A stretch of DNA of 64,000 nt from an uncultured Ruminococcus sp. GTDB taxonomy: Bacteria > Bacillota > Clostridia > Oscillospirales > Ruminococcaceae. The DNA is taken from positions 1-64,000 of the forward strand of contig CADALT010000012.1 of NCBI GenBank assembly GCA_902788785.1, written 5' to 3'. Shown here one piece after another: positions 1 through 64,000 of this stretch. Below the pieces are notes generated by a model. It was not told the DNA's origin and searched no databases. It saw only the letters and a program-made list of their open reading frames with translations. Position 1 is the first letter of the stretch; every line of letters begins with the position of its first letter. A program made the position numbers and the translations under genes.

Positions 1-135
1 AAGTGAATAATGAATAACTAATAGTGAATAGTTAAGGTATCGCCTTTGGCGATATATTTAAATATGTCCGCAAAGCGGACACCTTGACTATTCACTATTT
101 ACTTTTCACTATTCATTATTCACTTAGCAGGCTCT
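1..135. repeat. palindromic intergenic repeat, copy A (cut by window edge)
   Basis: Long imperfect hairpin. The left arm (1-38) is complementary to 81-125, with the inner stem GTCCGC-AAA-GCGGAC at 66-80 and a second small stem TATCGCC-TTT-GGCGATA at 38-54. Positions 61-135 are identical to 63621-63695 at the other end of the window, so this is a dispersed family. It lies downstream of rpoC and carries no gene. The TATCGCC stem is absent from the second copy. Confidence 0.85.
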
Positions 136-210
136 TCGCTAAATAACGCAAAGACACTTCTGATGTGATACAACAGAAGTGTCTGAATAATACTTCTTTA
201 TAGAGCCTGC
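127..210. other. nested stem-loops downstream of rpoC
   Basis: GCAGGCTCT (127-135) can pair with AGAGCCTGC (202-210). Between them lies a perfect 10-bp stem GACACTTCTG / CAGAAGTGTC at 153-183. There is no clear U-tract on either strand, so this may be a back-up terminator or part of the neighbouring repeat. No gene is seen in 1-295. Confidence 0.45.
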
Positions 211-248
211 GATTAGTATCCCCGCCTTTTTTATGCATTGATCTTCGC

Positions 249-283
249 AAAAGAAAAACGGACGGTACATGACCGTCCGTTTT
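249..283 (-). terminator. intrinsic terminator of rpoBC
   Basis: AAAACGGACGGT pairs with ACCGTCCGTTTT around a 5-nt loop (255-283). On the minus strand a U-rich run follows (258 down to 249). It begins 13 nt after the rpoC stop. Confidence 0.9.
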
Positions 284-295
284 GTTATTATTTTA

Positions 296-3880
<3,585 letters not shown>

Positions 3881-3970
3881 CAGCGATACCCCTCTTCCTT
3901 AGTATTGCTTGCAGCCTTTACAGCACCCTCACGGTGAGGGTCTGTATCGGCTCATCTTACGCTAAACGGT

Positions 3971-6900
3971 TTATTCAAACAGGTCGTCCTCGTCAACATC
4001 GCCCGTGTAGCTGTCGTGTACATAATCGTCATCGTCGCCCAGGTCGTCATCGAAGCTGCTGCCGAAATCGTCCAGATCTCCGCTTTCCAGCTCGGATACG
4101 CCGTCCTCATCCTCTGCGCCGAATCCCTCGTCAAAGTCCTCGGACTCTGCCGACATTGTAGTATTGTCATCAGCGTAGTTTGTGGGCATGAGTTCATCGT
4201 CATCATCAAACTTCTGCTTGAGGTCGATCTCCTCATTATTGATGTTGAGCACCTTGATATCGAGGCAGAGGGACTGGAGCTCCTTGATGAGCACCTTGAA
4301 CGCCTCGGGAACACCCGGCTTGGGAACGTTCTGACCCTTGACTATTGCCTCATAGGTCTTAACACGTCCGTTCAGGTCGTCCGACTTGACAGTCAGGATC
4401 TCCTGCAGAGTATAAGCAGCGCCGTAAGCCTCCAGCGCCCAAACTTCCATCTCACCGAAACGCTGACCGCCGAACTGAGCCTTACCGCCCAGAGGCTGCT
4501 GTGTTACCAGTGAGTACGGACCTACGGAACGTGCGTGTATCTTATCGTCTACCAGGTGGTGGAGCTTGAGGTAGTACATATAGCCCACTGTAACCCTGTT
4601 ATCGAACTTTTCACCTGTTCTGCCGTCGTAAACGGTGAACTTACCGTCCTCGCTCATGCTGAGGGCGTTGGGGTTGATGACCTCGTCCATGGGGTGTATC
4701 TCGAAGTCGTCATCCTTATGCTCCAGATAGTTCTGCTGAGCCATCTTGAAGCACTCACGGATATCAGCCTCGTGCGCACCATCGAATACAGGGGTCATTA
4801 TCTTCCAGCCAAGTGCCTTTGCAGCCATACCCAGATGAACTTCAAGCACCTGACCGATATTCATACGTGAAGGCACGCCCAGAGGGTTCAGGCATATATC
4901 CAGAGGAGTACCGTCCTCCAGGAAAGGCATATCCTCCTGAGGGAGTATTCTTGAAACGACACCCTTATTACCGTGACGGCCCGCCATCTTATCGCCGACA
5001 GAGATCTTTCTCTTCTGAGCGATATAGCATCTTACCAGCATATTTACTCCGGGAGAGAGCTCATCGCAGTTATCTCTTGTGAACACTCTTACCTCGATGA
5101 TGGTACCTGCCTCACCGTGAGGTACCTTCAGGGAGTTATCCCTTACTTCTCTTGCCTTCTCACCGAAGATAGCTCTCAGCAGTCTTTCCTCGGCAGTCAG
5201 CTCGGTCTCGCCCTTAGGTGTTACCTTACCTACCAGGATATCGCCCGATCTTACCTCGGCACCTATCCTGATGATACCGTTCTCGTCCAGATCCTTCAGA
5301 GCATCCTCACCGACGTTGGGGATATCTCTTGTGATCTCCTCGGGTCCGAGCTTGGTATCTCTTGCCTCTGTCTCCAGATCTTCAATATGGATAGAGGTAT
5401 ATTTATCCTGCTTAACAAGATTTTCGTTGAGCAGTACAGCGTCCTCGTAGTTATAACCTTCCCAGGTCATGAAGCCGATGAGGGCATTCTTACCCAGTGA
5501 AAGCTCACCGTTGGAAGTTGCGGGACCGTCACCGATGATCTGGTGAGCCTCGATGCGCTCGCCCTTATCAACGATAGGTCTCTGGTTCGTGCAGGTACCT
5601 GCGTTTGATCTCTTGAACTTGGTCAGCTCGTAGGTATGCACATTGCCGTCATCCTCACGGACAACGATCTTATCAGCATCAACGCTTTCAACAACGCCCG
5701 CAGCTGTAGAAACAACAGCAACGCCCGAGTCGATACAAGCCTTGTACTCCATACCTGTGCCGACGATAGGCGACTCGGTCTTGAGCAGCGGCACAGCCTG
5801 CCTCTGCATGTTCGAGCCCATCAGTGCACGGTTTGCGTCATCGTTCTCCAGGAAAGGTATGCAGGCAGTAGCCACGGATACGACCATCTTAGGAGAAACG
5901 TCCATGAAGTCGATCTTATCGTTCTCGATCTCCAGGATCTGATCTCTGTATCTGCCGTTTACCTTAGCCCTTGCGAACTTATGATCTTCGGTCAGGGGTT
6001 CGTTAGCCTGTGCTACCATGAAGTTATCCTCCACGTCAGCGGTCATGTAAACGACCTCATCGGTAACGACGCCTGTTTCCTTATCCACTCTTCTGTAGGG
6101 GGCTTCAATGAAGCCGTACTTATTTATCCTTGCGAAAGATGCCAGGTACGAGATCAGACCGATGTTAGGTCCTTCAGGTGTCTCGATAGGGCACATTCTT
6201 CCGTAATGTGTGTAGTGAACGTCACGGACCTCAAATCCGGCTCTGTCTCTGGACAGACCTCCGGGACCGAGGGCTGAAAGTCTTCTCTTGTGAGTCAGCT
6301 CAGCAAGAGGGTTGTTCTGATCCATGAACTGTGACAGAGGAGATGAACCGAAGAACTCTCTGATAGCCGCAGTGTCGGATTCCTGCGACTGTATATTCAT
6401 TCTTTCACGGATGACTCTTTCCATTCTGGTAAAGCCGATCCTGAACTGGTTCTGGAGCAGTTCGCCTACCGAACGGATACGTCTGTTGCCCAGGTGGTCG
6501 ATATCGTCCACTGTGCCGACACCGTCGCAGAGGTTGAGGAAGTAAGAAACGGTAGCCACGATATCGTCGATAACGATGTGCTTGGGCACGAGCTCATCAG
6601 CCCTTGCTCTGATCTCTTCCTTCAGCTCCTCCTCATCAGAGGTATTCTCCAGTATATCCTTCAGCACTGCGAAGGATACCTTCTCATTGATACCGCACTC
6701 AGCAGGGTCAAAGTCAACATAAGCATCCAGATCTACCATGCCGCTGCCTATGATCTTGACTTCCTTATCCACCATTCTTGTGATGGTCTCGCCTGTGGGA
6801 GCAGTCTCATACTCCTTGACCTCGACGGAAACGAAAGCTTCCTTAACGCCTGCGGTCTCGATCTCCATAGCCTTCTCGTAGCTGATGAGATCGCCTTCCT

Positions 6901-7819
6901 CAGCAAGCACTTCGCCTGTCATGGGAGCAACAACGGGTCTTGTGAGCTTATGACCGACAAGTCTTGAGCCTACGCCCAGCTTCTTGTTATACTTATATCT
7001 GCCAAAACGTGACAGATCATATCTCTTAGCATCGAAGAACAGGTTGTTCAGATGTGTCTCGGAAGACTCAACCGTGGGAGGCTCACCGGGGCGCAGCTTC
7101 TGATATACCTGCAGCAGAGCCTCTTCCCTGTTGGCGGTCTGATCCTTCTGCATGATGGTCTGGGTCAGTCTCTCGTCAACACCGAAAGTAGCCTCTATCT
7201 CCTCATTCGTGCCAAAGCCGAGGGCACGGATGAATGTGGTTATCGGTATCTTTCTGTTCTTATCTATACGGACATAAACGACATCGTTCGAGTCCATCTC
7301 GTATTCGAGCCATGCACCTCTGTTAGGTATAACGGTAGTCTTAAACAGATCCTTGCCCGTCTTATCCTTGTCGAAAGCATAGTATACGCCGGGAGAACGT
7401 ACCAGCTGAGATACGATAACACGCTCAGCGCCGTTGATAACGAATGTGCCGCTCTCGGTCATCTTGGGGAAATCGCCCATAAAGACCTCAGACTCCTTGA
7501 TCTCTCCTGTTTCGAGATTATTGAGTCTTGCGGTGACTCTCAGGGGCACTGCATACGTAGCATCTCTCGCCTTGCACTCTGCGATCGTGTACTTCGACTC
7601 CTCATCGAAGCGGTATCCAACGAAAGTCAGCTCCAGATTACCGTTGTAATCTGTGATCGATGAAACATCCCTGAAAACTTCCTTGAGTCCCTCGTCCAGA
7701 AACCACTGATACGAGTTTTTCTGCACCTCTATGAGGTTGGGCATTTCCAGGACTTCATTGATCTTGGCAAAGCTTTTTCTGGTATTCTTACCAAGTCTCA
7801 CGTCCTTGACATTAACCAT
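3971..7819 (-). CDS. rpoB: DNA-directed RNA polymerase subunit beta
   Basis: Beta subunit of RNA polymerase, 1282 aa. The rifampicin pocket is wild-type-like ([20 protein letters not shown], with the Asp, His and Ser that mutate to resistance intact). I place the start at the ATG at 7819. An in-frame GTG at 7831 overlaps the AAGGAG ribosome site (7836-7831), while the ATG sits 11 nt after it. The C-terminus carries an acidic tail of about 80 residues ([19 protein letters not shown]) beyond the last conserved block. The gene has its own promoter and leader. rplJ/rplL, its usual upstream neighbours, are absent; comM lies upstream instead. Confidence 0.97.
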
Positions 7820-7994
7820 AGGCTCGATCACTCCTTAATTTATTGTAAGATCTTTGTTAACTTTTTGTGACACAGTGTTTCTCATTCCCGAACAGGCAAG
7901 TCTGAAAATCGCTGTCCACAAGCGGATCAGCCTTATATTCTGCGGTTTTTCACGCAATCCGAAGGCGTAAAGATCCATTATGATACAGTATAAA
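7820..7994 (-). promoter_or_regulatory. long structured leader of rpoBC
   Basis: About 170 nt separate the rpoB promoter from its start codon. On the minus strand GTGGACAG (about 7921-7914) can pair with CTGTGTCAC (about 7875-7867) with one bulge, enclosing roughly 40 nt that themselves contain CTTGCCTG-TTCG-GGAATGAG. It encodes no obvious leader peptide. A role in control of polymerase synthesis is inference from position and length only. Confidence 0.45.
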
Positions 7995-8023
7995 ATTATA
8001 TCACATCAAAAGCCCATTGTCAA
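7995..8023 (-). promoter_or_regulatory. sigma-A promoter of rpoBC
   Basis: TTGACA (8023-8018), a 17-nt spacer ending in TGA, then TATAAT (8000-7995). Both hexamers are perfect consensus and the -10 is extended (TGATATAAT). Confidence 0.93.
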
Positions 8024-8189
8024 GGGCAAAGGGGGCTTACAAAGCTTTGAAAAAATATTTTCCCCGATTTTCACAAAAACGGGGAACTGTCAAGGCGAAA
8101 AGTTTTACAATTACCATTCATAAGATTTTCAGTAAATTTTTTGTAAACACATACAGTATATGGAAGCTGCAGACCTCATTTTCAACTCA

Positions 8190-8229
8190 AAAAACGCCCC
8201 ACGTAAGACCATGATCTTTCCCGTGGGGC
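8190..8229 (-). terminator. intrinsic terminator after comM
   Basis: GCCCCACG (8196-8203) pairs with CGTGGGGC (8222-8229), followed on the minus strand by GTTTTTT. It separates the hydrolase-comM unit from rpoBC. Confidence 0.88.
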
Positions 8230-8238
8230 AACATCTGC

Positions 8239-9771
8239 TTATTTATCATTCCAGTATTTGCGGTCAAGACTGCGGTACTGCACCGCCTGCAAAACGTGGG
8301 CTTTGCTGATGACTTCGCTGTTATCCATATCAGCCACCGTTCTTGACAATTTCATCAGCTTATCGAATGCACGTCCCGAAAGCCCCAGATTATCGAAAAC
8401 TTTCTTCAGTGCCTGATCCGCATCTTCGGTCATTGGGCAGAATTCCTGTAGTTTGTTCGGAGTTATGCCTGCGTTGCAGATTATATCCGTGCCCTCAAAA
8501 CGTGCGGTCTGTATATCTCTGGCTTTCTGCACCCTCGCCCTTATCTCAGCCGAGCTTTCCGCCTTTTCTTTGGAAGAAAGATCAGCATACTCAACAGGTG
8601 CCGCCTCGATATGTATATCGAACCTGTCCAGCAGCGGACCGCTTATCTTATTAAGATAGTTCACGACCTGTTTGTGCGAACATATGCACTTTCTCGTGGG
8701 ATGCCCGTAATATCCGCAGGGACAGGGGTTCATCGCACCTATCAGCATGAATGAGCTCGGGTAGCTTATCGTGCCGAATGCCCTTGATATGGTCACACGC
8801 TTATCCTCCAGCGGCTGTCTGAGTATCTCCAGCGAAGTCCTGGAAAATTCAGCCAGTTCGTCCAGAAACAGCAGCCCGTTATGCGCAAGGGATATCTCCC
8901 CGGGCTTAGGTATGCTGCCTCCGCCCGCAAGTCCTGCCGAGGACACCGTATGGTGCGGCGAACGGAAAGGTCTTACGGTTATGAGCGGATCGTCCTTATC
9001 TATAAGCCCTGCCACGGAATGTATTTTCGTGGTCTCGATGGACTCGGCGAATGTCATGGCAGGAAGTATCGAAGGCATACGCTTTGCAAGCATCGATTTG
9101 CCCGAACCGGGAGGTCCTATCATCAGCACATTGTGTCCGCCTGCCGCCGCTATCTCCAGCGCTTTTTTGGCAGTCTCCTGACCCTTTACGTCCATGAAAT
9201 CAACATTGCCGTAATACGAGGTATTTTCGGGCTTATAGGGTTTTGCCGCAGCTATCTCCGTCCTGCCGCACAGGTGCAGCACCAGTTCACCCAGCGACCC
9301 TACACCGTAACATTCTATCCCCTCGACCACCGAAGCTTCACGCAGATTGTCCACAGGCACGAAAATACGCTCCATACCGCTTTCCTTGGCAAGTATCGCC
9401 ATGGGCAGCACGCCCTTGACGGGTCTTATCTCACCGCTGAGCGCCACTTCACCCAGGAATACGGACTTCGCCAGATATTCTGTTGACGAATATCCCAATA
9501 TCCTCATGACAGCCACAGCAATGGCAAGGTCATGTACAGCGCCTGTCTTTTTAACATCAGCCGGGGCAAGGTTCACAAGCACGCTCGCCTGCGGAAAGTT
9601 TATGTTGTAGTTGCGAAAAGCCGCACGTATCCTCTCACGGCTCTCCTTAACGGAAATATCCGCAAGCCCCACTATATCAAATGCCTCTACACCATCAGAG
9701 GTCTCTATCTCCACGGTCACAGGGAACGCATTCAGCCCCAGCAGACCAAGACTGTTTATACGGGCATACAT
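8239..9771 (-). CDS. comM: ComM/YifB-family Mg-chelatase-like AAA+ ATPase
   Basis: 510 aa, full length for the YifB/ComM family. The N-terminal third is the Lon-like domain. The AAA+ core carries Walker A GPPGSGKS (about residue 218) and the LFLDELAEF Walker B. A four-cysteine zinc motif (CPCGYYGHPTRKCIC) follows, then the C-terminal Mg-chelatase domain. Characterised family members are ring helicases that promote branch migration during natural transformation; the role here is inferred. Start ATG has GGAGG at 9 nt. It is 16 nt downstream of the hydrolase gene and probably cotranscribed with it. Confidence 0.9.
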   Translation of the reverse strand: MYARINSLGLLGLNAFPVTVEIETSDGVEAFDIVGLADISVKESRERIRAAFRNYNINFPQASVLVNLAPADVKKTGAVHDLAIAVAVMRILGYSSTEYLAKSVFLGEVALSGEIRPVKGVLPMAILAKESGMERIFVPVDNLREASVVEGIECYGVGSLGELVLHLCGRTEIAAAKPYKPENTSYYGNVDFMDVKGQETAKKALEIAAAGGHNVLMIGPPGSGKSMLAKRMPSILPAMTFAESIETTKIHSVAGLIDKDDPLITVRPFRSPHHTVSSAGLAGGGSIPKPGEISLAHNGLLFLDELAEFSRTSLEILRQPLEDKRVTISRAFGTISYPSSFMLIGAMNPCPCGYYGHPTRKCICSHKQVVNYLNKISGPLLDRFDIHIEAAPVEYADLSSKEKAESSAEIRARVQKARDIQTARFEGTDIICNAGITPNKLQEFCPMTEDADQALKKVFDNLGLSGRAFDKLMKLSRTVADMDNSEVISKAHVLQAVQYRSLDRKYWNDK

Positions 9772-9787
9772 CCTGCCTCATCCTCCG

Positions 9788-10768
9788 TTATTTGTCCAAA
9801 ACGCTCTCAATGAAGTCAGCTACATCTGCATAGACTTCTTCATTGTTAAGTTCATTTATGACCTCGTGACGTGCGCCGTTGTAAAGCTTCAGCTCCACAT
9901 CGCAGTCATAAAGGCGCAGACGGTTATACACTTTCAGCACGCCCTTGCCGCAGTCACCCACAGGGTCCTTGCTGCCCGATATAAGATATGTAGGCAGTTC
10001 CTTGGGATATTTCTCGAACCATCTGTTCTTATTTACATAGTAATTCACAGCCACAAGGTTCTCAAAACCGTTTATTGTAAACGAGAAATTACAGTACGGG
10101 TCAGCCACATAAGCGGCAATCTTATCCTTGTCACGGTTGAGCCAGCTACCCAGCTCTCTGCACCCTGCTTTAGTATTGTAAATGCCGTATTTTCCGAACA
10201 TCGCCTTGTTTGTGAAATCAGGGCGATAACGTCCGCCCTTGATTGCTTTAAGACCAGACAGATATGTGAGCAGCTGCGGCTCCGTACCCAGTGCTGCGCT
10301 CGTGCCGCTGAAAATAACGCCCTTGAATTCATCTGTATACTGCGTTACATAAGCTCTTCCCAGCAGGCTGCCCATGCTGTGTGCAAACAGTATAAAAGGC
10401 AGGTCGGGGTATTCCTTCTTCATTATCGCAGTGAGCCTGTGCATATCCGCAACACAGTGCTGCCAGCCCTTTTCAGCAGAGAACCAGCCACGCTCCTCAT
10501 TCTGCGCAGGGTCGATGATGCCGTCGCTGTCCCTTGCAAGCTTAGCGGCAGTCATGCCGTGACCAAGGTGATCGTTGCCCACAACGATGTAGCCGCAGTC
10601 ATTCAGAAATCTTGCGAAATCTCTGTATCTTCGTATATATTCACACATACCGTGGGATATCTGCACCACAGCACGAGGTGTCATGCCATCTTTTGTATAT
10701 ATCTCGTAGTATATCTGTTTGCCCTTGTCTGTCGATGGAAAATACCTCTTTTCGATGTTGTAAGCCAT
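9788..10768 (-). CDS. alpha/beta hydrolase, monoacylglycerol-lipase-like
   Basis: 326 aa serine hydrolase. The nucleophile elbow is HSMGS (FAHSMGSLLG), the acid is in SGSKDPVGD, and the histidine is in NGARHEVINE. These spacings match the monoglyceride lipase/lysophospholipase group. No signal peptide is seen, so it is probably cytosolic. The start is the ATG at 10768, 8 nt after AAAGGAGG; an upstream in-frame ATG lacks a ribosome site. First gene of a two-gene unit with comM. The substrate cannot be told from sequence. Confidence 0.8.
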   Translation of the reverse strand: MAYNIEKRYFPSTDKGKQIYYEIYTKDGMTPRAVVQISHGMCEYIRRYRDFARFLNDCGYIVVGNDHLGHGMTAAKLARDSDGIIDPAQNEERGWFSAEKGWQHCVADMHRLTAIMKKEYPDLPFILFAHSMGSLLGRAYVTQYTDEFKGVIFSGTSAALGTEPQLLTYLSGLKAIKGGRYRPDFTNKAMFGKYGIYNTKAGCRELGSWLNRDKDKIAAYVADPYCNFSFTINGFENLVAVNYYVNKNRWFEKYPKELPTYLISGSKDPVGDCGKGVLKVYNRLRLYDCDVELKLYNGARHEVINELNNEEVYADVADFIESVLDK

Positions 10769-10872
10769 AAATGTTTCCTCCTTTGGTCTATCCATGATAT
10801 TCTGCGATATTTATTTTGCAAGCACACAACGGTCATTTCACTGTCAGTGATTTGGCACCTGCTTTAAATTAA

Positions 10873-10901
10873 AGTATATCACAAAACCCTCCAACATTCA
10901 A
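10873..10901 (-). promoter_or_regulatory. promoter of hydrolase-comM unit
   Basis: TTGAAT (10901-10896), 17-nt spacer ending TGA, TATACT (10878-10873), an extended -10. The 10769-11147 gap holds only this promoter and the divergent pgm promoter. Confidence 0.75.
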
Positions 10902-11040
10902 GGCTTATTTACAAATATTTTTGTACATTTTCTAAAAATCTTTTGCTGTTTTTTTGATAAATAATAAATTTCCACACATCATGTGCAGATAAATATGCGA
11001 AAAAAATATGTCATTTGCCATAAAAAAAGCTTTATCCCCC

Positions 11041-11068
11041 TTGATATTTTTTTGAAATATGGTATAAT
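11041..11068 (+). promoter_or_regulatory. promoter of pgm
   Basis: TTGATA (11041-11046), 16-nt spacer, TATAAT (11063-11068). A small stem CTCGCC / GGGTGAG lies between it and the gene. Confidence 0.75.
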
Positions 11069-11147
11069 GGGATTTGTAGAGTATAACTCGCCTTGTGATA
11101 GGGTGAGTGCGATACATTTTTCCAAAAATTTCTAAGAGGTGATATTT

Positions 11148-12869
11148 ATGAGTAAAGAAACCGAACTGTACAAGCTGTGGTGCGAAAAGGCTGTTGATGA
11201 CCCTGACCTTCAGACTGAACTGAAGTCCATCGAGGGCGATGACGACGCTATCCTCGACCGCTTCTACAGAAACCTTGAATTCGGTACAGGCGGTCTGCGC
11301 GGCGTTATAGGTGCAGGCGCTTACAGACTGAATGTTTATACCATAAGACGTGCAACACAGGGTCTTGCAGACTACGTCAACCAGGCTTTCAAGGATGCTG
11401 CTGTGGCTGTATCTTACGATTCAAGAATAAAGTCCGACGTTTTCGCCAAGGAGACTGCTGCTGTACTGGCTGCAAACGGCATCAAGGTATATATCTATAC
11501 AGAACTCATGCCCACACCCTGCCTTTCATGGGCTGTACGTGAGCTGAAATGCCAGGCAGGCGTTATGGTAACAGCTTCCCACAACCCCGCAAAGTACAAC
11601 GGTTATAAGGTATACGGCGATGACGGCTGCCAGCTGACACTCGATGCTGCAAATATCGTCACCGAGAAGATAGAGGCTGTCGATATGTTCGGCGGCGCTA
11701 AGGTAATGGATTTTGAGGAAGGCATAAAGTCAGGCAAAATAGAGTATATCAAGCAGGAAGTCATCGACAAGTACCTTGATAAGGTAGCTGAACAGGGCAT
11801 CCACACCGACCTCGTGGCTGACAGCGGACTGAAGGTCGTATATACTCCTCTGAACGGCACAGGCAACAAGCCCGTTCGTGCAATACTCAAAAAGATCGGT
11901 ATAAAGGACGTTACAGTTGTTCCCGAGCAGGAGAACCCCGACGGCAACTTCACCACCTGTCCTTTCCCGAACCCCGAGATAAAGGAAGCACTGGCAAAGG
12001 GTCTGGAGCTTTGTGCTAAGGTAAAGCCCGACCTGCTGCTCGCCACCGACCCCGACTGTGACCGTGTAGGTATCGCAGTACCCGATCCCGACGGCAATTT
12101 CGTACTGTTCTCGGGCAACGAGGTAGGCGCTATGCTGCTCAAGTACATCTGTCAGGAGAGGACAGCGCTGGGCACTATGCCTAAGGATCCTGTGGCAGTA
12201 AAGACCATAGTTACCACTGATATCTGCCGCAAGATCGCTGATGAATACGGTGTTGAGCTGAGAAATGTGCTCACAGGCTTCAAGTTCATCGGTGAACAGA
12301 TCGGCTTCCTTGAGAAGGACGGTCAGGCTGACCGCTATATCTTCGGTTACGAGGAGAGCTACGGCTATCTGTCAGGCTCTTATGTACGTGATAAGGACGC
12401 AGTCGTTGCATCAATGCTCATCTGCGAGATGGCAGCATTCTACCGCACCAAGGGCATAACTCTGCTGCAGGCAAGAGAAGACCTGTACAAGCAGTACGGC
12501 AACTATCTGCACAGTCAGGAATCCTTCCAGTGCGAGGGTGCCAGCGGCATGGAGCGCATGAAGGAAATAATGGCAGACCTGAGAGCAAACGCTCCCAAGT
12601 CCATAGGCGGACTGAAAGTTACCTCGGTAGCTGACTACATCGCATCTGTTAAAACAGACTGTGCAACAGGCGCAAAGACCGCCATCACACTGCCTAAGTC
12701 GGACGTACTCGCATTCGAGCTGGAGCAGGGTGCAAGCGTCATCATCAGACCCTCGGGCACAGAGCCTAAGATAAAGGCATATTACACCGCTATCGGTGAA
12801 ACAAGAGCTGATGCTGAAAAGACAGAAGCAGCTCTGAAAGCCGATTTCAAGAAGATTCTCGGTTTCTGA
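11148..12869 (+). CDS. pgm: phosphoglucomutase/phosphomannomutase
   Basis: 573 aa alpha-D-phosphohexomutase that interconverts hexose-1- and hexose-6-phosphates, the link between sugar catabolism and polysaccharide precursors. All four family signatures are visible: phosphoserine loop TASHNPAKYNGYK (about residue 143), metal loop TDPDCDRVG, sugar-specificity loop GYEESYGYL, and phosphate loop RPSGTEPKIKAY. The length fits the long Firmicutes PgcA-type enzymes. The start ATG is set by AAGAGGTGAT just upstream; the in-frame GTG at 11139 overlaps that site. It is a single-gene unit, and its terminator has been split by a mobile cassette. Confidence 0.93.
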   Translation: MSKETELYKLWCEKAVDDPDLQTELKSIEGDDDAILDRFYRNLEFGTGGLRGVIGAGAYRLNVYTIRRATQGLADYVNQAFKDAAVAVSYDSRIKSDVFAKETAAVLAANGIKVYIYTELMPTPCLSWAVRELKCQAGVMVTASHNPAKYNGYKVYGDDGCQLTLDAANIVTEKIEAVDMFGGAKVMDFEEGIKSGKIEYIKQEVIDKYLDKVAEQGIHTDLVADSGLKVVYTPLNGTGNKPVRAILKKIGIKDVTVVPEQENPDGNFTTCPFPNPEIKEALAKGLELCAKVKPDLLLATDPDCDRVGIAVPDPDGNFVLFSGNEVGAMLLKYICQERTALGTMPKDPVAVKTIVTTDICRKIADEYGVELRNVLTGFKFIGEQIGFLEKDGQADRYIFGYEESYGYLSGSYVRDKDAVVASMLICEMAAFYRTKGITLLQAREDLYKQYGNYLHSQESFQCEGASGMERMKEIMADLRANAPKSIGGLKVTSVADYIASVKTDCATGAKTAITLPKSDVLAFELEQGASVIIRPSGTEPKIKAYYTAIGETRADAEKTEAALKADFKKILGF

Positions 12870-12888
12870 TAACACCAATAACAACACT

Positions 12889-12902
12889 GCCCCCACGGGA
12901 TA
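12889..12902 (+). repeat. left half of split pgm terminator stem
   Basis: GCCCCCACGGGATA begins 19 nt after the pgm stop. It is complementary, with one C-A mismatch, to TATCCCATGGGGGC at 13941-13954, which is followed by TTTT. Together they would form a 14-bp intrinsic terminator, but the cassette now separates the halves by 1038 nt. Confidence 0.85.
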
Positions 12903-13000
12903 AGACGGATACCCATATAGAAGTTTTGCCCCAAAGCGTTTATGCGCTTAGGGGCATTATATTATATTTTATACGGTTGCTAAGATAAATCAGAATTTGT

Positions 13001-13798
13001 CTATTTCAGTTTCTTAATAAAATCCAGTATTCTTTTGTTCACTACAGTAGGATTATCCACATTAGAATTATGTGCTGCGCCCGAGATCCAGACCAATGGA
13101 TATCCAGTACGCCGTGCCCACTCTCTATTGTATGCTCTTACTTTTCCGGTAGTATCTTTTTCGCCAACAACCAGAAGAACCGGACATGAGATTTTGCACT
13201 CTCTGTTGTCATTCATAAAACCAGCGTATCCAATACCCATGAGGTGGCAAAGTTCTGCTTTGTTATATGGTTCAATCATGTTTACCATGTTTTCTCGCCC
13301 ATTTTCTGTCAAGGCGTTTTGCTTTGCCATAGAAGACTTAAGAAGTTTCTTCGGAAACAACTTGGACATCCATTCAATCTGCTTAAGCCACCAAATGTCA
13401 GATTTTGAATAATACTCACCATACGGACAAGAGTCTATAGACACAAAAGCCTTTACCATTTGTGGAAATCTGCAAATAAAAGCTTGGGCGATGAACCCAC
13501 CCATTGACTGTCCAATTAACACGACTGTCGAAATTTTATTTTCATCAAGTATTTTCTTCAATCCATTCGCAGCATTTTCATAGGTGAAATCCTTGTATGG
13601 TCGTGATTCTCCGTGTGCAGGAGCATCCCACGCAATGATATTGTACATCCCCTCAAAAAAGGAAAACTGCTGTTCAAACATAGTATGATTTGCGGTCAGT
13701 CCATGAAGGAAAAATAGGGTGTCTCTGGACATGTCAAATACATCCGATTTCCAATAAACGATTCTCCCTATTGAATCATCAATTGTCCCTTTTTGCAT
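13001..13798 (-). CDS. alpha/beta hydrolase (cassette cargo)
   Basis: 265 aa alpha/beta-fold hydrolase. The oxyanion segment is FLHGLTANH. The nucleophile elbow is GQSMGG (about residue 91), the acid lies in VVGEKDTTG, and the histidine in SGAAHNSNVDNP. This order is typical of small esterase or epoxide-hydrolase-like enzymes. No signal peptide is seen. ATG start after AAGAGGT. Base use is visibly more A+T-rich than in the flanking housekeeping genes, consistent with acquisition. It is the only gene in its cassette and runs from the cassette promoter. The substrate is unknown; detoxification or quorum-signal hydrolysis are possibilities only. Confidence 0.8.
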   Translation of the reverse strand: MQKGTIDDSIGRIVYWKSDVFDMSRDTLFFLHGLTANHTMFEQQFSFFEGMYNIIAWDAPAHGESRPYKDFTYENAANGLKKILDENKISTVVLIGQSMGGFIAQAFICRFPQMVKAFVSIDSCPYGEYYSKSDIWWLKQIEWMSKLFPKKLLKSSMAKQNALTENGRENMVNMIEPYNKAELCHLMGIGYAGFMNDNRECKISCPVLLVVGEKDTTGKVRAYNREWARRTGYPLVWISGAAHNSNVDNPTVVNKRILDFIKKLK

Positions 13799-13838
13799 AA
13801 CAGGTTACCTCTTAAAATTTCGATTTATGTTCGTAACA

Positions 13839-13867
13839 ATTATAGCATAACATTGCTGCATTGTCAA
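13839..13867 (-). promoter_or_regulatory. cassette 1 promoter
   Basis: TTGACA (13867-13862), 17-nt spacer ending TGC, TATAAT (13844-13839): perfect hexamers with extended -10. It starts 7 nt past the 39-nt hairpin. The same arrangement occurs in cassette 2. Confidence 0.92.
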
Positions 13868-13940
13868 TAAAAACGCCATAGTACTTCTGACTGTAGATCA
13901 GAAATACCATGGCTTAAAACTTCTATATTAGCATAGCACG

Positions 13941-13958
13941 TATCCCATGGGGGCTTTT
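13941..13958 (+). terminator. right half of split pgm terminator with T-tract
   Basis: TATCCCATGGGGGC followed by TTTT. It is the partner of 12889-12902. It is unlikely to work as a terminator while the left arm is more than 1 kb away. Confidence 0.75.
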
Positions 13959-13966
13959 CACTGCAC

Positions 13967-13995
13967 AAAAAAGGCGGAGCACCATGCTCCGCCTT
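13967..13995 (-). terminator. intrinsic terminator of dockerin gene
   Basis: AAGGCGGAGC (13971-13980) and GCTCCGCCTT (13986-13995) form a perfect stem. The minus strand continues with a run of T. Confidence 0.9.
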
Positions 13996-14011
13996 TCTGT
14001 TATTATAATAC

Positions 14012-15871
14012 TTATTCCTGAATTGCCTTGATGCCCTTGATGTGTGATGCTATCATAGCGATATCCGTTACGTTCACCTTAGTATCGTTATCCACATCTG
14101 CCGCCTTTATACCATCTTCATCGAGAGCCTTGATACCCTTGATGTGTGATGCTACAAGTGCGATATCGGTAACATTTATATTGCCGTCCCTGTTAACATC
14201 GCCTTTCTTGACCTTGTTATCGGGCTGTTTACTGTCAGCAGTGCTGTTTGCAGGCTTGCTGTCCGTCGGTCGGCTGTCATTGACCTTACTGCTGTCGGGA
14301 GCTTTGCTGCTGTTAGCCGTCTTTATGGTGAACGTCCTTGTGGCAGAGCCCTTGTAGCCGCCGATGCCCTCAATGTAAACCAGTGCCGAGCCTGCTGATG
14401 TGTTGTCGATGTAAGTTACCTTATAATCAGTGCCCTCACTCAGTTTAGTGCCATTGTAAACTATCTTGACCGCAGGCTTTATCTCGCTGCCCGTGTAGTC
14501 AAACTCGGTATTCGCAAGAGTTATCTCGGCAGAGGATATATCAACCTTGCCCGCAGCAGACGAGCTGCTGTCTCTGCGAATAATGAACGATCCCGAAGCT
14601 GTGCCTGTATACGCACCTATACCCTCAACGGTGCAGGACGCTGTACCTGCGTTTACGTTATTTGAGTAGCCTGTTATCCTGTAATCCTTGTCCTTGGTCA
14701 GTGTTTTTCCGTTGAGCTTGACTACAGGTGCAGGTGTCAGGGCGATGCCCGTAAACTTGTAAGGAGAACCGGTAAAGGTCACGCTTGCACCGAATATGCT
14801 GATGGGAGCAGCCGTGCTGCTTGATGTGGTAGGCGCTTTACTTGATGAAGCAGGTGCAGCCTTGCTGCTGGACGGTGTGGGCGCTTTGCTTGAAGATGCA
14901 GGTGCAGCCTTACTGCTGGACGGTGTGGGTGCTTTGCTCGACGAAGCAGGTGCAGCCTTACTGCTGGACGGTGTGGGCGCCTTGCTTGACGAAGCAGGTG
15001 CAGCTTTACTGCTGGACGGTGTGGGAGCTACGCTGCTGGTGCTCGGTCCGCCGCCACCGCTGTATATCACCTTGCTGCCGACCTTGGATATATCGTCGCC
15101 CGTGTACAGCGCAGCATTCTGCTTCAATTCAACCGTACCCAGTTTCAGATTGCCTATCGAAACATTCTGCGGACCATTGCCGTTCAGTACGGTCTTATGG
15201 CTGGGGCTGGTCGCTGCGATAGTCCCGAAATACTTAGTTCCCGGCTTTTTTGTGCCTGCTACCGAAACTGTCAGATCACCGCCCACAGAAAGCGTACCGT
15301 TGGTAAGTATCAGCTGTTTGCCGTAACGTGCCGCCGAGGGCAGCTTCACTAACATATTCTTGCGCACATCGACCGTGCCGCTGCCGTTCATGACAAGCTT
15401 GCCGTAGCCGACTATCGCCGTACCCGATCTGTATCCGCCTGCGATGCAAAGATTGTTCCCTACAACGACCTTACCGCTGCCTACATTGAACTCCTTGTCG
15501 CCGATCCAAAGATCGCCCTTTACATCGAGCGTACCTCCGCTGACATCGGTCGAACCGCCGTTATAATAGCTGTTCTGGGCAAAATTCTTCGTCACGATGA
15601 CTGTACCGTTCTGAATATCAAGCTTGCCGTATTCGACCAGAAGATCGCCGTTTATCGTAACCGTAGCACCGTTAGTAACGGTCATGCCGTTATTTATCTG
15701 CACGTTGTCGTTGATTGTAACATTAGATGAGAAAGTCACCGCTTCGCTATACTCAGTCAGCGCCGATGCCACAACTATTCCGCCTGAATTATCACGGCTA
15801 GGCAGAGATGCCGAGGACAAAGCCATCATAAGTGCAGCAGCACACGCCACTATCTTTTTCATATCCTTCAT
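14012..15871 (-). CDS. secreted dockerin protein with Ser/Pro linker and Ig-like repeats
   Basis: 619 aa. The order of parts is signal peptide (about 1-37), a Gly/Asn/Thr-rich region with beta-helix-like repeats of the type NGxxxVxGDLxV (about 40-270), and a linker with four copies of SSSKAAPASSSKAPTP. Two tandem modules of about 75 residues follow, patterned YTGxxIxPxVxxxxxxxLxxxxDYxVxYxxN, and finally a type I dockerin (about 552-619). The two dockerin calcium loops read DVNRDGNINVTD and DVDNDTKVNVTD, each followed by a SHIKGIKA helix. The dockerin should anchor it to a cohesin scaffold, so it is probably a structural or adhesive cellulosome component; no catalytic domain is recognised. AAGGAGG lies 7 nt before the ATG. 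Confidence 0.85.
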   Translation of the reverse strand: MKDMKKIVACAAALMMALSSASLPSRDNSGGIVVASALTEYSEAVTFSSNVTINDNVQINNGMTVTNGATVTINGDLLVEYGKLDIQNGTVIVTKNFAQNSYYNGGSTDVSGGTLDVKGDLWIGDKEFNVGSGKVVVGNNLCIAGGYRSGTAIVGYGKLVMNGSGTVDVRKNMLVKLPSAARYGKQLILTNGTLSVGGDLTVSVAGTKKPGTKYFGTIAATSPSHKTVLNGNGPQNVSIGNLKLGTVELKQNAALYTGDDISKVGSKVIYSGGGGPSTSSVAPTPSSSKAAPASSSKAPTPSSSKAAPASSSKAPTPSSSKAAPASSSKAPTPSSSKAAPASSSKAPTTSSSTAAPISIFGASVTFTGSPYKFTGIALTPAPVVKLNGKTLTKDKDYRITGYSNNVNAGTASCTVEGIGAYTGTASGSFIIRRDSSSSAAGKVDISSAEITLANTEFDYTGSEIKPAVKIVYNGTKLSEGTDYKVTYIDNTSAGSALVYIEGIGGYKGSATRTFTIKTANSSKAPDSSKVNDSRPTDSKPANSTADSKQPDNKVKKGDVNRDGNINVTDIALVASHIKGIKALDEDGIKAADVDNDTKVNVTDIAMIASHIKGIKAIQE

Positions 15872-15898
15872 ACCATATCCTCCTTGAAAAGGTAACGA

Positions 15899-15952
15899 AT
15901 ATAAAAATATAGCCGCATCTTCCGAGACGCAAGGTCGTCATCCGATGGGCTA
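15899..15952 (-). promoter_or_regulatory. stem-loop with U-rich tail in dockerin 5-prime region
   Basis: On the minus strand TAGCCCATC pairs with GATG-C-GGCTA (15952-15910), and an inner GACG / CGTC stem has a 6-nt loop. TATATTTTTATATT follows. It may terminate the preceding small gene or act as an attenuator for the dockerin gene. I do not recognise a known riboswitch class. Confidence 0.5.
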
Positions 15953-15977
15953 GATTTTACATAAATAAACAAATAAC

Positions 15978-16271
15978 TCAGCCGTTATACTTCATGAACT
16001 GGAACAAAACGTGCAGCATCGATGCAACAGCATAAACGCCTGCAACACAGCCGATCAGGATCAGCAGCCAGCCAATATAAACAGGCACAGTTGTACCAAG
16101 CACGAACAGCAGAGCGCAAAGTATGAGCACGCCCAGGTAGATACCTGTGAAGAACAGCACACTCCTTTTATCTCTGATATCGCACTTTCTGTTATATGGG
16201 AAAAGATCACTTATCTCCATATACGCCAATTTATCTTTTGCTTTCTGGATAAAAGCTTTTATAGGTTCCAT
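15978..16271 (-). CDS. small two-helix membrane protein, unknown
   Basis: 97 aa. The first 40 residues are polar (LFPYNRKCDIRDKRS). Two hydrophobic helices follow (about 40-60 and 63-88), and a short polar tail ends in FMKYNG. Start ATG has AGGGGG at 7 nt. It has its own promoter and lies between secF and the dockerin gene on the same strand. I recognise no family; function unknown. Confidence 0.6.
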   Translation of the reverse strand: MEPIKAFIQKAKDKLAYMEISDLFPYNRKCDIRDKRSVLFFTGIYLGVLILCALLFVLGTTVPVYIGWLLILIGCVAGVYAVASMLHVLFQFMKYNG

Positions 16272-16306
16272 AATAAGCCCCCTAATCAGAAAAATTCATT
16301 ATATAC

Positions 16307-16335
16307 ATTATAACTCATCTTGACATATTTTGCAA
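16307..16335 (-). promoter_or_regulatory. promoter of small membrane protein
   Basis: TTGCAA (16335-16330), 17-nt spacer, TATAAT (16312-16307). Confidence 0.65.
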
Positions 16336-16440
16336 TGATTTATTCACACTTTCGGCTATGTGCACAAATAAAATGTTAATATTTCTACTTATTTACTATT
16401 GGACTTATCATTCGTTATAAGCTGCACTGCCGTCACTAAC

Positions 16441-16468
16441 AAAAAAGGCGAGGAACAAGCCTCGCCTT
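16441..16468 (-). terminator. intrinsic terminator of secDF
   Basis: AAGGCGAGG and CCTCGCCTT form a perfect stem (16445-16468) with a T run on the minus strand, just after the secF stop. Confidence 0.92.
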
Positions 16469-16482
16469 AAAGCCTTATAGGA

Positions 16483-17457
16483 TCATCTTCTGCCGCTCTT
16501 CTGTGCGGTCTTGCTCTTATTTTTCTTAGGGCTGTTCTCGGTATGTCTTCTCCACATTACCCACAGTGTAGGAGCGATGCAGTTAGAAGAGTACACACCT
16601 GCCAGCATACCGATAATAAGAGGGAATGCAAAGCTTATGATGGAGTTTACACCGTAAATAACACATACGATGCATACTACCGCCATAGCTGCAACAGTAG
16701 TAACAGTTGTATGTATCGAACGTCCCAGAGTCTGGGTAACGGACATATTCACCAGTTCTTCCAGCTCGACCTTGCTGCCCTTTAATGTCTGGTTCTCACG
16801 GATACGGTCATAGATAATGATAGTAGCGTTGATGGAGTAACCCAGTATAGTCAGCAGAACTGCCATGAAGTTCGCATTGATATCAAATCTGCAAATAACG
16901 AAGCAGCCGTATACCATGCACAGGTCATGCAGCAGGGCTACCACCGAGAAGATACCTGCGGAGATACCGCCTATCTTCCTGAAACGGAAGCCTATATAAA
17001 TGATAGTGATGATAGCTGCGAATACAACTGCGACCATACATTTCAGGAAGAAGTCAAGTCCGTTGGAAGCGTTAACGTCACTTGTCTCAAACAGTTCGAT
17101 GTTATTATCAGCAAAAGTCTCGACCAGCTTATCTTTAAGTTCGTTCTGCTTTACCTCGTTGATACCGCCTGTAGAAGAAAGCTGTATCTTTACAGTGGTC
17201 TGTGAAGTTGCAGTGTTCTCGCCCTTGGTGACGGTGGACTTCTGTCCCAGCACCTCGGTAACAACGTCCTGAACAGCGTTGGTCTCGAGTTCACCTGTGT
17301 AGCTGTAGGTCAGTATAGTACCGCCCTTGAACATGATATCAACATTAAGTCCCAGTACAAAGGTCAGTACGATGAACAGTGCTATAAGTGTACAGGAGAT
17401 GGTGTAGAATACCTTGCGGTGTCCTACCACATCAAGATTTCTCTTTTCTTTAGCCAT
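16483..17457 (-). CDS. secF: protein translocase subunit SecF
   Basis: 324 aa inner-membrane protein. With SecD it uses the ion gradient to aid late steps of Sec-dependent export. The pattern is one N-terminal helix, a periplasmic-type loop, then five helices holding the family motifs (GFRFRKIGG, ALLHDLCMVYG, GYSINATIIIYDRIRE, SFAFPLIIGMLAGVYSS). The start is the ATG at 17457 (MAKEKRN), 9 nt after GGAGGTG. It overlaps the secD stop by 8 nt, implying translational coupling. The C-terminus is Lys-rich. Confidence 0.94.
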   Translation of the reverse strand: MAKEKRNLDVVGHRKVFYTISCTLIALFIVLTFVLGLNVDIMFKGGTILTYSYTGELETNAVQDVVTEVLGQKSTVTKGENTATSQTTVKIQLSSTGGINEVKQNELKDKLVETFADNNIELFETSDVNASNGLDFFLKCMVAVVFAAIITIIYIGFRFRKIGGISAGIFSVVALLHDLCMVYGCFVICRFDINANFMAVLLTILGYSINATIIIYDRIRENQTLKGSKVELEELVNMSVTQTLGRSIHTTVTTVAAMAVVCIVCVIYGVNSIISFAFPLIIGMLAGVYSSNCIAPTLWVMWRRHTENSPKKNKSKTAQKSGRR

Positions 17458-18859
17458 TGCTTTCAACACCTCCATACAGCTTGCGCTTCTTAAATGCCTT
17501 GAACTTAGAAAGTGATGAGAGCATCAGTCTCGAACAGAATATTCCGAAGAAGAAGTTCAGTATGATACCTACCAGCAGAGTATAACCCAGCGAATAGATA
17601 GTACCTGCGGTAGATGCACCGAATGCCATGAACAGAGGCTTCAGCAGAGTGCCGAACACACTGTCTGTAGGTCCGAAAGCACCCATCAGGATAACAGCCA
17701 CGAATACAACGGTGATATTTCCGTCGAATACCGCAGCCCAAGCCCTCTTGTAGCCCAGTTCGATAGCGCCGTTGAGAGTCTTGCCGTTATTCAGCTCTTC
17801 CTTTATTCTCTCTGCCACGATAACGTTGGCATCAACGCCCATACCGATAGCCAGTATGATACCTGCGATACCGGGTATGGTCAGTGTGAAGCTCTCGGAA
17901 TTTCCGAAGAAGCCCGAGATACAAGCCAGAGTGCCCGCAGCCTGTCCCAGCAGAGCGATACCTGCCACAAAGCCCGGGAGTCTGTAAATGATCACCATAT
18001 AGATGAATATGATAATGAATGCTATAACACCTGCAACGGTCATCGCATACTTCGCACCCTCACCGAGAGTAGCGGAGATGATGTTCGTGCTGGTAGTTCT
18101 CAGAGCAAAAGGCAGCGCACCTGCATTGATCTTATCAGCCAGAGCCTTTGCAGACTCATATGTAAAGCTGCCCGAGATCTGGCAGTTGCCGTCAAGGATA
18201 GGCTCGTTAACGCTTGGTGCAGAGATCATATCCTCATCCATCCAGATGGAGATCTGACCATGGCTCGCAGAAAGCTCTGTTGTGGCAGAACCAAAGGCAT
18301 CCTTACCTGTTTCGTTCAGTTCAAGGCTTACCACCCATGTGACCTCACCTGTGTTCTGATCCTGGTACTGTCTTGCCTCTGCGTGCTTGACATCTGTACC
18401 GCTGAGCACCACGTTCTCATCTTCAAGAGAAGCAGGCTGTGCTGTACCCTTAGCAAATATCAGCTGTGCTGTATCACCAAGTTCTGAGATAGCAGCCTCG
18501 GGGTCGAAATCCTCCTCGCCCGACTGCCATGGGAAGCTGACCATGATCCTGTGCTTGGTATCATCGGCATAAACTTCACTGTCTGTAATATTCAGAGCTA
18601 CCAGACGCTGTTCGATAACAGCCTTTGCAGCATCCATCTCGTCCTTGGTTATCTCATGCTCGTCATCGTCGATATCGGGTTCAAAAGTCGCATTGACGCC
18701 GCCCTGGATATCTATACCCCAGCGGATCTCATCAACGCCCTTGATATAGCTGTGTCTGATATCGCCGTAATAGTTATGTATACCTGCGTATGTCAGATAT
18801 GCGAAGCCCAGTATCAGAAAAAGCACGATAAAAAAGACCGGTTTAGTAATTTTCCGCAC
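17450..18859 (-). CDS. secD: protein translocase subunit SecD
   Basis: 469 aa partner of SecF. The N-terminal helix is followed by the GIDIQGG motif (D1), a large exported domain, and five C-terminal helices with GMGVDANVIVAERIKEE, the typical D4-type signature. The start codon is GTG at 18859 (read MRKITKPVFF), 7 nt after AGGAGG; a longer frame from an upstream TTG lacks a ribosome site. First gene of a secD-secF unit. Confidence 0.94.
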   Translation of the reverse strand: MRKITKPVFFIVLFLILGFAYLTYAGIHNYYGDIRHSYIKGVDEIRWGIDIQGGVNATFEPDIDDDEHEITKDEMDAAKAVIEQRLVALNITDSEVYADDTKHRIMVSFPWQSGEEDFDPEAAISELGDTAQLIFAKGTAQPASLEDENVVLSGTDVKHAEARQYQDQNTGEVTWVVSLELNETGKDAFGSATTELSASHGQISIWMDEDMISAPSVNEPILDGNCQISGSFTYESAKALADKINAGALPFALRTTSTNIISATLGEGAKYAMTVAGVIAFIIIFIYMVIIYRLPGFVAGIALLGQAAGTLACISGFFGNSESFTLTIPGIAGIILAIGMGVDANVIVAERIKEELNNGKTLNGAIELGYKRAWAAVFDGNITVVFVAVILMGAFGPTDSVFGTLLKPLFMAFGASTAGTIYSLGYTLLVGIILNFFFGIFCSRLMLSSLSKFKAFKKRKLYGGVESNG

Positions 18860-18939
18860 TGTAAATCCTCCTAACAAAATTTAACTGCCGACGGGTTCCT
18901 CACACGCACATAAGTTCCCGAGGGCACATTCACCTATAT

Positions 18940-18968
18940 ATTATATACCGTTTCCATCTAAAAGTCAA
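18940..18968 (-). promoter_or_regulatory. promoter of secDF
   Basis: TTGACT (18968-18963), 17-nt spacer, TATAAT (18945-18940). It is divergent from the Rrf2 promoter. Confidence 0.85.
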
Positions 18969-19015
18969 GTCTTTTTTCAATATCTGTCCACACATAGTTC
19001 ATGAAGACGGATAAC

Positions 19016-19044
19016 TTGACAAAATGATGAGAATGAGTTATAAT
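19016..19044 (+). promoter_or_regulatory. promoter of the Rrf2 gene
   Basis: TTGACA (19016-19021), 17-nt spacer, TATAAT (19039-19044), both perfect. A 54-nt leader precedes the start codon. Confidence 0.9.
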
Positions 19045-19098
19045 GTAATAAATCATATTTCGACTATAGGATTACTACATTTCTACAGGAGGGACCAC

Positions 19099-19533
19099 AT
19101 GAAGATATCAACTAAGGGGCGCTATGCTTTAAGACTTATGACAGACCTTGCTATGCACTCCGAGGACGGATATGTACCTATAAAGGTCATTGCAGAAAGG
19201 CAGAACATAAGCGACAAATATCTCGAACAGATAATCTCGATACTCAGCCGTGCCGGCTATGTGCGCAGTATACGAGGTGCAGGCGGCGGATATATGCTGG
19301 CTTATCCTCCCGAGAAATACACCGTGGGCATGATACTGCGCCTGACAGAGGGCAGTCTTGCACCTGTAGCCTGTCTCGAGACCGAGGATAACCTTTGCGA
19401 GCGTGCAGATGAATGTCCCACACTTTTTATATGGGAGCGTTTATATGCTGCAATAAATGATGTGGTCGATAATATCACCATAGCCGATATAGTTGACCGC
19501 TGTGACAACTCCGGTGATTTTTACAACATCTGA
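19099..19533 (+). CDS. Rrf2-family transcriptional regulator
   Basis: 144 aa winged-helix regulator. The N-terminus MKISTKGRYALRLM is a classic Rrf2 start, and the helix-turn-helix covers about 25-50. Three cysteines, C-x6-C-x5-C, lie around residues 95-108 (CLETEDNLCERADEC), resembling the [2Fe-2S] site of IscR. This makes iron-sulfur or redox sensing plausible. No isc/suf or cysteine genes are adjacent, so the targets are unknown. The ATG follows AGGAGGG. Monocistronic and divergent from secDF. Confidence 0.88.
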   Translation: MKISTKGRYALRLMTDLAMHSEDGYVPIKVIAERQNISDKYLEQIISILSRAGYVRSIRGAGGGYMLAYPPEKYTVGMILRLTEGSLAPVACLETEDNLCERADECPTLFIWERLYAAINDVVDNITIADIVDRCDNSGDFYNI

Positions 19534-19555
19534 CAGACCGATATATAGAACTTTC

Positions 19556-19596
19556 AAGCCCCGAAGCGGCACCGTTACGCTTCGGGGCTTTTATTT
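19556..19596. terminator. bidirectional intrinsic terminator
   Basis: The 13-bp stem AAGCCCCGAAGCG / CGCTTCGGGGCTT (19556-19590) is followed by TTATTTTTA on the plus strand and by A/T-rich sequence on the minus side. It ends the Rrf2 gene and the long minus-strand iron/redox operon. Confidence 0.9.
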
Positions 19597-20268
19597 TTAT
19601 GCTTTTTCCGGAACTCCGCCGTTCATGCGGTAAAGCTTGTCCGCATAAGCCTTTGCATCGTTCTCGTGGGTAACTATCAGCACAGCTGTGCCGTTTTTTG
19701 CCTGTTCTTTCAGGAAATCGAAGACCTCACGGGTGTTCTCGTCATCAAGATCGCCTGTGGGTTCGTCTGCAAAAAGTACACGGGGCTTGCGCACCGCAGC
19801 ACGGGCTATCGCCATGCGTCTTATCTCGCCGCCCGAAAGTTCCGAGGGCTTTACCTGTGAAAGCTGCGCTATATCAAGGCGCTCCATCAGCTGTTTTGCG
19901 TATTCCTCATCGGGCTTTTCCCTGTACAGCGCAAAAGGCAGCAGTATATTTTCCATGACCGTCAGGCTGTGTACCGCCGACTGTCCCTGCGGTATAACGC
20001 CGAAGCGCTCATTGCGGAGTTTTGACAGCTTTTTGTCATCGAGAGAGTATATGTCATCGCCATCGGAAAGCACCCTGCCCGAGGTCGGGCAAAGCAGTCC
20101 CGAGAGCATATTCAGCAAAGTGGTCTTTCCGCTTCCCGATCTGCCCATCAGTACGGAAAGACAGCCTTCCTCAAGGGTAAAGTCGGTCTCTTTAACTGCG
20201 GTAAAGCGGTTCGTGCCCTTGCCTGCCCTGATGTAGTCCTTGGTGATATTTTCAGCTGTAAGGCTCAT
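19597..20268 (-). CDS. ABC transporter ATP-binding protein (MacB/LolD type)
   Basis: 223 aa nucleotide-binding domain. Walker A is GRSGSGKTT (about residue 39), the signature LSGGEIRR, Walker B VLFADEPTGDLD, and the switch histidine VTHEND. This subtype pairs with FtsX-like permeases, and the gene follows such a permease by 10 nt. The start is the ATG at 20268 after AGGAGGTG. It is the last gene of the iron/redox train. Substrate unknown; MacB-type pumps move lipoproteins or peptides rather than ions. Confidence 0.88.
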   Translation of the reverse strand: MSLTAENITKDYIRAGKGTNRFTAVKETDFTLEEGCLSVLMGRSGSGKTTLLNMLSGLLCPTSGRVLSDGDDIYSLDDKKLSKLRNERFGVIPQGQSAVHSLTVMENILLPFALYREKPDEEYAKQLMERLDIAQLSQVKPSELSGGEIRRMAIARAAVRKPRVLFADEPTGDLDDENTREVFDFLKEQAKNGTAVLIVTHENDAKAYADKLYRMNGGVPEKA

Positions 20269-20278
20269 TTTGCACCTC

Positions 20279-21475
20279 CTAATTATCGCTGCGCAGGGTA
20301 AGCCCTGCATCGATACGGCTCATGCGCCATGCCGATACCGCTGCAGCCGCAGTTCCCGACAAGACGGAAAGCAGTATCGTAAGGCAGAGACAAAGCACCG
20401 TCCTGCCTGCATCGGGCAGCAAAAACGGCAGTCCCAGCGCTTTTTCGGCTGCACCGCCGAAGGGGAATATCACCAGCGCCCCCAGCAAACAGCCTGCTGT
20501 GCCGCCTGCAAGGGTTATGCACAGCGCCTCTTTCATAACTATGCCTGCCAGCATCTTCCCCGAAGCCCCCATGACACGCATCACTGCAAACTCCTTTTTG
20601 CGCCCGTTGATGCTCATGGTGAATGCCAGCAGCAGTATCGCTGCACCAAGCACCCACACCGCCGCTATGAATGTCCGTATCATGCCCGATACTCCCGTTA
20701 TGCCCGAAGCTATGCCCGAGATCATGTTCTTTGACTGCACCGCCTTTACACGTTTTACATGGAGATTTATATCGTTCATAACATCCTCGGGACTGTAGCC
20801 GTCCGCTGCGTTGATAAGCAGGCAGGATACCACATTGTCGGGCGAGATATCCTTGAAATCGTTCATGCCCTTGTCAAGGGACGAAGCTATGAGTTCCTTG
20901 ATGGTGTCGATATTCGTGAATACGGTCGTATCATAGGTAGTACCTGTCTTATCCAGCTTTGCAGCCACCCTGCAATCCACGCCGTAGAACGACAGCGTAT
21001 CGCCCACAAATGCATTGAGGTCACTGCCTACCACCAGGTCATATTTTTCCAGCGCTTTTTTGCCGCTCTTTTTGATCCAGGGCTTTACCGTGATGTCAGT
21101 TTCGGGGTCAAAACCTATTATCTGCACGGGTATCGAACAACAGCTCGAACCTGTTGATGCCAGATAAAGCTGTGCCGAGATATCGCCAACGGAGTCAAGG
21201 CTGCTTATCTCATCGTACTTTTCCTTGTCCATGTAGAAATATCCTATGCTGCCCTGTATGACCATATCCTCGAATTTTTTCTTCGTTGCCGCCTCGTAGG
21301 GTACAGCCATAACGTCAGCGCCCAGACGTTTTTCAAGGGAAGACAGCCCCGTACTCAGACTGTTTACCATGATGCTGCCCACAAACACCGCAAAGCACAG
21401 CAGCGATGACAGCACCAGCAGCACCGCCGTCGCAGCGGGTCTGCCTTTAAGGTTTTTGATGGTAAGACTGTTCAT
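20279..21475 (-). CDS. FtsX-like ABC transporter permease
   Basis: 398 aa, MacB topology. There is one N-terminal helix, a large extracytosolic domain (about 45-255), then three helices containing the FtsX motif RKKEFAVMRVMGASGKML. A Cys pair (SSCCSIP) is present in the outer domain. It works with the ATPase downstream and is preceded by the DUF4418 gene. Confidence 0.85.
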   Translation of the reverse strand: MNSLTIKNLKGRPAATAVLLVLSSLLCFAVFVGSIMVNSLSTGLSSLEKRLGADVMAVPYEAATKKKFEDMVIQGSIGYFYMDKEKYDEISSLDSVGDISAQLYLASTGSSCCSIPVQIIGFDPETDITVKPWIKKSGKKALEKYDLVVGSDLNAFVGDTLSFYGVDCRVAAKLDKTGTTYDTTVFTNIDTIKELIASSLDKGMNDFKDISPDNVVSCLLINAADGYSPEDVMNDINLHVKRVKAVQSKNMISGIASGITGVSGMIRTFIAAVWVLGAAILLLAFTMSINGRKKEFAVMRVMGASGKMLAGIVMKEALCITLAGGTAGCLLGALVIFPFGGAAEKALGLPFLLPDAGRTVLCLCLTILLSVLSGTAAAAVSAWRMSRIDAGLTLRSDN

Positions 21476-21489
21476 GTGTATCGCTCCTG

Positions 21490-21897
21490 TTATTCATCCC
21501 TGCCCATAAAGGCTGTTACTGCCGCAACCACTGCCACAAGCACCGCAATAACGATAGATGCAGGCTTCATCACTGCATGGCAGCGCATATTCTCCATCAT
21601 GCACAGCTTTATGAGGGTATTCGGTATCAGCGCCGCAGCTATGCCCTGCGGTATCAGCGCAAGTGCCAGCCCCTGCTTTTTGCCGCCGCTTCTGACTATC
21701 AGCCGCATTAGTGCTGTGACAGCGATGGATACGCCCAGCGCCATTTCTGCCTGTTCAGCCCAGTGACAAGCCATCCACTTGCCCTTATCAGTCTGTCCGC
21801 AGGCGTGGAACACCGTTTTAACACCGATACAAAGTGCAAGTCCCAGCAAAAGCAGTATTACGCCAAATATCCTATCCATGTTTTTATGCTTATCCAT
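21490..21897 (-). CDS. DUF4418-like small membrane protein
   Basis: 135 aa with four hydrophobic helices and the motif FHACGQTDKGKWMACHWAEQAE between helices 1 and 2. That Cys/His/Trp pattern is what I recognise as DUF4418, a family of unknown function often next to FtsX-type ABC transporters, as here. The start is the ATG at 21897 after AAAGGAAG; the upstream TTG overlaps that site. Confidence 0.65.
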   Translation of the reverse strand: MDKHKNMDRIFGVILLLLGLALCIGVKTVFHACGQTDKGKWMACHWAEQAEMALGVSIAVTALMRLIVRSGGKKQGLALALIPQGIAAALIPNTLIKLCMMENMRCHAVMKPASIVIAVLVAVVAAVTAFMGRDE

Positions 21898-21911
21898 TTC
21901 AATACTTCCTT

Positions 21912-22802
21912 TCAAAACCTCATATCCTCGTCCGCCACGGGATATTCTGTACAGAAATCCTGCTTGGTGTACTTTTCATCGGGTGTATGGGAATAAAAGC
22001 TTTCCCTGCACAACAGCCTGTCTGCCCGTGTTTCAAGTCGCTTGTCCCAGGTGATGTCGATGAAATAATACTTGCCGTCTATCCCTGCGATGTTCCATGC
22101 ATGGTATTCCTCGCCAAGGTCCTCATCGTAAGCCTTGCCCGTTATGACCCTGCAATCCACACCATTCTCCCGCAGCAGCCGATACAGCGTTACCGCATAG
22201 CCCTGACAGGTCGCATGACCGTTTATCAGCGCCCCGTAAGCGGTGCTTTTTAGATGATACCCTGCATTGTTCTTATGTATGGTGTCATATTCCACATTAT
22301 CATAGATATAGTCGTATATCCTGCGGAGTTTTTCAATGTCGGGGGTATCCTCATCAAAGCCGAAACTCCTGCTTATCTCACGCACACGCTCATCGACCTT
22401 TTCTTCCTGTCTGACATCGGTATAACAGTGCGGAAAAATGCTGATGGTATGCAGATAGCCCTCATCTGCGCTCTCGCAGGAAGTCTTCGCATCGTATCCG
22501 CCCAGCTGAAAAGCAAGGTAATCGCCCTCATCGGGCTGACCCGTTTCGCTTACAGCCTTATCCATAAGCCTATTTATCAGCTCGCTCGTGTCTGTCAGGT
22601 CATCTGTCTTAGAATTATACTCTATGACTATATTATACTGCCGCTTTTTGAGCCTTTCACGTATATCCGCAGTCAGCTTGCCCTCGTTTGAAAAGCTCAC
22701 ACCCGTATGCGGCAGGCTTTCTGTTTGCGGCACACTGCTCTGACAGGACGAGAGCGCCATGCACACCGCTGTCAGAAGTACCATCACAAACCGCTTACCC
22801 AT
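21912..22802 (-). CDS. transglutaminase-like lipoprotein
   Basis: 296 aa. The lipoprotein signal is MGKRFVMVLLTAVCMALSSC with the acylated Cys at about 20. The transglutaminase-core triad is visible as Cys in HATCQGYA, His in EEYHAWN and Asp in YYFIDITWD. Such domains in bacteria are usually cysteine proteases or cross-linkers at the cell surface; the role here is unknown. The start ATG overlaps the frdB stop by 8 nt, so the genes are translationally coupled. Confidence 0.78.
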   Translation of the reverse strand: MGKRFVMVLLTAVCMALSSCQSSVPQTESLPHTGVSFSNEGKLTADIRERLKKRQYNIVIEYNSKTDDLTDTSELINRLMDKAVSETGQPDEGDYLAFQLGGYDAKTSCESADEGYLHTISIFPHCYTDVRQEEKVDERVREISRSFGFDEDTPDIEKLRRIYDYIYDNVEYDTIHKNNAGYHLKSTAYGALINGHATCQGYAVTLYRLLRENGVDCRVITGKAYDEDLGEEYHAWNIAGIDGKYYFIDITWDKRLETRADRLLCRESFYSHTPDEKYTKQDFCTEYPVADEDMRF

Positions 22803-23517
22803 GTTTTCTGCGCCCCAGAAATTTCCAGACTGCCGCCGCATTTGAATTCACCATGAGACTTTCGGTATCTATGCCCGCAGGACAAATATCCCGACAAGCC
22901 AGTGACTTTCCGCAGCCTGAATAAAAATGCCTGCTGTAAGCTTTTTCCAGCTCACGGCGTTCCGAGGGCGGCAGCTGTTCCAGCAGCCTTGATGCAGCCG
23001 CAGCCGCCGACATACCGAAGAATTTCTCCCCGGGACAGAAATTCGGGCAGACCTCCAGACAGCAGCCGCATTGCAGACACCGTGATGCTTCATAGGCTAT
23101 ATCATCGGTATTTTCGGGACAAGGCAAAGCATTTTCCGCCCAGATGCCCAGCTGTGTGAGCTGCGAGAATATAACGCTCCTGTCCACCAAAAGATCGGCT
23201 ATCACGGGGAATTTTCGCAGCGGTCCTACATTCACATACCCCTTGCGCTCAAAATCTCTGAGCCTTGTGCCGCAGGCGAGGGCAGGTCTGCCGTCAACTA
23301 CCACAGCGCAGGCTCCGCACTTTTTTTGCAGACAGCTCTGCTCACGTATTATCGGCTCAACTTCCCTGCCGTCGGTATCTTTGAAACCTCCTGCGTCTAT
23401 ATCGCCCAGCGCAGAAGCCAACGTCACGTTCTCGTCACCGCTCTCATAGAGTATGCTTTGCAGATAGGGCGCAGACTGTGCGTCCCGCTGCCTTTTTATA
23501 TCAAGCCTTACCCTCAT
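22795..23517 (-). CDS. frdB: fumarate reductase/succinate dehydrogenase iron-sulfur subunit
   Basis: 240 aa electron-transfer subunit. The N-terminal ferredoxin domain has CLQKKCGACAVVVDGRPALAC, ligands for [2Fe-2S]. The C-terminal half has CLQCGCCLEVCPN and later CGKSLACRDICPAGI for [4Fe-4S] and [3Fe-4S]-type clusters. GGAGG lies 7 nt before the ATG and the gene overlaps frdA by 17 nt. It should wire the flavoprotein to the membrane anchor of the same operon. Confidence 0.88.
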   Translation of the reverse strand: MRVRLDIKRQRDAQSAPYLQSILYESGDENVTLASALGDIDAGGFKDTDGREVEPIIREQSCLQKKCGACAVVVDGRPALACGTRLRDFERKGYVNVGPLRKFPVIADLLVDRSVIFSQLTQLGIWAENALPCPENTDDIAYEASRCLQCGCCLEVCPNFCPGEKFFGMSAAAAASRLLEQLPPSERRELEKAYSRHFYSGCGKSLACRDICPAGIDTESLMVNSNAAAVWKFLGRRKHG

Positions 23518-25084
23518 GCTGTGCCCTCCTTTCGGGCAGTTCTCTGAAATAAAGCTCTGTTACACCGTCTTTACAGCGTGCAATAAGTGTGCGCCGCATA
23601 GCTTCATCGGGCTTTGAATAGTCCTCACGGAAGTGCGCTCCCCTGCTTTCACGACGCTCCAATGCCGACATAAGCATCGCCCTTGCCAAGCTCAGCCTTG
23701 CCTTGTCGAGTCCGCCGCCGCACCGCAGCCCGTCAAGCCTGACCAGTGCCGCACTTATCTCGTCCTCGCTTCGCACTATTCCCAGTGCAGATGAAAGTAT
23801 ATCGGATATCTCCCTTACAAGCTTGACAGATGCTGCGGTCTGTTCTGTTATGACGGGTTCACCGCCCTGAACAGTGTCTTTAGATCCCAGTATATCTTCC
23901 GCCGCCGTTCTGCCGCCGTAAATTGCCCCAAGCATGGAATTTCCTCCAAGACGGTTCGCCCCGTGGTACTGGCAGGCACATTCTCCTGCGGCATACAGTC
24001 CCACCACCGAGGTGCGGTGGTGTTCATCCACATAAATACCGCCCATAAAATAATGTATGCCCTCCCTGACAGGTACGGGCACATCGGCAGGGTCGATGCC
24101 AAGCTGTTCCTTGATCTCGCACCTAAGATCCGGGAGCCTTTTCTGCCAAACCTCAGCTGAAAGCCCCGTCATATCCAGCATGACCTCGCCCTCGGTATCT
24201 GCACTGCGCCTCACGCTGAACATCTCCCGTGCCACCACATCACGTGGCATGAGGTTTTTTAGTTCGGGATATTTTTCTTCCATGAAATACCAGCGTTCAC
24301 CGCCCCTCATGATATACAGCCTGCCGCCCTCGCCCCGTGCAGCCTCGGTCACAAGGCAGCGCTTGCCCGAAATGCCTATGGTAGTGGGGTGATACTGTAT
24401 CATCTCGAGATTAGCAAACTCCGTCCCGAGCGCAAAAAGCTGCGCCTGCACATCGCCCGTGTTTGCAGTAGTGCCTGTGGTCTTTTCAGGGAAAAATCCG
24501 TTCATTCCGCCGCAGCAGACGATCACTCTGCCGTGGAACATCAGCTGTTTACCGCTGTAGCTGTCCCTGAACACTGCGCCCGTACACTTCTTTCGGGACA
24601 TTATAAGCCCCATGAATATATGGTGCGGATATCTGGTGACAATCCCCTTTGCTTCATACCTGCGCACCGCATCTGTCAGTGCCGACATTATCATCTTGCC
24701 TGTGCTGCTTTTTGCATAGGCTGTACGCTTTTTCTTCTGTCCGCCGAAATTCCTGAGCACGGGTCTGCCGCCGCTGATATTGAAAGGCACGCCCAGTTCT
24801 GTTAGCTTTTTGAGTATCATGGGCGCATTCTCCGTCAAGCCTTCCACCGCATTGGGATCGGCAAGATATACTCCGCCTTTCATGGTGTCTTCATAATGCA
24901 GCGCTGTGCTGTCGCCTTCGCCCATGGTATCCGCAGCCGCATTTATTCCACCCTCTGCCAGTACAGACTGCGCACGCTCCGAGGGCTGTGCCGATACCAG
25001 TATACAGCGTTTGCCGTGTTCTGCCAGAGTCAGTGCAGCCGAAAGCCCCGAAAGACCTGCGCCTATGATGATAACTCCATCCAT
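23501..25084 (-). CDS. frdA: fumarate reductase-like flavoprotein
   Basis: 527 aa FAD enzyme of the FrdA/SdhA/NadB family. The dinucleotide-binding motif is GAGLSGLSAA at the N-terminus. Active-site elements MIQYHPT, HYFMGGI and GANRLGGNS are present, fitting fumarate/succinate chemistry. The segment that normally carries the covalent-FAD histidine reads RAQSVLAEGG, with Gln in place of His, so FAD is probably noncovalent. A NadB-like role is possible, but the adjoining FrdB and membrane anchor favour fumarate reductase. It starts 1 nt after the frdC stop. Confidence 0.85.
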   Translation of the reverse strand: MDGVIIIGAGLSGLSAALTLAEHGKRCILVSAQPSERAQSVLAEGGINAAADTMGEGDSTALHYEDTMKGGVYLADPNAVEGLTENAPMILKKLTELGVPFNISGGRPVLRNFGGQKKKRTAYAKSSTGKMIMSALTDAVRRYEAKGIVTRYPHHIFMGLIMSRKKCTGAVFRDSYSGKQLMFHGRVIVCCGGMNGFFPEKTTGTTANTGDVQAQLFALGTEFANLEMIQYHPTTIGISGKRCLVTEAARGEGGRLYIMRGGERWYFMEEKYPELKNLMPRDVVAREMFSVRRSADTEGEVMLDMTGLSAEVWQKRLPDLRCEIKEQLGIDPADVPVPVREGIHYFMGGIYVDEHHRTSVVGLYAAGECACQYHGANRLGGNSMLGAIYGGRTAAEDILGSKDTVQGGEPVITEQTAASVKLVREISDILSSALGIVRSEDEISAALVRLDGLRCGGGLDKARLSLARAMLMSALERRESRGAHFREDYSKPDEAMRRTLIARCKDGVTELYFRELPERRAQHEGKA

Positions 25085-25085
25085 G

Positions 25086-25637
25086 TCAGAACACCCTCCA
25101 CCTTATATAATAGATAACAAAAGCTATGCCCGACAACAGCAGCATCACCGAGATGACAAACAGCATATCCGCCCCCAGCGCCTTATGGTCCTTTGCACCA
25201 AGCCCCAGCATCAGCGGCTTTATGTTGCTTATCACATGGAGCGCCACCGAAACCACCAGCAGTATCTGACCTGCAAGACGTATGCCGTTAAATTCGGTAA
25301 GACGGAACGCTCCGCCCTCCTGCGAACCCAGAAAGACCATCACATGGACTGCTATGAACGCTATTATCGCCATGCCGCTTATGCGCCTTATCCAGAACAG
25401 CCTGTTCTCACGGAAATACCCTGCGCCCGACTTTTTCAAGGCTTTGAGCGTATCTGCGGTGAGCTTTATGCCGATGACCATATGTACCACCGTAAATGCG
25501 ACCATTGTCCAGGCAGCTGCCTTCATGAACAGCGAGCCCCCGGGTATCAGCCCCGTAAGCTGCAATGCTCCCATGGCTGCGTGTATCAGAAACAGCACGA
25601 TGATGCACATACTCACTATACCGTTGAGTTTTCTCAC
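25086..25637 (-). CDS. frdC: fumarate reductase-type membrane anchor (cytochrome b-like)
   Basis: 183 aa with five hydrophobic helices and a histidine within or near most of them (LIHAAMGA, TVVHMVIG, AVHVMVF, VALHVISN), candidate heme b ligands. The helix count and position before frdA match a fumarate-reductase cytochrome b subunit. The start is a GTG overlapping the previous stop (GTGA), with GGAGGTGA 7 nt upstream. Heme occupancy and quinone partner are inference. Confidence 0.75.
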   Translation of the reverse strand: MRKLNGIVSMCIIVLFLIHAAMGALQLTGLIPGGSLFMKAAAWTMVAFTVVHMVIGIKLTADTLKALKKSGAGYFRENRLFWIRRISGMAIIAFIAVHVMVFLGSQEGGAFRLTEFNGIRLAGQILLVVSVALHVISNIKPLMLGLGAKDHKALGADMLFVISVMLLLSGIAFVIYYIRWRVF

Positions 25638-26143
25638 TGCATCACCTCCCTGACGTTTATGAGCTCTGAATCAGTGAGTTCGGTGATGCGCTGTGCATTG
25701 CAGCTGTCCGCCATCTCCTTCGACATGACTATCACATCGAACCTGCCGTGTTCAGCCTTTGAGAGCATCAGCGTCACGTTCTCCGTCCTGACCTTCATCT
25801 GGTTCTCGGGCAGTCTTGACATGAAGCTTTTTGCCATGTCGAGCCCTCCTGCATCGCCCTGCGCCACAGTACAGCTTATATCCTCGAACACGTTGTATAT
25901 GCCCTCGGTATCGCCTGTTTCAAAGAAAGCTTCCCAGCACTCCAGCGCAGCCTTATCGGTATGCAGTGAAGTATTTATCAGCACCACATACTCTCCCGAG
26001 GGCGCATCCAGTGCGACAGTCGCTCCCGATACCGCATCAGTTCCGCCCATGAGCCGCCCGAAGCCGCCGCCCAGCGCCATAGGCACTCCCAGCAGCAGTC
26101 CCAGCGGCACCACCGCCCTGACAATATGCCAAAGCGCCTTCAT
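25634..26143 (-). CDS. membrane-anchored protein with flavinylation motif
   Basis: 169 aa. One N-terminal helix (about 7-27) is followed at once by TDAVSGATV, which fits the D-x-x-S-G-A-T sequence to which ApbE attaches FMN. The rest is an extracytosolic domain of unknown fold (CWEAFFETGD, SRLPENQMKV). The start ATG directly follows the TAA of the FMN-binding lipoprotein gene. It is probably an electron carrier between the Frd module and the outside face; this is inference from motif and neighbours. Confidence 0.6.
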   Translation of the reverse strand: MKALWHIVRAVVPLGLLLGVPMALGGGFGRLMGGTDAVSGATVALDAPSGEYVVLINTSLHTDKAALECWEAFFETGDTEGIYNVFEDISCTVAQGDAGGLDMAKSFMSRLPENQMKVRTENVTLMLSKAEHGRFDVIVMSKEMADSCNAQRITELTDSELINVREVMQ

Positions 26144-26587
26144 TTACTCCTCTGCCTGCTTCAGTGCAGCAGTGGCAGCCTCCTTGAACTCGTTATAGTT
26201 TATCGTAGCACCGCTGACAGCATCGACCTCGTCCACCGAGCCCTTGGCTTTCAGCTGTGCGGCATAGTTATCACAAGCCGCCCTCGCACGCTGGGCTTTG
26301 TTGTAGAAATCACGGTTCTTTATCTCGCCGTCCTTTTTGCCGTAGTCCTCATCCTTGGGCGTGCCGTCAAGCTGATAGGTCGAGAATTTGCAGTCGGTTA
26401 TCTTTCCGCCGCTGACGGTTATCTCCACCTCGCCGTAGCCGTTGGCTTCGCTCTCCTCCTCGGATACCGCATCGCTGATGTACTCGGCACTTCGTGCGGT
26501 ATATGTACCGTCCTTGTAGCTTGCACCGCCGCAGCCCGTCAAAGCTGCCGCTGTCATGACCAGCGCTGTCAGAACATATTTTTTCAT
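26144..26587 (-). CDS. FMN-binding-domain lipoprotein
   Basis: 147 aa. The lipobox ALTGC at about 15-19 marks a lipoprotein. The FMN-binding domain (PF04205 type) ends in the flavinylation motif DAVSGATIN, whose Thr should carry covalent FMN added by ApbE. No apbE gene is in the window. AGGAGG lies upstream. Such proteins shuttle electrons outside the membrane. Placement between an iron ABC module and Frd genes suggests reduction of ferric iron or another extracellular acceptor, which is inference. Confidence 0.85.
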   Translation of the reverse strand: MKKYVLTALVMTAAALTGCGGASYKDGTYTARSAEYISDAVSEEESEANGYGEVEITVSGGKITDCKFSTYQLDGTPKDEDYGKKDGEIKNRDFYNKAQRARAACDNYAAQLKAKGSVDEVDAVSGATINYNEFKEAATAALKQAEE

Positions 26588-26599
26588 GTTTTCGCCTCC

Positions 26600-27292
26600 T
26601 TATGAGTCAAAGTGTATCTTGCCCGTGAAGTTCTCGTTCACGACCTCTTTGCTGAGTTTTCCGCTGCGCAGTACGAGTGTGCGCTGGGCTACTTCCGCTA
26701 CCTCGGGGTCATGAGTGACCACGATGAGCGTAGTGCCCTCAGTGTGCAGCTTGTGGAAGAGGTCTACCACTATCTCCTCATTGGCTTCATCCAGATTGCC
26801 CGTGGGCTCGTCTGCAAGTATTATCTCAGGATAGTTTATCAGCGCCCTCGCCACGCAAACACGCTGCTGTTCACCGCCCGAAAGCTGGCTGGGCAGGTGC
26901 TTTGCACGGTCTGCCAGACCCACTCTCTCCAGAGCCTCCAGCGCCTCTTTCTCATCGGGCATACTGTGATAATACTGCGCCAGCATCACGTTTTCCAGCG
27001 CAGTCAGGTAGTTTACCAGATGGAACTGCTGGAAGATCAGCCCTATCTTGTCACGGCGTATGGTCGTCAGGTTCTTCTTGCTCTCCTTGGATATATCCAC
27101 CCCGTCAAGCAGCACCTCGCCTTTGCTGGGCTTATCCATACAGCCGATTATATTCATCATCGTACTTTTGCCGGAGCCCGAGGGTCCCATGATGGATACC
27201 CACTCGCCTTTCTCGACTTTAAGGCTCACATCGTCCAGCGCATGGAGATCGCCGTATATCTTGTATACATTTTTAAGTTCCAGTAAGCTCAT
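26600..27292 (-). CDS. ABC transporter ATP-binding protein of P19-type iron system
   Basis: 230 aa LolD/MacB-type ATPase. Walker A is GPSGSGKST (about residue 37), signature LSGGEQQR, Walker B IILADEPTGNLD, switch VTHDPE. It partners the two FtsX-like permeases directly upstream. The order FTR1, P19, DUF2318, permease, permease, ATPase matches the Campylobacter p19 locus (Cj1658-Cj1663), which supports an iron-acquisition role. GGAGG lies 8 nt before the ATG. Confidence 0.88.
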   Translation of the reverse strand: MSLLELKNVYKIYGDLHALDDVSLKVEKGEWVSIMGPSGSGKSTMMNIIGCMDKPSKGEVLLDGVDISKESKKNLTTIRRDKIGLIFQQFHLVNYLTALENVMLAQYYHSMPDEKEALEALERVGLADRAKHLPSQLSGGEQQRVCVARALINYPEIILADEPTGNLDEANEEIVVDLFHKLHTEGTTLIVVTHDPEVAEVAQRTLVLRSGKLSKEVVNENFTGKIHFDS

Positions 27293-27307
27293 TTTATTTA
27301 CCTCCGA

Positions 27308-28450
27308 TCATTCGCCCTTGAGCACCAGTGCAGGGTCTACCTCGGTGGCGCTCTTTATCGGCATAAGGCTGGATATTCCCGTGACCGCTATGGACGCTAT
27401 GACAGTTATGGGCACCAGCAGCGGTCTGAATATCAGCGAACTGCCGAACACGTTCACGCTGACCTGTTCTGCGAAAACAAAGCCCAGCACCGAACCGACT
27501 ATACCGCCGAACAAGCCCAGCAGCATACCTTCGCCCATAAATTCTCTGATTATGCTGCGGTCTGATGCACCTATCGCCTTGCGCAGACCTATCTCCTTGC
27601 GGCGCTCTGCCACTACAGCCGTCATAGTGGTCGCTACGCATATCATAGTGAGCGCCAGCACGACTATCGTTACCAGCAGCACCAGTGCCTGAAGCTTTGT
27701 GAGCACCGTCGCCTCGGACGCAGTAACACGCTTTACCAGGCTGGCGTGGACATCGTCTGCAGCATTTATCTTGTCAGCATAGCCCGAAAGTTCCTCTGCG
27801 CCTGCGGAGATACTCAGCTCTGCCAGATCGACTCTGTCGCTTTCATAGGTCAGTGCCGACATATCATCGAGGGTCATATAGATATAGTTTTCCTCCGAAC
27901 CGCCTGTCTGTAGGATACCCGTTACCGTGAAGTACGAAACGTTGTCGGCATCGGCAGCGCTGTCATCGGTCATAGGCGTGTAGGTGACTTCCAGCATATC
28001 GCCCGTTTTGATACGGAAGCTTTCTGCCACATTGGCACCCACCATCATCTCGCCCGCCCCCGTGAACCAGTTTCCGTCCACGGACCAGTAAGGGCTGGTG
28101 GCTTTTGCACCCTCGGGGTCTGTACCTGCTGCCACCACGGGTATATCACGCACTCTCACATTCTCGTATCTATAGGGTGCAACGCCCACCTTTTCTTCAT
28201 CGGGTATAAGTGCGGCGGCATTATTCACCGCAGCCAGCTCAAGTTCATCGCCCGAAGCCGTGAATATCATATTCGCTCCGTAATTTCTGAACTGTGCGCC
28301 CATCTGTCTGGGTACATCGTAGTATATGGATACCAGTCCCGAAAGTATAGTCGCACCTATCGCCACGGAAAGCAGCGCAACTATCATCCTGGAGCGTCTT
28401 CTCAAAAGTGATGCGAATATCATCCGCAAAAACATTTTTCTCTTTTTCAT
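27308..28450 (-). CDS. FtsX-like permease, second of pair, P19-type iron system
   Basis: 380 aa: N-terminal helix, extracytosolic domain (about 45-255), three C-terminal helices with ERRKEIGLRKAIGASDRSI and a closing motif EVDPALVLKGE. It is paralogous to the neighbouring upstream permease, and the two probably form a heterodimer driven by the ATPase downstream. AUG start after GGGGG. Confidence 0.85.
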   Translation of the reverse strand: MKKRKMFLRMIFASLLRRRSRMIVALLSVAIGATILSGLVSIYYDVPRQMGAQFRNYGANMIFTASGDELELAAVNNAAALIPDEEKVGVAPYRYENVRVRDIPVVAAGTDPEGAKATSPYWSVDGNWFTGAGEMMVGANVAESFRIKTGDMLEVTYTPMTDDSAADADNVSYFTVTGILQTGGSEENYIYMTLDDMSALTYESDRVDLAELSISAGAEELSGYADKINAADDVHASLVKRVTASEATVLTKLQALVLLVTIVVLALTMICVATTMTAVVAERRKEIGLRKAIGASDRSIIREFMGEGMLLGLFGGIVGSVLGFVFAEQVSVNVFGSSLIFRPLLVPITVIASIAVTGISSLMPIKSATEVDPALVLKGE

Positions 28451-28463
28451 ATCTGCGCCCCCA

Positions 28464-29756
28464 TCATCTTCCGTGCAGCACTTCCGTGGGACGCAGCCTT
28501 GTGAGCATCCTCATGGCAGGTATGCTGCCTATGAGCGTAACTGCCACCACCAGCACCGCCACTATCGGTACGACCATGGGCTTTAAGGATATAGCCGAGC
28601 CGAACACTGTCCTGCCTATTATCTGCGCAAAACCGAAGCCTGCGAAAAATCCTGCTGTACCGCCTATTACCGCCGTAATAAAGATCTCGGTCAGCAAAAG
28701 CAGCGTAACGGAGCTGTTCTGTGCGCCGATGGCTTTCATCAGACCTATCTCCTGACTTCTTTCCATAACGCTCGCCGTTACCAGGTTGCAGATACCCAGC
28801 GCTGCACCGATAAGACTGAGTATGGTTATAAGTATCATCAGCAGCTGAGTTTTCTCCAGTATCGCACCTTCCGAGTCAGCCACCTGCCTTACGGGGGCAG
28901 CCACCGAGTCGGTTATCACTTCCTGTATCTGGTAGCATATGGAGCTTGCATATGCGGTGCAGTACCAGGTCTCATACTGTGCAGCCGTCAGTGAAGACGG
29001 GTCTTTCGCTGCCTTTTCTGCCAGTTCGTTATCGGGAGTTGTCAGAGCGCTGACCTCGATCTTATCCACCGAGCCGTCAAGCCCTGCCAGTGCCTGCGCA
29101 GTATCCAGCAGCACGTATATCTGCTCATCTTCCTCGCCGCCTGCATCATAAACACCTACTATTTTCAGTTCGCATTCGCCGTTCTTGCCTTTGAGGTGTA
29201 TCATATCGCAGGAACCCACACCCAGACGCTGTGCCAGTGACTTGCCTATCATCGCACCGTTTTCGGCATCATCCAAAAGCTGTTCATCGAGCCATGTGCC
29301 TTCTTTGAGTTCCCACCAGCTTCTCATGGAAGCTACGCCTGCATCGAGCTGTTCGCCTGTAGGCAGTTCCATATGATGGTCGAACCAGCTGCCCACCACT
29401 TTTACCTCCGTGCCGTCATCAAGAGTAGCATCGGCATTTACGAAAGGTGCGAAGTCAACGATATTGAAAGCCCAGAATATGGTCTTTATCTTGCCAAGTT
29501 CGTCCTCTTTAAGATAAGCCCCGACCTTATCGCTGTCCTCGACCTCATAGAGTTCGCTGAGCACCGAGGATTCTTTCGGGATAACGGTTATATTGGCGCC
29601 ATAGGTCTTCAGCTCCTGATTTACCTTGTCGCCCACATCCAGCATCACGCTCAGCATGGCCGATGCCAGTGAGGCACCCAAAGCTATGGTGAACGCTATC
29701 ATCAGCATCTTTTTCCACTGGCGGAAAAGTATGCCCTTTATCATTCGCAGAAACAC
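28464..29756 (-). CDS. FtsX-like permease, first of pair, P19-type iron system
   Basis: 430 aa with the same MacB-type topology. The FtsX motif reads ERSQEIGLMKAIGAQNSSV and the end RPTEVLHGR. The start is a GTG at 29756, 7 nt after AAGGAGG. The gene begins 2 nt after the DUF2318 stop. By analogy with the Campylobacter p19 cluster it contributes to iron handling, but the transported species is not known. Confidence 0.85.
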   Translation of the reverse strand: MFLRMIKGILFRQWKKMLMIAFTIALGASLASAMLSVMLDVGDKVNQELKTYGANITVIPKESSVLSELYEVEDSDKVGAYLKEDELGKIKTIFWAFNIVDFAPFVNADATLDDGTEVKVVGSWFDHHMELPTGEQLDAGVASMRSWWELKEGTWLDEQLLDDAENGAMIGKSLAQRLGVGSCDMIHLKGKNGECELKIVGVYDAGGEEDEQIYVLLDTAQALAGLDGSVDKIEVSALTTPDNELAEKAAKDPSSLTAAQYETWYCTAYASSICYQIQEVITDSVAAPVRQVADSEGAILEKTQLLMILITILSLIGAALGICNLVTASVMERSQEIGLMKAIGAQNSSVTLLLLTEIFITAVIGGTAGFFAGFGFAQIIGRTVFGSAISLKPMVVPIVAVLVVAVTLIGSIPAMRMLTRLRPTEVLHGR

Positions 29757-29758
29757 CG

Positions 29759-31036
29759 CTACACCTCCTTGCCCATACGATTGTTCTTGAATATCTGTTC
29801 GTGCTCCATAAGTCCGTCAATGGGCACTTTTATCTCGCCGTCCTTTATCTCGTAGGGGATGACGATGGGGTTGCAGCCGCCCTTGAAGCCGATGGTGCTG
29901 ATGTTCATGACAACATCGCAAAGCTTGCACACCACCTGACCGTCCTTTTCGTAATAACCCGTTTCGCCGCAGATATCGCAGGCATCAAGACCTATGCCGT
30001 AGGACGAAGAGTCGGGCTTTTTGATAACTATGAAGCGTATCTGTATGCCCGAGGGCGATACATATGCAAATCTGTGGAGATGTCCGTCCTCCACCTGTTC
30101 AAAGCTGACACAGATGCTGCCGTCTTTCTCCTGTGCTTCTTCCACGGGAGAGAGCGATACTACCCTTGTGGTTATGGGTTCGAGCACCGTGAACGAAGTA
30201 AAGCTCAGCACTATGCCTATCACTGCCAGCACAGCCCATCTTCTCGATACGATATGGCGCTTTACTATCTTCCTCTTCTGCGCAGGATTATCATAGGGCT
30301 CGTCCTTGCGCAGGCTCTTTACCCACACGATGACGGGTATTATAAGCGCCGCCGCAAGGGTGAGGTACACAAACACATTGCTCTTATTTGAGGTATCCTT
30401 CACAAGCTCAAAGACCATATGCTTAGCGTCCTGCGAAAGCTTCTCCAGCATACGCTTGTTGAGCATTATGCCAAGACCTGCACACACCGACTTTACCGCA
30501 TTTATAATAAGTATCAGCGCAGTAACCGCATAAGCCTGATATCTGCCGAGCCTGAGTGTGCCCATTCGCACAGCCATCTCTGTCAGCACCACAGCTATAA
30601 CGCCCAGCAAAGCGCCTATCAGCTTAAAAAGATAGCCCGTTGACAGTACCGACCTGTCTGTTACCAGTATCGAATAGGGGTAAGCTGCCACATCGGGCAA
30701 TGCATAGAATATCATCACCCCTGCCAGCAGTCCGCAGACCACTGCTGCCGCCGCTGATACGGGCTTTTTATTTATTGGCGCAAGTATCAGCAGTATGACC
30801 GCCAGTCCCGTGAAAATCCCGAAGATACAGAGGTTCCACATGGACGTATCTATGAGCTTGGTGGCATTTTTCAGGTACGCCATGATGAAGGCACCCAGCA
30901 GTCCCACTGCCGCACCGATACCCGATGTCAGCCTGCCCATGCGCTGCGATGAAACTGCTGCCAGTCCCCTGACTGCTCCGACAATAACAGCTGCACTTAT
31001 CAGCGCCTCGACCGTCATGACAAAGTATTTCAGCAT
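29759..31036 (-). CDS. DUF2318 membrane protein with Cys-rich C-terminal domain
   Basis: 425 aa. About eight hydrophobic helices (1-255) are followed by a soluble extracytosolic domain with CDICGETGYYEKDGQVVCKLC and a further Cys in GFKGGCNP. This is the DUF2318 pattern, a predicted metal or redox site. Such proteins accompany FTR1 and P19 in iron-uptake loci. The start is the ATG at 31036, 8 nt after AAAGGAG; an in-frame TTG six nt upstream is too close to that site. Confidence 0.82.
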   Translation of the reverse strand: MLKYFVMTVEALISAAVIVGAVRGLAAVSSQRMGRLTSGIGAAVGLLGAFIMAYLKNATKLIDTSMWNLCIFGIFTGLAVILLILAPINKKPVSAAAAVVCGLLAGVMIFYALPDVAAYPYSILVTDRSVLSTGYLFKLIGALLGVIAVVLTEMAVRMGTLRLGRYQAYAVTALILIINAVKSVCAGLGIMLNKRMLEKLSQDAKHMVFELVKDTSNKSNVFVYLTLAAALIIPVIVWVKSLRKDEPYDNPAQKRKIVKRHIVSRRWAVLAVIGIVLSFTSFTVLEPITTRVVSLSPVEEAQEKDGSICVSFEQVEDGHLHRFAYVSPSGIQIRFIVIKKPDSSSYGIGLDACDICGETGYYEKDGQVVCKLCDVVMNISTIGFKGGCNPIVIPYEIKDGEIKVPIDGLMEHEQIFKNNRMGKEV

Positions 31037-31084
31037 TTGCAACGCTCCTTTCTCAAAAAGTTAACTTAGGTTCATCCATTCAAC

Positions 31085-31127
31085 GCACAAAATGCGCCGT
31101 GGATATTACAGACACAGCGCATTGTGC
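31085..31127 (-). other. intercistronic hairpin between P19 and DUF2318 genes
   Basis: GCACAATGCGC can pair with GCGCATTTTGTGC, two Ts bulged. There is no U-tract, so partial termination or RNA processing that adjusts the ratio of abundant lipoprotein to membrane proteins is more likely than full termination. The nearby AACCTAAGTTAACTT (about 31077-31063) weakly resembles the operon's operator sites. Confidence 0.45.
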
Positions 31128-31190
31128 TAAGTGTATATATTATGAGGAAATTATCGTTGATTCATCAATAATATAAATCGGGTGATCTCA

Positions 31191-31865
31191 TTACCACTCC
31201 TGAGGAATGTAGTCCCAGCCCTCGAATGTTACCTTGAGGTTGCCGTCCTTGAAGTAGTCATCGAAAGAACCGCCGGGGCCTGTCTCTGCATCTGTATGCA
31301 GCAGATAGCCATTCTCTTCGGGGCTGTGGATAGTGAACTCAACGTTGTATGTATCAGCGTTGGGCAGTGCGATATTTGCACCGTAGTGAGGACCGTCAGA
31401 TGCACTCATCTCCATGAATGTACCCTCTGCAGCAGTCTTTCCGTCGGAACCTGTTATCTTATAGTCAACAGTCAGGTAAGGTACCCAGTCGCCGACACCG
31501 AAGCCCAGTGTGTTCTCCAGTGCGGAGATATCAGCCTCAAGATGGATATCGAAATCATCTGTCTTCTCATTGCCGCCGGACATGGGGACAGGCTGGAAAT
31601 ATACAGCAGATACGTTCAGGAAGCCTACTTCTTCGTCCTCGAAGATAGGATACTCTGTGAAACCTGCGCCGGGTGCATCAGCAGCTGCCTCGTCGTTTAC
31701 CTCAGCAGTTGTTTCCTCAGCCTTCTCAGTCTCAGCTGCGGCAGTAGTCTCTGCTGCCTTTGTGGTCTCAGCCTTGCTCTCGGATGCGGTATCGCCGCAA
31801 GCTGCAAGACCCAGTGCCATGAACATTGCAAGCGATATGCCTGCGAACTTGATCTTGTTCATCAT
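31191..31865 (-). CDS. P19/Tpd-family iron-binding lipoprotein
   Basis: 224 aa. The lipobox LGLAAC lies at about 18-23, followed by a Glu/Ala/Thr-rich linker (about 25-60) and a P19 domain. Conserved P19 features are DIHLEADI, GFGVGDWVPYL, GTFMEMSASDGPHYG and FTIHSPEEN, including the Met and His expected to bind metal. P19 binds iron and copper and works with FTR1-type permeases; in this Gram-positive it should sit on the outer face of the membrane. Two ATGs are adjacent after GGAGG; either may start. Confidence 0.9.
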   Translation of the reverse strand: MMNKIKFAGISLAMFMALGLAACGDTASESKAETTKAAETTAAAETEKAEETTAEVNDEAAADAPGAGFTEYPIFEDEEVGFLNVSAVYFQPVPMSGGNEKTDDFDIHLEADISALENTLGFGVGDWVPYLTVDYKITGSDGKTAAEGTFMEMSASDGPHYGANIALPNADTYNVEFTIHSPEENGYLLHTDAETGPGGSFDDYFKDGNLKVTFEGWDYIPQEW

Positions 31866-31939
31866 TTATTCCTCCTTACAGATATTCATTGAACTTTGAT
31901 CTTCTATCATATCATGAGTTTTCCCCATGGATATATAGC

Positions 31940-33586
31940 TTACTTCTTTTTAGCCTTTTTCTGCTTCACGGCAGGTCTCAGTTCTTCCTCGAACTGCTGC
32001 TGTGTTTCGGTCAGATAATGTATGCCATGTATGATACCGAGCAGTGCGGGTATCAATGTCCAGCAGAATGCCACGCATACAAGTCCCTGACCATATTTTC
32101 CCAGATAGAACTTGTGTCCGCCCAGACCGCCGAAAACTATTGCAAGTACGCCTGCTTCGTTCTTGTTCTTATCCTTGAACTTCTGCATAACGAATATCAT
32201 CAGCGTTACAAATATAAGTATCAGCTGAGGTATCAGCGTTTCAAGCACGGGATAGATGCCCAGCACGTCAAGTGTATCGTTGAAAGGTATCAGTGCCTGA
32301 AGCCACTCGGGAGAAGTCATGTCGATGACATCGCCCTCGATGAGCTCCTTGATGCCCGAGCCCAGGAACGATATGGACATTACGAACATCAGTATGCTCG
32401 TGCCCAGGAAGAAAGGTCTGATAGGCAGCTTTACGCTGAGGAAACGTATCGCCAAGAATACGAATACCAGCACCACGCAGCCTGTTCCGAATCCGCCCCA
32501 TACATAGCTCATGCTCTTTGCGTCCGAAAGCAGAGGCTGATAGAACAGTATTACCTCCGCACCCTCACGGAACACCGCAAGGAACGCTGTGAATGCCAAT
32601 GTGAACACGCTGCCTGTTTCAGCAGACATCTTCACCTGATCGTCTATGTACTTGTTCCATGTATCCGCTTCTGCCTTGGATACCATCCAGTTGCTCACAT
32701 AGAACAGTACCAGCACCGCTGTCAGTGCGGTAACGCCCTCGATTATTTCCTGATTTGCTGTATTCGCCAGTTTCAGCAGACTCAGCAGCCATGCACACAG
32801 GAAGCTTGCGCCTATCGCCAGTACACAGCCTATATAAACGTGTTTGAGTTTATCCTTGTTGCCGCTCTTTACCAGGTATGCGATTATCGCACCCACAACG
32901 AGTATAGCTTCAAGACCCTCACGCAGTATTATCGCAAAGCACGATGCGAAAGTCACCCATACGTTCGTACCCGAAGATGCGGGCATTTCGGTCTGTGCAT
33001 CAGGCTGTGTCTCAGCCTGCGAATCAACCTGTGCAGGAGTTTCTTCCGTATTTACAGCAGATGTGTCATCGGTCTGTTCACCTTTTCTTGTGCCGTCGGC
33101 ATTGAATGCGCTTTCACCAACATCTCCGACACCGTCAAGATGATTAGCCTGAATGTGCAGTATCTCGCTGAGTTTAACGAACTCCGCCACTACAGTTTCA
33201 GCACCCAGATCTTTCTTGACTGCTTTTCTCGCAGTCTTGAACTGTAATTCAGCCTTGCTGACCTCCGAACCCGAGTAGCCGTTCACAGCACGCTCAAAGC
33301 CCGAAGTTTCATAGTAAAAATTATAGATATTCAGCGCAGGCGTGTAGGCAGCTTCCTTATCCCCTGCCTGATATAGTTTTATCGCAGCCTCGATGCAGTC
33401 ATCAATGGCATTGGCTTTATCGTTCCACGTATCGGAAGGTTTTCCCGAAGCCACATATTCTTCCCACGAGGGGATATAGCTGACATCAGCCGCCGCAAAC
33501 ACTCGTACACCTGTGCACATTACGAACACGACGAGCATCATCACAGCAGCAAACACGCTCATAAGGCGTTTTTTACTAACAGACAT
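31940..33586 (-). CDS. FTR1-family iron permease with C-terminal TM2 domain
   Basis: 548 aa. A signal-like N-terminus is followed by a soluble helical domain (about 30-200) with a Thr/Gln/Glu-rich linker. The FTR1 permease core has both REGxE iron motifs, REGLEAIL (about 220) and REGAEVIL (about 340). The last 70 residues form a separate TM2-type domain (VFGGLGGHKFYLGKYGQG...FCWTLIPALLGIIHGI) and a Lys-rich tail. FTR1 normally ends without this domain. The start is the ATG at 33586, 8 nt after TGGAGG. First gene of the 15-gene train, and probably the ferric iron channel. Confidence 0.88.
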   Translation of the reverse strand: MSVSKKRLMSVFAAVMMLVVFVMCTGVRVFAAADVSYIPSWEEYVASGKPSDTWNDKANAIDDCIEAAIKLYQAGDKEAAYTPALNIYNFYYETSGFERAVNGYSGSEVSKAELQFKTARKAVKKDLGAETVVAEFVKLSEILHIQANHLDGVGDVGESAFNADGTRKGEQTDDTSAVNTEETPAQVDSQAETQPDAQTEMPASSGTNVWVTFASCFAIILREGLEAILVVGAIIAYLVKSGNKDKLKHVYIGCVLAIGASFLCAWLLSLLKLANTANQEIIEGVTALTAVLVLFYVSNWMVSKAEADTWNKYIDDQVKMSAETGSVFTLAFTAFLAVFREGAEVILFYQPLLSDAKSMSYVWGGFGTGCVVLVFVFLAIRFLSVKLPIRPFFLGTSILMFVMSISFLGSGIKELIEGDVIDMTSPEWLQALIPFNDTLDVLGIYPVLETLIPQLILIFVTLMIFVMQKFKDKNKNEAGVLAIVFGGLGGHKFYLGKYGQGLVCVAFCWTLIPALLGIIHGIHYLTETQQQFEEELRPAVKQKKAKKK

Positions 33587-33650
33587 TTCCAAAGCCTCCA
33601 AAAATAGGACTTACAACACTTTTCCCACCGTTCCATACGATCAGGAAAGG

Positions 33651-33670
33651 AAGTTAGTTAAGCCTAACTT
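33651..33670. promoter_or_regulatory. 20-bp palindromic operator, DtxR/IdeR-like, in FTR1 leader
   Basis: Minus strand AAGTTAGGCTTAACTAACTT, with 7-bp arms AAGTTAG / CTAACTT. It lies between promoter and gene. Its core TTAGGCTTAACTAA recurs with small changes upstream of hydC. Iron-responsive repression by a DtxR-family protein is inferred. Confidence 0.65.
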
Positions 33671-33707
33671 ATGTACTTTTTTAATGCCGCTTTTCAGCAG
33701 CATCGTT

Positions 33708-33765
33708 TTAGTTATTCATGACTAACTTCATTTTGAATATTAGCACATTTCAAACGATTTGTCAA
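33708..33765 (-). promoter_or_regulatory. FTR1 operon promoter with overlapping dyad
   Basis: TTGACA (33765-33760), 17-nt spacer ending TGC, TAATAT (33742-33737). Just downstream, at the expected transcription start, is TTAGTCAT-GA-ATAACTAA (33725-33708). The decamer GTTAGTCATG in it also lies just past the -10 of the hydrogenase promoter. Confidence 0.75.
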
Positions 33766-33766
33766 G

Positions 33767-33925
33767 AATGCAGTCGTCGTGCAGGTAAAGCTTTGTAGAC
33801 CAAACTAAAATCTCATATTCTAGTATATCAAAATTGTACACTTTTTCCACTTTCGTTCCTGTAGTGCTTTTTTCAGGCAGAAAATGGCATTTTGGTCATA
33901 ATATAGCTTACCCGACGACTGCATT
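33767..33925. repeat. MITE-like inverted-repeat element
   Basis: A 13-bp perfect terminal inverted repeat, AATGCAGTCGTCG (33767-33779) and its complement (33913-33925), bounds a 159-bp A+T-rich, non-coding segment. The arms extend inward imperfectly (GGTAAAGCT / AGCTTACC, GACCAAA / TTTGGTC). It begins 2 nt from the -35 of the FTR1 promoter, so it may affect expression. The rest of the 33587-33957 gap is that promoter and its operators. Confidence 0.65.
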
Positions 33926-33957
33926 TATAACGTGACAGCTCATTCCCCGAGCCGGGG

Positions 33958-36252
33958 TCATTCCAGACCTTTCAACACTTCTACCATGTCGATTCGCTTT
34001 ATGCGCTTTGAGAACATAAAGCCCACCAGTATCGCCACCAGCATGACAAATCCTGCGCCCAGCAGATAGGTCTTAGGCGCAATATAGCTGGGCCAGTCTA
34101 CCGAATCACCGTTGGAGTCCATCATAGCCTGCAATGCTCTCTTTCCAAAGGGCAAGCCTGCTATGGTACCTATTATTGAAAGCCACAGGTTCTGGGTGGA
34201 TATCAGCCGCCTTACTCTGCCGCTGCCAAAGCCTATTACTTTAAGTGTTGCAAACTCCTTTTCCCTCTCATTGAACGACAGATTGCCCGAGTTGTATAGC
34301 ACCACCACTATCAGCAGTGCCGAGAAGAACACCATAAAATACACTAACAGGTTCATGACCTCCATGGTCTTTTCAAAGGACTCTATCAGTTCTTGCTTAT
34401 TGTGTACAGCCGCCACATTATCCCTGCCTGCCACGCTCTCGGCGGGCTCGTTCGTCATCAGCATCATCGGGCGGAAATCTATTCCCAGATCCTCATAGTC
34501 CTCACGCAGCATGGTTATGCCCGTAATGGAAGGGTTCCTTGATATAAGTCCTATCTCGCTCTCGTACCACTTATCACCGTCGTTGGGTTTCCAGTAAACC
34601 TTATCGCCCACGCCCAGCCCCAGCCTGTCAGCCTGTTTCATGGTCAAAGCGACCGTACCTTTCTTAATTTTGGCAGTATCGAGATCAACGTCGGTTATCC
34701 CGAACAGCCCCTTGCCCTCTGTGACAGAAAGCTTGCAGCTTATGATGTCGTCAGATACAGGATGATCGCTTGCCGCCGCTGATATGCTGCTCATGCTCAC
34801 AAGCTCGCCGTCCAGTTCATCCGAAAGCTTCTGCGCATCATCGAGCGTGCATTTATCATTGAAAAGCACCTGATAGTCGTAGTGCTGTATATCTTCAAAA
34901 TACCAATTTTTCACATAGTCCAGCGTATCATAGGCACCAAGCCCCAGCGATATTATCATCATACCCATGCAGGTGCCGAACACGCCCATGAATGCACGCA
35001 TCTTAGCCCTGCTTATGTCACGCAGATTATAGCGTGCATTGAAGCTGAGCCTGTTCCAGAAGGGCAGCTTCTCGAATATACAGGGCTTTGCGCTCTTTGC
35101 AGCCGCAGGGCGCAGCGCCTCCGACGGATGTATCTTCATTATCTGTCGGCAGCTGAGATATGCCGCTGCCACGCACACGAATACTATCACCGCCATCAGC
35201 ACGAAGCTCTTGTAATCATACCCTGCCTGCCAGCCGGGCACACGGTAAAAATCGCTGAACATATCGACCATCAGCCTGCCTAATGTAGTAACGCCCAGCA
35301 CTATGCCTGCCACACAGCCAAGTACCGATAGCACAAAGCTATAACTCAGATAGTGCAGGATTATCTTGCTGTTTTTCATGCCCAGAGCGTTGAGCGTACC
35401 TATCTGACTGCGCTGCTGCGAGACCATACGCTTCATGGTCGTGGTGATGACCAGCAATGCTATCGCCAGGAATACGCAGGAAAATATATACGAAAAGCTG
35501 TCATGCTGTGCAAGTTCATCCGTGAGCCTGTTGTAGCCGTCAATGCTCTTGCGGTCTGATATGAACGAATACTCATCGTCCAGCGCCTCTGCTATGCTGT
35601 CCTCCAGTTTCAGCGGACTGCCCTCGCAGGTGAATATCAGCTCATTGAAAACTCTCATCTCCTCGGGCAGTACCTTTGGCGAAAGATATACATAGCCTAT
35701 GTTGTGGAAGTCAGTATCCGTATCGGTCGATGCGCATGAAAACTCCCTCTCGGGGATCTCCACAAAGCCCTTTATCTCCTTGGTGATATCCTGTCCCAGT
35801 ACGTGCACGGTGAACTTATCGCCTATATCAAGTCCCCATATCTCTGCAAAGGCATCGAATATCCAGACACCGTCCTTGTCATCGGGGTCGAAGTCAGCGC
35901 CTTTTATATTGTATGGCAGTGTTACCTTGTTTTCGTCCTGAAAATAACACCATATCTCGGCAGTGTTGTATTTTTCATCTGCCTTGCCCAGCACCTCACA
36001 CCTCAGCTGTACATCTTTGACCTTATCGATCTTCTCCACCTTTTCAGCCTGCTTCTCATCGAAGTTCGCCCCGTATATCCAGCCGTCAGCGAAATTTGTA
36101 TCCTTATCGTATTTCTTTCTGGCTTCTTTGCCGCCGATGACGTTAGCCTGAAATCCCACATAGCACCACATTGCCACCAGCGAGAGCAGGAATATGGAGA
36201 AGAACTGTGCAAAATTGCTTTTGAGGTCACGCAGCATCTTTTTCCAAAGCAT
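33958..36252 (-). CDS. FtsX-like ABC transporter permease, large
   Basis: 764 aa with duplicated FtsX units. There is an N-terminal helix, an outer domain (about 45-240), three helices with QQRSQIGTLNALGMKNSKI and HPSEAL, a fresh helix near 410, a second outer domain, and three C-terminal helices with EREKEFATLKVIGFGSGRV. This two-unit form is typical of Firmicutes exporters of peptides, lipoproteins or antibiotics. It is 12 nt downstream of its ATPase. Confidence 0.87.
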   Translation of the reverse strand: MLWKKMLRDLKSNFAQFFSIFLLSLVAMWCYVGFQANVIGGKEARKKYDKDTNFADGWIYGANFDEKQAEKVEKIDKVKDVQLRCEVLGKADEKYNTAEIWCYFQDENKVTLPYNIKGADFDPDDKDGVWIFDAFAEIWGLDIGDKFTVHVLGQDITKEIKGFVEIPEREFSCASTDTDTDFHNIGYVYLSPKVLPEEMRVFNELIFTCEGSPLKLEDSIAEALDDEYSFISDRKSIDGYNRLTDELAQHDSFSYIFSCVFLAIALLVITTTMKRMVSQQRSQIGTLNALGMKNSKIILHYLSYSFVLSVLGCVAGIVLGVTTLGRLMVDMFSDFYRVPGWQAGYDYKSFVLMAVIVFVCVAAAYLSCRQIMKIHPSEALRPAAAKSAKPCIFEKLPFWNRLSFNARYNLRDISRAKMRAFMGVFGTCMGMMIISLGLGAYDTLDYVKNWYFEDIQHYDYQVLFNDKCTLDDAQKLSDELDGELVSMSSISAAASDHPVSDDIISCKLSVTEGKGLFGITDVDLDTAKIKKGTVALTMKQADRLGLGVGDKVYWKPNDGDKWYESEIGLISRNPSITGITMLREDYEDLGIDFRPMMLMTNEPAESVAGRDNVAAVHNKQELIESFEKTMEVMNLLVYFMVFFSALLIVVVLYNSGNLSFNEREKEFATLKVIGFGSGRVRRLISTQNLWLSIIGTIAGLPFGKRALQAMMDSNGDSVDWPSYIAPKTYLLGAGFVMLVAILVGFMFSKRIKRIDMVEVLKGLE

Positions 36253-36264
36253 CGTCCTTCCCCC

Positions 36265-36972
36265 TTACCATTCTATATCGTCCACGGAAAGGGGCTTGTC
36301 GTTGGTCTTTATCGACTTTATCTTACCGTTTCTCATATGTATTATCTTATTGGCGCATTTGGCTATATCCGCATTATGCGTCACCAGTATCACCGTGTGA
36401 CCGTTCTCGGTGGAGAGCTTCTGCAAAAGGTCGATGACCACCTTGCCTGTCTCAGAATCCAGCGCACCTGTGGGCTCATCACCCAGTATTATGGCAGGGT
36501 CTTTAGCCAGTGCCCGTGCTATTGAAACTCTCTGCTGCTGACCGCCCGACATCTGTGTCGGGAACTTTCGTTTCTGGTCTGAAAGCCCCACCTTTTCCAG
36601 CATTTCCTCGGGGTCGAGGGCGTTTTTCTTGATGTCCTTCACCAGCGCCACATTCTCCAGCGCAGTAAGTCCGGGTATAAGATTGTAGAACTGAAATATG
36701 AACCCGATGGTATCCGCACGGTATTTCGAGAGTTTCTTGTCATTGAAAGATGATATCTCCTGCCCCTCCACGATGACCTTGCCCTCGGTAGGCACATCCA
36801 TACCGCCCAGCATATTGAGCACCGTGGATTTTCCTGCGCCCGACTGACCCAGTATCACCACGAATTCTCCCTTGTCTATGGTAAAACTCACATGGTCCAC
36901 TGCGACCTGCAAACCATCGCCTTTACCGTAGGTCTTTACTACATCCTTGAATTCTACTGCCGTTTCTTTCAT
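36265..36972 (-). CDS. ABC transporter ATP-binding protein (MacB type)
   Basis: 235 aa. Walker A is GQSGAGKST (about residue 42), signature MSGGQQQR, Walker B IILGDEPTGALD, switch VTHNAD. It pairs with the large permease downstream. The 36973-37433 gap holds a leader of almost 300 nt, a hairpin, an operator-like dyad and the divergent promoters. TTAG-type operators suggest coregulation with the iron operon. Confidence 0.88.
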   Translation of the reverse strand: MKETAVEFKDVVKTYGKGDGLQVAVDHVSFTIDKGEFVVILGQSGAGKSTVLNMLGGMDVPTEGKVIVEGQEISSFNDKKLSKYRADTIGFIFQFYNLIPGLTALENVALVKDIKKNALDPEEMLEKVGLSDQKRKFPTQMSGGQQQRVSIARALAKDPAIILGDEPTGALDSETGKVVIDLLQKLSTENGHTVILVTHNADIAKCANKIIHMRNGKIKSIKTNDKPLSVDDIEW

Positions 36973-37147
36973 TTTGCTTTCCTCCCATATGATTTAAAAA
37001 TACAGCTCTTCCCTCATTCTTGTGAGGTTGCTTTTTGTAAGCGGGCGAGATCTCCATAGTACCATATTTGGCGCAGTACGCAATATTCATTACCGATTGG
37101 AAAATCTCTTCCGAAATATGCAAAGCCTGCATATCCATCAGCTTCAT
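36923..37147 (-). CDS. possible small leader gene, unknown
   Basis: A frame of 74 codons (MKLMDMQALHISEEIFQSVM...) with AAAGGTCGG before its ATG fills the leader of the ABC exporter and overlaps the start of the ATPase gene by 50 nt. It matches no family I know. It could be a leader peptide, a gene remnant or chance; the overlap is long for a chance frame to be useful. Confidence 0.25.
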   Translation of the reverse strand: MKLMDMQALHISEEIFQSVMNIAYCAKYGTMEISPAYKKQPHKNEGRAVFLNHMGGKQNERNGSRIQGCSKDLR

Positions 37148-37188
37148 GCCGACCTTTCAAAAAGCAACAATTTCACAACGAGCAAAGT

Positions 37189-37257
37189 TAGTTACAACTA
37201 ATCAAATTGCACAAAACAGTGATATTCCCCAAATATCAAATATCAAGGGAATATCAC
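37189..37257 (-). promoter_or_regulatory. operator-like dyad and 11-bp hairpin in ABC exporter leader
   Basis: TTAGTTACAACTAA (37189-37202 in plus orientation) resembles the FTR1 operator, sharing AAGTTAGTTA with it. Upstream of it in the transcript, GTGATATTCCC and GGGAATATCAC (37219-37257) form a perfect 11-bp stem with a 17-nt A/T loop. That stem may be an operator at the start site or an RNA hairpin. Confidence 0.55.
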
Positions 37258-37272
37258 GTTTTCACAGACATT

Positions 37273-37301
37273 ATGATAGCACATATTTTTTAAAATTTCA
37301 A
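37273..37301 (-). promoter_or_regulatory. promoter of ABC exporter operon
   Basis: TTGAAA (37301-37296), 17-nt spacer ending TGC, TATCAT (37278-37273). Confidence 0.65.
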
Positions 37302-37364
37302 TGGGTCGACCAAATATCGGCACGATAACGCTCACTTGTGCCACTTTTCTATAACTTTGTCTGA

Positions 37365-37393
37365 TTGACAGGTCATGAATTATATGATATAAT
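37365..37393 (+). promoter_or_regulatory. promoter of O-antigen-ligase-like gene
   Basis: TTGACA (37365-37370), 17-nt spacer ending TGA, TATAAT (37388-37393): perfect consensus with extended -10. Confidence 0.9.
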
Positions 37394-37433
37394 AACTGGG
37401 TATGAATATTTTTACAGAAAGGTGATATCTTCA

Positions 37434-39614
37434 ATGAAACGTGAGGATCTGATGGATCTCAATTTTGACTGGCATGATGAGAAAACGTTCAAAAAAGCGC
37501 TCAAAGAGTCTAATCTCACGGAAAAAGAAAAGACCAAGCTGCGTGATGAACGTATGAGAAGGCTTGAACTCGAAGCCATCAAAGCCGAGAACGACGGCTA
37601 TGATGACGATGAGAATACTTCGGATACAGATGAGACCTCAGAGGACTATGCTGAGCCCTCACCTGCTCCCACAAAAAAGAAAAAAGATAAACATTTCGAT
37701 AAAAACGACAGGGATATCATAGTTGCGATAAAAGGTGAATATCCCTGGCGCAAGGGATTTATCGCACTGATGATGTGCTGCTTTACGGTGATACTTCCTT
37801 TCATCACCTACTACCACGCACAGCCTATGACCCAATTCACCCAGACTTATTTTTCAGCTACCTCATCAAAAGATGCTGAAGTACCATACATAAGCGACTG
37901 GTTTTTGTTCCAGAAGGAATTCTGCGTAGTGATCTTTTCAGCGCTGCTGCTGCTTTTGTTCATTGTGGAGGAATGTTTCATCGAGAAACGCTATATGGAC
38001 ATCCCACTGCGCAAAAAGAACCTGCGGCCGCTGCTGATACTCTCGGGCGTATATGCATTGCTGCTGATGATATCGGGCTTTGCCTCGGAACACAAGGAAG
38101 TCGTGATGATGGGCATCGTCAAGCATTACGAGGGTCTTCTGGGTATTTTCGGCTACCTGATAATATTCATTGCAGCGATGAACTATTTCTGCGACACCAA
38201 GTCCATGGAACGCTTTGGCAGGTCCATGATAATCCTGACCACCATTGCAAGCGTACTTGCGGTGCTGGAATTTTTGGGACATTCTATTATCGGTACCGAC
38301 TTTGTCGCCCACTTCATCGCCCCAAAAGAAAAATATCAGCTTGCACAGTCTCTGCACAGTTCAAGTTCAAACGTGCATATCACTTTCTTTAACTCAAACT
38401 ACTTCGGTTCGTTCTGCGGACTTATGTTCCCCGTTACAGTATGTGCGGCACTGAATTCAAAAAATGTCGCATTCAAGTCTTTGGGACTGCTTGCATCTGT
38501 GGGCATTGCCTTCGGTGCTATCGTATCGAACTCTTCGGGCGGACTTTATTCGCTGGCAGGCGGCGGCGCACTGCTGGTACTCTTCTATATAGTATACTGG
38601 TTCCGTGGCTTGATAGATCGTAAAGTCTCACTTATAGCCCTTGTCAGCATAGCAGCCGTGGGCATAGGCGGACTTACATTCCTTTTAAAAACAAGCGAAA
38701 GCTTTGCAAAGCGCTTTGATATCGTTGTAAACAATGGTTCAGCCAGAGTCGAGACCCTTGAAGAAAAGCATCAGCGTTTATCCGCGAACCGCTTCGTACT
38801 CAAGGATATCCGCCAGAACGGCAGTGAACTGGAGATGGAGGACTACAATAACAACGTCATCATCGCAGGCACTTACGAGGACAGCGACGGTGAACTCAGT
38901 GTGCAGTTCTTCGACACCGACCATAAGCCGCTGGAAAGCTATATCGACGACCACACATACTATTTCACCGATGAGAGGTACAAGAACGCAAGCTTCCGTT
39001 TCACGGTGACAGATAAGCTGGAGATAGACCTGGGCTACAAGAAAAAGCTGTACTTCCAGTACGACAAGGAAGATGCTAAATTCAAGCCCTATGTACACAG
39101 TATGTACACCATGGAAAACATAAACACTTACAAGGGTCCCGAATTTTTCAAGGACAAACTCAGCTTTGGTTCGGGCAGAGGCTTCATCTGGGGCACCACT
39201 CTCAGCTTTATAGATGAATGCCTGCTCATAGGCAAGGGCAACGGCAACTATGTATGCAACTTTCCTCAGTACGACTATGTCAGCCTGCTGGAAGTTTACG
39301 GCACCCCTGCAATGATAGTCAACAAGCCCCATAACTGGTATCTCGGTATCATTGTGGAAAGCGGTGTTATCTCACTGCTGGCTGTGCTCGGTATGCTGGG
39401 CGTTTTCCTGTGGCGAGGCTTCAGGACCTGCATACTCCACCCCATAAATGACAGGTTCATGCACCTGAGACTGGGCATATTCATCTCGGTCATCGCCTAC
39501 ATGGTTGTCGGCATGGTAAACGACAGCTATGTCTGCGTAAGCCCCGTGTTCTGGTTCATTTTCGGTGTGGGAATGTACGCCGTATCGGGCAACAAGGTAG
39601 TCGAAACAGACTAA
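37434..39614 (+). CDS. O-antigen ligase/polymerase-like membrane protein
   Basis: 726 aa. A charged cytosolic N-terminus (about 1-105, Glu/Asp/Lys-rich) is followed by about ten helices, a large extracytosolic loop (about 440-590) and further helices. The segment NKPHNWYLGIIVESGVISLL near residue 640 is the hallmark Wzy/WaaL-type HN motif. Proteins of this class join or polymerise lipid-linked saccharides on the outer face. The start is the ATG at 37434 after AAAGGTGAT. It is monocistronic, outside any glycan cluster, so the acceptor is unknown. Confidence 0.72.
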   Translation: MKREDLMDLNFDWHDEKTFKKALKESNLTEKEKTKLRDERMRRLELEAIKAENDGYDDDENTSDTDETSEDYAEPSPAPTKKKKDKHFDKNDRDIIVAIKGEYPWRKGFIALMMCCFTVILPFITYYHAQPMTQFTQTYFSATSSKDAEVPYISDWFLFQKEFCVVIFSALLLLLFIVEECFIEKRYMDIPLRKKNLRPLLILSGVYALLLMISGFASEHKEVVMMGIVKHYEGLLGIFGYLIIFIAAMNYFCDTKSMERFGRSMIILTTIASVLAVLEFLGHSIIGTDFVAHFIAPKEKYQLAQSLHSSSSNVHITFFNSNYFGSFCGLMFPVTVCAALNSKNVAFKSLGLLASVGIAFGAIVSNSSGGLYSLAGGGALLVLFYIVYWFRGLIDRKVSLIALVSIAAVGIGGLTFLLKTSESFAKRFDIVVNNGSARVETLEEKHQRLSANRFVLKDIRQNGSELEMEDYNNNVIIAGTYEDSDGELSVQFFDTDHKPLESYIDDHTYYFTDERYKNASFRFTVTDKLEIDLGYKKKLYFQYDKEDAKFKPYVHSMYTMENINTYKGPEFFKDKLSFGSGRGFIWGTTLSFIDECLLIGKGNGNYVCNFPQYDYVSLLEVYGTPAMIVNKPHNWYLGIIVESGVISLLAVLGMLGVFLWRGFRTCILHPINDRFMHLRLGIFISVIAYMVVGMVNDSYVCVSPVFWFIFGVGMYAVSGNKVVETD

Positions 39615-39630
39615 ACATAAATAACCAACA

Positions 39631-39665
39631 ACGGATAGTCAGCCATGACTATCCGTTTTCTTTTT
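39631..39665 (+). terminator. intrinsic terminator
   Basis: ACGGATAGTC / GACTATCCGT (39631-39656) followed by TTTTCTTTTT. Confidence 0.92.
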
Positions 39666-39676
39666 ATCTGCACAAA

Positions 39677-39707
39677 CAAAAAGGAGCCGACCTCCCGGCC
39701 AGCTCCT
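39677..39707 (-). terminator. intrinsic terminator of kinase-like gene
   Basis: AGGAGC / GCTCCT (39682-39707) with further internal GC pairing. On the minus strand TTTTTG follows. Confidence 0.75.
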
Positions 39708-39767
39708 CTTCGTAGTAAGGAAAGTAAAATGAATTAAAAAAACATGAATGTCAATAAATAATGTCGC

Positions 39768-40397
39768 TCAGTCAGAGCTGCGCTCCTCCTTGATGGCAAT
39801 ATAATCCATCATGAGCTTTACCGCACCTTCAATGCCCGTCTTTGAAGTATTCAGGCACAGGTCGAAGTTTGGCGCACTGCCCCACTTCTGGTCGGTATAA
39901 TAATTGTAGTAGGATGCACGGCGCTTATCGGTCTTCCTGATGAAATCCTCCGCCTTATCCTTTTCTATATCGTATCTGCCGAGTATCCTCGCCTTCTTGT
40001 CAGCCATATCTCCCGTCAGGAAGAAATTGACTGCATTCGGATGATCCCTCAGCACGTAGTCAGCACATCTGCCCACTATAACACAGGGTCCCTGATCGCC
40101 CAGCCGCCTGATAGTATCGAACTGCGCCAGGAAGATCTTGTGATTGAGCGGAAGATCGGGATTGATCCTGCCGTCCGCCGACACGGGATAACTGCCCATC
40201 ACAAGTGAGAACAGGAAACTGTTGGTATAGCTTTCGTCATGCTTCACAAATAACTCCTCGCATATACCGCTCTCCTTAGAAGCGATCTCCAGAAGTTCTT
40301 TATCATAGAAAGGTACATCCAGCTCCTTCGCCAGCAGCCTGCCTATCTCTCTGCCGCCGCTGCCAAACTCTCGGCTAATGGTGACTATAGACTTCAT
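39768..40397 (-). CDS. cytidylate kinase-like family protein
   Basis: 209 aa P-loop-fold protein. The N-terminus MKSIVTISREFGSGGREIG is the family signature, where the phosphate loop is SREFGSGGRE. VIVGRCADYVL and an arginine-rich lid (RKTDKRRASYYNYYT) follow. Members resemble Cmk but their substrates are mostly unproven. The start is the ATG at 40397; the frame continues upstream without a ribosome site. Monocistronic. Confidence 0.82.
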   Translation of the reverse strand: MKSIVTISREFGSGGREIGRLLAKELDVPFYDKELLEIASKESGICEELFVKHDESYTNSFLFSLVMGSYPVSADGRINPDLPLNHKIFLAQFDTIRRLGDQGPCVIVGRCADYVLRDHPNAVNFFLTGDMADKKARILGRYDIEKDKAEDFIRKTDKRRASYYNYYTDQKWGSAPNFDLCLNTSKTGIEGAVKLMMDYIAIKEERSSD

Positions 40398-40431
40398 AAC
40401 AGCATCGCTCCTCTCCTCTTGGACTGGACTT

Positions 40432-40460
40432 ATTATAGCACATTTTTTGTATTTTGTACA
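40432..40460 (-). promoter_or_regulatory. promoter of kinase-like gene
   Basis: TGTACA (40460-40455), 17-nt spacer ending TGC, TATAAT (40437-40432), extended -10. Confidence 0.7.
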
Positions 40461-40709
40461 CAAAAAACGCGAAAAATTATTCACAAATTTATGCATTTCA
40501 ATTTGTGCATTTTATCTATTGACTTTGAAGACAGTAAATTTTGCGCATTTTCGGCAGGTCATTTTTCAAGTCATATATAAATTTACATGGGTCATTCAGC
40601 TAATTTTAACGTAAAATGAAGGATATCTTGCAGAAATGTAAAAGGTTGAATGAGGTTTATTTTGCAAAATTAGCCCCATTTAACAATAAAAGGGCATTTT
40701 ACCGTTCAA

Positions 40710-40742
40710 TTAGACTTAACTAACCAAATTAGATTAAACTAA
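40710..40742. promoter_or_regulatory. two tandem TTAG-N6-CTAA operator sites upstream of hydCBA
   Basis: TTAGACTTAACTAA (40710-40723) and TTAGATTAAACTAA (40729-40742), centres 19 bp apart. They match the core of the FTR1 operator, TTAGGCTTAACTAA. They lie 70-100 bp upstream of the -35, so activation or looping is as likely as repression. The A+T-rich 40398-40996 gap also has several TTTTACGTAAAA-like palindromes (about 40607, 40750, 40798) and no gene. Confidence 0.6.
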
Positions 40743-40810
40743 CGAATAATTTTACGTAAAAATGCATAAAAAAATGCACGCAAGTTTGTATACTTATTTT
40801 CGTAAAATGC

Positions 40811-40855
40811 TTGAAAAAAATGAAGAAATAATGTATAATAATAATGTTAGTCATG
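40811..40855 (+). promoter_or_regulatory. hydCBA promoter with GTTAGTCATG site
   Basis: TTGAAA (40811-40816), 17-nt spacer, TATAAT (40834-40839). GTTAGTCATG follows at 40846-40855, the same decamer placed at the same point in the FTR1 promoter. The leader is about 150 nt. Confidence 0.78.
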
Positions 40856-40996
40856 TGGTTTTTTAAGGTATGTATGCATCTATATACCTGATACCGAAAA
40901 CCAAATGTATGACCCTTCATCCATGGCACTGTGAACGGCAGCTGCGCAGGATGAAGATCAGTATATTGTTATGCAGAAAAATAAGGAGGTTATTTT

Positions 40997-41488
40997 ATGA
41001 CTGAGAAAACCGTTATTCCTTTTCAGGGCACTCCTGAGCAGGAGGCTCAGCTGAAGGAAGTCATCGCCAAGCACCATGACCAGCCAGGCGGACTCATGCC
41101 TACTTTGCAGGAGGCTCAGGGTATCTACGGCTATCTTCCCATCGAGGTGCAGAGGATGATCGCTGACGGTCTGGGTGTATCACTGTCGGAGGTATTCGGT
41201 GTAGCAACATTCTACTCACAGTTCTCTCTTACACCCAAGGGCAAGCACAGGATAAGTGTCTGTCTCGGTACTGCCTGCTATGTTAAGGGTTCGGACAAGA
41301 TACTCGAAGCAGTTGAATCAAAGCTGGGTATCAAGAGCGGCGAATGTACAGCAGATGGTATGTTCTCCATTGATTCCTGCCGCTGCGTAGGCGCCTGCGG
41401 ACTCGCACCTGTTATGCTGGTCGATGAGGACGTTTACGGCAAGCTGAAGCCCGATCAGGTCGCTAAGATCCTGGATAGCTATAAGTAA
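40997..41488 (+). CDS. hydC: NADH-dependent [FeFe]-hydrogenase subunit, NuoE-like
   Basis: 163 aa thioredoxin-like [2Fe-2S] protein. The four ligands lie in CLGTACY (about 88) and SCRCVGACG (about 127). In trimeric electron-bifurcating or NADH-linked hydrogenases this subunit accompanies the flavoprotein HydB. AAGGAGG precedes the ATG. First gene of hydCBA, 13 nt before hydB. Confidence 0.92.
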   Translation: MTEKTVIPFQGTPEQEAQLKEVIAKHHDQPGGLMPTLQEAQGIYGYLPIEVQRMIADGLGVSLSEVFGVATFYSQFSLTPKGKHRISVCLGTACYVKGSDKILEAVESKLGIKSGECTADGMFSIDSCRCVGACGLAPVMLVDEDVYGKLKPDQVAKILDSYK

Positions 41489-41501
41489 GGAGGTAGGCAG
41501 T

Positions 41502-43394
41502 ATGACAATTGAAGAACTGAATAAAATAAAGGACGCCAAGGCGGACATAGTTAAAGTCAGAACTATCATTGCAGAAGAGGGCGAGAAGCTCGCCAAGGAA
41601 ACAGGCTACCGCAAGCAGGTACTCGTATGCGGCGGTACAGGCTGCCAGTCTTCAAGCTCAATGAAGGTACTGGCGGCTCTTAAAGAAGAGCTGGCTGCAC
41701 AGGGCATAGCTGATGAAGTGCTCGTTGTAAGAACAGGCTGTTTCGGTCTGTGCTCACTGGGTCCTATAGTTATAGTATACCCCGAGGGCGCATTCTATTC
41801 ACAGGCTACTCCCGAAGGCATCAAGAGGATCGTTGATGAGCACCTGGTAAAGGGCGAGATCTGCAAGGATCTGCTTTATAAGGAGACTGTTCATGAGGAC
41901 GGTTCCATCATTTCTCTGTATGAGACAAATTTCTACAGAAAGCAGAAGAGAATAGCTCTGAGAAACTGCGGCGTTATCGACCCCGAGGATATCGAGGAGT
42001 ATATCGCTACCGAAGGTTATCAGGCTCTTTATAAGTGCCTCGACTCCATGACTCCCGACGAAGTCGTTAAGGAAGTTCTGGACTCGGGTATCAGAGGCAG
42101 AGGCGGCGCAGGCTTCCCCACAGGCAGAAAGTGGATGTTCACTAAGGACGCTCCCGGCGACGTTAAGTACGTTGCTTGTAATGCCGATGAAGGCGACCCC
42201 GGCGCATTCATGGACAGATCTATCCTCGAGGGCGACCCCCATGCAGTTATCGAGGCTATGACAATAGCTTCCTATGCAGTAGGCGCTCATCAGGGTTATG
42301 TATATGTAAGAGCAGAGTACCCCGTTGCCGTTAACAGACTCCAGATCGCTCTGGATCAGGCAAGAGAGTACGGTCTGCTGGGCAAGAACATACTTGGCAA
42401 GGGTCACGATTTCGATATCGAGATCAGACTCGGCGCAGGTGCTTTCGTCTGCGGTGAGGAGACAGCTCTGCTGACTTCAATCGAGGGTAACAGAGGTGAG
42501 CCTCGTCCGAGACCTCCTTTCCCTGCTGTAAAGGGTCTGTTCGGCAAGCCCACACTGCTCAACAACGTTGAGACATACGCAAATATCGCTCAGATCATCA
42601 GAAAGGGCGCAGCTTGGTATGCATCTATGGGTACCGAGAAGTCCAAGGGTACTAAGGTATTCGCTCTGGGCGGCAAGATCACAAACGTTGGTCTGGTTGA
42701 GATACCCATGGGTACTACTCTGCGTGAGATCATCGAAGAGATCGGCGGCGGTATCCCCGACGGCAAGGCATTCAAGGCTGCTCAGACAGGCGGTCCTTCC
42801 GGCGGATGTATCCCCGCACAGCATATAGATACTCCTATCGACTACGAGAGCCTGGCTGCACTGGGTTCGATGATGGGTTCAGGCGGACTTATCGTAATGG
42901 ATGAAGATAACTGTATGGTAGACGTTTCCAAGTTCTACCTCAACTTCACCGTTGACGAGTCCTGCGGTAAGTGTACTCCCTGCCGTGTAGGTACAAGAAA
43001 GCTCCTGCAGCTGCTTGAGAAGATCACGGACGGCAAGGGCGAGATGGAGGATCTGGAAAAGATACAGGATCTGGCTACTCACATGAAGAGCTCTTCACTG
43101 TGCGCACTGGGTCAGTCTGCTCCTAACCCCGTACTCTCCACTCTGCAGTATTTCGGAGACGAGTATCTTGCTCACATCAAGGACAAGAAGTGTCCTTCCG
43201 GCGTCTGCAAGAACCTGTTACAGTATGAGATCATCGCCGATAAGTGTAAGGGCTGTACTCTTTGTGCAAGAAACTGCCCTGCAAACGCTATCACAGGTAC
43301 AGTTAAGAATCCTCATGTCATCGACACCACTAAGTGCATCAAGTGCGGCGTCTGCATGAATAACTGTAAGTTCGGCGCTATCATCAAGAAGTAA
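41502..43394 (+). CDS. hydB: [FeFe]-hydrogenase flavoprotein subunit, NuoF-like
   Basis: 630 aa. The N-terminal thioredoxin-like [2Fe-2S] domain (Cys in CGGTGCQ and RTGCFGLC) precedes a NuoF core with the FMN/NADH loop GRGGAGFPTGRKW (about 196) and the [4Fe-4S] motif SCGKCTPCRVG (about 486). A C-terminal pair of ferredoxin clusters follows (CKGCTLCARNCP, CIKCGVCMNNCK). It oxidises NADH or splits electrons between NADH and ferredoxin for HydA. Cytosolic. Confidence 0.94.
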   Translation: MTIEELNKIKDAKADIVKVRTIIAEEGEKLAKETGYRKQVLVCGGTGCQSSSSMKVLAALKEELAAQGIADEVLVVRTGCFGLCSLGPIVIVYPEGAFYSQATPEGIKRIVDEHLVKGEICKDLLYKETVHEDGSIISLYETNFYRKQKRIALRNCGVIDPEDIEEYIATEGYQALYKCLDSMTPDEVVKEVLDSGIRGRGGAGFPTGRKWMFTKDAPGDVKYVACNADEGDPGAFMDRSILEGDPHAVIEAMTIASYAVGAHQGYVYVRAEYPVAVNRLQIALDQAREYGLLGKNILGKGHDFDIEIRLGAGAFVCGEETALLTSIEGNRGEPRPRPPFPAVKGLFGKPTLLNNVETYANIAQIIRKGAAWYASMGTEKSKGTKVFALGGKITNVGLVEIPMGTTLREIIEEIGGGIPDGKAFKAAQTGGPSGGCIPAQHIDTPIDYESLAALGSMMGSGGLIVMDEDNCMVDVSKFYLNFTVDESCGKCTPCRVGTRKLLQLLEKITDGKGEMEDLEKIQDLATHMKSSSLCALGQSAPNPVLSTLQYFGDEYLAHIKDKKCPSGVCKNLLQYEIIADKCKGCTLCARNCPANAITGTVKNPHVIDTTKCIKCGVCMNNCKFGAIIKK

Positions 43395-43414
43395 GTAGAG
43401 GAGGGTATTGATTT

Positions 43415-45148
43415 ATGGAAATGATTCATCTGAAAATAAATGGTATTCCTGTGGAGGTACCCGCAGGCTCTACCGTTCTTGAAGCTGCCAAGGCTGCTAA
43501 TGTGGATATACCCACGCTCTGCTACCTGAAGGATATCAACTGCATCGGCGCTTGCCGTATCTGCGTGGTAGAGATCACAGGCGCAAGAGGTCTTGTGGCT
43601 GCCTGCACACATCCCGCAGCAGAGGGTATGGAAGTATTCACAAATACACCTAAGGTAAGAAAGTCCAGAAAAACTACTCTGGAGCTGCTCCTTTCCAACC
43701 ATAAGAAAAAGTGTCTGTCCTGCGTAAGAGCAAATAACTGCGAGCTGCAGAAGCTCTCCGTTGCTTACGGCGCTGATGAGGACAGATTCCAGGCTGAGGA
43801 AATGAACAAGCCCATCGACGATTCTTCACCTTATCTGGTAAGAGATAACAACAAGTGCATCCAGTGTATGAGATGCGTTGCTGCCTGCAAGAACGTTCAG
43901 AGCGTTTCTGTTATAGGCAATATAAGACGTGGTTTCAACGTTCACGTTGGCTGCGCATTCGACCAGGATCTGGCTGATTCACCCTGCGTAGGCTGCGGTC
44001 AGTGTATCGTTGCCTGCCCCGTAGGCGCTCTCACAGAGAAGAGCAGCGAGAAGAAGGTATGGGACGCTATCGCAGATCCCAACAAGAAGGTCGTATTCTT
44101 CACAGCACCTTCTATCAGAGCTACTCTCGGTGAGGAGTTCGGTATGCCCATCGGCACAAACGTTGAGGGCAAGATGGTTGCTGCTATCAGAAGACTTGGT
44201 CCCGATCAGGTGTTCAATATGGACGTTACTGCCGACCTCACCATCGTTGAGGAAGCTAACGAGCTGATCGAGAGGATACAGAACGGCGGCACACTGCCTA
44301 TGTTCACATCCTGCTGCCCCGGCTGGGTAAAGTTCTGTGAGCACTACTATCCCGACTTCCTACCTCATCTGTCGAGCTGCAAGTCTCCTCAGCAGATGTT
44401 CGGCGCTGTTCTCAAGAGCTACTACTGCCAGAAGAACAACATCGATCCTAAGGATCTGTTCGTTGTCAGCGTTATCCCCTGCACCGCAAAGAAGTTTGAG
44501 GTAACAAGGGAAGAGCAGAGAGAGGGCGATTTCGACGATGTCGATGTTGCACTGACCACAAGAGAACTGGGCAGAATGATAAGAGAAGCCGGTATCGACT
44601 TCACTGCTCTGCCTGATGAAAAGTTTGATGATCCTTTCGAGATCGCATCGGGCGCAGGCGCTATCTTCGGCGCAACAGGCGGTGTTATGGAAGCTGCTCT
44701 GAGAACTGCTGCTGTTAAGCTCGACGGCAAGTGCGAGGCTCTGGAATTTACAGAGGTAAGAGGCACTAAGGGCATCAAGGAAGCTAGCTACACTGTTGGC
44801 GGCGTTAACGTTAAGGTAGCTGTTGCTTCTGGTCTTGCTAACGCAAGAGAGCTTATCGAGGGCATCATCAAGGGCGAAAAGGATTACCAGTTCGTAGAAG
44901 TAATGGCTTGTCCCGGCGGCTGCATCAACGGCGGCGGACAGCCTGTACAGAGCGACAGCGTAAGAAACTTCGTTGACCTGAAGTCTATCAGAGCTAAGGC
45001 ACTGTACGATGCAGATAGCAGCATGAAGCTCAGAATGTCCCACGAGAGCCCCGTAATGGATCTGCTCTATAAGGAATTCTTTGAGGCACCCGGTGCTCAC
45101 AAGGCACACGAGTATCTGCACACAACTTATGTAGCAAGAGGCAAGTAA
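43415..45148 (+). CDS. hydA: [FeFe]-hydrogenase catalytic subunit
   Basis: 577 aa. Cluster domains in order: N-terminal [2Fe-2S] (CIGACRIC), His/Cys-ligated cluster (CLSCVRANNC), two [4Fe-4S] sets (CIQCMRCVAAC, CVGCGQCIVAC), then the H-cluster. H-cluster motifs are TSCCPGW (about 298), PCTAKKFE (about 354) and MACPGGCINGGGQP (about 494). Produces H2 to recycle electron carriers in fermentation. No maturase genes (hydE/F/G) lie in the window. Its terminator is split by cassette 2. Confidence 0.96.
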   Translation: MEMIHLKINGIPVEVPAGSTVLEAAKAANVDIPTLCYLKDINCIGACRICVVEITGARGLVAACTHPAAEGMEVFTNTPKVRKSRKTTLELLLSNHKKKCLSCVRANNCELQKLSVAYGADEDRFQAEEMNKPIDDSSPYLVRDNNKCIQCMRCVAACKNVQSVSVIGNIRRGFNVHVGCAFDQDLADSPCVGCGQCIVACPVGALTEKSSEKKVWDAIADPNKKVVFFTAPSIRATLGEEFGMPIGTNVEGKMVAAIRRLGPDQVFNMDVTADLTIVEEANELIERIQNGGTLPMFTSCCPGWVKFCEHYYPDFLPHLSSCKSPQQMFGAVLKSYYCQKNNIDPKDLFVVSVIPCTAKKFEVTREEQREGDFDDVDVALTTRELGRMIREAGIDFTALPDEKFDDPFEIASGAGAIFGATGGVMEAALRTAAVKLDGKCEALEFTEVRGTKGIKEASYTVGGVNVKVAVASGLANARELIEGIIKGEKDYQFVEVMACPGGCINGGGQPVQSDSVRNFVDLKSIRAKALYDADSSMKLRMSHESPVMDLLYKEFFEAPGAHKAHEYLHTTYVARGK

Positions 45149-45159
45149 GCCTTGACTAT

Positions 45160-45174
45160 AAAGACCGTTCGGTA
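45160..45174 (+). repeat. left half of split hydA terminator stem
   Basis: AAAGACCGTTCGGTA, 12 nt after the hydA stop, pairs over all 15 positions (two G-U) with TGCCGAGCGGTCTTT at 45861-45875. The right half is followed by more Ts. The halves are now 686 nt apart. Confidence 0.87.
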
Positions 45175-45249
45175 AAAGGGCGGTGCTGATATAGAAGTTT
45201 CTCGCCATAGTATTTCTTATGTCAGGTCAGAAGTACTATGGCGTTTCTA

Positions 45250-45278
45250 TTGACAGTACTTCGATGTTGTGATATAAT
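45250..45278 (+). promoter_or_regulatory. cassette 2 promoter
   Basis: TTGACA (45250-45255), 17-nt spacer ending TGA, TATAAT (45273-45278). Downstream AACATAGATCG matches AACATAAATCG in cassette 1. Confidence 0.93.
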
Positions 45279-45322
45279 TTTCACTAACATAGATCGGTTT
45301 TTTATGATCGGAGGATACGGTT

Positions 45323-45763
45323 ATGTTCAAATTCTTACTGCAAGAAATCAGCAACAAGGAAAAAAGCACAGAGCGCATTGCCTATCTCGAACAGAAATAT
45401 GGGATCACTTTTCCGGATATTCTTCGACAACTTTACGCAAAAACAGACAGCAGCAAAATGCATCTATGTGTATTTGAAATAGATGGATTTCAATTTGAGG
45501 TCTGGCAACTTGTACCGCTGGACGGAGATAAATTCAATTTTGAATTTATTGCAGATGATGACAGGGATGAATGCTTTGAAGGTATGTTTGACGACTGGTA
45601 TCCGCTTGCATACGATCGGGGTGCTGCAACATATTATTGGAATAGTAAGACACACGAGATCTGTTTCGTTATAGACGGAATGATCGAAGAATCTGCTGAT
45701 ATATGTAACAGTATAGAGGAATTTATCGAACTTCTGAACGATTCTATCGTTGAAGGACAATAG
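45323..45763 (+). CDS. SMI1/KNR4 (SUKH)-family protein (cassette cargo)
   Basis: 146 aa. The early segment YGITFPDILRQLYAKTD and the later YPLAYDRGAATYYWNSKTHEICFVIDG fit the SMI1/KNR4 fold, with a final helix EEFIELLNDS. Many bacterial SUKH proteins are immunity factors against nuclease or other polymorphic toxins, but no toxin gene is adjacent. GGAGG lies 8 nt before the ATG. The gene is A+T-rich relative to hydA. An orphan immunity role is inference. Confidence 0.75.
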   Translation: MFKFLLQEISNKEKSTERIAYLEQKYGITFPDILRQLYAKTDSSKMHLCVFEIDGFQFEVWQLVPLDGDKFNFEFIADDDRDECFEGMFDDWYPLAYDRGAATYYWNSKTHEICFVIDGMIEESADICNSIEEFIELLNDSIVEGQ

Positions 45764-45860
45764 ATCGTTAAATTCTGTTTATCTTAGTAACAATAAGTAC
45801 AATGCCCCTGAGCACTTTGAAATGCTCAGGGGCAAAACTTCTATATGAGTATCTATTTAA

Positions 45861-45879
45861 TGCCGAGCGGTCTTTTTTT
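45861..45879 (+). terminator. right half of split hydA terminator with T-tract
   Basis: TGCCGAGCGGTC followed by seven Ts. It is the partner of 45160-45174 and lies just outside cassette 2. Confidence 0.78.
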
Positions 45880-45906
45880 AGTCGGATGTGTACTGCCCAA
45901 AACTAC

Positions 45907-45935
45907 TTGATTTTTGCATAAATATGTGTTATAAT
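45907..45935 (+). promoter_or_regulatory. promoter of beta-CASP nuclease gene
   Basis: TTGATT (45907-45912), 17-nt spacer, TATAAT (45930-45935). Confidence 0.75.
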
Positions 45936-45982
45936 ATAAGCAACTTAAACAAAAATTTCAACGCAAAGTCAGGTGATTATAT

Positions 45983-47563
45983 ATGAAAATTACATTCATC
46001 GGCGCTAACCATGAAGTTACAGGCAGCTGTACCTACATCGAAGCCTGCGGCAAAAAGTTCCTCGTTGACTTCGGTATGGAACAGGGTACCGATGCCTATG
46101 AAAATGCCAAGATACCATGTCCCCCATCGGGAGTGGATTTCGTGCTGCTGACCCATGCCCATATCGACCATTCGGGTCTGCTGCCTTTGCTGTATGCAGG
46201 CGGCTTTTCGGGCGAGATACACGCCACAAAAGCGACCTGCAACCTCTGTGCCATAATGCTGCGTGACTCCGCACATATACAGGAGTTTGAAGCCGAGTGG
46301 CGCAGCCGTAAGGGCAGGCGTAAGGGTCAGGAAGATGTCGAGCCGCTCTACAATCTCGCAGATGCCGAGGGCGCCATATCTCAGCTTGTGCCCCACCCAT
46401 ACGGCGAAATTATAGATATGGGCGATGGTATACGTGTGCGCTTTACCGATGCAGGTCATCTGCTGGGTTCAGCCAGTATCGAGCTTTGGCTCACCGAAGC
46501 CAACGAGACCCGAAAGATAGTGTTCTCGGGCGATATCGGCAACCTCGACCAGCCGCTTATCCGTGACCCCCAGTATATCGACAAGGCGGATTATGTGGTC
46601 ATGGAATCGACCTATGGCAACCGTAAGCACGAAAAGGTCGAAAACTATGTGGAAGACCTCGCCGCCCTGATACAGCGCACCTTCGACCGTGGCGGAAATG
46701 TGGTCATACCCTCTTTCGCTGTGGGCAGAACTCAGGAACTGCTGTATTTCATAAAGCAGATCAAGGAACAGGATCTCATCAAGAACCATGCACACTTCCC
46801 TGTTTACGTGGACTCTCCTCTCGCCATCGAAGCGACCCGTGTTTTCATGGAGAATAAGGAGTCCTGCTTCGACAGCGAAGCTATGGAATATATCAATAAG
46901 GGCATAAATCCCCTGACCTTCCCCGACCTTAACATTGCCGTTACCAGCGACGAATCCAGAATGATAAACTTCGATAAGACCCCTAAGATAATCATTTCTG
47001 CCAGCGGTATGTGCGAGGCTGGCCGTATCAAGCACCACCTGAAACATAACCTCTGGCACCCCGAATGTCTGGTGCTGTTCGTCGGCTATCAGGCACGCAA
47101 TACTCTGGGCAGAAGTCTGGTCGAGGGCGCAAAGACCGTCAAGCTGTTCGGTGAGGAGATAAATGTTGCGGCAGAGATACGTGTGCTCCCCGGTATAAGC
47201 GGCCATGCGGACATAGACGGACTCGATAAGTGGATAAGATCTATGGAGCGCCCCAATATGGTGTTCATCAACCACGGCGAGGACACCGTCATGGAGGAAT
47301 ACAAAAACCATCTGACCGAGATGGGCTATAAAGCATATGCACCATTCAGCGGTGCATACTGCGACCTGATAACAGGCGAGTTCGTAAATGCCGAACCCGT
47401 CAAGGTCGTAAGGAAGATAATCCCATCCACAGGCTATCAGCGGCTTTGCGCATCCCTCGACAGGCTTTCCGCACTGGTTGCACAAAGCAAGGGTCTTACC
47501 AACAAGGATCTTGCAAAACTCACAGACAGCATAAACAACCTCTGCGCCAAGTGGGAAGACTGA
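45983..47563 (+). CDS. metallo-beta-lactamase fold beta-CASP RNA-processing exonuclease
   Basis: 526 aa. The zinc motif is THAHIDHSG (about 57), with further ligands in DAGHLLGS and FSGDIG. The beta-CASP part has PSFAVGRTQELL and SASGMCEAGRIKHH, and the last histidine motif is ISGHADIDGL. This is the CPSF73/YSH1-like group without KH domains, typically RNA nucleases. AGGTGAT lies before the ATG. It heads a two-gene unit with the oxidoreductase 24 nt downstream. The specific RNA substrate is unknown. Confidence 0.87.
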   Translation: MKITFIGANHEVTGSCTYIEACGKKFLVDFGMEQGTDAYENAKIPCPPSGVDFVLLTHAHIDHSGLLPLLYAGGFSGEIHATKATCNLCAIMLRDSAHIQEFEAEWRSRKGRRKGQEDVEPLYNLADAEGAISQLVPHPYGEIIDMGDGIRVRFTDAGHLLGSASIELWLTEANETRKIVFSGDIGNLDQPLIRDPQYIDKADYVVMESTYGNRKHEKVENYVEDLAALIQRTFDRGGNVVIPSFAVGRTQELLYFIKQIKEQDLIKNHAHFPVYVDSPLAIEATRVFMENKESCFDSEAMEYINKGINPLTFPDLNIAVTSDESRMINFDKTPKIIISASGMCEAGRIKHHLKHNLWHPECLVLFVGYQARNTLGRSLVEGAKTVKLFGEEINVAAEIRVLPGISGHADIDGLDKWIRSMERPNMVFINHGEDTVMEEYKNHLTEMGYKAYAPFSGAYCDLITGEFVNAEPVKVVRKIIPSTGYQRLCASLDRLSALVAQSKGLTNKDLAKLTDSINNLCAKWED

Positions 47564-47587
47564 TCTGATACGATAAGGAGGACAAAA

Positions 47588-48580
47588 ATGACACGCTGGG
47601 GTATTTTAGGAACAGGTAAGATAGCACGCACTTTCGCCGAAGCCCTAAAAGGCAACGAAAGCTCACAGCTTATAGCCATAGGTTCACGTACCGCCGAGAA
47701 AGCTCAGGCTTTTGCGGAAGAATTCGGTATCGAACGTGCCTACAGCAGCTATGAGGAGCTTACCAAAGATGACAGCCTTGATATAATATACATTGCAACT
47801 CCCATGAGTTGTCACCATAAGGATGCCTTACTCTGCCTTGAACACGGCAGGAACGTCCTCTGTGAAAAAACACTGGCACTCAATGCTGACCAGGCGCAGG
47901 AGATGTTCAGCCTTGCCAAAGAAAAAGACCTTTTCTTCATGGAAGCCATGTGGATGAAGCTGCGCCCTACTTTTATGAAAGTAAAACAGTGGGTGCAGGA
48001 CGGCAGGATAGGCAAGGTGCAGTTTATTAAGGCTGATTTCAATAACTATGTCCCCTATGATGCCAAGGACCGCCTTTTCAGAGCGGACTGCGGCGGCGGT
48101 GCACTGCTGGATATGGGCGTTTATCCGCTGACCCTTGTATTGTCGCTGCTGGGTGAGACCGAGGATATATTCACCCGTGCCCATATCGGCAAGGACGGTG
48201 TAGACATCTCAAACACCATCATACTCACCTACCCTGACGGCTGCTATGCCTCCACCTCATCGGGCTTTGAGGTGCAGGGGCGCAATAACGCTGTCATATC
48301 GGGTGATAAGGGCAGCATAGTCATCGGCGACTTTTTCTTCTGCTCAGCCGAATGTACCCTTTACGATATGGAAGGCAATACCATCGAGGACAGAGTTTTT
48401 CCGCCCGAGATAAACGGCTATGAGTACGAGATAAGGGAAGCTGAGCGCTGTCTTGCAGAGGGCTTGAAGGAAAGCACCATCATTCCCCATGAAGATACTC
48501 TGGCTGTCATGCGCCTGATGGATAGATGCCGCAAAGAATGGGGCATGACCTTCCCCGACGAGCAAACACCGACCGAATAA
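47588..48580 (+). CDS. Gfo/Idh/MocA-family oxidoreductase
   Basis: 330 aa NAD(P)-dependent sugar-type dehydrogenase. The Rossmann motif is GILGTGKIARTF at the N-terminus, followed by DIIYIATPMSCHHKDALLCLEHGRNVLCEK. The conserved Lys of EK(T) is in VLCEKTLALN (about 97), and a catalytic-type His/Asp region lies in GGGALLDMGVYP. Substrate not predictable. AAGGAGG precedes the ATG. Confidence 0.87.
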   Translation: MTRWGILGTGKIARTFAEALKGNESSQLIAIGSRTAEKAQAFAEEFGIERAYSSYEELTKDDSLDIIYIATPMSCHHKDALLCLEHGRNVLCEKTLALNADQAQEMFSLAKEKDLFFMEAMWMKLRPTFMKVKQWVQDGRIGKVQFIKADFNNYVPYDAKDRLFRADCGGGALLDMGVYPLTLVLSLLGETEDIFTRAHIGKDGVDISNTIILTYPDGCYASTSSGFEVQGRNNAVISGDKGSIVIGDFFFCSAECTLYDMEGNTIEDRVFPPEINGYEYEIREAERCLAEGLKESTIIPHEDTLAVMRLMDRCRKEWGMTFPDEQTPTE

Positions 48581-48586
48581 ACAACA

Positions 48587-48620
48587 AGGCACTTCTGCAT
48601 ACCACAGAAGTGCCTGTATT
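48587..48620 (+). terminator. intrinsic terminator
   Basis: AGGCACTTCTG / CAGAAGTGCCT (48587-48615), then a T-rich stretch (GTATTATTTT). The stem core CACTTCTG / CAGAAGTG is the same as in the 153-183 hairpin. Confidence 0.85.
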
Positions 48621-48680
48621 ATTTTCTTACACAGCAAGCCGCAAAGCTGCTCTCCTCAAACAGATCTCTTGATGTCTTAT

Positions 48681-50387
48681 TTAAAATTCTCCATCAGGCA
48701 ATCTTCCATAGTGCGCATTATCTGCGTCTATATTGTATACCGCCAGATTGCATACGGGATTCATATCGGATATATCGACGGATCCGGGATCATCTATCGA
48801 GATCTTTCCTTCCTCAGTTGAGGCATCCAGCCGCTTTTGAAGCTCGTCGAGCTGTTCATCTGTCAAATCAAAACTCAGTGCCCAGTATTTGCCGTCTATC
48901 TCCGTCCATGCAGCATTAGGGAGTACTGAAAATGTAGCACTCATATATATATCATGCCCCAGTATTTCCTCTATCTCATTATATGTCATTCCGACAGTTA
49001 TCCCGCCTCCGACGTCTGCACCTTCATAAAGATTTAGCTCTTCTATCTTGTCGCTCAGTTCATAATCAAAATCACCATAGGTCACCTTGATGGTGTTTTC
49101 CGGTTTGTTGTCCATACCTTCCACTCGCTGCAGCAAAAAGACGTACTCAGGGAATGCGGCACATTTCAGACCAAAGGAAGCCGCCTGACCGGACTTTCCC
49201 AATACTATATCATACTGGTCGTTGGATAAAGCCCTCAGCTGCGCACCGTCCATTGAAAGCATTTTATCTACTGACATCTCGACCCGTTCAGTCTGACTTG
49301 CCGAAACATCGGCACTGCTTGATTCGGGACGGCTCTCGTCGTTATTTTGTGTAGTTATGACCGTTTCGGGACGGCTTTCTGTCGTCGTATCATCACTGAC
49401 TGACACACTGCTATCTGCCGTATCATTCTGTGAGCTGTCCAATATGATCCTATTCGTGCTTTCTGGCGCACTGCCTTCGGATCTACTGCTTTCCGAAATA
49501 CTGCTATCGGGAACACTGCTGTCAGGAGCACTTTTTTCGGGCGTACTGCTTTCGTTTGTATAGGCAACACTTATATATGAACTGCTTTCATCGGGCAGCA
49601 CATCTCCGATAACCGCATCGTCATTCTTATTCATAAGCCCAAGTCCCAGCGGTATGCCCACAGCCATCACCGCCGCAGCTGCCGCAGCCGCTATCTTAGT
49701 ACCCATTGCAGCCGAAGTCACCGCAGCTGAAGATGATGTCCTGACCGCAGCCACATACTTGGGCGATACCGTATTTTTGAGCATATCTCCCATAGGTACC
49801 GCACACATAACTGCACCGCTGCCTGCCATTTTCTCTATCTTCGCTTTCAGCTTTTTCCTCGCCTGAAAAAGCTTCTGCTTGGCAGAATTCTCATTCATGC
49901 CCAGCGTCTTAGCCACATCTGCCACGCTCATATTATCATAGTAATAAAGTATAACTGCCGATTTCATATCGGGCTTCAGCTCATCTATAAGCTGTTTGAG
50001 TTCCTTTGCACGCTCCTTGTTTGTAGCGTAGTCCTCTGGCACCATGACAGGTTCGTTGAGGCTGACGTTCTCCATCACAGCCTCCATCTCCTCGTCACTG
50101 TCGAAGTAAGCGCTGCGTTTCTCCTTGCGGAAAATATCCTTGCACTTGTGGAAAGCTATGCTGTGCAGCCATGTGCCGAAGTTCTCGGGATTTTCCAGCG
50201 TATGTATCCCCTCCATGGCTTTCAGGAACGACTCCTGAGTTATATCCTCCGCCACATCTTTTCTCCCAACGTTTTTTAGCACGAAGAAATACAGCTTGTC
50301 ATAGTATTCGCCATACAGCGCCTCGAACGCCTTTTTACTGCCGTCCTGCGCATTTTCTACCGTTCTGATAAGCTCACTCTTGTTCAT
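48681..50387 (-). CDS. ECF-type sigma factor fused to membrane anchor and outer domain
   Basis: 568 aa. Sigma region 2 (about 12-80: YYDKLYFFVLKNVGRKDVAEDITQE in two parts) and sigma region 4 (about 125-180: SAVILYYYDNMSVADVAKTL) are intact. After them come an Ala-rich transmembrane helix (about 228-248), a Ser/Glu/Pro-rich linker (about 265-385) and a C-terminal domain of about 180 residues (VEMSVDKMLS...HYGRLPDGEF). Ordinary ECF factors end near 180 residues. Membrane tethering implies release by proteolysis or signalling through the outer domain. The ATG follows GGAGGGA and overlaps a 48-codon upstream gene. Confidence 0.82.
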   Translation of the reverse strand: MNKSELIRTVENAQDGSKKAFEALYGEYYDKLYFFVLKNVGRKDVAEDITQESFLKAMEGIHTLENPENFGTWLHSIAFHKCKDIFRKEKRSAYFDSDEEMEAVMENVSLNEPVMVPEDYATNKERAKELKQLIDELKPDMKSAVILYYYDNMSVADVAKTLGMNENSAKQKLFQARKKLKAKIEKMAGSGAVMCAVPMGDMLKNTVSPKYVAAVRTSSSAAVTSAAMGTKIAAAAAAAVMAVGIPLGLGLMNKNDDAVIGDVLPDESSSYISVAYTNESSTPEKSAPDSSVPDSSISESSRSEGSAPESTNRIILDSSQNDTADSSVSVSDDTTTESRPETVITTQNNDESRPESSSADVSASQTERVEMSVDKMLSMDGAQLRALSNDQYDIVLGKSGQAASFGLKCAAFPEYVFLLQRVEGMDNKPENTIKVTYGDFDYELSDKIEELNLYEGADVGGGITVGMTYNEIEEILGHDIYMSATFSVLPNAAWTEIDGKYWALSFDLTDEQLDELQKRLDASTEEGKISIDDPGSVDISDMNPVCNLAVYNIDADNAHYGRLPDGEF

Positions 50388-50520
50388 CGAAGTGTCCCTC
50401 CGTAACCAATATCTTCTCCAGTTCTTTCATGTTTTTCATTTTCTCCTCTTCCGTCAGCGCCGATTCTTCCTGCATCTGTTGAAGCAGCAGGCGCATCAAA
50501 GTGTTAAATAGTATCTCCAT
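50374..50520 (-). CDS. 48-aa protein overlapping the sigma factor start
   Basis: Short frame beginning MEILFNTLMRLLLQQMQEE and ending TEGHFDEQE, Leu-rich then Glu/Lys-rich, probably two amphipathic helices. Its stop lies 14 nt inside the sigma gene in another frame, so translation could be coupled. Its own ribosome site is weak (AGCGAG). Position suggests a regulator of the sigma factor; this is inference and the gene may be spurious. Confidence 0.45.
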   Translation of the reverse strand: MEILFNTLMRLLLQQMQEESALTEEEKMKNMKELEKILVTEGHFDEQE

Positions 50521-50660
50521 AGTTTTCTCGCTTTCTTGTCTCTGTCTCAGTATAAATATCGTCTGATATTCTCTTTTCCGATAATTAGTCGCACAAGATA
50601 AGCTTTGGTTATAAAAAAACTAAAAAAAAATTGTAAAAAAACAGACCCCCGCAAACCAAC

Positions 50661-50693
50661 AAAAAAGTTCGGTATCACAGGGACACCGAACTT
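50661..50693 (-). terminator. intrinsic terminator of rpsT
   Basis: AAGTTCGGT / ACCGAACTT (50665-50693) with a T run on the minus strand. The rest of 50521-50722 is A+T-rich leader sequence of the sigma unit. Confidence 0.9.
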
Positions 50694-50722
50694 ATTTTAC
50701 TTATTAACAGCCAAAGGACTAA

Positions 50723-50974
50723 TTAGCCCAGCTTCTTAGCGAGCTGAGACTTCTTTCTTGCAGCGTTGTTCTTGTGCAGGATTCCCTTTGTGCAAGCCAT
50801 ATCCACCTTCTTGATAGCAGCTCTTACTACCTGCTCCTTATCAGCAGCATTCTCAGCAACAGCAGCATCAGCCTTCTTCAGAGCAGTCTTGAGATCAGAC
50901 TTGATAGCCTTGTTTCTCAGGGTCTTCTTCTCGATGACCTTAACTCTCTTCTTAGCAGACTTGATATTAGGCAT
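50723..50974 (-). CDS. rpsT: 30S ribosomal protein S20
   Basis: 83 aa, the usual length. Starts [21 protein letters not shown] and ends in a Lys-rich helix with [13 protein letters not shown]. The start is the ATG at 50974, 7 nt after GGGAGG; the frame upstream is the untranslated leader. Binds 16S rRNA early in small-subunit assembly. Monocistronic, divergent from gpr. Confidence 0.96.
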
Positions 50975-51074
50975 ACGGACACCTCCCTCAATGAATAAAT
51001 CTCGCTTATCAGGATAAGCTATCCGCAGACTGAGAGGAAATGCGGACAACAGATTTCAACAAGCTAACATAGTT

Positions 51075-51103
51075 ATTTTACCACATTTCTCTTAGAATTG
51101 CAA
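51075..51103 (-). promoter_or_regulatory. promoter of rpsT
   Basis: TTGCAA (51103-51098), 17-nt spacer, TAAAAT (51080-51075). Confidence 0.72.
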
Positions 51104-51174
51104 GGGGTTTTGGAAAAAATTTTGACCGAATACTCACTATTGTTTTGTACATTTTGTTGAAAAGGAGAATGACC

Positions 51175-52041
51175 ATGTCCCTGAGGACCGATCTTGCAGT
51201 TGAGACTGCACGCAGGCTTTCCCTTGACCGTGATCTTCACGGCATCGACCGCCGCATCGACATTGACGAGTCAGCCATGACCGAGATATCCGACATCACT
51301 ATAACCACATCTGCCGCCGCAAAAGCCATAGGCAGACCCAAAGGGCGCTACATCACCCTTAAAGCCCTTGACGCCACCTTCGAGAACTTCTGTCCCTGTT
51401 ACGAAACAAGGGTGCAGCTTTTAGCCGAAACTATTCGTGAACTTTCGGGCAATGCCGAAAGCATACTGGTGGCAGGGCTTGGCAACCGCAGTCTGACCGC
51501 AGATGCTCTGGGACCGCTCTGCATCGACAGCATTTTCGCCACACGCCATATCAAGCACCTCTCCCATGAGCTTGACACCTCTGAGCTCACCGAGCTTTCC
51601 GCCATCGAAACGGGCGTGCTTGGTCAGACGGGTATCGAGTCCACCGAGCAGATAAAAGCCATATGCAATGCAGTCCGCCCCGATCTGGTCATCGCCGTAG
51701 ATTCCCTTGCCTGTAGCGAGCTCGGTCATCTCGGGCGCACCGTTCAGCTTTGTGATACGGGCATTTCCCCGGGCAGCGGAGTCGAGAACTGCCGTCGGGA
51801 ACTTTCCCGTTCGACCCTCGGCGTGACCTGTATCGCCATCGGTGTGCCCATGGTGGTAGATCTTACCACCGCAGCGGAACTGATCTTCGGCAAGCAAGCC
51901 CCCGAGGGCAGCGAAGGCATGACCGTCACCCCGGGTGCAGTAGACCGCCTTGCCGCCAACGCTGCACAGTTCATATCCGACGGGATAAATCTCGCCTTCC
52001 AGAAGACCCTGACCCTCGCAGAACTGCGCAGCCTGGTCTGA
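51175..52041 (+). CDS. gpr: GPR endopeptidase (spore protease)
   Basis: 288 aa aspartic-type protease that degrades small acid-soluble proteins at spore germination. Typical blocks are MSLRTDLAVETARR, VAGLGNRSLTADALGP, GVLGQTGIESTEQI, AVDSLA and ISPGSGVENCRRELS. The start is the ATG at 51175, 7 nt after AGGAGA; another ATG two codons earlier is too close to that site. No other spore gene is in the window, so sporulation ability cannot be concluded from this alone. Confidence 0.92.
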   Translation: MSLRTDLAVETARRLSLDRDLHGIDRRIDIDESAMTEISDITITTSAAAKAIGRPKGRYITLKALDATFENFCPCYETRVQLLAETIRELSGNAESILVAGLGNRSLTADALGPLCIDSIFATRHIKHLSHELDTSELTELSAIETGVLGQTGIESTEQIKAICNAVRPDLVIAVDSLACSELGHLGRTVQLCDTGISPGSGVENCRRELSRSTLGVTCIAIGVPMVVDLTTAAELIFGKQAPEGSEGMTVTPGAVDRLAANAAQFISDGINLAFQKTLTLAELRSLV

Positions 52042-52047
52042 AATACA

Positions 52048-52080
52048 AAAAGGCAGAGAACAGCTCTCTGCCTTTTATTT
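52048..52080. terminator. bidirectional terminator between gpr and adhE
   Basis: AAAAGGCAGAGA / TCTCTGCCTTTT (52048-52076), T-rich on both strands. It serves two convergent genes. Confidence 0.92.
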
Positions 52081-52088
52081 TAATATTA

Positions 52089-54713
52089 TCAGCCCTCGTA
52101 CTTAGTGCCGTAGTAGCAAGCCTTGTAGATCTCCTTGAGCTCTTCGATCAGAGGATATCTGGGGTTAGCACCTGTGCACTGATCGTCGAATGCGTCCTCG
52201 GACATCTGATCCAGTGTAGCCAGGAAGTCTTCCTCGGAAATGCCGTAATCTGCAATAGTCTTCTTGCAGCCAACTCTCTCCTTCAGCTCCTCAACCTTGT
52301 CGCACAGCATCTTGAAGCACTCCTTGTCGTCCTTGCCGAACAGACCCAGGTAACGTGCTACCTCAGCGTACTTCTCCAGTGTCTTGGGATACTCATACTG
52401 AGAGAATGTGCCCATCTTTGTGGGAACAGGATTTGCGTTGAACTTCATAACGTTTGTTATGAGCAGTGCACAGCAGATACCGTGAGGCAGGTGGTGATAT
52501 GCACCCAGCTTGTGAGCCAGTGAGTGACCTATACCCAGGAATGCGTTTGCGAACGCCATACCTGCCATAGTAGCAGCGTGAGCCATCTTCTCTCTAGCCT
52601 TAACAGCGGTCTGACCATTGTCAACGCACTCAGGCAGATTTTCAAATGTCATCTTCAGGGACTGCAGAGCGATACCGTCAGTAAAGTCTGTTGCCATTAC
52701 AGAAGCCAGAGCCTCAAGGTCGTGTACCATGCAGTCAAGACCCGATGCAGCTGTCAGACCCTTAGGTGCGCTCATCATGAGGTCGGTATCTACGATAGCC
52801 ATGTTAGGCAGCAGAGCGTAGTCTGCCAGAGGATACTTGTGACCTGTCTTCTCGTCGGTGATAACTGCGAAAGGTGTTACCTCCGAACCTGTACCGGAAG
52901 ATGTAGGTATACAGATGAAGTATGCCTTCTCGCCCATCTTGGGGAATGTGTATACTCTCTTTCTGATATCGATAAATCTCATTGCCATATCCAGGAAGTC
53001 AGCCTCGGGGTGCTCATAAAGTACCCACATGATCTTAGCTGCGTCCATTGCGGAACCGCCGCCGATGGCGATGATGGTATCAGGCTCGAATGCCCTGATA
53101 GCCTTTACACCCTCCATTGCGCTGCTCAGTGAAGGATCGGGAGCAACGTCGAAGAATACGTTGTGTGTGATACCCATTTCATCCAGCTTATCTGTGATAG
53201 GCTTAGTGTAGCCGTTCTTGTACAGGAACTGGTCTGTTACGATGAACGCACGCTTCTTGCCCATTACGGTTTTCAGCTCATCAAGGGCAACGGGCAGGCA
53301 GCCCTTCTTGAAGTATACCTTTTCGGGGGCTCTGAACCAAAGCATATTCTCTCTCCTCTCAACAACTGTCTTAACGTTCAGCAGGTGCTTGACACCGACG
53401 TTCTCCGATACGGAGTTACCGCCCCAAGAGCCGCAGCCCAGTGTCAGTGAGGGAGCGAAATTAAAGTTGTACAGATCGCCGATACCGCCCAGTGAAGAAG
53501 GTGTGTTTACGATCAGACGGCAGGTCTTCATTCTCTCTGCGAACTTCATGAGCTTTTCTCTCTCGTTCACATTGTCTATCCACAGCACCGAGGTATGACC
53601 CAGACCGCCGTTATTTCTCAGCAGTGCATCAGCCTTGTTCAGTGCATCGTCAAAATCTTCGGACTTGTACATACCCAGTACAGTAGTCAGCTTTTCGTGA
53701 CCGAAAGCTTCCTCGGGCTCAGTGCTTGTAGCTTCACCGATCAGTACCTTTACATTCTCGGGAACTTCAAAGCCGCACAGCTTAGCAATAGTAACAGGAC
53801 GCTGACCAACGATCTTCGCATTGAGCGCACCGTTGATTATCATAGTGCTTCTGACCTTGTCAGCTTCCTCATTGTTAAGAAAATAACAACCTCTTGCTTT
53901 CAGCTCAGCCTTTACTTCCTTATAGATCTTCTTATCAACGATCAGTGTCTGCTCTGTAGCGCAGATCATACCGTTGTCAAATGTCTTTGAGTGTATGATG
54001 GAGTTTACAGCTACCTTGATATCTGCGGAAGCATCAATGATAGCAGATGCGTTACCTGCACCAACGCCCAGTGCGGGAGTACCCGAAGAATAAGCAGACT
54101 TTACCATTCCGGGGCCGCCTGTAGCCAGTATCAGGTCGGAATCTCTCATGATCTGGTTTGTCATATCCAGTGAAGGAACATCTATCCAGCCGATGATGTT
54201 CTCGGGTGCGCCTGCCTCAACAGCAGCATCCAGCACGATCTTAGCAGCAGCTATCGTGCAGTTCTTTGCACGGGGGTGTGGGCTGATGATGATACCGTTT
54301 CTGGTCTTCAGAGAGATCAGTGTCTTGAAAATAGCAGTAGATGTGGGGTTTGTGGTAGGTATAACCGCAGCTATCAGACCGATAGGCTCATATATCCTTG
54401 TAGTACCGTAAGCCTCGTCCACATCAAAAGCACCGCAGGTCTGAACATTCTTATACTTATTATAGATATGCTCAGCTGCATAGTTGTTCTTGATGACCTT
54501 ATCCTCAACTATACCCATGCCCGTTTCTTCAACAGCCATCTTAGCCAGCGGTATTCTTGCCTTGTTAGCAGCAAGAGCAGCAGCCTTGAATATCTTGTCT
54601 ACCTGTTCCTGTGTATAGGTCGCAAAGATAGCCTGAGCCTCTCTTACCTCTTTGATCTTGGCTTCCAGAGCTTCAACGCTGTCTACCACGATGGGCTTCT
54701 TTGTTTTCGCCAT
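52089..54713 (-). CDS. adhE: bifunctional acetaldehyde-CoA/alcohol dehydrogenase
   Basis: 874 aa. The N-terminal half is the aldehyde dehydrogenase with catalytic Cys in FDNGMICATEQT (about 249). The C-terminal half is the iron-dependent alcohol dehydrogenase with GGGSAMDAAK and metal-ligand histidines in GIGHSLAHKLGAYHHLPHG. It converts acetyl-CoA to ethanol using two NADH, the main ethanol route in these fermenters; the protein forms spirosome filaments in other bacteria. The start is the ATG at 54713 after GGAGG. Monocistronic. Confidence 0.96.
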   Translation of the reverse strand: MAKTKKPIVVDSVEALEAKIKEVREAQAIFATYTQEQVDKIFKAAALAANKARIPLAKMAVEETGMGIVEDKVIKNNYAAEHIYNKYKNVQTCGAFDVDEAYGTTRIYEPIGLIAAVIPTTNPTSTAIFKTLISLKTRNGIIISPHPRAKNCTIAAAKIVLDAAVEAGAPENIIGWIDVPSLDMTNQIMRDSDLILATGGPGMVKSAYSSGTPALGVGAGNASAIIDASADIKVAVNSIIHSKTFDNGMICATEQTLIVDKKIYKEVKAELKARGCYFLNNEEADKVRSTMIINGALNAKIVGQRPVTIAKLCGFEVPENVKVLIGEATSTEPEEAFGHEKLTTVLGMYKSEDFDDALNKADALLRNNGGLGHTSVLWIDNVNEREKLMKFAERMKTCRLIVNTPSSLGGIGDLYNFNFAPSLTLGCGSWGGNSVSENVGVKHLLNVKTVVERRENMLWFRAPEKVYFKKGCLPVALDELKTVMGKKRAFIVTDQFLYKNGYTKPITDKLDEMGITHNVFFDVAPDPSLSSAMEGVKAIRAFEPDTIIAIGGGSAMDAAKIMWVLYEHPEADFLDMAMRFIDIRKRVYTFPKMGEKAYFICIPTSSGTGSEVTPFAVITDEKTGHKYPLADYALLPNMAIVDTDLMMSAPKGLTAASGLDCMVHDLEALASVMATDFTDGIALQSLKMTFENLPECVDNGQTAVKAREKMAHAATMAGMAFANAFLGIGHSLAHKLGAYHHLPHGICCALLITNVMKFNANPVPTKMGTFSQYEYPKTLEKYAEVARYLGLFGKDDKECFKMLCDKVEELKERVGCKKTIADYGISEEDFLATLDQMSEDAFDDQCTGANPRYPLIEELKEIYKACYYGTKYEG

Positions 54714-54806
54714 AATATTACCTCCATCAATATCGGACTTCCTTGTAAAAATTCGGTCCATTCATTTTACGGTCGATAAGACCATTACTCTCCCTATGAT
54801 GATTAT

Positions 54807-54835
54807 ATTATATCAGTTTGTTATTTTTTTGTCAA
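54807..54835 (-). promoter_or_regulatory. adhE promoter with Rex-like operator
   Basis: TTGACA (54835-54830), 17-nt spacer ending TGA, TATAAT (54812-54807). TTGACAAAAAAATAACAA (54835-54818) overlaps the -35 and resembles the clostridial Rex box TTGTTAA-N4-TTAACAA with three mismatches. NADH-responsive control is inferred. Confidence 0.8.
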
Positions 54836-54976
54836 TCCTATATTACCAGAACTTTTTTAATTTTTTCTGAACGTTTGCCCACCTCTCAAACTTTATCACG
54901 ACCCTACTATGATGAACCATATTAAACGACATAATTTTCTGTATATTCCACACTCATCATAACAAGTATCATAGTT

Positions 54977-55274
54977 CCGGGCTAGGATAAGCTACTCATG
55001 CCTCATAGCTATGCTTTGTTACCGAGCGCCTTTTTATTCTATTTAAACAAAAAGTTGTGACGAGCTGGCTGTCCGGGCTAGGATAAACTGCCTTTGTTGC
55101 ACAACTCTTGAAAGCTACCGAGCGCCTATCTATGCCCTCAAACAAAATAACGTGACGAATCGGCGTTCCGGGCTAGGATAAGCTACCTTTAGTAACCAAC
55201 TATATCCTGCTACCGAGCGCCTATCTTCGCCCTAAAACCAAAAGACGTGACGAATTGGCTGTCCGGGCTAGGAA
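54977..55274 (+). repeat. three tandem ~95-nt structured repeats plus partial fourth
   Basis: Units start at 54977, 55073, 55168 and (partial) 55263 with CCGGGCTAGGATAA. Each has that block, a variable segment of exactly 22 nt, GYTACCGAGCGCC, a second variable part, then ACGTGACGAATYGGC or close to it. Each variable 22-mer holds a different dyad (CATAGCTATG; GTTG-CA-CAAC; TAGT-AACCA-ACTA), which looks like covariation in an RNA hairpin. CCGAGCGCC can also pair with GGCGTTCCGG of the following unit. A terminator follows on the plus strand. No coding potential; I recognise no known family. No plus-strand promoter is clear in 54836-54976. Confidence 0.75.
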
Positions 55275-55306
55275 AAAGCGCTGCTCTTTGTGGGAACAGC
55301 GCTTTT
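55274..55306. terminator. bidirectional terminator after tandem repeats
   Basis: AAAAGCGCTG / CAGCGCTTTT (55274-55306) with a 13-nt loop. It ends the minus-strand membrane gene and could end a plus-strand repeat RNA. Confidence 0.88.
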
Positions 55307-55314
55307 GTATCAAA

Positions 55315-56487
55315 TTATTTCATGCTTTTCTTGAGCTTGTTCTGCTCTTCTTCCATGAGCTTCATCAGATCTTCCAGTGAAGCGTCGCCCGACATACCGC
55401 TGCTTGCAGGTCTCCTTCTCTGGGGAGGTCTGCGTTTCGGTCTGCGGTTAGCAGGTGCAGCACCGTTCGCTGCATTCTCGCCGTCTACCATCTTGGAAGC
55501 CTTCTCGTAGTATTCGCTCATCTTCTCGTCTTCTCTGAGGCTCAGGCTGCCCTTTGCAGCAGGTGCCTCCTCAGGAGCGCTCTGCTCTGCTGCCGCAGGC
55601 TTTTCTGCCTTAGGTGCAGGCTTTTCAGCTCTCTCACGTCTTGGTGCGAGCTCTTCAAAGTCGTCAACAGGCTGTCTCTTCTTTCTTGCAGGTGCGAGAA
55701 CTTCCTCTTCGTCCTCGTCCTCCTCAACAGGTTCAGCCTTTCTGCGCTTTCTTACAGGAGCAAAGTCCTCGTCGTCTTCATCTTCCTCGATGATCCTTGC
55801 CTTCTTGCGCTTTCTGGCGATCTGCTCACCCTCGCTCTTGCCGCCGAACAGGAAGTCGTCAAGCTCTACCTCTTTCTCTTCCTCTTCGTCGTCCTCGTCC
55901 TCATCGTCGTCATCATCGTTTGTATGAGTTGCAATGGCGATTATCAGTTCTATCAGCACCAGCAGGAACAGCGGAACTACCGCACAGCACAGCATACCCA
56001 GCTTAGTTGTCATAAAGCTGATGACTGTGCCTGCTGTTTTGAAGTAGCTTGTACACTCACCTATCAGATCGGAAAAAGCAACCTCAAAAGTCTTGTTGCC
56101 GTTAGCCACGGTGTAAGTCAGATGGGTGCTGTCGTCTGTTTTCTCTGCATTAGCCAGCCAGAACACGCCTGTGCCCACGCCATCAACATTCTCACAAAGC
56201 ACCGCATGACCTATCTTGTCCTCGGGATTATTATTGATAGAACCCTCAGATGCGATGACCAGCACATTCTTGGGCACAGCCACCTGTGCGCCTTCATCAC
56301 CGTTGGTCAGCAGATCTTCCTTGGTCAGGAAAAGGCTGTATCCCATCACGCTGGGTGTTACCTCTTCATTCTTGAAGACCTTGCCCACGCCGAAAACTAT
56401 CAGCATTTCCAATATGATAAATACTATAAAAAATACCAGTACACTTTTACCTGCTCCCGATCTTTTACTTGTGGAGACAGCTCCCAT
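55315..56487 (-). CDS. membrane protein with highly charged cytosolic tail, unknown
   Basis: 390 aa. Helix at about 15-36, an outer domain of about 120 residues (PSVMGYSLFLTKEDLL, VPKNVLVIASEGS), a second helix (about 165-190), then about 200 low-complexity residues alternating acidic runs (DDDDDEDEDDEEEE) with basic patches (RKRKKARI, RPKRRPPQRRR) and a coiled end. The PSVMGYS start of the outer domain faintly recalls signal peptidase I (S26), but no catalytic Ser/Lys pair is clear. Own promoter; role unknown. Confidence 0.6.
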   Translation of the reverse strand: MGAVSTSKRSGAGKSVLVFFIVFIILEMLIVFGVGKVFKNEEVTPSVMGYSLFLTKEDLLTNGDEGAQVAVPKNVLVIASEGSINNNPEDKIGHAVLCENVDGVGTGVFWLANAEKTDDSTHLTYTVANGNKTFEVAFSDLIGECTSYFKTAGTVISFMTTKLGMLCCAVVPLFLLVLIELIIAIATHTNDDDDDEDEDDEEEEKEVELDDFLFGGKSEGEQIARKRKKARIIEEDEDDEDFAPVRKRRKAEPVEEDEDEEEVLAPARKKRQPVDDFEELAPRRERAEKPAPKAEKPAAAEQSAPEEAPAAKGSLSLREDEKMSEYYEKASKMVDGENAANGAAPANRRPKRRPPQRRRPASSGMSGDASLEDLMKLMEEEQNKLKKSMK

Positions 56488-56556
56488 AAATCAACATTCC
56501 TTTCATATTCACGCAATATAAGCCCTCATATCACGACAGAATTCAAGCTACATTCT

Positions 56557-56585
56557 ATTATAGCACATATTTTTACAGATTTCAA
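56557..56585 (-). promoter_or_regulatory. promoter of the charged-tail membrane protein
   Basis: TTGAAA (56585-56580), 17-nt spacer ending TGC, TATAAT (56562-56557), extended -10. Confidence 0.82.
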
Positions 56586-56633
56586 CCACATTCACCAATT
56601 TTTCACTTTAAGTCAGGATACTTGCTTCCTTAA

Positions 56634-57980
56634 CTATTTTCTCTTGAGTCTTAAAGTGATACAGTGCATGACTTCATCGTTTATCACAGAATAGCTCGAA
56701 GCATCGTAGCTTTCATTGCCCTGCTTTTCCGCCCTATCTTCTATCAGCGTAAACAGCGCATCGCTGCCTATACCGTTTGAATATACCCAGTTGAGGGTCT
56801 GCTCATAGCATTCCTCGTCCGAACATTTTATCCTTGCATAATCCTCATTGTTTATCACAGCGTCCCTGACCGCATTATCAAATGCCCTGAAAGCACCATC
56901 GAAGTTTTCGGCATAATAGCCGTTGTAGATGTAATAATCATGGAACGTGCTGTTGCACTCGGGATAATTGAAGAACCTGTTCTCGTCCACCGCATGGTTG
57001 CGTTCACATTCCTCATCGGTCATGGTAAAATAGTCATACCTCAGATAATTGTCCGCCGTATCCATCACAGGGTCATCCCAGGTCACGTCAGTAACATACC
57101 AGGCATCCTCGATCCTTATCTTGTTCCACAGATGGCTCTGGAACGAGCCGTCCTCATTGAACGCCTCGCCCACCACAGGCAGGCACTCTATCTCTGCATA
57201 ATCACAAAGCATCATCACAGCCTTTGAGTATCCCTCGCAGACCGCCTTGCCCTCCACAAGACAGCCGTAGGGCGAATAGCAATCATCGCTGTCCTCCGAA
57301 TATTCGCAGCCATTGACCACAGCATCGTGTATCAGCTTATATTTCTGCATATCCGACCAAGCGGGAGTTATCTCGGCACATATCTGCTCTATCCTCTGCT
57401 GCATCTGCTCCCTGCGTTCTTCTATTTCCTCCTCGGTCATGGTATAGTTCATCATAACGCCCGTCGCATAGCCCTCGGCATTTACCTGTATCGAATAATC
57501 CTTGCCGATATAGTCCATATCGGGCGAACAAGTCACCACCATGACTATCAGCTGGCAAACATCTTCCGAGTTGATAACATCGGGCTTCAGACCTATTTTT
57601 TCTTTATGGTCATAGATACCTTTATAAAGCTCACGGCAGACTATCTGCTCATCTTCCGTCAGCTTCTCGGTGAAATATCCCACCGCATAAGGCAGCTCCA
57701 CACTGTTTATCGCTTCCGCATCTTCCTCTGCGAATTCGTCCTGCAGTGCATCGTCCTCGTCCGACACCACTGTCTTCGGAGACAACTTCTCATTTATGGT
57801 GCTGACCTCGGGCACATCCACCTTGCTTTTTCTTGTTATAACAGCACCCTGCTCCGACTGTGTTACCACCACAGGATCGGGACTGAGCACCGTATAGGCA
57901 TAATATCCGCCGCCTGCTGCCGCCACGGTAAGTGCAAGCCCCAGAAACAGTGCACCTATCTTTTTAGCCAAAGAAATCAC
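56634..57980 (-). CDS. membrane-anchored transglutaminase-like protein
   Basis: 448 aa. One N-terminal helix (about 8-28) leads to an extracytosolic protein. The transglutaminase-core triad is Cys in GKAVCEGYSKA, His in FQSHLWNKI and Asp in WYVTDVTWDD. The domain order and motifs resemble the lipoprotein at 21912-22802, but it is anchored by a helix. The start is either the GTG at 57980 or a TTG three codons later that is better spaced from AAAGAGA. It follows the CNNM/CorC gene by 27 nt, probably cotranscribed. Substrate unknown. Confidence 0.75.
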   Translation of the reverse strand: MISLAKKIGALFLGLALTVAAAGGGYYAYTVLSPDPVVVTQSEQGAVITRKSKVDVPEVSTINEKLSPKTVVSDEDDALQDEFAEEDAEAINSVELPYAVGYFTEKLTEDEQIVCRELYKGIYDHKEKIGLKPDVINSEDVCQLIVMVVTCSPDMDYIGKDYSIQVNAEGYATGVMMNYTMTEEEIEERREQMQQRIEQICAEITPAWSDMQKYKLIHDAVVNGCEYSEDSDDCYSPYGCLVEGKAVCEGYSKAVMMLCDYAEIECLPVVGEAFNEDGSFQSHLWNKIRIEDAWYVTDVTWDDPVMDTADNYLRYDYFTMTDEECERNHAVDENRFFNYPECNSTFHDYYIYNGYYAENFDGAFRAFDNAVRDAVINNEDYARIKCSDEECYEQTLNWVYSNGIGSDALFTLIEDRAEKQGNESYDASSYSVINDEVMHCITLRLKRK

Positions 57981-58007
57981 TCTCTTTCGATCTCGTTTAC
58001 ACCGAGC

Positions 58008-59333
58008 CTACTTGTTCTCCGTAAGCTCTGCCCTTATCTTCATTATCCTGCCGTCCTCGGCATCGGTCACAGTGAACTTTACATTTTCCCACTGCACCGA
58101 GGGCTTTTCCCCGTCCTCGGGTATCCTGCCCAGCAGCTCGATGACCATAGCGCCGATGGTCTCGAAAGGAGAATCCTCGTCAGGCACCTTGCCCAGTGCC
58201 TCCATGACCTCCTCATATTCTGCATTGCCCTCTATCTCGTATGCCCCGTCGCCTAACTCGGTTATATCATCGGGGTCATCATCATATTCGTCCTGTATAT
58301 TTCCGACTATGGTCTCTATCAGGTCCTCCAGCGTCACCACGCCCGCAGTTCCGCCGTATTCGTCCACTGCCACAGCCATCTGTATCTTCTCTTCGGTAAG
58401 CTCCTTGAAAAGCTCACCGCACTTCTGGCTCTCGGGTGCGAACAGCACCTCTCTCATGAAGTCCTTTACCGTCCTGTCCTCCGCCGTTTCATGGAAAACC
58501 AGCGTCAGCAGATCCTTTGCGTATATCACGCCGCATATGTCGTCTATGCTCTCACGGTACACAGGTATCCTGGAAAATCCGCTCTCTATGACAAGCTCCA
58601 CCGCTTCACGTATCGGCGCATTCTCCTCGATGGCAGACATTTCCGTCCTGTGGGTCATTACCTCGCCTATCTCGATATCGTCAAACTCGAAGATATTGCT
58701 TATCATCTCCGCCTGACTTTCCTCCAGCGCACCCGTTTCGTTGACGGCATCGACCATCATAAGTATCTCTTCCTCAGTGACCACATCATCAGCCCCTGCA
58801 TTTTTCACGCCCATCAGCCTGAGCACACCTCGTGTCACAGCCTCGCTGAGCCTTTCCGCAGGTCTGAACAAGCAAAGCCACCCACGGTATATCCCTGCGG
58901 TAGCCGTAACAAAGCGTTCGCCCACCTTGCCCGATGCGCACAGCCTTTTAGGCACGCCCATGGAAAGTGTAGTAACCCACAGCGTCAGCAATATGGCTAT
59001 CACCGCCGCCGAAAGTATACCTGCACACAGCTTTGCGCCGTCCATCAGTCCTGCCAGCGCATCACGCAATGGTCTGAAAAAGAACACTGCCGCACATACG
59101 GTCTGCACCGATGTCAGCACCGTCCTCGCTATAAGATTAAGGTTCAAAAACCTGCCTGTCTGTTCAAGCATCCGCTGTAAAGCCGCCGCACGTTTGTCAC
59201 TTTCAGCCAGCTTTTTCAGCCTGCTGTCAGACATTTCCGTAAGCGCACATTCACAGGTATAGAAAAATGCCGTAAGCGCACCGCACAGTACGAGCAGTGC
59301 CGCACCGATATACCCTTGAGCCGGATCGTCCAT
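58008..59333 (-). CDS. CNNM/CorC (hemolysin C-type) membrane protein
   Basis: 441 aa. The N-terminal CNNM membrane domain has about four helices (CECALTEMSDSRL in the first). A CBS pair follows (VMTHRTEMSAIEENAPIREA; GVIYAKDLL), then a CorC_HlyC domain (VDEYGGTAGVVTLEDLIETIVG). Family members act in magnesium or sodium-linked ion efflux; hemolysin is a historical name. AAAGGAA lies before the ATG. First gene of a two-gene unit. Confidence 0.87.
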   Translation of the reverse strand: MDDPAQGYIGAALLVLCGALTAFFYTCECALTEMSDSRLKKLAESDKRAAALQRMLEQTGRFLNLNLIARTVLTSVQTVCAAVFFFRPLRDALAGLMDGAKLCAGILSAAVIAILLTLWVTTLSMGVPKRLCASGKVGERFVTATAGIYRGWLCLFRPAERLSEAVTRGVLRLMGVKNAGADDVVTEEEILMMVDAVNETGALEESQAEMISNIFEFDDIEIGEVMTHRTEMSAIEENAPIREAVELVIESGFSRIPVYRESIDDICGVIYAKDLLTLVFHETAEDRTVKDFMREVLFAPESQKCGELFKELTEEKIQMAVAVDEYGGTAGVVTLEDLIETIVGNIQDEYDDDPDDITELGDGAYEIEGNAEYEEVMEALGKVPDEDSPFETIGAMVIELLGRIPEDGEKPSVQWENVKFTVTDAEDGRIMKIRAELTENK

Positions 59334-59497
59334 CTGTCACCAAATTCCTTTCGCCTGTATAAAAGGCACCGCAGACCATCTTCTACGCCGAAAAACACGG
59401 CAGAAAATGCCTCTTCAAGCCCCTTTCCGATAACGTTTAAGTCAACGTGATTTTAGTACAAAAAAATTCTCTTTAAGGTACAAGCCTTCATAATAGT

Positions 59498-59526
59498 ATC
59501 ATAACAAACATACGCTCTTTTGTCAA
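59498..59526 (-). promoter_or_regulatory. promoter of CNNM/CorC unit
   Basis: TTGACA (59526-59521), 17-nt spacer, TATGAT (59503-59498). The 59334-59674 gap otherwise holds the divergent extended -10 TG-T-TATACT at 59629-59637. Confidence 0.82.
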
Positions 59527-59674
59527 GGCATTTTTCCCCATGAGGCGACATTTTTTCACCTCTGCATAAAAGGCAGGGTCACATCGGTTTATTTTTATAG
59601 AAATGTTCACAGAAGCTTTACAAAATTATGTTATACTGTTGCGGTAATCATAATTTCGGATCAAGGAGAGTAAA

Positions 59675-60091
59675 ATGAAAAAACCAAAATTCTTACAGGA
59701 CAGATACGGCTTTGACCTGTTGTTTTTCGCAGTCACGGCACTGTGCCTGGTAATAGCGCTGTTTGCAAAATTCGTGCTTGTAAACAGCCCCCATATAAGC
59801 GTAGGCGGAATAATGTCCGCATTAGGGCTTACCATGATAATAAACTTTTCCAGAGTCCTCTCAAAGGATAAGCAAAAACGCAGTTATGAGAATATCAAGT
59901 TCAAGCTGCGGCTCAACAAGATACTGCACAAGCCAAAGTCAAATAAGCCCGATCATATCGAAGTCCCCACTCTGGGACCTAAGGAATACCGCTGTTCCTG
60001 CGGCAGAAAGCTTGATGTGCCCTCTCAGTCAGGTCAGCAGATAGTCCTCTGCCCCACCTGCGGAAAGCGCAATATAATAAAGGTAAAATAA
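59675..60091 (+). CDS. two-helix membrane protein with C-terminal zinc ribbon, unknown
   Basis: 138 aa. Two helices (about 13-33 and 42-60), a basic cytosolic stretch, then a zinc-ribbon-like end CSCGRKLDVPSQSGQQIVLC followed by PTCG. AAGGAG lies before the ATG. It is monocistronic between CorC and the metal-efflux operon. I recognise no named family. Confidence 0.65.
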   Translation: MKKPKFLQDRYGFDLLFFAVTALCLVIALFAKFVLVNSPHISVGGIMSALGLTMIINFSRVLSKDKQKRSYENIKFKLRLNKILHKPKSNKPDHIEVPTLGPKEYRCSCGRKLDVPSQSGQQIVLCPTCGKRNIIKVK

Positions 60092-60147
60092 CAAAAATAT
60101 CATATGCAATGTTTGACATCAAATTATGAATAAAGTGTAAAAGTTAG

Positions 60148-60178
60148 AGAGCTCTGCGGAAAATTTTCGCAGAGCTCT
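60148..60178 (+). terminator. 11-bp hairpin before metal-efflux promoter
   Basis: AGAGCTCTGCG / CGCAGAGCTCT around a 9-nt A/T loop. There is no strong T-tract. It probably ends the zinc-ribbon gene and abuts the -35 of the next promoter. Confidence 0.5.
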
Positions 60179-60224
60179 TGACATTTGCGGGATTATATGT
60201 TAACATATGAACAGATATTCAAAT
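60178..60224 (+). promoter_or_regulatory. metal-efflux operon promoter and ArsR/SmtB operator
   Basis: TTGACA (60178-60183), then a weak -10 (TAACAT, 60201-60206). ATATGAACAGATATTCAAAT (60205-60224) matches the TGAACA-N2-TATTCA pattern bound by SmtB/CadC/CzrA regulators and covers the start site, fitting autorepression by the downstream gene. Confidence 0.75.
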
Positions 60225-60256
60225 GATTGATTGAACAAATGAAAGGATGTGACAAA

Positions 60257-60607
60257 ATGACAGAAACAACCAACGAGTATTTCGCACTTTCCAAGGAGGA
60301 TCTCAGCAGGCTGAAAAGCGAGACTCCCCCCGATGAAAAGCTTTACGACCTGGCTGAACTGTATAAGGTGTTCGGTGATACCACCAGGATAAGGATACTT
60401 TACGCACTCAGCGAAGCCGAAATGTGCGTAGGCGATGTGGCACAGCTGCTGGGACTCACCCAGACCGCTTGTTCACACCAGCTCAGGGTGCTCAAAAACA
60501 ATAAACTCGTCCGCTGCCGCAGAGATGGCAAAGCGATGTTCTACTCGCTGGACGATGACCATGTCAGGAGCATACTCGCACTGGGTATGGAGCATATAAT
60601 GGAGTAG
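60257..60607 (+). CDS. ArsR/SmtB-family metal-sensing repressor
   Basis: 116 aa winged-helix repressor. The DNA-binding helices contain VGDVAQLLGLTQTACSHQLRVLK. The C-terminal helix reads DDHVRSILALGMEHIME, the D-x-H-x10-H-x2-E pattern of the alpha-5 zinc site. Only one Cys remains of the alpha-3 CxC site, so zinc or cobalt is a likelier signal than cadmium or lead alone. The start is the ATG at 60257 after AAAGGATGTG. First gene of the efflux operon. Confidence 0.9.
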   Translation: MTETTNEYFALSKEDLSRLKSETPPDEKLYDLAELYKVFGDTTRIRILYALSEAEMCVGDVAQLLGLTQTACSHQLRVLKNNKLVRCRRDGKAMFYSLDDDHVRSILALGMEHIME

Positions 60608-60630
60608 CCTAAACGAAAGGAGACATGACA

Positions 60631-61227
60631 ATGCTTTTCTGGGATCTTATCTCGGGGGTCTATGACCTCTTTGAAAGGCTGTATAACAAAAAAGTCTTCG
60701 ATGGCACAGGCGTAAGAGTCGCCAAAGAGATAGATGTAAACGACGACGTGCTTGAATGTGCCTGCGGAACGGGCGCTATAAGCGTACACCTCGCCCCTAA
60801 GTGCAGAAGACTGACCGCAACGGACTTTTCCACAGGTATGCTGAGGCAGACAGAGAAAAATTGTCAAAAGTTTAACAATGTCCGTCTGAGGCACGCCGAC
60901 ATCACCCATCTGAAGGTACATGATGAGTCCTTTGATAAGGTGGTGGCAGGCAATGTTATCCACCTGCTGGATGACCCCTGCAAGGCGATAGACGAGATGC
61001 TTCGTGTTTGCAAAAAAGGCGGCAGGGTCGTGATACCCACCTATATCAATATGGGCAAAAAGGACAGCGAACTGCTGATAAAGCTTTTCAGCGTCGCAGG
61101 TGCCCACTTCACCAAACAGTTTGATATGGAGAGCTATAAACGCTTCTTCAAAGATAACGGCTATGATGCAGAATTCGATCTTGTGGACGGCAGGATGCCA
61201 TGCGCCATAGCGATATTGACCAAGTAA
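60631..61227 (+). CDS. class I SAM-dependent methyltransferase
   Basis: 198 aa. Motif I is ECACGTGAIS (about 43-52), followed by ATDFSTGML and the acidic motif ADITHL. The post-motif is NVIHLLDDPCKAIDEMLRVCKKGG, the UbiE-like arrangement. The start is the second ATG (60631), 8 nt after AAAGGAG. It lies between the regulator and the transport genes, so it may act on a metal(loid) or thiol, but the substrate is unproven. Confidence 0.8.
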   Translation: MLFWDLISGVYDLFERLYNKKVFDGTGVRVAKEIDVNDDVLECACGTGAISVHLAPKCRRLTATDFSTGMLRQTEKNCQKFNNVRLRHADITHLKVHDESFDKVVAGNVIHLLDDPCKAIDEMLRVCKKGGRVVIPTYINMGKKDSELLIKLFSVAGAHFTKQFDMESYKRFFKDNGYDAEFDLVDGRMPCAIAILTK

Positions 61228-61263
61228 ACCCTAAAACTTATATATACGAAAGGATGTTTTATT

Positions 61264-61485
61264 ATGAAAAAGGTATACAAGCTTATTGATCTGGACTGCG
61301 CTAACTGCGCTGCAAAAATGGAGAATAGCATCAAGGAACTCCCCGAGGTAGAGGATTGCGTTGTCAGCTTCCTGACACAGAAAATGACCATCAAGGCTCC
61401 CGACGGGACCGATATGGACGCACTGATGCAGAAGGTAGTAAAGCTCTGCAATAAGGTCGAGCCCGACTGCCGGATCGTACTCTGA
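61264..61485 (+). CDS. heavy-metal-associated (HMA) domain protein
   Basis: 73 aa ferredoxin-fold metal-binding protein. The site is DLDCANCAAKME, and the rest (IKELPEVEDCVVSFLTQKMT) follows the HMA pattern. It is a stand-alone equivalent of the N-terminal metal-binding domain that the downstream ATPase lacks, so it probably hands metal to that pump. The acidic residue before CxxC (DC) is typical of zinc/cadmium rather than copper HMA domains. Confidence 0.88.
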   Translation: MKKVYKLIDLDCANCAAKMENSIKELPEVEDCVVSFLTQKMTIKAPDGTDMDALMQKVVKLCNKVEPDCRIVL

Positions 61486-61497
61486 TAAAAAGTTTTT

Positions 61498-61649
61498 GCT
61501 GTACCTCTGCATCAGACAGAGTGCAGGGGTACGGCAAGCTGTATTAAAAAACATATTTGCAGAACAAAAGAAAAGAGATATACAAACAGATCACCACCAC
61601 CATATTTTTTCCGTGAGCCCTTGTCTCAAAGGCAAGGGCATCTGCGGAA
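61498..61649 (+). promoter_or_regulatory. two stable hairpins in leader of P1B-ATPase gene
   Basis: A 14-bp stem GCTGTACCTCTGCA / TGCAGGGGTACGGC (61498-61535). Then TTCCG-GCCCTTG / CAAGGGC-CGGAA (61609-61649) ends just before the ribosome site. No T-tract follows either. They may protect the transcript, stage translation or sense metal. The frame here is open and encodes a run of four His, but no ribosome site supports its translation. Confidence 0.5.
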
Positions 61650-61675
61650 AACAACATTCAAGGAGCGTGCAGAAA

Positions 61676-63532
61676 ATGACTGCAAAACAGAAAAAGGTAC
61701 TATACAGGATAATCGCAGCAGGTGTTCTGCTGATAGCGGCGGCGCTGCTGCCCTTTGAGGAGCGCAGCATACCGAGACTCATAGCTTTCCTAGTCCCCTA
61801 TGGTATAATCGGCTGGGACGTACTTTGGAAGGCAGTGCGCAACATAAGCCACGGTCAGGTGTTCGATGAGAATTTCCTGATGTGCGTTGCCACCATCGGT
61901 GCACTTTTCGTCGGTGAATATCCCGAGGCTGCTGCGGTAATGCTGTTTTATCAGATAGGCGAGCTTTTTCAGGGCGTTGCCGTGGGAAGATCAAGGCAGT
62001 CCATATCCGACCTGATGAACATCTGCCCCGAGTATGCGAATATCGAGCGTGACGGTCAGATAGAGGAAGTCGATCCTGCCGAGGTCGAGACCGACAGCAT
62101 AATAGTCATAAAGCCCGGCGAAAGGATACCTCTTGACGGCATAGTTACCGAGGGTACTTCCAATATCGATACCGCTGCCCTCACAGGTGAGAGCCTGCCA
62201 CGCAGCGTGAAAGTCGGCGATGAGGTCATCAGCGGCTGTATAAATCAGAGCGGTCTTTTGAAAGTCAGAGTCACCAAAGAATTTGAGGACTCCACCGTTA
62301 CCAGGATACTTGAACTTGTGGAGAATTCTGCCAGCAAAAAAGCCAAAAGCGAGAACTTCATCACAAGGTTTGCCAGATACTACACCCCCTCCGTGGTGTT
62401 CGCAGCATTGGCGCTCGCACTGCTCCCTCCCCTGATAACAGGCGGCAACTGGGCGATGTGGATACACCGTGCGCTGATATTCCTGGTCATCTCCTGCCCC
62501 TGTGCGCTGGTCATTTCAGTACCACTGAGCTTTTTCGGAGGTATAGGCGGTGCCAGCAAACGTGGTATACTGGTAAAGGGCGGCAACTATCTTGAAGCCC
62601 TTGCCGATGCGGAAACTGTCGTATTCGATAAAACAGGCACCCTCACCAAGGGCAGCTTCGAGGTCACAAAGATACATTCCCACGAAATGGGCGAGGACGA
62701 ACTTCTCGACCTTGCAGCCCATGCCGAAAGCTATTCCGACCACCCCATCGCCAAGTCCGTTTGCACAAAGTTCGGCAAAGAGATCGACCGCAGCAGGATA
62801 AGCTCCGATGAAGAGATCTCGGGTCACGGCATAAAGGCAGTTATCGACGGAAAAGACGTTTACGCAGGCAACCTCAAACTCATGTCGGGTCAGCAGATAA
62901 ACGTTCCCGAATGCAGCTGCAAAGGCACGATGGTACACGTCGCAGCCGACGGCACATATGCAGGTCATATAGTTATATCCGATAAAGTCAAGGATACCTC
63001 CGCCTCAGCTATACGCTCCCTCAAGGAAAACGGTGTAAAACAGACCGTCATGCTCACAGGTGATGCAAAGGCTGCCGCAGATGCAGTTTCATCTGAACTG
63101 GGCATAGATAAGGTCTACTCCGAACTTCTCCCTGCGGATAAGGTCGAGAAAGTCGAGGAACTCCTGAAGAACAAATCGCCCAAGTCCACATTGGTATTCG
63201 TGGGCGACGGCATAAACGATGCCCCCGTGCTTTCCCGTGCAGATGTTGGTATAGCCATGGGCAGTATGGGCAGTGATGCCGCCATCGAAGCCGCAGATAT
63301 CGTGCTGATGGATGACGACCCCGCAAAGATATCCCTCGCCATGAGGATAGCCCGCAAGACCGTGCGCATCGTCCACGAGAATATCGTGTTCGCACTGGGT
63401 GTCAAGGCAGCCGTGCTGGTTCTCGGCGCATTGGGCATAGCCAATATGTGGCTGGCAGTTTTTGCCGATGTAGGCGTATCCGTCATAGCCATACTCAATG
63501 CTATGCGTGCAATGCGTGTAAAGTCCGTATGA
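61676..63532 (+). CDS. P1B-type zinc/cadmium-exporting ATPase
   Basis: 618 aa pump. Key motifs are TGES, the metal site SCPCALV in the sixth helix (about 280), the phosphorylated Asp in DKTGTLTKG, SDHPIAKS and GDGINDAPVL. The last helices carry the Lys (GVKAAVL) and Asp (FADVG) typical of the ZntA/CadA zinc-cadmium-lead subgroup. There is no N-terminal HMA domain; that role is taken by the separate protein upstream. The start is the ATG at 61676, 8 nt after AAGGAG; the frame is open upstream but lacks a ribosome site. Confidence 0.92.
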   Translation: MTAKQKKVLYRIIAAGVLLIAAALLPFEERSIPRLIAFLVPYGIIGWDVLWKAVRNISHGQVFDENFLMCVATIGALFVGEYPEAAAVMLFYQIGELFQGVAVGRSRQSISDLMNICPEYANIERDGQIEEVDPAEVETDSIIVIKPGERIPLDGIVTEGTSNIDTAALTGESLPRSVKVGDEVISGCINQSGLLKVRVTKEFEDSTVTRILELVENSASKKAKSENFITRFARYYTPSVVFAALALALLPPLITGGNWAMWIHRALIFLVISCPCALVISVPLSFFGGIGGASKRGILVKGGNYLEALADAETVVFDKTGTLTKGSFEVTKIHSHEMGEDELLDLAAHAESYSDHPIAKSVCTKFGKEIDRSRISSDEEISGHGIKAVIDGKDVYAGNLKLMSGQQINVPECSCKGTMVHVAADGTYAGHIVISDKVKDTSASAIRSLKENGVKQTVMLTGDAKAAADAVSSELGIDKVYSELLPADKVEKVEELLKNKSPKSTLVFVGDGINDAPVLSRADVGIAMGSMGSDAAIEAADIVLMDDDPAKISLAMRIARKTVRIVHENIVFALGVKAAVLVLGALGIANMWLAVFADVGVSVIAILNAMRAMRVKSV

Positions 63533-63573
63533 TACAAAACAGCAATACAGAGGCATAAAAACACATCTGATGC

Positions 63574-63695
63574 TGCTAAGTTAATAATGAAAAAATAATA
63601 GTGAATAGTTAAGGTGTTGAAATATGTCCGCAAAGCGGACACCTTGACTATTCACTATTTACTTTTCACTATTCATTATTCACTTAGCAGGCTCT
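63574..63695. repeat. palindromic intergenic repeat, copy B
   Basis: TGCTAAG (63574-63580) to CTTAGCA (63683-63689) form the outer stem. The arms are A+T-rich (AATAGTGAATAGTT / ACTATTCACT), and GTCCGC-AAA-GCGGAC lies at the tip. The 75 nt from 63621 are identical to 61-135 of copy A. It lies downstream of the P1B-ATPase. A small CCCC-GTTTTTT-GGGG hairpin follows at 63696-63710. Confidence 0.88.
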
Positions 63696-63721
63696 CCCCG
63701 TTTTTTGGGGAAGCGCCTTGA

Positions 63722-64000
63722 TTATTTACCGATTATCTTGGATACCATTATGTCATATTCCATCTTGCTTTTCTTATCCAGCGCATAGTCATGTATGCCG
63801 CCTTTTTTCTCGATGTAGATATGCTCGTGTCCCTCTTTTTTGAGCCTTTTGGCAAGCCTTCTCGCAGGTATGTTCATTATATCGTGTGTACCCGAGAACA
63901 TGGTTATGGGCGGCAGTCCGTTCAGGTCGCCCTTGCCCACGTCCGACCTCTTCTCGTCCAGTTCAAGCTTGCCGTACCAGAGTTTGCTTATCTTATCCAC
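63722..64000 (-). CDS. alpha/beta hydrolase (lipase/esterase fold-3 type), C-terminal part
   Basis: The last 92 codons of a gene whose start lies beyond the window. SGTHDIMNIPARRLAKRLKK holds the acidic catalytic residue and GGIHDYAL the histidine, as in the esterase/lipase alpha/beta-3 group. The GDSAGG-type nucleophile would lie outside. Partial, so the family is moderately certain and the substrate unknown. Confidence 0.7.
   Translation of the reverse strand: MDKISKLWYGKLELDEKRSDVGKGDLNGLPPITMFSGTHDIMNIPARRLAKRLKKEGHEHIYIEKKGGIHDYALDKKSKMEYDIMVSKIIGK

Follow-up and report, generated by a model that had tools for sequence, protein, structure and literature searches.

The 64,000-nucleotide stretch of DNA from an uncultured Ruminococcus sp. 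analysed in this study (the window) carries two copies of a gene cassette. Most copies of this kind consist of a standard chassis placed in the loop of an intrinsic terminator, with a 2-bp core repeated at both ends and no loss of target at comparable sites. Sequence comparisons support the view that these units form a modular mobile gene-cassette family. We propose, with a probability of about 0.77, that they are non-autonomous single-gene cassettes, which would be circularised and integrated in trans into terminator loops by large serine recombinases (LSRs) of the TnpX/DUF4368 type. The first-pass annotation had called the family undescribed and, in agreement with this, our search of the open-access literature brought up neither a report of cassettes like these nor one of serine recombinases that target terminators.

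Whether the cassettes amount to a serine-recombinase counterpart of the integron is, in our judgement, an even bet. In such a system, a shared expression-ready chassis would serve dozens of accessory genes, the bidirectional terminators of the host would be the landing sites, the cassettes' own hairpins would restore termination, visiting recombinase elements would spread cassettes between species, and the terminators of a genome would form a dispersed cassette array. It would give the fibre-degrading bacteria of rumen and gut a further route of single-gene cassette sharing, beside the integron and IS-based types, would offer a target rule (a terminator loop plus a matching 2-bp core), and would explain small orphan genes that recur behind unrelated genes. 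It also draws attention to serine recombinases with terminators as insertion sites for cargo; these sites are probably fairly harmless, and such enzymes would be useful genetic tools for Clostridia that are hard to engineer.

Two cassettes in the window

The gene upstream of the second cassette (cassette 2) was identified by Pfam as a [FeFe]-hydrogenase gene (hydA), and the flanks of the cassette are the two arms of its terminator. As shown in Table 1, cassette 2 is a complete unit between two AA dinucleotides and comprises, in order, a half-site, a 39-nt hairpin, a promoter, a leader (AACATAGATCG), a SUKH-1 gene, a post-stop segment, a GCCCC hairpin, and an inverted half-site. By chance, 0 hairpins like the 39-nt one were expected (100 shuffles). 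When the flanks were joined with one copy of the core (AAAGACCGTTCGGTA-AA-TGCCGAGCGGTCTTTTTTT), they folded at -22.2 kcal/mol (z -6.5), which bears out the proposed insertion into the hydA terminator; the stem contains 14 pairs rather than the 15 given initially. All of the named parts were located, together with a second copy of the plan at 13954-12889 on the minus strand (cassette 1). The end motifs noted at first are also present, but the true half-site is longer (27 nt including the core), and cassette 2 is bounded by the AA cores. Cassette 1 has an identical plan with an alpha/beta hydrolase gene as cargo. The terminator that it interrupts, GCCCCCATGGGA-TA-TCCCGTGGGGGC, has a phosphoglucomutase gene on one side and a dockerin gene on the other.

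Table 1. Features of the two cassettes, in positions of the window
Feature	Position	Strand	Evidence or remark
Cassette 2: left arm of split hydA terminator (putative attB half)	45160..45174	+	pairs with 45861-45879 when cassette is left out
Cassette 2: left putative crossover dinucleotide AA	45175..45176	.	equals right copy
Cassette 2: left putative recombinase half-site, 12-nt spacer AGGGCGGTGCTG + ATATAGAAGTTTC	45177..45201	+	consensus over 53 elements
Cassette 2: 5-prime hairpin, 39 nt, then T-rich stretch	45204..45242	+	z -6.9
Cassette 2: promoter TTGACA-17-TATAAT	45250..45278	+	12/12 consensus matches, sigma-70-type
Cassette 2: cargo, 146-aa SUKH-1 (SMI1/KNR4) protein, immunity-protein type	45323..45763	+	Pfam PF09346, E 1.6e-11
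Cassette 2: conserved post-stop segment TTTATCTTAG	45778..45787	+	alignment of copies
Cassette 2: 3-prime GCCCC hairpin	45803..45834	-	minus-strand terminator score; z -5.3
Cassette 2: right putative recombinase half-site, AAAACTTCTATAT + spacer GAGTATCTATTT	45834..45858	-	
Cassette 2: right putative crossover dinucleotide AA	45859..45860	.	
Cassette 2: right arm and T-tract of split hydA terminator	45861..45879	+	
Cassette 1: left terminator arm GCCCCCATGGGA	13943..13954	-	
Cassette 1: core TA and left half-site	13916..13942	-	
Cassette 1: 5-prime hairpin	13875..13913	-	
Cassette 1: promoter	13839..13867	-	
Cassette 1: cargo, 265-aa alpha/beta hydrolase	13001..13798	-	Pfam PF00561, E 7.8e-20
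Cassette 1: 3-prime GCCCC hairpin	12928..12956	-	
Cassette 1: right half-site and core TA	12901..12927	-	
Cassette 1: right terminator arm TCCCGTGGGGGC	12889..12900	-	

The 3-prime hairpin scores as a terminator from the right, and a T-rich stretch comes after the 5-prime hairpin, so that transcription from either side may again be terminated by the chassis; in cassette 2, the 5-prime hairpin may end transcripts arriving from hydA. More tentatively, the two chassis hairpins would replace the broken termination, and each cassette would be an added expressed gene of low cost to its neighbours. A hydA match was found in 26 of the 29 genomes of the genus, and the sequence downstream of hydA was read at 14 of the 15 loci tried, with plain terminators in close relatives. 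No exact empty site of cassette 2 was found at the 14 hydA loci read, the relatives being too distant.

Copies and cargo

Chance as the source of the shared plan was excluded when the 5-prime module was compared by BLAST with the window's genome (E down to 3e-54). This search gave 21 matches at 17 distinct places, four matches being antisense self-matches of the hairpin; the 3-prime module gave 16 matches at 13 distinct places, after one antisense match and two matches to the end motifs only were dropped. Several contigs of this genome terminate in cassette copies. The genome scan suggested in the first-pass annotation was carried out with module searches, and copies were found in 22 of the 29 genomes of the genus, with a maximum of 24 matches in R. 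albus 7. Covariance-model searches detected the cassettes in 32/297 genomes and 15/126 genera of the family, and, at E 1e-5, in 7/394 genomes of the order, one of them outside the family; these counts are lower bounds, as the best 12 (family) or best 9 (order) candidates were scored per genome. The exact 5-prime pattern occurred in at least 114 stretches of named genomes; among 80 matches listed, 71 were labelled Ruminococcus or Oscillospiraceae and one was a Succinivibrio MAG. This pattern had no match in viral contigs, and among plasmids the 5-prime module matched two R. albus 7 megaplasmids only.

The promoter was kept in an alignment of 14 copies, with two shortened exceptions. When sizes were compared, 52 of the 53 confident cassettes measured 0.4-1.2 kb, and one measured 2.1 kb. 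Tandem or fused cassettes were seen at L010 (~1480-2180), L327 (1371 and 2070), and G117:C28 (2923 and 3666). At L010, the right half-site continues directly into the hairpin arm of the second cassette, a junction that suggests a deletion between neighbouring cassettes. R. albus 7 also contains cargo-less elements of ~250 bp with similar half-sites and a long internal hairpin (L104, ~1876-2130 in minus-strand reading; L106, 1466-1710), which are perhaps a MITE-like companion family.

The modules are not confined to the two genes of the window: by protein homology, the 52 cargos of the 53 confident elements fell into 38 groups. In a hand-picked sample of 29 cargo proteins scanned with Pfam, 21 had a match at 1e-3. 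These matches included six GNAT acetyltransferases and the immunity types SUKH, WapI and YezG, with Imm43 slightly below its cut-off, as well as a methyltransferase, a hydrolase, a PfkB kinase, an S66 peptidase, a dCTP deaminase, an HD domain, a PNPOx, a CAAX-type protease, a phosphoribulokinase/uridine-kinase-like kinase, an APH-fold kinase, and a DUF. The longest cargo ORF was listed for 47 elements. In three R. albus 7 cassettes (L051, L052, and L060), an ORF runs from the ATGGC of the 5-prime hairpin arm in frame into the cargo (MAFLLT...CYAIIVTNINR), spanning promoter and leader; this may be chance or a readthrough fusion.

Boundaries, target sites and movement

Cassette boundaries follow one rule, in which each of two inverted half-sites consists of the 2-bp core, 12 nt, and then ATATAGAAGTTTT. 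When 98 loci were parsed, 60 left-right pairs were obtained (38 loci gave none, owing to contig ends or to missing or degenerate ends), and the core dinucleotide was equal on both sides in 46 pairs and unequal in 14. Shuffling gave a mean of 30.8 equal pairs and a largest value of 39 in 10,000. Among pairs with three or fewer mismatches per end, the core was equal in 44/47. Another 20 loci, drawn from other genera, yielded 21 pairs, one locus having none; 11 had matching cores, as did 9 of the 11 confident pairs. Taken together, the core was equal in 53/58 confident pairs, one of which (L218) represents a site for the second time; AA accounted for three of the equal cores and TT for two. The five mismatches were L056, L203, L217, L316, and L317. 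AT/AT cores were found at L211 and L101, outside this count.

When a cassette was left out of the sequence, a terminator was usually regained, with the core in its loop. The joined flanks of the 53 confident elements had a mean stem score of 11.1, compared with 6.6 for mispaired flanks, and a T- or A-tract was present at 44 of these sites. At a threshold of 6, the stem test did not discriminate, as 65% of mispaired flanks passed it too, and it was replaced by comparison with the 95th percentile of mispaired flanks, which 37/53 joined flanks exceeded. The survey thus agreed with the first-pass annotation in placing copies elsewhere in terminators as well, yet 16/53 sites did not exceed the control. 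One site (L051) is not a terminator and lies in front of a gene. The target has no strong consensus; on both sides, positions 5-11 from the core are G/C-rich and positions 13-21 are T-rich, a composition that is, as judged from base content, the picture of a bidirectional terminator.

Evidence for movement came from empty counterparts, which were found for 6 of the 24 joined sites, in at least one relative each (8 genomes searched); five of the six are terminators, and the sixth is L051. No footprint of lost bases beyond ordinary differences was seen at these counterparts. The counterpart of L178 reads TG at the core, and that of L172 has a one-base gap beside the core; the empty-site evidence is slightly weaker because one counterpart lacks the core. 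Moreover, a cassette carrying a dCTP deaminase gene (Pfam) occupies one terminator in opposite orientations in R. albus KH2T6 and AR67. The two copies are identical at 753/766 positions, and their flanks match (290/300 and 277/302) only when one side is inverted. The spacers move with the cassette, and therefore the break is at the core and not inside the repeats. When 67 parsed elements, including loosely paired ones, were compared, they formed 53 whole-element groups, and 18 of 20 similar cassette pairs were at unrelated sites, several of them in different genera (identities of 747/762, 545/557, and 638/654). The diversity of cargo groups, these near-identical cassettes, the terminator targets, and the empty sites all uphold the modular mobile family first proposed from two copies.

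Alternatively, the cassettes might be relics of old date that owe their spread chiefly to vertical descent and homologous recombination, with the terminator sites as survivors of selection. Cargo could have been swapped when shared 5-prime and 3-prime modules recombined by homology, and a catalytic serine recombinase domain was not found over the cut-off in the window's genome or in two cassette-rich genomes (see below), which would favour this account. We consider this account very improbable, as near-identical cassettes lie at unrelated sites across genera, empty sites exist, the R. albus inversion falls exactly at the core, and the cores are centred in hairpin loops rather than being anywhere intergenic.

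Serine recombinases and known mobile elements

The end-motif search of R. albus 7 also matched the ends of larger elements, two of which carry LSRs, one of them truncated. The half-site motif (three or fewer mismatches) was found 24-48 nt, mostly 33-36 nt, after LSR stop codons. For phylogenetic analysis, 59 of 77 sequences were used, namely those that extend into the C-terminal part and have 370 aa or more; L148 was removed by hand. The tree contained a clade of 36 (support 100/100) in which 29 had the motif, including 19/19 of a subclade; outside the clade, the motif was found in 2/23, both at 3 mismatches. LSRs of this clade contain the Pfam domains Resolvase, Recombinase, Zn ribbon, and DUF4368, and the best match to a solved structure was TnpX (2mhc). 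An LSR group ~55-60% identical (L118-L120, L144, L149-L153, and L285) is without the motif.

Genome G144 contains the most clear-cut partner of the cassettes, a 16-kb element (L295, 1947-17944) with an intact 543-aa LSR, ends of AGGTCGGTACTC-ATATAGAAGTTTT, the core TT on both sides, and cassette-like spacers at both ends. Its flanks rejoin to the terminator AAGCCCGGCTG-TATTCG-CAGTCGGGCTT. By reading, its upstream gene is uracil phosphoribosyltransferase-like, and putative defence genes are aboard (an OLD-like ATPase beside a UvrD-like helicase, and a large helicase/methylase protein). A terminator on pRUMAL01 is likewise occupied by an element of ~8 kb that carries mobC and a truncated LSR. 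In LSR elements with both ends nameable, the cores agreed in 8/8, a count in which L098 and L099, 24 kb apart, were paired by assumption and the weak, non-matching second end of L300 was left out. The cores of LSR elements are mostly TT or AA, and those of cassettes mostly TA; beyond the half-sites, no sequence common to cassettes and LSR elements was noticed. At L306 of G133, two different left ends (701 and 11465) lie 10.8 kb from each other and have the terminator flank in common, which looks like the tandem entry of two elements into a single terminator. L113 and its kin form a motif-bearing LSR subgroup with another spacer and a recurring coding-like target, and therefore not all motif-bearing LSRs target terminators. 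L114, L115, L116, L145, L277, L278, and L304, of the same LSR clade, have similar CCGGGGTTATCGTT-like flanks in several genomes, which are coding-like and not terminators.

On this basis, we propose that the inverted half-sites of a cassette would be the two halves of an attP for TnpX/DUF4368-type LSRs. The LSR would come from an island or plasmid element, either resident or visiting, and would excise the cassette as a circle, re-forming attP; it would then integrate the circle at terminator-like palindromes (attB) with a centre matching the core. Because TA is its own complement, a TA core would allow either orientation. No circular form of a cassette was seen.

Occurrence of recombinase and cassettes was compared across genomes. 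In the family, cassettes were present in 8/20 genomes with an LSR match of at least 60% identity, among the matches listed, and in 24/277 others (p 4e-4). In the genus, a motif-adjacent LSR was found in 9/22 cassette carriers and in 0/7 non-carriers (p 0.05), the best LSR match of each of the 7 cassette-free genomes having been examined. A wider genus correlation (13/22 against 0/7, p 0.007) was set aside in favour of 9/22, as it overstates the case owing to the ~55-60% identical LSR group without the motif. In genome G203, with at least 12 cassette modules, a single serine recombinase exceeds the Pfam cut-off, and it is of the motif-adjacent type.

The recombinase sought at the suggestion of the first-pass annotation was thus found in part of the cassette-bearing genomes, but in some cassette-rich ones no catalytic domain was found. 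PF00239 (the catalytic serine recombinase domain) had no match in the window's genome (G000; 90.6% complete) or in cassette-rich G312, and no match over the cut-off in cassette-rich G117. A sub-threshold PF00239 match in G117 was rejected as a divergent recombinase, since it reads as a chemotaxis-receptor-like protein. PF07508 had no match in G000 or G117. C-terminal LSR matches were present in G000, G312, and G117; the match in G000 is a piece of 195 aa, distant in type (31% identical), without the motif, and cut by a contig end. This piece weakens the objection from the window's own genome, whose recombinase may be missing or distant. Given cassette-rich genomes in which no catalytic domain was found, the model requires that the enzyme visits these genomes, that assembly failed to capture it, or that there is a second mover. 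The earlier proposal of movement in trans gains indirect support from the lack of a recombinase among the 29 cargos scanned and from half-sites that match those of one LSR clade, but a whole enzyme was not found in several cassette-rich genomes.

These genomes would also suit an unknown enzyme acting on single-stranded hairpins (integron-integrase-like or Y1-type), for which the LSR half-site match would be coincidence or shared target-preference ancestry. The targets are indeed hairpins, and the cassettes have hairpins near both ends. Nevertheless, this alternative appears hardly probable, since most of the clade has the 13-nt motif downstream of the LSR gene with little variation in distance, LSR elements with the same ends lie in terminators, and the 2-bp core is variable yet matching, all of which are marks of serine recombinases.

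Among known elements, those of the Tn4451/TnpX type are most relevant to LSR-mediated movement of the cassettes. The available text of PMC5704250 describes a 2-bp core and low specificity for Tn4451, and that of PMC10083194 describes multi-targeting LSRs with DUF4368; in its main text, the word 'terminator' does not occur. Cassettes resemble Tn4451/TnpX-type elements in a recombinase clade with cassette-like half-sites, an identical 2-bp core, and many targets. However, these elements encode their own LSR, whereas no recombinase was found in the scanned cargos, and cassettes carry one cargo gene on a fixed expression chassis common to all. The most fitting place for the cassettes is probably among TnpX-type elements, as non-autonomous derivatives of these.

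Integron cassettes, too, are small and consist of one gene each, with accessory cargo of many kinds, and a site-specific recombinase moves them in trans. Their gene is promoterless, and their attC is moved by the tyrosine integrase IntI into attI. The present cassettes are similar in being small, in carrying one gene each from a diverse set (acetyltransferases, immunity proteins, hydrolases), and apparently in being moved in trans. In contrast, they have their own promoter (12/12), two half-sites instead of one attC, and sites scattered in terminators rather than stacked behind attI, and therefore they are not members of the integron class; their recombinase is also probably of the serine type. 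CIMEs are decayed islands, whereas the cassettes have a shared chassis, dozens of cargos, and LSR half-sites. Like the cassettes, CIMEs, as the available part of PMC5704250 has it, are elements with ends and without their own enzyme.

It is also very unlikely that the cassettes are mobile insertion cassettes (MICs) of a DDE-transposase IS of the IS1595, IS630, or IS1182 type, which would recognise the terminal inverted repeats and prefer terminator hairpins. MICs depend on IS transposases; an IS1595-type MIC has ends in common with an IS1595 element and an 8-bp duplication, and to our knowledge an IS630/mariner-type MIC always duplicates TA. In contrast, the cassettes repeat neither 8 bp nor an invariable TA, but a 2-bp core that differs between copies (TA, AA, TT, AT). 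The finding of AA/AA, TT/TT, and AT/AT cores led us to drop an IS630-type reading, which would require duplication of TA. Moreover, the enzyme-bearing elements with these ends, among those examined, carry an LSR. The inverted repeats, cargo, and terminator targets do resemble those of TnSha1/IS1272 (IS1182 family, staphylococci), which, in the part of PMC4923244 available, is directed to terminator hairpins and shows no primary sequence specificity, has a cargo gene, and occurs in both orientations at one site. According to the same part of PMC4923244, the IS1182-family transposase inserts IS1272 bluntly and deletes part of the hairpin stem, whereas the empty counterparts here keep the hairpin, and no deletion of this kind was found at the 5 terminator sites with an empty counterpart. 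By analogy, IS1272/TnSha1 may be regarded as the nearest target precedent, with a different chemistry.

A transposase of IS1595 type does occur inside one cassette of R. albus 7 (L049), which would favour an IS-based origin, and it was considered as the cassette's own enzyme. This candidate was rejected. The element (L049:477-1352; G002:C5 ~1,375,500-1,376,350), whose family was confirmed by Pfam, is an IS1595-type IS with its own terminal repeats, different from the cassette ends, and an 8-9 bp target duplication, and it merely interrupts a GNAT cargo.
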